Below are positions 1 through 25,427 of a DNA stretch of 25,427 nucleotides, piece after piece. Positions within the stretch are counted from its first letter, which is position 1, and each line of letters starts with the position of its first letter. A model generated the notes under the pieces. It had not been told where the DNA came from. It worked only from the letters and a program-made list of their open reading frames with translations, and did not search any database. The translations under genes were made by a program, and so were the position numbers. The stretch spans positions 1-25,427 of the IMG/VR virus record IMGVR_UViG_3300034152_000499; one strand, written 5' to 3'. Source of the DNA: a virus.

Positions 1-2031
1 ACAAATAATTCACAAGTTAGTGTGGTTGTAAGTCAAAATAATAGAGTTTTTAGTATTCCTGTTCAAATCGACAGTGACTCATTTTCTTTTTCTCTTTTTG
101 TTAGCCAGTTTACGTCAGACGTTCAAGAATTTAAGATTGATGAGGATTTGCAACCTTTCCAATTTGTTGATATAGAAGTTCCTCTCAATGGGCAAGTTGC
201 AGCGGTTCAAGTCGAAGTTCAAAATCCAAACGATACGTCATTCACGACTTGGACTGAATTCTCAAGTTTGTATTTGATGGATAACAATGACGAAGGATAT
301 GTTGCTAGAAAAAGCGATACTGGATTAACAATTTCTTTTGGTAATGGGTTGATTGGTGTTCAACCTCCACCGGGAGGTTTAGTAAATGTAACTACTCGAT
401 TAACTCAGGGTGAAGATGGTAATGTAATTGCAGGTTCTATTGTAAGCGGAGATAGAATATATAATACAACACAGGCTGGTGTAACTCAGGTTGTTAATTA
501 TTCAGTTGTAAACACTTCTGCTTCAATTAACGGTTCTGATGAAGAATCTCTTGAAGAAACTCGAAGTAATGCGATCACCAACTTAACTGCTCTTGAAAGA
601 ACAGTAACAGAAAACGATTATAAAAATATTGATACTATTATTGATGGTTCTCCAATTGCACCAAATTCATTGCCTGTTTTGAAGAGATCAGATTTAAAAG
701 CAAATGAGATAGCCCTGTTTACAACACTTACTTTTAACGGATCAATAGTTCCAACAAGAAATGCTTTTTCCGATTTTATCGATTTGAGTATCCCACGTAA
801 TACAATTGTAAATGTCAACGGAACTGATTATTATACTGTATTTGACATGCAAATTGATCCGTTGAACACAGTTGCAAATTATGAATATATTGTATCTGAA
901 TTAGAAATCATTCCAACTTTACAGACAACCTTTGATGCAGACTATGATTTGATTCCAACACAATTAACGGTGAGTAGAAGTGGTTCAAGCGCAACATATG
1001 AACTTCAATATACCACAACAGAGACGGATACTGCAAGTTGCACAATGAGTATTGTTGAAAATAATGCAGATTATGTTATGACAAACGACACAACTGCTGG
1101 TGTTTTCACAATAACGTTTCCAAATCTCATTGTTCTTCCAAGTGGTCAACTTACCTACAGATTTACAATATCAGATGGAAGTAGCAATCTAGCTTCAAGG
1201 TGGCAAGCACAATTGACTCTTAGAAAAGAGTTGAGCGATTTTGCACTATCTAATGTTTCTTCAGATGGGACATCATATATTATTTATGATATTCCTGTAA
1301 TACAAAAAGATTATTATGACGGTGTCAATCAATCAGATTTTGAAAGTCAAATATTACAAACTCTAATAAACACAGTAACTTTTGAAGATTATAGAATGCT
1401 CACCGATTTTATTAATCTGAAATTCGCAAACACTGACGGCGCTATGACGAATATGTTGTTGAACCCAACAACAGAAACAGTGGAAGGAATAAGATGTGAC
1501 CCACCAACATCATGTTCTGTTGGTGATACTTATATTGTTGGAAAAGGAACGGGATTGTGGAAAGGGTTTGATAATTATTTTGCGGTTTGTTCTGATGCAA
1601 CAAATGTGACATGGGCTTTAATCGAACCTGATTTAGATCAGTTCGCTTTGAATAATGAAGACGGTAACGTTTATGTCTTTGCAGAAGGTGGTTGGGTCGT
1701 TCCACAATATGAAATTCCACTTAAAATTACCGTTGATATTGTGAAAGATTCATCTTTCAGTGGATCAATCAATGCTCTTGTTCAAGATGTTAAGAATGCA
1801 ATTTTTGATGCATTTTCTTCAAGATTTGGTATCAATGCTGTTCTATATCGATCAGAAATATACGATGTGGTTCAAGAAGTAGACGGTGTTCAAAAATGTA
1901 AAGTAGTTGAACCAGAATCAAACATTTTCTTCACTTATGATATAAATGATTTTACTCAAGACCAACTGTTGAAGTTTGGTCCAGATTATATATACTTCAC
2001 ATTAGATGATATTACTGTTAGGGCATTTTAA
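1..2031 (+). CDS. Baseplate wedge protein, T4 gp6 / gpJ-like (5' partial)
   Basis: Structural protein of the contractile-tail baseplate. The central part, around nt 330-450, carries the baseplate-J-type signature FGNGLIGVQPPPGG followed by a beta-rich segment. The stretch near nt 540-640 (ERTVTENDYKNI) is also typical of this superfamily. The visible length of about 676 aa matches T4 gp6 (about 660 aa). A GTG lies at nt 22, but the frame stays open to nt 1 (TNNSQVS...), so the true start is probably outside the window. Around nt 1480-1700 there is an apparent insertion resembling DUF2793, a module found in other phage tail proteins (GDTYIVG, GLWKG, WALIEP, YVFAEGGW). The C-terminal part then resumes gp6-like sequence. 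The stop overlaps the next gene's ATG (TAATG). The superfamily is fairly certain; the exact T4 equivalent is inferred. Confidence 0.8.
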   Translation, partial: TNNSQVSVVVSQNNRVFSIPVQIDSDSFSFSLFVSQFTSDVQEFKIDEDLQPFQFVDIEVPLNGQVAAVQVEVQNPNDTSFTTWTEFSSLYLMDNNDEGYVARKSDTGLTISFGNGLIGVQPPPGGLVNVTTRLTQGEDGNVIAGSIVSGDRIYNTTQAGVTQVVNYSVVNTSASINGSDEESLEETRSNAITNLTALERTVTENDYKNIDTIIDGSPIAPNSLPVLKRSDLKANEIALFTTLTFNGSIVPTRNAFSDFIDLSIPRNTIVNVNGTDYYTVFDMQIDPLNTVANYEYIVSELEIIPTLQTTFDADYDLIPTQLTVSRSGSSATYELQYTTTETDTASCTMSIVENNADYVMTNDTTAGVFTITFPNLIVLPSGQLTYRFTISDGSSNLASRWQAQLTLRKELSDFALSNVSSDGTSYIIYDIPVIQKDYYDGVNQSDFESQILQTLINTVTFEDYRMLTDFINLKFANTDGAMTNMLLNPTTETVEGIRCDPPTSCSVGDTYIVGKGTGLWKGFDNYFAVCSDATNVTWALIEPDLDQFALNNEDGNVYVFAEGGWVVPQYEIPLKITVDIVKDSSFSGSINALVQDVKNAIFDAFSSRFGINAVLYRSEIYDVVQEVDGVQKCKVVEPESNIFFTYDINDFTQDQLLKFGPDYIYFTLDDITVRAF

Positions 2032-3152
2032 TGGAACAATTATATGACAAAGCAAGAGTTAATGAATCACAACTCAAAAGATTATTACTAAACATTGTTT
2101 CAAAGGAGTTAGCAAATTTAGCGACACCGTGTTATTCATCTCCCATAAAATCTCAATATTATCAAATTCTTAGACTAACTGGATTAAAAGAACCCGATCT
2201 AAAAAAGTTTGCCAATGAATTTTATAAAGGCACTAAGGCACAAACTTTGCGTTATCATTTCGAACCCTCTACAAACTTATTACTTTTCATTATGAATTAT
2301 GCTTTGAAAAATAATAATCTGACTCTATACACATCTGCTTTACTATATTTGTTGGTTCGTTATCATACCAATTCATTCTTCAAGTTTTTGAAAAAATATT
2401 GCGATGAGAAAACTTTTCGTTATACTTTGGACAAACTCACGAAGACTCATTTGTTTTCAAGAGAAAAAACCATATCTGGTGGCCTATTATATCTTGCAAA
2501 GGAGTTGGAGAAAAAACATACGAAAGCAATACGAGATTTAGACCCTGTCAATGTTGCAAAATTTATTGCTGAAGCGAGACATAGAATTAATCAGAGTTGG
2601 AGAGGGTTTGCTGGAAATTATTACTCAAACTACGAGAAGGGGTTGGGGATTGGAACTCAAACTGAACCAGAAAGTGAAGATGATGAAGCTGCGATTGCAA
2701 ATATTCAAAAGTCTGAAAGAGGTTTACAAACAATACAACAAGTCATACGCCGTATTATAATAAATCGTGAAGTTGATAGAAAAGCAATGGAAGAAGCAAA
2801 AAGAATAACAAAGGTTAAATCGTCTATTGCTATAAAACTATCTGATAAAATTAGAGATGTTCGTTATTCGCAACAATTGGAAATGATTTACAGATTGTTT
2901 ACAAAAGAGTTGAAAAGTGCGAACGATTTATGTGGAAGAGGGTTTGAATCTTTTGTGAAAAAGTTGATGGCAGTAAAAAGAACGAGAGCAGAAGTATATT
3001 TTAAACAACAAATTACTCAGCTTACTGAGCAAATTGTAAAAGACACTAAATCACAAGAATGGTTTCAAGAGTTAACACCACAAACAAAATTTTCTATCTA
3101 CGCATATCTAGCTTTTTATCTTACCTATTTTTTCAAAAACACATTATGTTAA
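2031..3152 (+). CDS. Unrecognised alpha-helical protein, probably virion- or baseplate-associated
   Basis: A 373-aa protein that I do not recognise. The sequence is rich in Lys, Leu and Glu and looks almost entirely helical. A short acidic patch (PESEDDEAA) sits near residue 220, and the C-terminus is hydrophobic and aromatic (AYLAFYLTYFF), ending in Cys. It starts on an ATG that overlaps the stop of the baseplate wedge gene by one base (TAATG), which suggests translational coupling and a role in the same assembly step. Its stop codon overlaps the stop of the convergent minus-strand gene. A structural or baseplate-accessory role is inferred from position only. Confidence 0.65.
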   Translation: MEQLYDKARVNESQLKRLLLNIVSKELANLATPCYSSPIKSQYYQILRLTGLKEPDLKKFANEFYKGTKAQTLRYHFEPSTNLLLFIMNYALKNNNLTLYTSALLYLLVRYHTNSFFKFLKKYCDEKTFRYTLDKLTKTHLFSREKTISGGLLYLAKELEKKHTKAIRDLDPVNVAKFIAEARHRINQSWRGFAGNYYSNYEKGLGIGTQTEPESEDDEAAIANIQKSERGLQTIQQVIRRIIINREVDRKAMEEAKRITKVKSSIAIKLSDKIRDVRYSQQLEMIYRLFTKELKSANDLCGRGFESFVKKLMAVKRTRAEVYFKQQITQLTEQIVKDTKSQEWFQELTPQTKFSIYAYLAFYLTYFFKNTLC

Positions 3153-4342
3153 CCACCAATTCCTTCAAAATCTCTAGCGATCAGAACTGAACCCAAACTG
3201 GTATTTCTAAAAACTCGCTGTCGAGTTGGACTAACTCTAGGTCCTGCTACACTTGCACTCCCTTCAACGACAGTTGGTGCGGTTTGTCTGGTTGGTGATT
3301 CTGCCAATCCGTCAATTGTTCTTTCACCCAATCTATCCGAAACTCTTCTTTTCTTTTCTAAAACATCGATGTATTTCTCTAATGTTGGTCTTCCAGATTG
3401 AATTTTCCCACCGCCAGCAAGAATTGTTCCGTATAGACTTCCAAAATCAATTCTCACATCCACTACAGCCATTCTTTGGTTATAACTAATATTTTGTTGG
3501 TCACCACCTTTAACTATGGCGATACTACTAATGAAAGCAGGATCTAAATCATAAACTCCTTCACATTTTATTCTATGAATAAATGGATAGTTATAAGTTG
3601 AACCATCAATTGAAATGGGGACTGCACAAAGTGCCAATGCTGCGATTGGTCCTACAATATACTTACGTGTTGCGTTATCATTTTGTGGAAATGGATTATA
3701 TAATCTAACAGTCATTGTATAAGATGGTTGAAAAGAACTTGTTTTCCACACTTGAGGAAAGTCAATTCTACCACCAGCAGCCAAAGAGCTTAAAGTTCCT
3801 GCAATTTTTGATCCTTTTAAAGCATTTTCAAGGTTTCTGTATCCGCTTCCAGCCGATTTTAGAACTGATCCTAACATACCACCCACCTTTTCACCGTATG
3901 CTTCTGCTCCTGCTCCTAGACTTCCCATCTTTTGAGTCACACCAATGTTCCTTAAACCTTCTCCCAAACTTCTTGCTCCCAAAAATTGTGCAATGGAAGC
4001 AGCACCTTCTGATGCAACATCGGTGAACTTTTGAAGAAAGTTTTCACCGTATTCATTTTGAAATGTATCGGTTGGAAAGCTATCTGCGATAAAAGCAACT
4101 TTTATTCGATTGGCGCTATCGTCTGGAACTGTATAACCAAGTCTGCGAAGATAAGTTTTATACCTACCAAAATCATCAACTCGTCTAAACAAATCTTGAC
4201 CGAGTTTAAATCTAGGTGTTGATGGATAAATTTCAGCAATTGGCATAGAATTTAACATAATTTCGTTTGTTCTACTAATTAGGTTCCACGGTGGTAAACC
4301 AATTACTTCTGGAACTTGTATCAAGGTGCTTGTTTCTGCCAT
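3149..4342 (-). CDS. Putative baseplate / tail-tube-associated structural protein
   Basis: A 397-aa protein. The N-terminal 110 residues are Pro-rich and polar. Residues about 115-195 form a Gly/Ala/Ser-rich flexible or helical region. Residues about 195-320 form a beta-rich domain (YTMTVRLYNPFP, FIHRIKCEGVYDLD, ISYNQRMAVVDVRIDFGSLY). The C-terminus is basic and low complexity. The beta-rich domain resembles tail-tube and baseplate-cap proteins of myoviruses (gp19/gp48/gp54 type), but this is an impression rather than a clear motif match. The ATG follows a strong Shine-Dalgarno sequence (AGAAGGAG) and overlaps the stop of the upstream tape-measure-like gene by one base, consistent with a tail-assembly operon. 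Confidence 0.6.
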   Translation of the reverse strand: MAETSTLIQVPEVIGLPPWNLISRTNEIMLNSMPIAEIYPSTPRFKLGQDLFRRVDDFGRYKTYLRRLGYTVPDDSANRIKVAFIADSFPTDTFQNEYGENFLQKFTDVASEGAASIAQFLGARSLGEGLRNIGVTQKMGSLGAGAEAYGEKVGGMLGSVLKSAGSGYRNLENALKGSKIAGTLSSLAAGGRIDFPQVWKTSSFQPSYTMTVRLYNPFPQNDNATRKYIVGPIAALALCAVPISIDGSTYNYPFIHRIKCEGVYDLDPAFISSIAIVKGGDQQNISYNQRMAVVDVRIDFGSLYGTILAGGGKIQSGRPTLEKYIDVLEKKRRVSDRLGERTIDGLAESPTRQTAPTVVEGSASVAGPRVSPTRQRVFRNTSLGSVLIARDFEGIGG

Positions 4343-7173
4343 TATTTTATCGCTCCTTCTGTCAAGATTTTTGTATAAGTTCCGTGTGCGGTTTCAACCA
4401 TTCCTTTTACCGCTTGACCTGATGGTGAATTTATTGCAGATGTTATACTGTTTGACACATTCGTGTTGATTTGTGTCAAACCAGCTCCCAACTGTTGTTC
4501 CATTCTATTCATGCTTGCTCTCATTTCTTTATTTTCTCCCAACAATTGGTTTTGTATATCAACTGATCGATTTGCAACTGTTTGAACACCTTCATCGATT
4601 GCATATGATGCCGTGTCAACATCCATTGTTTTTATTTTTTCACTGACTATTGCACCACCTTTCTTTAAAGCTTCTCCAGTTTTTCTTTTTACAGCCAAAG
4701 CTTCACCCTTTGCTTGTTTGATTAATCTTGTTGAAGTTTTTTCTTCCATCTCTGGAAGATAATCAAAAGAAGTTGGTGCATTTTTCTCTAAATATTGCAA
4801 AAACATTTCTTCTCGTTTTCTACCAGCTTCTACGGGATTCTTTCTATATAATTCTGGGTCACCACGAACCCCTCTTACTGAATTTAACCATTTTGTTCTA
4901 TATTCTTCTATTACTTCGGGTGAGAATTTTGCATACCTATTATAATTTTCTATAGCATAACCACTTTGAGCATCAGTGACTATGTTGAACAAGTCTTGGT
5001 CTCCCATTAAAGTTTCACCAAAAGATCGGAAAGACCCCAATTTTTTTCTTCTCAACTCTTCTGATGCCCCACCTCTCAATCCAGCACGAACTTTTTGTAG
5101 TCTTTGTAATTCTTTTAACTCTACTCCTGTAATTTTACCAGATTGTTTTTTTCTTATCAATTTCCATTCTCTATTAGAAAACTTTTGAGCCATACCTCTT
5201 GATTCTCTTAGTTGTTCTTCTCGATCTTTGAAAAATTTAAGCCTTAACGGTTTGAGGAATTTGTCATTTATATAACTCCCAATTTCCCAACCCAAAGCTC
5301 CAGCAACAGCACCAGCTAAAACTGTGGGATTTGTTAGCATTTTTGCAATTCCCGGTAGAAGTCCTGGAAATATTGCATCTATCCCTGCCATAAAATCCTT
5401 CACTAAACCTTTTCCTAGATTGACTATAACTCCCATAAAGCTTTGCAACATTCCAAAAGCGCCCATCGCTAGTTGCCAAATTCTATTGTTCACTAACCCT
5501 TTTCTGATTCTTTTTAAAGTTCCAACATTTTCTTTTTGTAATCTCCACTGTTTATCCTCAATCATTAAAACTTTTTGTGTTGTTTCTAGTTGTTTTTGTT
5601 GAACTTTTCCAGTGATTTTACAACATTCAGATTGTTGTTTTAGATGTGGAATTAACTCCTGTGCCTTTTCAAACATACCTTTATTAGGACCTAATTTCCC
5701 CAATTTTTTCTCTTCTTTCGCTTGAGCTTTCATTTCACTCATAAATTCTCGATCTTCGTCAGCTCTTGAAATCCAATCGAAAAATTTAGTTGGAGCAGAT
5801 AGAACTCCCTCGGATAGTCTACCAAAAAAATCCATTGCTTTACCAAAATTTTCCCATTGCGGTTTATATTTTTTTATCAACCAACTAAAACCACCAAAGA
5901 AAATTTTCGAACCTAGCTTTGGTAAAAAGAAAAGTATTCTTGTAAGAAATCCCAATATGGAAATTGGTTGATCCATAAGCTCAGGAAGTTTTGGATATCG
6001 TTTTCCTGTTAGCATTGACGATATATCTCTTGTAGCTTCTGCGCCCGCTTTTGTGTAAAGTTGAATTCTATTCAACATTGGCATAGAAAAAGCAAACAGT
6101 GTTGCTATATTTTCATTCATTGCGGTTAGAGGACTGGATGATCTGGATAGGTAACGTTTCCATCTGGCAGCTCTTCCAACAACCAAACTGTATACTGCTC
6201 TAAAAGGAAATTTAACCAGTTCATATATACCTTTTCCCATAAGATAAAGAATTCTAAAGGTTGGATTTTCTAGTAAGAATTTTGACCAGAATTGTTCTCT
6301 GGTGTCATACTCTGCCCCCAAAGCATCTTGTATCGCTATCAGAGTTCTTAACTGTCTCTCTTCCATTGGGAGTTCTTCTTCTTCTTTTGCTTCTTTCCAA
6401 TTTCTGAAAAAGCTTCTAAACCAATTTTCATTTCGTTTTTCTTCTTCTCTTTTTCCCAAAATACCTCTAGCTTCTCTAAAACCTGTTGCTCTTTCAAACG
6501 CAGCTCTTCTTAAATATTTAAAAATTCCAACACTCTCCTTTTGCTGTTCATCAATTCTTGCTAAAACTTTTTCAACTGGAGCAACAATTTCTCCAGCATG
6601 AACCTCTACCAAACCTCCCTTTTTAACGTATCCACCCTTTTGCATTTTAGGAATTACTTCGTATTCATCGGTGTCTGGTTTTTTCCCTCGGAATCTCCCA
6701 AACAAACCTCCAAACATATCACCGATTTTTGTTTTCATTTTTTCGGCTGCATTCTTGAATATATCAGTTTCCATGAACTTTGCAGCAAAGTAACCAAATA
6801 AAGGTGTTGCTCTTGCAAGTGACATTGCGATAATATTTCTTTTATTGAAACTAATATCTTCACCTACAGCTTTACTATATTGTGATATCGCATCGCTCGT
6901 AGCTTTCGCAGTGTTTACAGTAATTTCTTTTACACCATCACCAAACTTTGCAATTGTTTGATTCAACTTATCCAGAACGCCTGTCATAGATGATGATATT
7001 TCTTTAACATTTTGATCCGATTCAACATCCATCTTCATCTGATCTATTTGTCTCTGGCTTTGTTGAGACATTGCATTAACGGTTTTGGCTACATTACTGA
7101 TACCTTGTATCCTTTCGTTTTGTGCATCAGCAGTTTGTGTGATGCTACCTCTAGGGCCTTTTGGTTCAGCCAT
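4342..7173 (-). CDS. Tape-measure-like tail protein
   Basis: At 943 aa this is among the largest proteins in the window. The N-terminus (residues 1-110) is polar, Gln-rich and likely coiled coil. Around residue 180 is a motif of the type KGGYVKKGGLVEVHAGEIV, which recurs in tail tape-measure and related tail proteins. The middle holds several hydrophobic helices (for example FGYFAAKFM, ILFFLPKLGSKIFFGGF, and VLAGAVAGALGWEIGSYIND near residue 640). Long charged helices follow, and the C-terminal 100 residues are again Gln/Asn/Ser-rich coiled coil. Tape-measure proteins span the tail lumen, set tail length and often help genome delivery; the hydrophobic segments fit that role. Start: ATG preceded by AAGGAG. 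The assignment rests on size, composition and one motif, so a different large internal virion protein is possible. Confidence 0.55.
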   Translation of the reverse strand: MAEPKGPRGSITQTADAQNERIQGISNVAKTVNAMSQQSQRQIDQMKMDVESDQNVKEISSSMTGVLDKLNQTIAKFGDGVKEITVNTAKATSDAISQYSKAVGEDISFNKRNIIAMSLARATPLFGYFAAKFMETDIFKNAAEKMKTKIGDMFGGLFGRFRGKKPDTDEYEVIPKMQKGGYVKKGGLVEVHAGEIVAPVEKVLARIDEQQKESVGIFKYLRRAAFERATGFREARGILGKREEEKRNENWFRSFFRNWKEAKEEEELPMEERQLRTLIAIQDALGAEYDTREQFWSKFLLENPTFRILYLMGKGIYELVKFPFRAVYSLVVGRAARWKRYLSRSSSPLTAMNENIATLFAFSMPMLNRIQLYTKAGAEATRDISSMLTGKRYPKLPELMDQPISILGFLTRILFFLPKLGSKIFFGGFSWLIKKYKPQWENFGKAMDFFGRLSEGVLSAPTKFFDWISRADEDREFMSEMKAQAKEEKKLGKLGPNKGMFEKAQELIPHLKQQSECCKITGKVQQKQLETTQKVLMIEDKQWRLQKENVGTLKRIRKGLVNNRIWQLAMGAFGMLQSFMGVIVNLGKGLVKDFMAGIDAIFPGLLPGIAKMLTNPTVLAGAVAGALGWEIGSYINDKFLKPLRLKFFKDREEQLRESRGMAQKFSNREWKLIRKKQSGKITGVELKELQRLQKVRAGLRGGASEELRRKKLGSFRSFGETLMGDQDLFNIVTDAQSGYAIENYNRYAKFSPEVIEEYRTKWLNSVRGVRGDPELYRKNPVEAGRKREEMFLQYLEKNAPTSFDYLPEMEEKTSTRLIKQAKGEALAVKRKTGEALKKGGAIVSEKIKTMDVDTASYAIDEGVQTVANRSVDIQNQLLGENKEMRASMNRMEQQLGAGLTQINTNVSNSITSAINSPSGQAVKGMVETAHGTYTKILTEGAIK

Positions 7174-7186
7174 TTTTTATATCTCC

Positions 7187-8095
7187 TTAGACTAACCTGA
7201 AAACTTTTTTGACGATGGAAGATTTTGGAAAAAGTTCTGCATAAACGGATGATACTTCTGTTAAATCAAACATTTCCTGATATTGTAATGAATTTGAGGG
7301 CGCTCTTTTTCCAAACGCCCCGTTGTATGCATAATGTAATGATGCGAAAACTTCTCTGTTTTTGGAAAAAGATTGATACAGTGGTTGAGCATTTCCAGTA
7401 ATATTTGCAATTAATCCAAATTTACAAGATACTATGTAACCGAGAACATGTTTCTTAAATTTTTCTTCATCCAATGGAGTCTTTTTACCAAATTTTTCTT
7501 CTAATAGTTTTGCATAATCCGTTAAAATTTTATTTACCTGTCTGTTTGAATTGAATTCTTTCCTCATAAATTTAACTATTTCAGCAGTATCTCTTGTGAT
7601 TTCTCTTTGTTTAACACCAAACAATAAATGAAAAACTTCAGAGTAATATTTTACAAAATAGGGATTAAATGCTTTATAGAAACCAGATGGTTTCAAATGG
7701 GCAACCAAATGCATACATTCGTGAACAACCGTTTCAGCAACTTCTTCATTCTTTGCAGTTCCCCACGATGTCATGCTGTTGTCCATAAAAATATATACTT
7801 TTTTGTGTGGTCTGTAATACATTGCAAATGCATCGTTCATCTGAACATTAATTTTAAAAACTTTTCTTTTCACCCAAGAAAAGATTCCTTTAGTTAGAAA
7901 ACATGGAATTATTATTTCATTTTGAATCATTTTCTCTAACTGTGGATAATAATTAGATGATGCTCCAGCCTTTTCCAGTGTTTTTAAAGTGGCTTTTATC
8001 AGAGAATCGGAAGTATAAAATGCAACACCATCAATAACAGTAACTTGTCGAGTGTTTGTTGGAAGTGCAAATAACTCATTAATATCTTTTTTCAT
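7187..8095 (-). CDS. HExxH zinc metallopeptidase-like protein
   Basis: A 302-aa protein with a gluzincin/zincin-type motif VHECMH (His125, Glu126, His129) inside a hydrophobic helix (VAETVVHECMHLVAH). This is the usual zinc-binding and catalytic arrangement of metallopeptidases. It is preceded by a beta strand (VYIFMDNSM), as in many minimal zincins. The third zinc ligand is not obvious; candidates are Glu or His residues in the helical C-terminal half. There is no signal peptide. The gene lies between the terminase and the tape-measure-like gene, 13 bp from the latter, so a role in virion protein maturation is attractive but only inferred. It lacks the JAB/MPN signature and is therefore not an obvious Ubl deconjugase. 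Start: ATG after a GGGAG Shine-Dalgarno sequence. Confidence 0.6.
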   Translation of the reverse strand: MKKDINELFALPTNTRQVTVIDGVAFYTSDSLIKATLKTLEKAGASSNYYPQLEKMIQNEIIIPCFLTKGIFSWVKRKVFKINVQMNDAFAMYYRPHKKVYIFMDNSMTSWGTAKNEEVAETVVHECMHLVAHLKPSGFYKAFNPYFVKYYSEVFHLLFGVKQREITRDTAEIVKFMRKEFNSNRQVNKILTDYAKLLEEKFGKKTPLDEEKFKKHVLGYIVSCKFGLIANITGNAQPLYQSFSKNREVFASLHYAYNGAFGKRAPSNSLQYQEMFDLTEVSSVYAELFPKSSIVKKVFRLV

Positions 8096-8097
8096 TT

Positions 8098-9759
8098 TTA
8101 CTCCCTATTATATAAATCCAAAATATTTACAAACCCACCTTGATTTGTATCGATGACTTCTTTTCTGACATGGTTCAAAATTTGAGAATCTTCCATTTGA
8201 TTCAAACCTTCTCCCAAATTCATTCCGATAACGTTTCTGAATATTTCATTCACTTCACCAAATCTTGCAGTGTCAATCATTGTTGGTGGGTCATATTTAC
8301 GAACATAAAACGCACATGCAGTTGCAAGGGAAAGATCATCGTGACACCCCGTATCAGCTTCAATTTTGCCATTTTTCTTTGATACTAACCCTGTGAGTTC
8401 AAGTGCCAATCGCTGCGATTTAACGCTCTCTGGATACTGTTGTATGTAAGAATATAAAGCGTCAATCATAAGAGGTCTTGTCTTAGGTGTATTAGTCAGT
8501 CCTGGTTTTAAAGTATGCACACCTATTTGTTCCTTATAAAGCATAAATGAGAATTCACTCACACCCAATTGTTCTAAAACTTGGTTTCCATAAGAGTTTG
8601 CTTCAACTACAATTGTTCCTGGGTATGTTCGTGCAGCGATAAGAACAATCTTGACAAAATCTAGTACTTTACACTTTCCTTGATATTCCCAAACCTGTTC
8701 TAGTGTTTGATAATTCCAAACCGTAACTGCTGATTTATCCTCACCATATTCCGGTGCAGTATCGACACCTATTATATAGTATTGTCCTGGAATTGGATCA
8801 ACGAATTTCCAAGCTTCACCATTAAATAATCTCAATTTCTCTATTGGTTCTATACAAGCATTTTGAACCTTTTCCATTGTCTCTGGATCAAAGAATGCAC
8901 CTTCTGCTGGTAAGAATTTTAACTCTAATTCTTGAGCAATTTTTCTTGGGTCATTGTCAAATAACTGACATTGAGTTTTGTACCAATCTGGATCGTTCGC
9001 AAGTTCTGGTATCATCTTCCAGTGTATTATAAACGGTTTAAAGATAGAATCTTTTGTTATTGCTCTAGAATAATTTTCAAAATACCACTGGCCGTCACCA
9101 ACCGTTTTGTTTGGTGTTGAAAGAATAACAGTTCCGTATGGTACGTTGGCTTTTTTTGCCTGCATCTGATTCGTTGACAATGCAGGAACCATTGATGTCC
9201 ACGCATTGTCGATATGACCAATAAATGCTGCCTCATCGATTACCAAAAAAGTGATAGCTTTACCACGAAGAGTTTTTGTTGGTGCATTTGGATTAACTGG
9301 TGATGCGTAGACTTTGGCACCATTTGTTAAAATAAAAGATTGTTCTGTTCTTTTGGCAAATCCTCTACCTTGACTTCCTTTTGGTGGTTTCATCCAATCA
9401 GGAAGTTTTTCAACCATACCACGAGTTGCTCTGGCAAAGTCTGTGGCTTCTTTAAAATCTTTTGATATAATTCCAATAACAACATTGTTGTAAAAGTTGG
9501 CAAGCCATGCAGAATACGCTTGAATTATAGTTGATATACCAATCTGTCTACTTTTCAGAACTAGAATGTATTTATCCATTTCAATATTACGAATTAGTTC
9601 TGATTGTTTTCGATACGGTATAAGATTGGCATCTTTTCCGGGAAGTTCTATTAGAATATATTTGCGACAGAAATAATCAAAATCTGCTTTACATTTCAGA
9701 TACTCGGTAACGTACCTGTCTGCAAGTGATTGTTTAGATTCTTTCTTTTTTCTACCCAT
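8098..9759 (-). CDS. terL: Terminase large subunit (DNA packaging ATPase/nuclease)
   Basis: A 553-aa motor protein that translocates DNA into proheads and cuts the concatemer. The N-terminal ATPase domain shows a variant Walker A, KSRQIGIST (residues 69-77). Walker B with catalytic Glu is in FLVIDEAAF (Asp175-Glu176), and a coupling motif VILSTPN lies near 211-217. The C-terminal RNase H-like nuclease shows the three acidic sites expected for the family: Asp333 in IIGVDTAPEYGEDKS, Glu386 in VVEANSYGNQV, and the Asp pair in GCHDDLSLA (474-475). Both halves look intact and the length is in the T4 gp17-like range. The N-terminus is very basic (MGRKKKESK). The gene sits 2 bp upstream of the metallopeptidase gene. 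Start: ATG with AAAGGA upstream. No small terminase subunit was recognised in the window. Confidence 0.93.
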   Translation of the reverse strand: MGRKKKESKQSLADRYVTEYLKCKADFDYFCRKYILIELPGKDANLIPYRKQSELIRNIEMDKYILVLKSRQIGISTIIQAYSAWLANFYNNVVIGIISKDFKEATDFARATRGMVEKLPDWMKPPKGSQGRGFAKRTEQSFILTNGAKVYASPVNPNAPTKTLRGKAITFLVIDEAAFIGHIDNAWTSMVPALSTNQMQAKKANVPYGTVILSTPNKTVGDGQWYFENYSRAITKDSIFKPFIIHWKMIPELANDPDWYKTQCQLFDNDPRKIAQELELKFLPAEGAFFDPETMEKVQNACIEPIEKLRLFNGEAWKFVDPIPGQYYIIGVDTAPEYGEDKSAVTVWNYQTLEQVWEYQGKCKVLDFVKIVLIAARTYPGTIVVEANSYGNQVLEQLGVSEFSFMLYKEQIGVHTLKPGLTNTPKTRPLMIDALYSYIQQYPESVKSQRLALELTGLVSKKNGKIEADTGCHDDLSLATACAFYVRKYDPPTMIDTARFGEVNEIFRNVIGMNLGEGLNQMEDSQILNHVRKEVIDTNQGGFVNILDLYNRE

Positions 9760-9771
9760 TTTTATATCCTT

Positions 9772-11028
9772 TTATTGAGATGCTCTATTTGTTCTAACTA
9801 GTTGAAGGTCTGCATTAGCCTCCCAATCTCTAAGTCTATTGAAGCTTAACGTTGAATTTTTTAGAATGTATTTTCCAGTTAATTGTGCATAATCTGATGT
9901 TTTCGATGAAAATTTTACTGACTCCCCAACATTCATCAGATTCAGAATTGCAATATTTTTACTTGATATCGTTACATAAAGCATTGATAATTCAATTATT
10001 GGCCTTGACATATTTGCATTAATAAAATGTTGAGTTTTTTCATATCCAGTATGCTCTGTATAGATTCCAGTTCTTCCAGCGATTTCCATAAAACCAGTTG
10101 CTTCTTTGTCTGCATAAATCTTGTTATTTTTGTCAATAAATCCATATGTTTGAGAAAACGTATTCATTGTAATATCAATCATATGTGATAGTGTGTCTTT
10201 TGGTTTTACTACATGTCTTTGATATCCACCCAAATCTCCATAGATCGGATTTGCAGCATAACTTGTCGTAACTGGAAACATAGTGTAGTATGATTTTCCA
10301 TCAAGTGGTTGTTCTATAATTTGTGTTTCAGCCACATCAGTTGTGAGAAAATTTATGGTAAATTCGTGAGAATTTTTTGGTTTTTTGTTCATATTTTTAA
10401 TATAAACAGTACCATCGAATAAACAAAAGAATGCCATAGGTCCATCAAACACACCAAATGTTTGATCAAGATATTTTACAGCTTTAGTAAATGCCATAGG
10501 AGGAACAATTATTTGATCTATCACTTCTGAATTTGCACCTTCAGTTTCCAACTTTAAGGTTGGGTTTCCTTTGACGTTACTCAAAATTGTGGATATTGCA
10601 CCACCAACAGTTTCTCCGAAAAATAGTCCTGTTGTTAGACTTGTCATGATTTGATAAGCATTTCTGACAATTGTAACCAAACTGATTTGATCTCTAACCT
10701 TATCGTCCTGTTGTGGATCAGATGACTTTGTCATTAAAGGATAATTTGTTGATAAATAAAACAACTCCATTTCAACTGTTTCTTCGACTTCGCCTGTTTG
10801 AGTTAAAAGACGAATTCTTAACTTTATTGGTTCTTGTCCATAAACTCGTTCTAATATCAACTCGTTTGGGTCTTGAAATAAATCAAAGATGACAGTTTGA
10901 TATGGTTTATCTATAGCTGTAATTATCGTAACACGTTGCAAATCTGGCGTGTAATCTACGTCACCGATTATTACCTGAAAATCATAGGTTTGGTCAGGTG
11001 TCCAATAACGAAGTTTTGTTGTTGCCAT
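9772..11028 (-). CDS. Baseplate hub-like protein
   Basis: A 418-aa, beta-rich protein. The N-terminal section (VIIGDVDYTPDLQRVTIITA, then ELILERVYGQEPIKLRIRL) resembles the tandem tube-like domains of baseplate hub proteins such as T4 gp27 and Mu gp44/P2 gpD. The middle contains a likely alpha/beta portion (MAFTKAVKYLDQTFG), and the C-terminus returns to beta strands (GKYILKNSTLSFN). Hub proteins join the tail tube to the spike and the wedge ring, which fits the baseplate wedge and tail genes elsewhere in the window. The ATG lies behind a clear AAAGGAG. A terminator-like hairpin lies upstream (11068-11105), so this gene may begin a new transcription unit with the terminase. The family is inferred from overall pattern rather than a catalytic motif. 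Confidence 0.6.
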   Translation of the reverse strand: MATTKLRYWTPDQTYDFQVIIGDVDYTPDLQRVTIITAIDKPYQTVIFDLFQDPNELILERVYGQEPIKLRIRLLTQTGEVEETVEMELFYLSTNYPLMTKSSDPQQDDKVRDQISLVTIVRNAYQIMTSLTTGLFFGETVGGAISTILSNVKGNPTLKLETEGANSEVIDQIIVPPMAFTKAVKYLDQTFGVFDGPMAFFCLFDGTVYIKNMNKKPKNSHEFTINFLTTDVAETQIIEQPLDGKSYYTMFPVTTSYAANPIYGDLGGYQRHVVKPKDTLSHMIDITMNTFSQTYGFIDKNNKIYADKEATGFMEIAGRTGIYTEHTGYEKTQHFINANMSRPIIELSMLYVTISSKNIAILNLMNVGESVKFSSKTSDYAQLTGKYILKNSTLSFNRLRDWEANADLQLVRTNRASQ

Positions 11029-11081
11029 ACACTGCGCTCCTTTATTTTTTGTTCTAAGAATTTTGGCAAAAAAAGAAGTGG

Positions 11082-11105
11082 GGGGAGTATCTTACGACAC
11101 TCCCC
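11082..11105 (-). terminator. Rho-independent terminator after the DUF932-like gene
   Basis: A perfect 7-bp stem, GGGGAGT/ACTCCCC, with a 10-nt loop. Read on the minus strand it is followed seven bases later by a run of seven U (complement of 11068-11074). It begins 13 bases after the stop codon of the 302-aa gene and lies before the ribosome binding site of the hub-like gene. It is oriented to terminate minus-strand transcription. Confidence 0.65.
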
Positions 11106-11117
11106 ATTCGGGAAGGG

Positions 11118-12026
11118 TTACTTTTGCAATTCCTCAAGAAGATTTAACATTCTCTCTGGAATTACCAGAACACGTTCGGCAGCATTTTCCATTAACCTCT
11201 TGGTGTTGAGATTTGCTTCAAGGCTGCTGTAGCGTGTGATCGCCAGAAATACATGCCACGCTGAAGGAAGCTCTCCTTCATTTGTCATATCATTGATAGT
11301 TTTGGATATTTCATCTCTTGCTTTTTTTCCAATCTTTTCGATGACATCAAGAGTTCCGAACAACTGTTCTTCATTCAATCTCGTGTTGAAACTGTTACCA
11401 ATCAGTTCAATCATGCTTTCGGAAAAAACACGAACATAATCTTGAACTGATGAAGACATTTCCGTTGACGCACCAGCAACGTGTATTTGACGCATTCTTC
11501 CTAGTTTGAATGCAAACATGTGATTGTAACCTTGGTAATCCATACATAAACCAAAGGTTACCATTTGTGCTTGTGTTCCATCATAACTGTTCAGAACAAC
11601 CATGACAGGAAGAATATCACCAAAGGTTGGTGCATTAACTGGGCTTGATAAAACAATTTCACCACGGAAACCAGACAGTTTCCAAGATTGGTATGAATTT
11701 TCCTGAAGAACTGGCATACCGACTGAGTTGATTGAGTTGCGTAATGCACTCATAATAGCATCGTTTCCGACGAATTTATAAACCCTTGAAATGTAAGAAA
11801 CATATGACCATTGTGCATCAGGAACATTTACGGGTTTTGTAAAAATTCCCAACAGGCCAGTGTTGTATCCAAACGTTTCGTCTGGTTCTGTTTCTTGTTC
11901 TGGATCGGGCGGAAGAGTGTAGAGAGGTTTATATCTTACAGCAGAATATTGATCTTCATAATGAAAAGACCCATCTTCCAACTTTTCCAACCCCATCTCT
12001 TCTGCTCTGTCTTCAAATGTGATCAT
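11118..12026 (-). CDS. Possible DUF932-like phage protein, likely highly expressed
   Basis: A 302-aa protein. The middle and C-terminal parts (VVLNSYDGTQAQMVTFGLCM, then PSAWHVFLAITRYSS and AAERVLVIP) recall the DUF932 / phage-plasmid-like family, which has no firmly established biochemical role. This resemblance is weak and should be tested by profile search. The N-terminus is acidic with a Pro-rich segment (TLPPDPEQETEPDE). The gene has more G and C than its neighbours (31 of 60 bases at 11221-11280 by my count). It has a good Shine-Dalgarno sequence (GAAAGGATATAAAAATG) and is followed by a terminator-like hairpin. Together these suggest strong expression. It lies 2 bp downstream of the methyltransferase gene. 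Confidence 0.55.
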   Translation of the reverse strand: MITFEDRAEEMGLEKLEDGSFHYEDQYSAVRYKPLYTLPPDPEQETEPDETFGYNTGLLGIFTKPVNVPDAQWSYVSYISRVYKFVGNDAIMSALRNSINSVGMPVLQENSYQSWKLSGFRGEIVLSSPVNAPTFGDILPVMVVLNSYDGTQAQMVTFGLCMDYQGYNHMFAFKLGRMRQIHVAGASTEMSSSVQDYVRVFSESMIELIGNSFNTRLNEEQLFGTLDVIEKIGKKARDEISKTINDMTNEGELPSAWHVFLAITRYSSLEANLNTKRLMENAAERVLVIPERMLNLLEELQK

Positions 12027-12028
12027 TT

Positions 12029-12646
12029 TTATATCCTTTCGGCTTGAAATCTAAAATATATATCTCGACCATCAAATACAAATTCGGTTTCAATATTTTT
12101 TGGATCAACTTTGAATCTATTTTCAAATTCCCAAAAATATACTGCACGATCTGGTGTCCATATAGATGCATGTGGGCACGATGGTTCGTTTAAGAGTTCA
12201 GTTGTCAACAATATATTTTTCTGTTCAAAATCATAATCATAAACATTCTCTAACATCAACATTTGTGCTAACACTTGATAGTTTGGCACAATAACATCAA
12301 CTGTAGCTCCAGGTTTTGTTACCATCGATAAAAGATAGATAAAATACAATACCTCAGTGAAAGATACGTGTTCAAGATACCGATATATAAATATTTTATC
12401 GAAGGTCAAGATAGTTCTTTCTAAGAATTCATTAGCTGGTGCTTTGCATAATATCTGTTTTCTTGGATTGTTATGGCTGTCGTGATTATGCCAATACAAA
12501 GCTTGGTATTCTGTTTCTTTTGCAGAAAGACCGGTCAGATACATTGGATCAAGATTTATTATGCAATATTTTTTCGGTGTTTCTTCCATTATAGCACCTA
12601 TTTTTCCAGCAGCTACATTTAAATACATTGGGCGAAGTCTACTCAT
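12029..12646 (-). CDS. SAM-dependent methyltransferase-like protein (class I)
   Basis: A 205-aa protein with the ordered motifs of a Rossmann-fold methyltransferase. A SAM-binding loop LNVAAGKIG is at residues 9-17. A strand ending in an acidic residue follows (IINLDPMY, about 30-37). Next come FDKIFIYRYLEHV, corresponding to the motif in which EH follows strand 4, and KPGATVDVIVPNY, corresponding to the KPGG-strand-5 region. It most resembles small Methyltransf_11-type or predicted SAM-dependent methyltransferases. The glycine loop is degenerate (AAG instead of GCG) and the substrate cannot be told from sequence. Start: ATG with GAGGT upstream, in the 2-bp gap after the palm-like gene. Confidence 0.65.
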   Translation of the reverse strand: MSRLRPMYLNVAAGKIGAIMEETPKKYCIINLDPMYLTGLSAKETEYQALYWHNHDSHNNPRKQILCKAPANEFLERTILTFDKIFIYRYLEHVSFTEVLYFIYLLSMVTKPGATVDVIVPNYQVLAQMLMLENVYDYDFEQKNILLTTELLNEPSCPHASIWTPDRAVYFWEFENRFKVDPKNIETEFVFDGRDIYFRFQAERI

Positions 12647-12648
12647 GT

Positions 12649-13386
12649 TTACCTCACGAATTGATATACAATACTTTTTGTAAATGGTTCTATGTAAAAC
12701 TCAAAATATTTCATTCGATCAATATCATCTAAATCCATAATTCTAAGGGTTGACCCTGAAACTTCCAATTCTCCATACTTTTTCAGAAATACATTGAACC
12801 TATTTTCTTTTCCCGTTGGAATGCCAAACAATGAAGTATCTTTTGACAACAAAAATTGATCTTTAAAGTACTGTAATCGTTTAAAAATTATATTTTTATC
12901 GGACGCATCCGTTGTTGCACAGAGTGATGCGTATATATTTTTCATTTGATCGTACACGAAAGGGACACCTTTCACAGTCGTTTCCCCAAAGGAATTTCTA
13001 GCAATATACATTCTACGATCAATTGAAGAAATGAAAATTACAAATTTATCACGTTTTTCCAATGGCATTGCACCGATTTCTGTTATGTTCAACATTCTTG
13101 TTGAAAGAAAACCATCGTATTGTCTGATAACAATTTCATCATCAGACAAATCGTTTTGTGCGATATACTCACTGATTATCGATTCTGTTGTTTCTCTTAG
13201 GAATTTTGTTAGATCAGGGTTGCCACGCATCATTTGACCGATCTGAATGTTGCGTTTCGTTTTATCATCTTTATCCAAATGAGAAATGTCGAATCCATTG
13301 TTTTTCAAAATATTATAATGACATGCAGATATATCATATGAGTATATACTACGCATCACTAAGTTACATTTTTCATTAAGTTTCAT
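12649..13386 (-). CDS. Unassigned protein with polymerase-palm-like motifs
   Basis: A 245-aa protein of unknown function. Residues 15-32 (IYSYDISACHYNIL...GF) look like motif A of family B DNA polymerases (DxxSLYPSII type), with Asp18 at the metal-binding position. After a helical stretch comes EIVIRQYDGFLSTRML (84-99), which could be a degenerate motif C with Asp91. Residues 123-142 (DRRMYIA...GETTVKGVP) recall the KKRY...KG segment that follows motif C in such enzymes. This reading is speculative: the protein is far smaller than a polymerase, lacks an exonuclease domain and has only one Asp where motif C normally has two. There is no Shine-Dalgarno sequence at the ATG; a GC-rich hairpin ends 10 bases upstream. 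Confidence 0.5.
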   Translation of the reverse strand: MKLNEKCNLVMRSIYSYDISACHYNILKNNGFDISHLDKDDKTKRNIQIGQMMRGNPDLTKFLRETTESIISEYIAQNDLSDDEIVIRQYDGFLSTRMLNITEIGAMPLEKRDKFVIFISSIDRRMYIARNSFGETTVKGVPFVYDQMKNIYASLCATTDASDKNIIFKRLQYFKDQFLLSKDTSLFGIPTGKENRFNVFLKKYGELEVSGSTLRIMDLDDIDRMKYFEFYIEPFTKSIVYQFVR

Positions 13387-13396
13387 TTTTTATTTG

Positions 13397-13416
13397 GGGG
13401 GTGGTGTCCCACCCCC
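13397..13416 (-). terminator. GC-rich hairpin after the acidic-protein gene, upstream of the palm-like gene
   Basis: A perfect 8-bp stem, GGGGGTGG/CCACCCCC, with a 4-base loop. It starts 16 bases after the stop of the acidic protein gene and ends 10 bases before the ATG of the next gene. On the minus strand it is followed by an A-rich, not U-rich, stretch, so it is not a classical intrinsic terminator. It may stabilise the 3' end of the upstream message, act as a processing site, or limit translation of the downstream gene, which has no recognisable Shine-Dalgarno sequence. Confidence 0.5.
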
Positions 13417-13432
13417 ACTTCCCTTTACTCGT

Positions 13433-14257
13433 TTATAAGCCGAGCATTGTAACGATCACATTGTCAATTTGAATGTGATGGTTGTTGTCGGTGATAGTTT
13501 CCTGACGCTCCAATAACCATTTGATTGCGTCTTCATTTGTGGTCAGTGTGTCAATGACCTTGGCACTTTGTTTGTATAGAAGGACAAAAGCTTCCTTGTC
13601 AAGAGGTTGTGGGAGAAAATCTCCTACCCCTCTGGTATCCATTTCAACTGGATCGATGCCTTTATCTTTCGATTTTGCACGGAGCATTGCATATGGAACG
13701 TTCATTCCGTTTGCTTCAACACAGAATGTCACAACCATTCCAGCTTTTGATCCGTAGCATTTCATGATTTGACCGGGAATATAGTCGTAGATGATTTTGA
13801 AACCGCTGCTGTAGATTTCCATATCACGACCATCAAGTGCAAGAACCGGGCGGGTGTTTGCGTCTTTGATGAATTCCAAGTTGCGTTTTGGATGTCCATC
13901 TTCTGCGTTTTCACCTGAAGCATCTGGCACTGTAACGACCAGAGTTTCTTTCGGGTTCACACCACGGATTTGCAAACGAACAGGGCTGATTGTTTCGAAA
14001 CGATGAACATTCAAATCAAACCAATCTGCAAGTGGCACAAAACCAATTGCTGGTGTTTGCTCCGCTGGCTCTTCTGCTACAACTTCATCACCTTCTGGTG
14101 CTGCATCTGCTTCTGGTATTGCACTTTCATCTTGATCGGGTATTGAATCGGCAAGAGGTGTGCTTTCATCAACACTTTCACTTTCATTAGAATCCACATC
14201 GAATGATGGAACTCCTTCTGATTGTTCTTCGATCATTTGGTTAAGGCTTTCATTCAT
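13433..14257 (-). CDS. Acidic N-terminal-tail protein of unknown function, likely highly expressed
   Basis: About 274 aa if translation starts at the ATG at 14257 (MNESLNQM), which is preceded by AAAGGAG at proper spacing. The longer frame from 14323 would add a basic N-terminus encoded inside the upstream gene and is less likely. Residues 1-75 are a low-complexity acidic tail rich in Asp, Glu, Ser, Pro and Ala. The rest is a compact domain with many beta-like strands (VRLQIRGV, TLVVTVPD, FKIIYDYIPG) and a helical C-terminus. I do not recognise the family. Codon use is richer in G and C than in neighbouring genes, and a strong hairpin follows the stop, both consistent with abundant expression. 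A head, tail or DNA-associated role is possible but not shown. Confidence 0.65.
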   Translation of the reverse strand: MNESLNQMIEEQSEGVPSFDVDSNESESVDESTPLADSIPDQDESAIPEADAAPEGDEVVAEEPAEQTPAIGFVPLADWFDLNVHRFETISPVRLQIRGVNPKETLVVTVPDASGENAEDGHPKRNLEFIKDANTRPVLALDGRDMEIYSSGFKIIYDYIPGQIMKCYGSKAGMVVTFCVEANGMNVPYAMLRAKSKDKGIDPVEMDTRGVGDFLPQPLDKEAFVLLYKQSAKVIDTLTTNEDAIKWLLERQETITDNNHHIQIDNVIVTMLGL

Positions 14258-14642
14258 TTTCAAAAAACTCCTTTTCTGTATTTTGATTTTGCCATTTCTG
14301 GCTGTCTTTCTCTGGATTTTCACGCCATTTTTCTACGTCGATTTCTGTGTATGTTTCCAAAATTGCTATTCCCAATGCGGTCAGTTTTATAGCATTTTCA
14401 TACAATTCAACTGGACCTCCATTTTCATGTTCAGATTCATAACAACTCAATAACCATTCTGGAAACTTTTCTTTTTTTGACCACGGGCCTTGATACGACA
14501 ATTCCATATCATTTAGATATCGTTGAATCATGACTAGAAAACTGGCTGGATTTAAGCATTTGACGTTTTTGTATTCACCAAATACTTTTTTTTCATAAGC
14601 ATTTTCTTTTAGCACTAATCTAATTACATCTTCAAGTTTCAT
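14250..14642 (-). CDS. Small helical protein, possibly MazG-like
   Basis: A 130-aa protein starting at the ATG at 14642 (MKLEDVIRL). This ATG has AAGGAG eight bases upstream and overlaps the FolE2 stop as ATGA; the longer frame from 14684 is less likely. It appears all-alpha, with a middle acidic segment (CYESEHENGG) followed by a hydrophobic helix (YENAIKLTALGIAILETY). This layout recalls small phage MazG-like or dNTP-pyrophosphohydrolase-related proteins, which share helices with acidic metal ligands, but the typical EExxE motif is not evident. It is coupled to FolE2 upstream and overlaps the acidic-protein gene by 8 bp, so a nucleotide-metabolism role is plausible only by context. Confidence 0.6.
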   Translation of the reverse strand: MKLEDVIRLVLKENAYEKKVFGEYKNVKCLNPASFLVMIQRYLNDMELSYQGPWSKKEKFPEWLLSCYESEHENGGPVELYENAIKLTALGIAILETYTEIDVEKWRENPEKDSQKWQNQNTEKEFFENE

Positions 14643-15514
14643 ATAAATCTCCTTCCGTCTAATCCTTCTGGAACTCCCTTCCAATTTACTGCAATTGCTT
14701 CAGAAGTGTGAATTGACTCTTCATGAATGCATTTAACAATCCAATCGTAAATTGGTAAATCATCAATCGCTTTGGTTATTAATCGAATAGCATCTTCGAC
14801 AAATAGAGGATTTTCAGCAGCAATTTTTGCAATCTCTCTTTCGTCCACACGCTTAATTATTGGATATGGAAGGGTTGGTATAACAGATTCAATCGCTTCA
14901 ATAACGTCCTCCAACCAAACATATTGTCCTTTATCCACAATGGATTCGACTAACACATCTGCATATGATCTTTGGTTATGGGGATACCCTCTTTCAGAAC
15001 AAGAATCTAAATGATTACAAAGTTCTGCTGAACATGGGCAATATGAAGCATATTGAATTTTAACACCCTGATAAAAGGTATAGTGATATCTGGTTAAATC
15101 GATACGGTCTTGAATCAATCTTCCTTCAAATCGACATGGGTAATATATAGGAAAACTATATTTACTTACTGGAGATTTCCTTTCCATCGGAAGTCGAAAT
15201 TCAAATTTCATGAAAGCATTTTTACTTCCAACGTTTTTTGCAATATCCATTAATATAGTTTTTACCAGAGTTTGTTTTAGAGGTTGGTATAGATACTTGC
15301 GCAAAGTTCTCAACAATCTAGACATTGAAATACCTTTTGCACGACTATCTAAATTTGTTGTCATAGAAACGTTTGCAACCAGATCATAAAATTCAATTCC
15401 ATCAATTTTGTATTTACTTTCGAGTCGGAATGGAACTTCCACGTTCTCTACACCAACCTGTTTTATTGATATCGGAATATCAGGTTTTGTTTCTTGAATA
15501 TCTGGCAAATTCAT
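14639..15514 (-). CDS. folE2: GTP cyclohydrolase IB, FolE2 family
   Basis: A 291-aa enzyme of the FolE2/MptA family, which converts GTP to 7,8-dihydroneopterin triphosphate, the first step shared by folate and 7-deazaguanine (preQ0/queuosine) synthesis. Family hallmarks are in order. The N-terminal IQETKPDIPISIKQVGVENV matches the usual opening. A KGISMSR motif lies at 60-66 and a KSPVS motif at 113-117. The metal and catalytic region is SYCPCSAEL (Cys159/Cys161), then PHNQRSYADV (His179). NPLFVEDAIR, with Glu240, and ESIHTSEAIAVN complete the site. Length is typical and all key regions are present. A short Cys-containing insertion (NHLDSCSERGY) separates the Cys and His motifs. In phages such enzymes often feed 7-deazaguanine DNA modification; no partner gene is in view here. 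Start: ATG after AGAAGGAG. Confidence 0.92.
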   Translation of the reverse strand: MNLPDIQETKPDIPISIKQVGVENVEVPFRLESKYKIDGIEFYDLVANVSMTTNLDSRAKGISMSRLLRTLRKYLYQPLKQTLVKTILMDIAKNVGSKNAFMKFEFRLPMERKSPVSKYSFPIYYPCRFEGRLIQDRIDLTRYHYTFYQGVKIQYASYCPCSAELCNHLDSCSERGYPHNQRSYADVLVESIVDKGQYVWLEDVIEAIESVIPTLPYPIIKRVDEREIAKIAAENPLFVEDAIRLITKAIDDLPIYDWIVKCIHEESIHTSEAIAVNWKGVPEGLDGRRFI

Positions 15515-15525
15515 AATGACTCCTT

Positions 15526-15789
15526 CTAATACATAAAATTAAAGATACGTTCTTCAACTTCATCTACCCAATCATCAATTGGTTCCAGTTTTATTCTAAA
15601 TGCACCATCTACATCGTGTTCCATATCACCACTACAAAAATACGAATATTCATAATCCAAATATAGTTGATTGTTTAAGTCTTCTTCTATATCACCATTT
15701 TCGTTTATGTAGAAATATCTATCTGGTTTTGAATAGCGGAAAATTATATCTTCACCACAAATTGGACAAACCTTTTTTTCTAACTTCAT
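15526..15789 (-). CDS. Small acidic protein with CxxC zinc-ribbon-like motif
   Basis: An 87-aa protein with an N-terminal CPICG knuckle (Cys8, Cys11) and a second possible ligand pair (Cys53 and His59 in YFCSGDMEHD). This suggests a small zinc-ribbon-like fold. The rest is strongly acidic and rich in Tyr. I do not recognise a family. It begins with an ATG overlapping the previous gene's stop (ATGA), and it lies 11 bp upstream of folE2. It looks like a genuine small operon gene; its function is unknown. Confidence 0.6.
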   Translation of the reverse strand: MKLEKKVCPICGEDIIFRYSKPDRYFYINENGDIEEDLNNQLYLDYEYSYFCSGDMEHDVDGAFRIKLEPIDDWVDEVEERIFNFMY

Positions 15790-16070
15790 ATTAGTTCGTC
15801 CGGATCAAATAAAATAGGTTCAGGGGTTGGTTTATCCATTATGAACCAACTATGATGATATCTAAATCCATCCTCTACACATTCATGTGTGTAACCTTCA
15901 ATCTTAACTTGTACAAATTCGTATTTTTTACCATTACCAAATTTTTTTACCATTTCATCATTAATATAAAAGTCACTAGAAGAAAATGATCCATTTCCAT
16001 TAGAAACCATTTTACATTCTTCAACGACTTCATCAATGGATTTGAGTTTTGCAATTATTTCTTTTTTCAT
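15786..16070 (-). CDS. Small protein, second copy of a tandem paralog pair
   Basis: A 94-aa protein of unknown function. It shares a clear pattern with the gene immediately upstream: a short N-terminal helix, KKFGNGKKYEF, then YTHECVEDGFRYHHSWF, and a C-terminal ILFDPDELI. The conserved Cys, His and aromatic residues suggest a compact fold that might bind metal or ligand. It is translationally coupled on both sides through ATGA overlaps. Confidence 0.6.
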   Translation of the reverse strand: MKKEIIAKLKSIDEVVEECKMVSNGNGSFSSSDFYINDEMVKKFGNGKKYEFVQVKIEGYTHECVEDGFRYHHSWFIMDKPTPEPILFDPDELI

Positions 16071-16366
16071 ACGATTTCCTTTGGGTCAAATAAAACTTCC
16101 ACAACCTTTTTTTGTTGTGGAACATCAAACCAATCTCTGTGATAGTAGTATCCATCTTCCTCACAATAATGAGTGTATTTACTTCCCAATACTGAATTTG
16201 GGATAAAACTATATAATTGACCATCGCCAAATTTCTTTGACATTGTACTGTTTATATGTAAGTTGTCTTTAATGTATATAGAATCTGATCCAGGTCTTAA
16301 TTTAAACCCCATTTTCTTCATTTCTGAAATAGATTTTAATGCGACTCTAATTGTTTCAACAATCAT
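16067..16366 (-). CDS. Small protein, first copy of a tandem paralog pair
   Basis: A 99-aa protein of unknown function and a paralog of the following gene. The matching blocks are KKFGDGQLYSF, YTHYCEEDGYYYHRDWF and VLFDPKEIV. Its ATG overlaps the stop codon of the RNA polymerase beta-like gene (ATGA), so it is probably translated from the same message as the polymerase. Position suggests a link with the polymerase or with early takeover, but nothing in the sequence shows this directly. Confidence 0.6.
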   Translation of the reverse strand: MIVETIRVALKSISEMKKMGFKLRPGSDSIYIKDNLHINSTMSKKFGDGQLYSFIPNSVLGSKYTHYCEEDGYYYHRDWFDVPQQKKVVEVLFDPKEIV

Positions 16367-19300
16367 TTGTAATCAACCCCCAAAATGGTTAAATATGAGT
16401 TCAGCAGTTTCACTGATTCTGGTGTTGCATCAAGATTCTTATCTCCATCAATTGGATTAAATGAAATCAAATCTGATATATATTTATTTTTTAAATCTAT
16501 ACAGTCAGACTTTGTCGTTAAAAATTCATGTAGATTGATTGGAGCATCGTGCCCAATAATACATGCAGTTTCCATTTCACCACATCGTTGACCGCCTTTA
16601 TTTTTTCTTCCCCCAAGTGGTTGTAAAGTTCTCTTTGCGTAACTACCAATACCACGAGCAGCCAATTTTGCTTCAGCAATATGAACCATTCTGAAGAAAT
16701 ACTGGTAACCAACTGCAATTGGGTTTTCAAGTTCTCTTTTAGCAATGGGATCATATACCCTTTGTTTGAATTGAGTTCCGCTTAAGCTCATAGCTTCTTC
16801 CAAATCTTCAAAACGAACTGATTCAAAAGGTGGTTGTATAAATGCAATACTGTCTATGAATTCTTCATCAATAATATCAGGTAGTTGACTTTCAAATTGT
16901 TCTGATAGCCATCCATCTTTGGTTTTGTCAATTGTCTTAACATATTCCATCAGATATTCTTTAACTTCATCTTGTGTATGACTTGTTTTCAACATATCTT
17001 TCAGAACATTTTTCAAATCCATAACTGACATTGATAGATGTAGTTCATACAATTGACCAATGTTCATTCGTGAAATAATACCCAATGGATTGATACAAAT
17101 ATCAAGATGGCGTCCGTCTGGTAGTTGCGGCATCTTTTCTTGATACTCAATGCGAGAAATGACACCCTTGTTACCATGTCTATTTCCAAGTTTATCTCCC
17201 ACACGTATATTTCTGAAATGTATACCGAACATTTCAACTTTGATACCATCTATTTTTTCTTTTTTGACTTTATATTTACCAACGTGTGAAAACATATCCA
17301 AACCATTTTCTTTTATAAACTTATCAGCATCAGATTTATCCAATTTTGATCGTATTATTTTATTAATATAATTTTCTTTATCACGTTGTTGGGTAATTCT
17401 TTCCTCAATCCACTGTTTATATTCTGGAATTTCTGTGTTCCATTCGTTTGCATAAAGATTAATTTCGGATATGATGAATCTTTTTTCTGCTTCAAATTTT
17501 TTCTCTTCCTGAAATACAGAGTAAAAATCATCAGTGTTTAGATTTTTTAAGATTGCATACGGTTCGCCAATTTCAACAATTTCAAGTCTATCTGGCAAAG
17601 GCTTGTATTTTTCTTCTGACAAACTCAACAAAACTTTATGTGGTGGTATATGAAATGACAAATCACGGTAATGAATTGAGGTCAGAACATTCTCTTTTAC
17701 AAGTCGGTCTGAAATAACAATACCATCCTCGTAATTATTACCGTAGTGAACCATAACACCTGTCAGCAAATTTTTACCAAATGTTATGTTACCATCTTGA
17801 CAATAATTGCTTTCAGCTAAAATTTCACCTTTTGTTATTTTATCACCTTCTTTTACATAAATTTTGAAGAATTCCATGTTTTCAACATATATTTTTCTAT
17901 ATGATATGTCAAAAATATCAATAGTTCCATCTTCATAATGAACAATTATATATTTTTCATCTGCATGAATAACCACACCATCTTGTTTTGCAACTTTTGT
18001 TGATTGTGTGTATTTTGTATATAATCCCTCACAGCCAGATGATATAATCGGTCTTTCAAATTTCTTTAGCATAATTGACTGTCTCATCTGTGATGATGAC
18101 ATCTGCAATCTTGTTTGGTCATCGTGTTCGCAGAATGGAACCATCGATACAGGAATCGAAATGGGTGCATGATCAAGAGTGTTTCTTGTAAATTTCAAAT
18201 GATCATCCAAATCAACGTTGGGTAATAGATTTTGCAGAACACCACAATTGTCACGGTCTGGTGTGTCAACCGGACATATTCTTCCATACATTGTGGGGCA
18301 TATATCACGCAAATGTCGTGGTATATTTTCTCTTTTAAATCCACCCGGACCCAAAAGACTGATTCTTGAAAGTTTCGTTAATTGTTCGATTGGATTAATT
18401 GAAAAGTCAAATTGAACAATGTCTGAAACGTTACAAGCTGTTATGATTTGATTTGAATTGATATTGAATTTAGGTTCTCTTTTATCTCTATTTGAAAAAC
18501 ATAAATCAAAAACATTTTTTGCGACAACACCATATAAAATATATTCAAAACATCTTACTCTTTTGTTTAGAAAAGATGTGTCATCAATAAATCCAACTTT
18601 GAATGTTTCAACTAATTCATCCAAGAGATTGTTTTGATTTAAAAATTGTCTTGTCATAATATCGACTTGTGGAATTAATTCAAGAGCATATAATACATCT
18701 TCACCTTTTGATTTTGCAGTATATTTTGAATAGATGCGTCCGATCTCAAGAATGAAATCGTCTTGGCTCCACCCTCTTGATTCCTCCATCATTTCGTATA
18801 GATCATGCAGTAATAATTCATATAATGTTGCTGATGGATGATCGATTTTTTGTCGTGGTGCTGTCAAGTTAAATTTCTGAATTGTTTGATTAACACCAAA
18901 ATATGCAAAAATCATAGATGCCATCGGGACTTTTTTGCCCAAGAAACTCATCTTGACAAATGGAAATTCCCGATCCTTCAATGCCATTATAGTTGCGACA
19001 TTTGTTCTTAGTTTAACAGATTCTCCCCTTGTTACCACTGGAATGTCAAATAATTGAAATAATGGAATTTTCTTTCTTCCGTTGATGAAAATGTAATTGT
19101 CATCGATGAGTTTTGGTATAAACATACTCAGATCAACAACGGAGGTTCCTTTTTTCAACCTTATAACAAGGGTTTGTTTTAGCGTTCTAGCAATTTCTCC
19201 AGATATAAATCTTGAATCTTTCAAACCCAACTCTTCGATTTGAAATCCAATATTATGAACTGGTTGTAATATTTGTGAGACTACTCCCAAAATATCGGAG

Positions 19301-19371
19301 TAGTCTCTCTTACGAATGGTAAAAATATTGTCTTCGTTTTGTATTGCAAAGTGAGGATTTATTAGATTCAA
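16363..19371 (-). CDS. DNA-directed RNA polymerase beta-subunit homolog (phage RpoB-like)
   Basis: A 1002-aa single-chain beta subunit, about three quarters the length of E. coli RpoB. Conserved blocks appear in order. The fork/rifampicin-pocket region is at 316-344 (VQFDFSINP...RISLLGPGG). CPTMYGRICPVDTPDRDNCG is at 358-377. FCEHDDQTR is at 413-421, where bacterial RpoB has FLEHDDANR. Active-site contacts are NYEDGIVIS at 546-554 (Glu548-Asp549) and GDKLGNRHGNKGV at 725-737 (Lys727 and Lys735). NPLGIISRMNIGQ is at 761-773, and the C-terminal clamp piece LQPLGGRKNKGGQRCGEME is at 917-933. Thus the catalytic core looks complete; the missing length is mostly lineage-specific insertions and lobes. 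It lies downstream of the beta' gene with a 4-nt ATGA overlap, the reverse of bacterial rpoB-rpoC order. Several rifampicin-site residues differ (see findings). Confidence 0.95.
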   Translation of the reverse strand: MNLINPHFAIQNEDNIFTIRKRDYSDILGVVSQILQPVHNIGFQIEELGLKDSRFISGEIARTLKQTLVIRLKKGTSVVDLSMFIPKLIDDNYIFINGRKKIPLFQLFDIPVVTRGESVKLRTNVATIMALKDREFPFVKMSFLGKKVPMASMIFAYFGVNQTIQKFNLTAPRQKIDHPSATLYELLLHDLYEMMEESRGWSQDDFILEIGRIYSKYTAKSKGEDVLYALELIPQVDIMTRQFLNQNNLLDELVETFKVGFIDDTSFLNKRVRCFEYILYGVVAKNVFDLCFSNRDKREPKFNINSNQIITACNVSDIVQFDFSINPIEQLTKLSRISLLGPGGFKRENIPRHLRDICPTMYGRICPVDTPDRDNCGVLQNLLPNVDLDDHLKFTRNTLDHAPISIPVSMVPFCEHDDQTRLQMSSSQMRQSIMLKKFERPIISSGCEGLYTKYTQSTKVAKQDGVVIHADEKYIIVHYEDGTIDIFDISYRKIYVENMEFFKIYVKEGDKITKGEILAESNYCQDGNITFGKNLLTGVMVHYGNNYEDGIVISDRLVKENVLTSIHYRDLSFHIPPHKVLLSLSEEKYKPLPDRLEIVEIGEPYAILKNLNTDDFYSVFQEEKKFEAEKRFIISEINLYANEWNTEIPEYKQWIEERITQQRDKENYINKIIRSKLDKSDADKFIKENGLDMFSHVGKYKVKKEKIDGIKVEMFGIHFRNIRVGDKLGNRHGNKGVISRIEYQEKMPQLPDGRHLDICINPLGIISRMNIGQLYELHLSMSVMDLKNVLKDMLKTSHTQDEVKEYLMEYVKTIDKTKDGWLSEQFESQLPDIIDEEFIDSIAFIQPPFESVRFEDLEEAMSLSGTQFKQRVYDPIAKRELENPIAVGYQYFFRMVHIAEAKLAARGIGSYAKRTLQPLGGRKNKGGQRCGEMETACIIGHDAPINLHEFLTTKSDCIDLKNKYISDLISFNPIDGDKNLDATPESVKLLNSYLTILGVDYK

Positions 19372-22082
19372 TTGATTTTTTCTCCTTTTAATATTTTATC
19401 AAGAACACCGGAATACCTTCCTTCATACATTATTCCTTGTAATATGCTTCTCTTTGGGTTTGAAAATGCCATAGCCAATACCCAACTTTCCTGATTTGGA
19501 ACAGCTTGAATTGAATAGAACTTTGGTTCGACTTCATCTCTGTTGTCTAACAATCTCCATTTGCGATAATTGTGCCACATCAACTGTGAAACAACACATT
19601 CATAATGAACATGGTAGATGTCTTTGTCATAAACATCAAACAAAGAATCCACCAGTTTAACTGGATCGTTGTGATCAAATCGATGAAGCATACTTGAAAC
19701 GGTTGCAAGATCACCAATGATGTCCTGTTGTTTCATATCTGAGTCATCTTGATTTGATTCTCCTTTGATGATGGCCGAACCTGAAGTGTGAAATGTTCTC
19801 AAAACAAGCTGAGTTGATCTCTCACCCAAAGTCTGTGCTGCAAGTATTCCAATGAATCTGCTATTTAAAACATTTTTCAATTCACCATAACACTTATGGC
19901 ATATATTTTTTGATTTACAATATATTGGACTTCTTACATATATTGTTTTTCCTATATTCTCCTTATAATTTTCTCTGGTGATCAAACGAAGTGTTCCGCC
20001 CTTCATCCTCTGCCATCTGTTAATCAGCATGAGAGACTTTCTTTCGTTTTTGACATCTACAGCTAAACAATCCGTTGTGCCACAATTCTCCAAATCATTA
20101 TCAATTTGAAGATTTGCGCATGTGAATATTAGTTTTCGTGACAGATAACCAGAGGTTCCAGTATTCAATGCAACGTCCAAAAGACCCTTACGACTTCCAT
20201 ACGTCGAATAGAAAAATTCTTCTGGAGTCAAACCATCAATCAGATTGTGTTTGATTGGCAATGGCAAAATTTCACCATCAAAGTTTGAGATGTATGCACG
20301 ACTGAATATCAATTGTTTCACTTGATCCCAACTACCCCTCGCTCCAGAGTCGATCATAAAAGCATATTTGAATGTTTTTCTCATTTTCTCAACTATGGAA
20401 TCATCATTTAATGCAATCAACTGATCACGAATTCCACCTTGGTTGTAGATTTCATTTCTCTCATCTTCAGCATTTGGGTAATAGCAATCATCAAGTGACA
20501 TCGTTGAACCGAATAGCGTTGAATATTTAAATCCGATTCTCTTTATTTCATCTAATGTTGCTGCTACTATCTCTTTTGGGTAATTGTCTTTGATTGCATT
20601 CAATATTTTCATAAGACCTTTTTTCTTTACTGGAATTGATATTACAGGAAAATTGTCGGGCAAAGCATCGTTAAAAATCTTTTGCCCTTCAGTGATTTCT
20701 TTTCCTTTATATTCCACTATACTTTCTAAGTCTTTGAATTTATCGGATGTTAATGCATATATACCCAAGATAACATCTTGGCTAGGTGTCGTAGTCAGAC
20801 TCTCATTTGCCGGACTGCTCAGATTGTTTGTAACAAATATCTTTTCAATCACTTCCTGTTTGGCTTCCTTAGATACTGGTATGTAAACCGCCATTTGATC
20901 ACCATCAAAGTCAGCGTTGAATGGTGGACACACCAGTGGGTGTATCTTGATAGAATTACCCATACTGAGTTTTATGTTAAAACCCAACATACCCAATTTA
21001 TGTAGAGATGGTTGACGATTAAGTATACAAACTTCTCCCTGAATGACATTTCTACAAACATGTTCCAATACAGGTGATCTAATTTCCATACATTTTTCAA
21101 CAAAGTCGATGGCTTTGTTGAGAAGTTTGAACTTTCCAATTTCAATCAATTTCTTTGCAATCGGAAGTTTGAATATTTCCAAAACCATAAAATATGGCAA
21201 TGCACATTGATCCAGTTTTAAAGTTGGATCAGGTGTGATAACGGCTCGACCAGAAAAGTCAATTCTTTTTCCGAGAATGTTTCCACGAATCAATCCTTCC
21301 TTCTTTGCCATTTTCTGCAATATTCGTTCGTATAACTCGTTTACATCTTTTTGAAGTTGTTTAAAATACGTGTAATACAGTTCCTTGTCATGGTGAATGT
21401 TGATGGTAGTTTGTTGCATAACCTCTTTTTTGTTCAGAACTTGAACATAATAACGGTTTATTTTATCCATCAACTGTTTGTTTTTACTACCTTTGGTTGG
21501 AGATGATGGTCTCAAATCTGGAGGGAGTACAATGATTTTATTGATCATTAAATTGTCAATCTTATCAAGAACCATTTTCCATTCATCTTGACCATCATCT
21601 ATACCATTTTTCGCAAACACTTCTACCCATTTTTTGATGGCTTCGGCTTTTTCCCATTTATGATCATAACTTTTAATTAGTTCAGGTTGAACAGTAACAT
21701 AATAGTCTTCACCATCTTGGACTAGGACACTTTTTTCACTTTTCATCAAATCATACAATCCAGATTTCAAAGGTTTACCACCTAGATCGCATACCAGATC
21801 ATAAAAAATAGGATTCACAACTTCAATCGGTAATATGATTTTTGCAAATCTTTTTCTACGAACATCGCTGTTTTCGATATCTACCTTGCATAGGTTACAG
21901 GTAGAACCTTTCTTCGACACACCCCAATATGTACCGCATTGGCATGTGTAGTTTTTCACTGGACCGAAAATCTGTTCAGAGAATAAACCATTCGGATGAA
22001 AATATTTTTTATTCATAATTTTCAAAGATGATACCTCTGGAAGATTTTCGCAAAAAGAATCGTAGTCCAATATTTTTGGCAT
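19368..22082 (-). CDS. DNA-directed RNA polymerase beta'-subunit homolog (phage RpoC-like)
   Basis: A 904-aa single-chain beta' subunit containing the catalytic centre. The N-terminal zinc site is CQCG...CNLC (Cys47, 49, 62, 65). The lid/rudder area includes IRGNILGKRIDFSGRAVITP (265-284). Next are RQPSLHKLGMLGF (356-368) and the invariant catalytic loop NADFDGDQM (389-397), with Asp391, 393 and 395 holding magnesium. The bridge helix is FFYSTYGSRKGLLDVALNTG (623-642) with GYLSRKL after it. A second zinc site uses Cys667, 722, 728 and 731. The trigger-loop start is GERSTQLVLRTFHTSG (753-768), with the Arg and His seen in cellular enzymes. The C-terminus ends soon after the conserved SWVLAMAF block. 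All parts needed for catalysis are present. Start: ATG after AAAGGAG. No alpha, omega or sigma gene was recognised nearby. Confidence 0.95.
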   Translation of the reverse strand: MPKILDYDSFCENLPEVSSLKIMNKKYFHPNGLFSEQIFGPVKNYTCQCGTYWGVSKKGSTCNLCKVDIENSDVRRKRFAKIILPIEVVNPIFYDLVCDLGGKPLKSGLYDLMKSEKSVLVQDGEDYYVTVQPELIKSYDHKWEKAEAIKKWVEVFAKNGIDDGQDEWKMVLDKIDNLMINKIIVLPPDLRPSSPTKGSKNKQLMDKINRYYVQVLNKKEVMQQTTINIHHDKELYYTYFKQLQKDVNELYERILQKMAKKEGLIRGNILGKRIDFSGRAVITPDPTLKLDQCALPYFMVLEIFKLPIAKKLIEIGKFKLLNKAIDFVEKCMEIRSPVLEHVCRNVIQGEVCILNRQPSLHKLGMLGFNIKLSMGNSIKIHPLVCPPFNADFDGDQMAVYIPVSKEAKQEVIEKIFVTNNLSSPANESLTTTPSQDVILGIYALTSDKFKDLESIVEYKGKEITEGQKIFNDALPDNFPVISIPVKKKGLMKILNAIKDNYPKEIVAATLDEIKRIGFKYSTLFGSTMSLDDCYYPNAEDERNEIYNQGGIRDQLIALNDDSIVEKMRKTFKYAFMIDSGARGSWDQVKQLIFSRAYISNFDGEILPLPIKHNLIDGLTPEEFFYSTYGSRKGLLDVALNTGTSGYLSRKLIFTCANLQIDNDLENCGTTDCLAVDVKNERKSLMLINRWQRMKGGTLRLITRENYKENIGKTIYVRSPIYCKSKNICHKCYGELKNVLNSRFIGILAAQTLGERSTQLVLRTFHTSGSAIIKGESNQDDSDMKQQDIIGDLATVSSMLHRFDHNDPVKLVDSLFDVYDKDIYHVHYECVVSQLMWHNYRKWRLLDNRDEVEPKFYSIQAVPNQESWVLAMAFSNPKRSILQGIMYEGRYSGVLDKILKGEKIN

Positions 22083-22087
22083 GGGCT

Positions 22088-22306
22088 TTACTCCTTTATT
22101 TTTTCTTTTACTGCATCAAGTAAGAGATGTATGTGTCCTCTTACCCTTTTCGCAATGATTTCATCGATTTTAGGCATTATTAAATTGATTATTGTTTCAA
22201 TGTCATCTTGTGATAAACGAATCATTTTAGCTTCTATTGATTCTTCAACTATTTCTTCAACAATGGGTTGAAAAACTTCTTTAAATGATTTTTCTTGTTC
22301 ACTCAT
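22088..22306 (-). CDS. Small helical protein between the Ubl module and RNA polymerase genes
   Basis: A 72-aa acidic, all-helical protein with a Glu-rich N-terminal half (VEEIVEESIEAKM) and an amphipathic C-terminal half. There is no recognised family. Its ATG overlaps the stop of the E2-like gene by 4 bases, and its stop is 5 bases from the beta' gene start, so it links the two modules in one transcript. It was considered as an omega-like polymerase subunit because of size and place, but the omega-type motif pattern is not visible. Confidence 0.55.
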   Translation of the reverse strand: MSEQEKSFKEVFQPIVEEIVEESIEAKMIRLSQDDIETIINLIMPKIDEIIAKRVRGHIHLLLDAVKEKIKE

Positions 22307-22731
22307 ACTTTTACACTCTCATATTGATTTTTTCCTGGAACGAAGAAACAACTCAAAAGATTCCAGACTCTCAAGACAATTCTGATGTCATGTATCAAAT
22401 TTTCACTTACGGGTTTTGCTTTCATATAATCTGGCATACAAAAAACTCCAGTTTCATAATCAACATTCGGATGTACACCACCAAATGTCTGAATTGATTG
22501 CAGTTTTTCTATTCCATCTTTGTCAATAAAAGTTCGAGTTATAAACCCCTTTAGATGATACATTTCATCTGATTTTATAATTCTCTCTTCTGCTTCATTT
22601 CTTATTCCGACAGGTTCCATCGGATCATAGTATATTGTCAAAATTCCTTCTGTTGTTCCGGGTGGTGTAATTGTTTTGTTAGGCGGAATTTGTTTCTTTA
22701 ATGAGAACAATTTTTGTCTCTTTCCCTTCAC
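22303..22731 (-). CDS. E2-like (ubiquitin-conjugating-type) protein
   Basis: About 142 aa from a GTG at 22731; a TTG at 22710 behind AAAGAG is an alternative start giving 135 aa. The core FGGVHPNVDYETGVFCMPDY (residues 83-102) looks like the active-site region of ubiquitin-conjugating enzymes. There an HPN tripeptide (87-89 here) precedes the catalytic Cys (Cys98 here) by about 10 residues; the spacing here is one residue longer. Before it are two or three strand-like segments (ILTIYYDP, GFITRTFID, KLQSIQTF), matching the E2 beta meander. After it is a helix (IHDIRIVLRVWNLLSCFF), matching the E2 helix that follows the Cys. The gene overlaps the end of the E1-like gene by up to 53 nt and couples to the 72-aa gene. 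E2 function is inferred from motif and context; distant Prok-E2 families are the likely relatives. Confidence 0.65.
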   Translation of the reverse strand: MKGKRQKLFSLKKQIPPNKTITPPGTTEGILTIYYDPMEPVGIRNEAEERIIKSDEMYHLKGFITRTFIDKDGIEKLQSIQTFGGVHPNVDYETGVFCMPDYMKAKPVSENLIHDIRIVLRVWNLLSCFFVPGKNQYESVKV

Positions 22732-23587
22732 GAATTAGTTGAACAAAGAATATACAATCCCCACTCATTCTTGACACGATGTTTGACAATTTTTGCATTA
22801 CATCATATTCTCCAGTTATCGATCCTCTCTGAATAATATCATAGAATTTAGATGGTGATCCATGTAAACCACTGAATGTTTTCCAATCATTTTCTTCACC
22901 AATGAAAACTGGTAAATCAGATTTTTGGTTTGCAACCATTATCGGTTTGGTGTTGATATCAACTCTTCTGAGTCGCTCATAACCTTTTGGTGCTTCATAG
23001 ATCATATCATCAATATTATCAGTCATTTCAAGAGTATCGCTTATAGGTTGACAAAAATCCTGTGTTATTTTATCCAATCGGAACATTGAAGATGACTGTT
23101 GTTTTATCAAATCAAATATATGTCTAGAAACAAATATTTTCTTGATATAATATGCAGCATCATCAATTGTGTTTCTACTGAGTTCAAGTATATACTTGCC
23201 CAGAACAGGTTTGTCATATTTCACATACCTCTCGCAATCAATTACAAGAGTTCTTTCGGAGATGAATAGTCTTACATCAATTTTTCCATATCTTGAACAG
23301 CCAACATCACGACAATCAATCAGAAGGTCTGTCTTGGGTATCTCTGTCTTTAGTTCGTCGTAACTAGAGGGTATGGTGATTGAATCGCACCCCAAATATT
23401 TTGTCAAAGATTCAACTTTGGATTTTCCAACATCGTTTTTACGATATATTGAATTTCTCAAGTTGTTTTCTTCAACAATGTCAGGGTCTATTATAATAAG
23501 TTTTTCAATTCCATCTATGTTTGATAAGTGGTGGGCAACAAAACTACCCAAACTTCCAACTCCAATAACGCCAATTGTTTTTACCAT
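22679..23587 (-). CDS. E1/ThiF-like adenylating enzyme, copy 1
   Basis: About 302 aa from the ATG at 23587, chosen because GAGGTG lies four bases upstream; a GTG at 23593 is also in frame. The N-terminal Rossmann domain has GVGSLG (residues 9-14). The acidic strand is IIIDPDIVEENNLR (Asp34, Asp36, Arg44) and DVGKSKVESL follows (Lys55, Lys57). These match the ATP-binding and adenylation residues of the ThiF/MoeB/E1 family. The DN motif that normally follows is replaced by LLIDCRDVGCSRYG, in which Asp91 is kept and nearby Cys residues could be thioester candidates. The C-terminal 170 residues are not typical and may form a partner-binding domain. Such enzymes adenylate the C-terminal Gly of a ubiquitin-like protein. 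The gene follows the Ubl gene and overlaps the E2-like gene. Confidence 0.8.
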   Translation of the reverse strand: MVKTIGVIGVGSLGSFVAHHLSNIDGIEKLIIIDPDIVEENNLRNSIYRKNDVGKSKVESLTKYLGCDSITIPSSYDELKTEIPKTDLLIDCRDVGCSRYGKIDVRLFISERTLVIDCERYVKYDKPVLGKYILELSRNTIDDAAYYIKKIFVSRHIFDLIKQQSSSMFRLDKITQDFCQPISDTLEMTDNIDDMIYEAPKGYERLRRVDINTKPIMVANQKSDLPVFIGEENDWKTFSGLHGSPSKFYDIIQRGSITGEYDVMQKLSNIVSRMSGDCIFFVQLIREGKETKIVLIKETNSA

Positions 23588-23600
23588 TATCACCTCTAGG

Positions 23601-23627
23601 TTGGGGAGTCAAGAGATGACTCCCCAA
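23601..23627 (-). terminator. Hairpin between the Ubl gene and the E1-like gene
   Basis: A perfect 10-bp inverted repeat, TTGGGGAGTC/GACTCCCCAA, with a 7-base loop. It begins 18 bases after the Ubl stop and ends shortly before the Shine-Dalgarno sequence of the E1-like gene. There is no U-run after it on the minus strand, so full termination is doubtful. It may protect the 3' end of an abundant Ubl message or reduce read-through into the enzyme genes, giving more Ubl than E1/E2. Confidence 0.6.
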
Positions 23628-23645
23628 TTTTTAATGACTACTTTA

Positions 23646-24137
23646 TTAGCAGCCTTTCTTTCCGGCTGGTTTCAGAAATTCGACGTTATCATCGATCTGA
23701 ATTGCGTAATCATCTTCGACGTTTTTGCCGTTGACGATACCTTTTGACATCGGATCAACATTCAGAACCTCTGCCAACAGATCACGAACTTCTCCAACTG
23801 TGCGACCAGCAACGGAGAAGTCACCGGCTGCGGCACCGCTGGAAACACGGATTGTTGTGGTATTTCTGTTACCGAATTGTTTTTCCGGTTTGTCGATGAC
23901 GCTGGTGAATGTCCCGGCCAATTGATCTTCAATTTCCGGTGTGTCCATTTCACCTTCAGGGCCAGCGGCTGCGATTGCGGCCGGACTGTTGGCTCCGTAG
24001 GATTCCATGATGGCGTCGATGACAAAGTCTTTTCGTTTTTTGGTCAAACCAGGCAAATCCAGTTCGTAGACACACATACGTTTCAGTTCTTTGTCGGTTT
24101 TTGCTTCCAGTTCTTCACGAGTAAAGTAGTAAGGCAT
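23646..24137 (-). CDS. SAP-like domain fused to ubiquitin-like beta-grasp protein
   Basis: A 163-aa protein with two parts. Residues 5-46 (FTREELEAKTDKELKRMC...LTKKRKDFVIDAI) look like a SAP/HeH-type helix-extended-loop-helix domain, often nucleic-acid or protein binding. Residues 47-92 are an Ala/Gly/Glu/Pro-rich linker. Residues 93-163 look like a ThiS/MoaD/ubiquitin-type beta-grasp: TTTIRVSS and DFSVAG strands, helix VGEVRDLLAEVLN, GIVNGKNVEDDYAI, and NVEFLKPAG. The C-terminus is AGKKGC: a penultimate Gly rather than a free Gly-Gly, so trimming of the last Cys may be needed before activation, or the Cys itself may have a function. The gene is flanked by two E1-like genes. It is much richer in G+C than its neighbours (38 of 60 bases at 23941-24000 by my count). 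Start: ATG after AAAGGA. Confidence 0.72.
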   Translation of the reverse strand: MPYYFTREELEAKTDKELKRMCVYELDLPGLTKKRKDFVIDAIMESYGANSPAAIAAAGPEGEMDTPEIEDQLAGTFTSVIDKPEKQFGNRNTTTIRVSSGAAAGDFSVAGRTVGEVRDLLAEVLNVDPMSKGIVNGKNVEDDYAIQIDDNVEFLKPAGKKGC

Positions 24138-24198
24138 TTTTCAGAATTCCTTTCGAGATTTGTTTTGTTACTTTTTTTGGTTAAAGGTTACGGCTAAA

Positions 24199-24876
24199 TT
24201 AGCCAACTCGACGCTTTGTATCTGCAACCATGAGTTTGAAATCTACATATGTCTCGTCACCAGCAATACGATCTGAACTGATGAGATTGTAGAAAGCGCA
24301 ACACATGAATACTGCAATACCAGCGTTCACGAAAAAGAGTTGTGGTTCTGATTCAGACAACTCTTCACAAGACATTTCTTCGGGTGTTTGATCTTCAGGA
24401 TTGGCGATTTCTGGATGAAATCTGCATAAGTCTGGAGTTAGTTCACTACCCTCCTTCTTGACATATATTTGAACATTTCCATCAAGAAGCTCGTTACCAC
24501 CAGAGATCAAAACAACACTACTCAATGTTCTGCAATACTCTGATACAATTTTCCTTGTCTTGTGGTTATCCACGCATAGAAACACTATGTCATTATTTTG
24601 TATTACTTCGGAAACTGTATCATTGTTGATGTAAATCGGAATGGATGTGCAATCTATTCCTTTAAATCGAATAGAAAGTTCTTTAGCTTTTGATTCAGCT
24701 TTATTTTCTCCTACCCTTTTGAACTCTTGTCTTTCTTTATTCTTTTCCTCGTAGGAGTCGCCATCGATTAGGGTCATTGAGAAACTGTTATAACCCTGCG
24801 AGTAATAGAGATATCGGGTCAGCAGGTTGACCAAAACTGACCCGATTCCACCGAGACCTATGATTTTAATTTGCAC
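24199..24876 (-). CDS. E1/ThiF-like adenylating enzyme, copy 2 (PRTRC-ThiF-like)
   Basis: About 225 aa if it begins at the GTG at 24876 (MQIKIIGLGG), which places the first strand at the N-terminus; a TTG at 24897 would add seven residues. Numbered from the TTG, the Rossmann loop GLGGIGS is at 14-20. The acidic strand and Arg motif are in LIDGDSYEEKNKERQEF (Asp45, Asp47, Asn53, Arg56, Gln57). GENKAESKAK carries Lys66, and FLCVDNHKTRK has the DN pair (Asp110-Asn111) of active E1/MoeB/ThiF enzymes. A Cys in EEMSCEEL (177) is a possible catalytic Cys, followed by SEPQLFFVNAGIAVFM, a segment I associate with PRTRC-type and phage ThiF proteins. All adenylation residues look intact. It lies 61 bp before the Ubl gene and overlaps the upstream acidic gene. 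Confidence 0.8.
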   Translation of the reverse strand: MQIKIIGLGGIGSVLVNLLTRYLYYSQGYNSFSMTLIDGDSYEEKNKERQEFKRVGENKAESKAKELSIRFKGIDCTSIPIYINNDTVSEVIQNNDIVFLCVDNHKTRKIVSEYCRTLSSVVLISGGNELLDGNVQIYVKKEGSELTPDLCRFHPEIANPEDQTPEEMSCEELSESEPQLFFVNAGIAVFMCCAFYNLISSDRIAGDETYVDFKLMVADTKRRVG

Positions 24877-25427
24877 GTTTATTTCTTGCGTTTGCAACCC
24901 TCTCTTTCAACCATTCGGTTAGTGAAAATTGAGGAACTTCGTCTGGTGTTGGAATTTCTTTTCCATCATATGGTTCGTCATCAAATTCATGGCTCTTACC
25001 ATGTAGAAAGTCATCACTATTGTATTGATCTTCAACCATATCATGGATGTCTGGATCATACATCATTGATCCATCATCACGATCAAGAATGTCTGCGTCT
25101 TCTGTTGACACGATCATTACATCGTCATCTGGATCAATAAAATCATCATCTATAGTATCAAGGTATGTATCGGCATCAGCCATCAAATAATCATCATCTT
25201 CAATTATAAGATCATTGTCATCATCATCTTCTTCCCAATCAAAATAATTCAATGCCCATTCCAGTTTGTGTTTCAGAAAAACACACTTCTCGCATGGATT
25301 TGAATTTTTGTCAATTGCATTGTTTCCATCAAAATTCACTGGAGTTATATTTCGTGATGGGCCAACATTTAGTGGTGAAGTTGGTTTGCCTGCTGGTGGA
25401 ATCCCCCAAGCGGACCAATCATCATCA
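24866..25427 (-). CDS. Acidic protein of unknown function (5' partial)
   Basis: The frame is open to the right edge of the window. A GTG exists at 25339 but lacks a Shine-Dalgarno sequence and the frame continues upstream (...WSAWGIPPAGKPTSPLN), so the start is probably outside. The visible 186 residues include a Pro/Gly-rich N-terminal piece, a PCEKC (CxxC) motif, a short helix, then a very acidic Asp/Glu-rich stretch of roughly 100 residues. The C-terminus is a basic helix (SLTEWLKERVANARNKR). No family is recognised. Its 3' end overlaps the E1-like gene, so it belongs to the same operon and could be a substrate, adaptor or regulator of the Ubl module; this is inference from position. Confidence 0.6.
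   Translation of the reverse strand, partial: DDDWSAWGIPPAGKPTSPLNVGPSRNITPVNFDGNNAIDKNSNPCEKCVFLKHKLEWALNYFDWEEDDDDNDLIIEDDDYLMADADTYLDTIDDDFIDPDDDVMIVSTEDADILDRDDGSMMYDPDIHDMVEDQYNSDDFLHGKSHEFDDEPYDGKEIPTPDEVPQFSLTEWLKERVANARNKRAN

Follow-up and report, generated by a model that had tools for sequence, protein, structure and literature searches.

A putative ubiquitin-like conjugation and deconjugation pathway encoded beside the RNA polymerase genes of large uncultivated phages

Introduction

Can a phage carry a ubiquitin-like (Ubl) conjugation pathway of its own, and what would such a pathway serve? Known Ubl conjugation systems of bacteria are mostly antiphage or have an obscure role; the Bil (BilABCD) antiphage systems, for example, carry Ubl, E2, JAB, and E1 as separate genes in one operon. 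The question is raised here by a 25.4-kb virus fragment (IMG/VR record IMGVR_UViG_3300034152_000499, 25,427 nucleotides; hereafter the window), in which the original prediction saw two E1-like enzymes, a Ubl, and an E2-like protein that together looked built for conjugation. The closest known arrangement is that of the PRTRC system, whose operons are also classed as type 6d (Iyer, Burroughs, Aravind 2006, PMC1779556; TIGR03735-TIGR03738).

Results

The four adjacent minus-strand open reading frames (22303-24897) lie where they had been placed and are conserved across relatives. The window ends within a fifth part, a JAB gene, and a sixth part, an E2-like protein (E2a), is seen ahead of JAB in relatives; the earlier four-gene reading omitted both because the contig ends there. 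The order of the six parts, E2a, JAB, E1a, Ubl, E1b, and E2b, is fixed, and their genes overlap or are separated by short gaps, with median intergenic distances among loci of -8 bp for E2a/JAB, -4 bp for JAB/E1a, and -4 bp for E1b/E2b. They are followed on the same strand by an open reading frame for a small protein of 72 aa (22088-22306), and then by genes for the β′ (rpoC, 19368-22082, with Pfam and NCBIfam RpoC domains) and β (rpoB, 16363-19371, Pfam and NCBIfam matches) subunits of a phage RNA polymerase. Small open reading frames similar to the 72-aa one also precede rpoC in four relative loci (L002, L003, L038, and L054). Terminase, baseplate, and virion structural genes are also within the window; the terminase is of the T4 type, and the nearest isolates are about 30% identical.

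The distribution of the set was scanned with rpoC, an anchor independent of the cassette genes. All six genes lie directly upstream of rpoC in 50 of 53 loci and are therefore core rather than accessory. Over 50 loci whose proteins are 25-60% identical retain the same gene order, and this conservation together with synteny excludes chance. In one locus (L144) the E1b-E2b pair stands by itself, the remaining four genes being absent at least from the 92-kb contig; genes are missing in L146 and L149 as well. The carriers belong to one lineage of bacterial viruses that are very large and uncultivated. A scan of 84,980 species with E1b returned a single contig (L090), which holds a complete cassette in a Thermoplasmatales bin; a cellular origin was considered and set aside, the contig being read as virus DNA that is possibly misbinned.

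This near-invariance bears on a further proposal of the original prediction, that the set counters host Ubl-based defence. In a wider form, the phage would put Ubl on host proteins, or its JAB would strip the Ubl tags of host systems such as Bil and type II CBASS. In favour of such a role, Ubl systems of bacteria act against phages (Nature 2023, PMC10097602; Hor 2024, as cited in PMC12660748), and Borg JAMM proteases have been proposed to act against host tagging (PMC12660748). However, patchy cargo behaves differently from a set whose completeness and location beside the phage RNA polymerase are near-invariant (50/53), a full tagging arm is present rather than a protease alone, and PADLOC gives generic E1-domain matches only. 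We consider this role quite unlikely, and the earlier proposal is not sustained.

Among the individual proteins, E1a (24199-24897, minus strand) matches Pfam ThiF (E=1.7e-20), and its ATP site (G14xGGxG, D45GD47, N53xxRQ, K66, and D110N111) is near-invariant among orthologs, while C177 is kept in 43/43 of them. With the ThiF fold, the ATP motif, and the catalytic cysteine, E1a is a member of the E1 superfamily. Its best NCBIfam match is TIGR03736 PRTRC_ThiF (1.7e-16), at 60.3 bits below the cut-off of 144.75, and hhalign aligned it with PRTRC ThiF at 2.4e-29.

The JAB/JAMM isopeptidase is present in the window as its C-terminal tail only (24866-25426, minus strand), since the contig end removes the catalytic part. 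This tail matches the tails of correspondingly placed JAB proteins (profile E 4.1e-6; PCxxC motif). Complete relatives match TIGR03735 PRTRC_A (5.6e-13; 48.9 bits, below the cut-off of 101.8) and Prok-JAB (7.5e-6), and the hhalign comparison with PRTRC_A gave 8e-16; the JAB profile had no match in the PDB. In the JAMM motif E...HxH(x7)SxxD, the glutamate, both histidines, the serine, and the aspartate are found in 45 of 45 relatives.

In relatives, E2a is a protein of about 830 aa with an N-terminal domain similar to the E2 of PRTRC-B. The N-terminus aligned with PRTRC_B by hhalign at 3e-5 with cysteine on cysteine, a link of moderate strength. This cysteine is kept in 43/43 sequences, and the downstream site is F-N-x-D-Y rather than the conserved histidine of type 6d. 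A single E2a sequence scored 17.7 bits against Pfam Prok-E2_D, below the cut-off of 25, and the E2a profile found no match in the PDB. Unrelated PRTRC proteins gave no match in these hhalign comparisons.

Taken by order, as on plasmids, and by homology, E2a-JAB-E1a thus corresponds to PRTRC B-A-ThiF, a comparison for which E2 and the catalytic part of JAB were taken from relatives, outside the window. The likeness to PRTRC that had been noted from the sequence is thereby made precise. The cassette Ubl may also correspond to PRTRC_C, a small beta-grasp Ubl that likewise ends GxKG (...GTKG): hhalign gave E about 0.05, with the C-termini in register, AG(K/R)KG against (A/V)GTKG. In contrast to PRTRC, the cassette has a Ubl fused to Rho_N, an extra E1b-E2b pair, and a phage location beside RNA polymerase, its ThiF and PRTRC_A matches fall under the curated NCBIfam cut-offs, and its E2 is the N-terminal part of a ~830-aa protein without the downstream histidine of type 6d. 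No ParB-related, PRTRC-E, or PRTRC-F genes were recognised among the neighbours in L002 and L003, and none of the six proteins had a significant hhalign match to PRTRC-E or -F.

The Ubl gene (23646-24137, minus strand) encodes 163 aa, with a Rho_N/SAP-like domain at about aa 9-46 and a beta-grasp domain at about aa 93-158. By itself, the window protein gave weak matches only (ThiS 0.022, Rho_N 0.049). Among 43 orthologs, Rho_N was matched by 37 (best 3.8e-13), TGS by 31, ThiS by 26, and Ub-Mut7C by 14. TGS, ThiS, and Ub-Mut7C are beta-grasp families, and these matches bear out the beta-grasp C-terminus that had been expected. The tail reads A158-G-K-K-G162-C163 in the window, within a conserved A-G-x-K-G pattern of which K161 and G162 are present in 44/45 sequences; some orthologs end at the glycine and others carry 1-5 extra residues. 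We therefore regard the Ubl, by its family matches, each of them weak when taken singly, as a predicted beta-grasp protein with a C-terminal glycine. The terminus is GxKG, not GG, which counts against conjugation.

The same ThiS-family matches, with the ThiF homology, could fit a ThiS/MoaD/Urm1-like sulfur carrier that E1a thiocarboxylates for thiolation of tRNA, cofactors, or bases, the E2-like proteins being scaffolds. In 50/59 rpoC-anchored loci a radical SAM gene is a neighbour, and sulfur operons that join JAB and ThiS are known (Iyer 2006, PMC1779556). This is nevertheless very unlikely, given two E2-like proteins with invariant cysteines and a JAB of the PRTRC_A type; moreover, no rhodanese domain was found on the E1s, and in the stretches examined we recognised neither a cysteine desulfurase nor a thiouridylase.

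E1b (22679-23593, minus strand) consists of a divergent ThiF-type nucleotide-binding domain and a C-terminal domain. The Pfam ThiF match (1.5e-11) is confined to residues 6-68, and the N-terminus aligns with PRTRC ThiF (hhalign 1.9e-12) until the similarity ends near residue 110; the E1b profile also matches Cap2 at 2.1e-9. ATP-type residues (G11xG, D36xD38, N44, K59, D93, and D96) are kept in 45-46 of 46 orthologs, whereas the alignment has no counterpart to the catalytic C177 of E1a. E1b is therefore not a second complete E1: both proteins are ThiF-like, as originally predicted, but calling them two E1 enzymes was too strong. The conserved C-terminal tail is ETGAA in the family and ETNSA in the window. 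A fused beta-grasp in the C-terminal domain was suggested by eye, but hhalign gave 0.44 and the PDB profile search only eS17 at 0.18, and we do not claim it.

E2b (22303-22731, minus strand) is a minimal E2 (UBC)-like protein with H87-P88-N89 and a catalytic-type C98. Its GTG start lies inside E1b without a clear ribosome site, so the exact start is tentative. The window protein had no Pfam match, and a tblastn search for E2b directly in phage records found none. Across dozens of divergent orthologs HPN...C recurs, with His and Cys kept in 68/68. An AF2 model of the window protein from 11 sequences (pLDDT 55) gave meaningless Foldseek matches and was superseded by an ortholog-led 45-row alignment, which gave pLDDT 95.2 and pTM 0.85 for an ortholog that shares 26% identity with the window protein. 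In VIA-align, a second look at matches from Foldseek, all 50 matches listed were ubiquitin-conjugating enzymes (Z 4.2-4.9, that is, <5). The E2b profile reached only two PDB sequences at E<=5, both E2s aligned on HPN..C.

Could E2b instead be a small metal-binding or structural protein that mimics HPN...C, leaving E2a as the sole working E2? Foldseek of the good ortholog model was not significant (E 0.31 in PDB, 0.19 in BFVD), residues 1-108 of the model cover E2 residues about 29-136, so that helix 1 and the C-terminal helices are absent, and six divergent members have HPH, HAN, or HPL. Set against the VIA-align matches listed, the two PDB sequences, and the invariant His and Cys, these points leave mimicry rather unlikely. 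The E2b family is modelled with an E2/UBC fold, comprising a beta-meander, an HPN-type loop, the catalytic Cys, and the following helix, in agreement with the fold expected of the short protein. Together with the Ubl beta-grasp matches, this supports the original view of a set suited to conjugation.

Relatives of the core occur more widely. A PRTRC-like E2-JAB-E1(-Ubl) core was also found in other large phages, namely three further loci (L009-L011), phage Arash, Bacillus phage KLEB27-3, and Vibrio phage D69, with no E1b or E2b detected in any of them; in the three loci, the Ubl is an 83-aa protein lacking Rho_N, and an AAA+ ATPase comes next. By description, Bil likewise has separate Ubl, E2, JAB, and E1 genes, whereas the cassette is phage-carried, with two E1-like and two E2-like proteins and one beta-grasp joined to Rho_N. 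CBASS type II Cap2/Cap3 and the 6a-6c E2-E1(-JAB) fusions share E1 domain homology, but the cassette has no E2-E1 fusion, no recognised CD-NTase, and its own Ubl gene; membership in CBASS was rejected, as the PADLOC matches to CBASS E1-E2 models reflect the generic E1 domain.

The lambda/T1 tail assembly proteins TAPI-TAPK are also a phage-encoded Ubl and JAB, yet no E1 or E2 is described in TAPI-TAPK clusters (PMC1779556), and the JAB and the location differ. A comparable role, in which Ubl and JAB serve particle assembly and structural proteins are conjugated, as suggested for lambda, would suit the terminase, baseplate, and virion structural genes of the window. Two genes of the E2-JAB-E1 set in Salmonella phage Arash, those for E1 and the E2-like protein, bear the annotation "structural protein", a label not traced to experiment. 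The Rho_N domain and the RNA polymerase linkage favour transcription instead, and a virion maturation tag seems unlikely.

Discussion

Our best reading, which we hold to be probable, is a phage-encoded Ubl conjugation and deconjugation pathway with a PRTRC/type 6d core and an extra E1b-E2b pair, serving a core function of the lineage; anti-defence and sulfur transfer fit worse. It builds on the genes and their homologies, the conserved catalytic residues, the E2 fold of the E2b family, and the core synteny. From these we infer activity, transfer order, targets, and the role of E1b. JAB would trim the Ubl tail past ...AG(K/R)KG where residues follow; E1a would adenylate the C-terminal glycine and then keep Ubl in thioester linkage to C177; E2a and/or E2b would take it on their cysteines and hand it over to lysines of target proteins, and JAB could reverse the bond. 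The Rho_N/SAP-like N-terminus probably directs the tag to nucleic acid or the transcription machinery. E1b, a cysteine-less ATP-binding relative of E1, is probably an adaptor or regulatory half for E2b, the two forming an extra, presumably co-translated pair. Because of the fixed linkage to rpoC-rpoB, the likeliest targets are transcription or virion proteins of the phage itself; this adjacency is physical linkage and not proof of a functional link.

A more specific version is possible, though we hold it only tentatively: a jumbo-type lineage with a core reversible Ubl cascade, two E1-like/E2-like arms, a Rho_N-Ubl that tethers it to nucleic acid, and a link to RNA polymerase, in which E1b may even carry a second, fused modifier (ETGAA).

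Our literature search found no paper on such a phage cassette and no description of the E1b-E2b pair, the Rho_N-Ubl fusion, or the RNA polymerase linkage; a comparative survey from 2021 that covers 224 jumbo phages (PMC7824862) does not mention JAB, ThiF, or Ubl. A minimal E2 of about 110 aa without helix 1, paired with a cysteine-less E1 partner, would bear on the evolution of E1-E2 pairs. The fixed RNA polymerase neighbourhood offers a direct, testable list of candidate targets, namely the RNA polymerase subunits and virion proteins. These results hint that, for some phages, ubiquitin-like chemistry of their own is among the core functions, and a near-invariant phage cascade would invert the usual picture, with a virus that depends on ubiquitin-like tagging.

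Results

The IMG/VR record is complete at 25,427 bases and represents a virus fragment encoding baseplate and virion structural proteins, a T4-type terminase, a FolE2 GTP cyclohydrolase, and the beta and beta' subunits of a phage RNA polymerase. The FolE2-type enzyme, encoded downstream of rpoB (window 14639–15514), matches Pfam GCHY-1 (1.6e-60) and perhaps has a role in 7-deazaguanine modification of DNA or RNA. Upstream of rpoC, the minus strand carries E2b (142 aa), E1b (304 aa), Ubl (163 aa), E1a (232 aa) and, at the contig end, a cut ORF of 186 aa that matches a JAB tail profile (E 4e-6). The parts cut off there are visible in L002 and L003, viral contigs that have cassette genes in common with the window at 31–52% identity: a JAB protein (TIGR03735 PRTRC_A, 5.6e-13; Prok-JAB, 7.5e-6), preceded by a protein of ~820 aa, E2a, which matches Prok-E2_D weakly (E 0.003). 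The complete order is radical SAM, small genes, E2a, JAB, E1a, Ubl, (small), E1b, E2b, small, rpoC, and rpoB. The radical SAM gene, the usual upstream neighbour (50 of 59 rpoC-anchored loci), encodes a CxxxCxxC protein at 143–1198 in L002 and lies at the same position in most relatives. In some relatives, another Rho_N-type protein, one that has no beta-grasp, is encoded just upstream of E2a (L020, 2352–2714; L021, 2236–2676).

Conservation and ASCERTAINMENT were first examined by a scan with the E1b alignment, which gave 54 loci, nearly all with the full set. Because these loci had been picked up via E1b, the scan was redone from rpoC; of the 53 loci that had 9 kb or more of upstream sequence and an rpoC identity of 48–69%, 50 contained all six genes. 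The exceptions, contigs that are possibly fragments, were L144 (E1b-E2b only), L149 (E2a-JAB-E1a-Ubl only) and L146 (none). Six more distant rpoC loci were without the set; one of them (L170) is a further polymerase carried by the same phage, and another (L157) has an E1b-like gene. Therefore, the cassette belongs to the core of one lineage and is made of two separable modules, E1b-E2b and E2a-JAB-E1a-Ubl. Near-duplicates were few (50–52 proteins per kind, 43–46 at 90% identity). Some contigs of the lineage exceed 200 kb, with a maximum of 312 kb; since contigs can be fragments, missing genes are not proven absent genome-wide.

The separated halves lie at 8397–9655 in L144, where the pair is kept with its motifs and the other four genes are absent from the 92-kb contig, and at 7030–9248 in L149. 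L170, a 277-kb contig with rpoC copy 2, indicates that related phages encode an additional, diverged RNA polymerase of the multi-subunit type, which the cassette does not accompany. A complete cassette on L090 (DAOVGR010000079.1, 34.7 kb) was binned in a Thermoplasmatales archaeon MAG; the contig is either phage DNA that was wrongly binned or a clue to the host.

Within PRTRC/6d, the E2a-JAB-E1a-Ubl core forms a phage branch that has diverged. Comparing its profiles with the PRTRC proteins of four plasmids gave E-values of 2.4e-29 for ThiF, 8e-16 for A, 3e-5 for B and about 0.05 for C, and the remaining pairings gave nothing convincing. The E1a ATP site and C177 are retained in 43/43 proteins, the JAMM residues of JAB in 45/45, and N175 and C183 of E2a (L065 ortholog numbering) in 43/43. 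Ubl joins a Rho_N/SAP-like domain (37 of 43 orthologs) to a beta-grasp (TGS in 31, ThiS in 26 and Ub-Mut7C in 14 of the 43). It ends at the last glycine of AG(K/R)KG in about 40 of 67 proteins; the others extend 1–5 residues further, mostly a Cys, an extension that would fit trimming by JAB. The downstream histidine reported for 6d E2s (PMC1779556) is missing from E2a.

Residues 1–110 of E1b are ThiF-like (1.9e-12 to PRTRC ThiF), and PDB matches include MoeB (7.6e-11), MccB and Cap2. E1b proteins keep the glycines and aspartates of the ATP site as well as N44 and K59, but not the thioester cysteine. At the E1b C-terminus (window 22679–22980), the last 90 residues finish in a conserved LIPETGAA, near-invariant among aligned orthologs (ETNSA in the window), after a beta-beta-alpha-beta-beta-like pattern; this end might be a fused second modifier, for which profile comparison was non-significant. 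E1b and E2b overlap by a median of 4 bp, which makes co-translation and joint action probable.

In E2b, H and C occur in 68/68 members and HxN..C in 62, the six divergent ones having HPH, HAN or HPL; H, N and C were invariant in the first set (n=46). At E<=5, its profile matched only two PDB sequences, both ubiquitin-conjugating enzymes (E 0.35 and 0.41) aligned on HPN..C. The AF2 model of the L050 ortholog, built with 45 orthologs, reached pLDDT 95.2 and pTM 0.85. Foldseek ranked an E2 first for this model in PDB and in BFVD, in neither case with significance. VIA-align returned E2s in all 50 rows listed (rmsd 2.9–4.7 over 70–92 residues) at Z 4.2–4.9, where Z below 8 would by itself be weak support. 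A structural match list made up exclusively of E2s, taken together with the motif, makes a convincing case for an E2. Model residues 1–108 correspond to E2 residues about 29–136, and the family is thus modelled as a minimal E2 without helix 1 or the C-terminal helices. The window protein shares 26% identity with that of L050 and has an N-terminal insertion.

Discussion

PRTRC/6d is known on plasmids and in bacteria. Other large phages (Arash, KLEB27-3, D69, L009–L011) have the core but not E1b-E2b. In the cultivated Salmonella phage Arash, gp248c–gp246c (L005, 1519–4539) are E2-JAB-E1, with the E2 and E1 annotated as 'structural protein'. L009 (3574–9720; also L010 and L011) encodes an E2-like protein, JAB and E1, then a Ubl of 83 aa with an RRAGEKG end and, directly after it, an AAA+ ATPase of 534 aa; such a Ubl system may have an unfoldase of its own. 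No published account of a comparable phage cassette was found in a literature search largely without subscription papers and preprints.

The analysis shows which parts make up the cassette and how they are related, that their catalytic residues are conserved and that the E2b family has an E2 fold. E1-E2-JAB families work by adenylation, thioester relay and conjugation to lysine, with removal by JAMM. The phage set would itself carry out these steps, with E1b as the presumed partner of E2b and the Rho_N domain guiding Ubl; the targets of tagging may be RNA polymerase or virion proteins.

Follow-up and report, generated by a model that had tools for sequence, protein, structure and literature searches.

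A ubiquitin-like protein (Ubl) encoded in a virus fragment ends in Gly-Cys, which raises the question of how an activating enzyme (E1) could use this C-terminus. The fragment, a linear stretch of 25,427 bases that makes up the entire virus record, is referred to here as the window. The whole Ubl gene (23646-24137, minus strand) encodes 163 aa, comprising a Rho_N-like domain, a low-confidence linker, the Ubl domain, and a Cys tail. Direct reading of the minus strand gave GCC GGA AAG AAA GGC TGC TAA TAA at the 3′ end, corresponding to A-G-K-K-G-C and two stop codons; the stop codon of the gene is at 23646-23648 and the second TAA follows directly. The TGC codon of the terminal Cys163 (23649-23651, minus strand) specifies a one-residue tail, which recurs in relatives. 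This reading bore out the initial annotation, in which the AGKKGC end of the protein was first pointed out. An Rfam search of the locus gave no match.

The beta-grasp domain of the Ubl (approximately residues 92-162; 23652-23864, minus strand) ends in G-x-K-G, with Gly162 as the presumed E1-reactive glycine. Weak Pfam matches to ThiS/TGS were obtained for the Ubl, and there was no match to Prok_Ub. In an AlphaFold model, residues 101-161/162 superposed on residues 15-81 of MoaD in the MoeB-MoaD acyl-adenylate complex (1jwb; Z 5.8) and also aligned with residues 9-76 of ubiquitin. The structural matches listed were mostly ubiquitin-, ISG15-, or MoaD-like, with moderate scores (Z 5.4-6.2 over ~60 residues) and an alignment that covers the Ubl part only. 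Together with the weak ThiS/TGS matches, the model supports a beta-grasp fold. Since residue 161 or 162 falls on Gly81 of MoaD and Gly76 of ubiquitin in the fold alignment, Cys163 is positioned one residue beyond the reactive glycine. Gly162 is conserved in the family, and Cys163 is the last encoded residue. The Rho_N-like domain at the N-terminus (approximately residues 7-48; 23994-24137, minus strand), for which the Pfam match was significant in the family member L071, hints that the modifier may bind nucleic acids.

Relatives were gathered with the Ubl itself (one), with an alignment of the neighboring E1, named E1A (23 loci), and with a Ubl alignment (49); several of them are repeats of the same contigs. 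Removal of redundancy and of the most distant members left a set of 46, which includes the window and one archaeal-MAG contig. The Ubl ends exactly after G-x-K-G in 28 of the 46, nearly all with the stop codon TAA or TAG, and a single Cys follows the motif in 11, the window among them. In one further Ubl (L048:6001-6507), the motif is duplicated in the tail, giving GRKGDRKGC (1/46). Six further tails are each represented by a single Ubl (R, F, YK, LL, VILTK, and one of 67 aa), so that Cys is the last residue in 12 of the 18 tailed Ubls. In the longest case (L069:5995-6624), the G-x-K-G core is followed by a 67-residue extension made of charged, helix-like repeats, and this protein is possibly a natural Ubl-fusion precursor. 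The more distant phage Ubls L020, L022, L023, and L025 also end in G-x-K-G, bringing the count to 32 of 50. Within the set of 46, G-x-K-G is nearly invariant, with Ser replacing the first Gly in one sequence, and the residues downstream of it vary. This pattern is predicted if the Gly is the working end and the rest is trimmed.

A Gly-Gly end was found in none of the 46 phage Ubls and, judging from this comparison, is not the ancestral form in the family. The single Gly to which the initial annotation drew attention is thus true for the window but is the norm of the family rather than an oddity. The refuting case named in the initial annotation, in which relatives have a free Gly-Gly and a sequencing error created the window's end, was not borne out: relatives end in G-x-K-G or G-x-K-G-C, never in Gly-Gly. 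The Cys end is present in 11 other nonredundant relatives on separate metagenome contigs, which use TGC or TGT for the Cys and differ in their Gly and stop codons. Its recurrence in independent contigs with different codons rules out a sequencing error. Read-through or a recoded stop codon was also ruled out, because translation of the members ending in G-x-K-G mostly stops at TAA or TAG rather than TGA, and the tail Cys is encoded by TGC or TGT.

A terminal Cys was encoded by 12 of the 46 Ubl genes compared with 3 of 378 other long ORFs at the same loci (0.8%), with a nominal P of ~2e-15 that ignores relatedness and is overstated because the sequences are related. The Gly-Cys end, called unusual in the initial annotation, is a real and indeed unusual feature. 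The rarity of a terminal Cys elsewhere, and its being the commonest tail, speak for a Cys that is kept and functional. It could be linked by a disulfide to a target or to an E1 or E2 at its catalytic Cys, or undergo an N-to-S acyl shift, in which case reaction at the Gly-Cys bond would give a Gly thioester without ATP. In vitro, a disulfide-type complex with human E1 is known for BfUbb of Bacteroides fragilis, a ubiquitin-like protein that likewise ends in Cys (PMC3352274). However, BfUbb is of the eukaryotic type, is exported, carries a signal sequence, and lacks terminal glycines, and its host has no known activating or conjugating enzymes and apparently lacks them.

The distribution of the Cys also argues against its retention. 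On a tree of the concatenated cassette proteins, the Cys state changed at least nine times at equal costs. The tree allows a range from few Cys gains with many losses up to ten gains, and the placement of the window is unsure because of its long branch. These changes indicate that the Cys tail is recurrent and labile. Gain or loss is thus frequent, and the 28 tailless members have the same gene set; moreover, tails such as R, F, YK, and LL exist. No E1, E2, JAB, or Ubl residue convincingly tracked the Cys, and no covariation was detected beyond multiple testing (best p 2.5e-4 in 12,957 tests). We therefore regard a retained and functional Cys as unlikely. Slightly less probable still is that the Gly-Cys end as such is a working group, with a thiol that traps E1, E2, or targets by disulfide or makes a Gly thioester. 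If this were true, part of the phage family would bypass or regulate ATP-dependent activation.

Removal of the Cys would require a protease, and the initial annotation stated that no JAB motif is present in the window. Taken literally, the statement is correct, but it misleads: the terminal ORF (24866-25426, minus strand) encodes the C-terminal part of a JAB (PRTRC_A-like) protein that is cut by the contig end, as revealed by collinear blastp matches. From its second or third residue onward, the fragment aligned with complete JAB homologs from residues ~284-291 onward (E 2e-7 to 8e-6). The JAMM motif of the complete homologs is at residues ~130-150, and that of the window phage should be located ~0.4-0.5 kb past the contig end. 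Thus, the apparent absence of JAB is a truncation artifact. The motif HxH-x7-SxxD is intact in 45 of 45 complete phage JAB homologs (the window's own stretch lies off the contig), and this holds for Cys-ending and Gly-ending operons, whatever the Ubl tail. In all 45 relatives with a complete JAB gene, it is located directly upstream of the E1 gene. The phage JAB matched PRTRC_A (2.5e-11) and also Prok-JAB; a sequence search of the PDB with the JAB part gave no match.

The gene order in relatives is constant: E2_D-like, JAB, E1A, Ubl, second ThiF, HPN/Cys E2-like, rpoC, and rpoB. E1A (24199-24897, minus strand) is a ThiF-type, PRTRC-ThiF-like E1 (Pfam ThiF 1.7e-20; PRTRC_ThiF 1.7e-16, which is below the curated cut-off). 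Its ThiF adenylation motifs are conserved, and C177 is invariant in the family alignment. The second ThiF-like protein, E1B (22679-23593, minus strand; Pfam ThiF 1.5e-11), has a conserved tail. At the C-terminus of this family we observed a strongly conserved ETGAA-type motif with TGAA or TGGA variants, which reads KETNSA in the window. That the ETGAA tail hides a second Ubl was ruled out by a negative comparison with the Ubl profile. The E2-like protein (22303-22731, minus strand) carries an HPN-x8-C signature, in which H87, N89, and C98 are invariant in an alignment of 36. For its AlphaFold model (pLDDT 86), the Foldseek and VIA lists contained mostly E2 enzymes, with weak scores (best E 0.16, Z 4.6).

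A small ORF of 72 aa without a significant family (22088-22306, minus strand) separates the E2-like gene from rpoC, which encodes a phage RNA polymerase beta-prime subunit (19368-22082, minus strand). A homolog of rpoC is present downstream of the cassette at 46 of 46 loci. The beta subunit gene rpoB (16363-19371, minus strand) is next in the conserved order and was found at 42 of 46 loci within the available DNA. This association, which in the window spans 16363-25426 on the minus strand, suggests that the modifier is linked to phage transcription.

The labile tail would also fit a Cys that is a drifting, tolerated extra on a mostly unprocessed protein, in a system that is noncovalent or partly degenerate. 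However, the family strongly conserves the motifs of E1 and of JAB (JAMM), the HPN/Cys signature of the E2-like protein, and the G-x-K-G of the Ubl, and chance alone would not yield Cys in two-thirds of the tails, though shared ancestry accounts for part of this excess. Drift of this kind appears very improbable to us.

The gene content resembles PRTRC, a plasmid ParB-Ubl-E2-JAB-ThiF cassette, which we equate by gene content with operon type 6d of Iyer et al. 2006 (PMC1779556). Both have the consecutive order B (E2_D), A (JAB), and ThiF, and both have a small Ubl that ends in G-x-K/R-G with or without a tail. Tailless plasmid PRTRC protein C ends in GTKG, GDKG, or GDRG, and tailed versions end in GAKGAHA, GAKGAHARI, GAKGAACAKLT, or longer sequences. 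In contrast to PRTRC, the phage cassette has the Rho_N-like domain at the Ubl N-terminus and the Ubl gene after ThiF, contains the extra second ThiF and the HPN/Cys E2, and is linked to phage RNA polymerase. The relatives carry Ubl, E2_D, JAB, and PRTRC-ThiF-like genes, with a weak E2_D match (Prok-E2_D 0.0014; PRTRC_B 0.09); in the window itself, only part of JAB is encoded, and E2_D falls outside the contig. Scores were below the curated cut-offs for PRTRC_A (43.5 vs. 101.8 bits), PRTRC_B (12.1 vs. 131.45 bits), and PRTRC_ThiF (60.3 vs. 144.75 bits). PRTRC ParB, E, and F had no match among the proteins scanned, i.e., those of the cassette and a few flanking ones, the window being a fragment. 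For these two reasons, we did not class the phage cassette as PRTRC. It is a PRTRC-like Ubl conjugation cassette, a variant of this known kind.

We propose that the Ubl is made as a pro-Ubl with the working C-terminus G159-K-K-G162, which Cys163 would cap. This single residue would be removed by a protease, most likely the JAB/JAMM protein whose gene lies a short way upstream, so that Gly162 is exposed. E1A would then adenylate Gly162 and hand the Ubl on to the E2-like proteins. JAB may also deconjugate the products, which would explain its retention alongside Ubls that are encoded with a Gly end. Direct observation covers the order of the genes, the G-x-K-G core with its varying tails, the JAMM motif that complete relatives keep intact, and the truncated JAB gene; cleavage, the identity of the protease, adenylation, and conjugation are what we infer. 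Overall, we consider it likely that the window encodes the pro-Ubl of a PRTRC-like cassette, and that its Cys cap is removed, most probably by JAB, for activation by E1A. A plain cap does not need to be Cys, yet Cys predominates among the tails, which counts against this model. Taken alone, the terminal Cys is probably an ordinary precursor tail.

JAMM proteins include Mec+ and also QbsD, which removes Cys-Phe after the Gly-Gly of QbsE. In Mycobacterium tuberculosis, the protease Mec+ hydrolyzes the CysO-cysteine adduct, i.e., a Ubl-Gly-Cys bond as in our model (PMC3227635). CysO/Mec+ and QbsE/QbsD differ from the phage system in that they belong to sulfur-carrier pathways, and the Cys is added to CysO enzymatically, whereas that of the phage Ubl is encoded. 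Single extra residues after the reactive Gly are also known from eukaryotes. In humans, deubiquitinases remove a final Cys from the UBB precursor and a final Val from the UBC precursor (PMC10892293), and Rub1 loses a single Asn, whereas Atg12 naturally ends in Gly (PMC10216172). Unlike the phage Ubl with its K-G, UBB, UBC, and Rub1 have Gly-Gly, and their trimming enzymes belong to other classes (Yuh1 for Rub1).

Many peptidases could take off one residue, so the Cys might instead be trimmed by a host carboxypeptidase or by another phage protease. In the window, the product of 7187-8095 (minus strand), a gene adjoining the terminase gene, contains an HExxH motif (VHECMH) with a weak SprT-like match (E 0.054) and is possibly a metallopeptidase. 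However, this match is weak and the gene sits among structural genes, whereas all relatives have JAB linked in the operon, and Mec+ provides a precedent for hydrolysis of the bond in question. Trimming by an enzyme other than JAB is therefore unlikely in our view. The initial annotation had left two options for the Cys, protease removal and thiol or disulfide use; removal is the better supported, and for the use of the thiol we found no positive evidence.

The strongest support for G-x-K-G as a processing point comes from the sequence of a cultured phage. Gp199 of Bacillus phage vB_BauM_KLEB27-3 (OM634661.1, L077:718-1425), annotated as hypothetical, consists of four tandem 57-aa Prok_Ub units. 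Every unit ends in AGVKG, and the final tail is MPRIVVK. The gene adjoins E2_D, JAB, and ThiF genes. At the DNA level, units 2 and 3 share only 81% identity, yet their protein sequences do not differ at all, indicating strong selection on the protein. Eukaryotic polyubiquitin genes are under selection of this kind as well. A single scan of viral contigs and tblastn of phages revealed no relatives of gp199.

A PRTRC-like set was also observed in the small 33-kb Burkholderia phage BgVeeders33 (OK665841.1, L094:4001-7924). It comprises E2_D, JAB with DUF2016, ThiF, and a Ubl in which a long tail follows GTKG; only ThiF is annotated, the others being listed as hypothetical. No relatives of the window Ubl were detected by tblastn in phage isolates, and no bacterial host of the relatives was found. 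The sole locus in named genomes is on a Thermoplasmatales archaeon MAG contig (L076, DAOVGR010000079.1), which carries a close relative of the cassette together with rpoC and rpoB and is probably a misbinned viral contig. Elsewhere in the window, 14639-15514 (minus strand) encodes a GTP cyclohydrolase FolE2 (Pfam GCHY-1, 1.6e-60), which perhaps serves a modified-base or folate pathway of the phage.

In the PMC literature, which mostly does not include subscription journals, we found no account of phages carrying PRTRC-like Ubl cassettes; nor did we find a PMC report on the biochemistry of PRTRC-class JAB proteins as Ubl-maturing enzymes. Loss of 103 Da, detected by mass spectrometry, would tell whether such JAB proteins mature Ubls, and the cultured Bacillus phage with its four-unit poly-Ubl is an accessible system. 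The odd end of the window Ubl points to a complete, conserved Ubl conjugation cassette that a group of large phages shares, in each case beside phage RNA polymerase genes. Like eukaryotes, these phages would make their Ubls as precursors.
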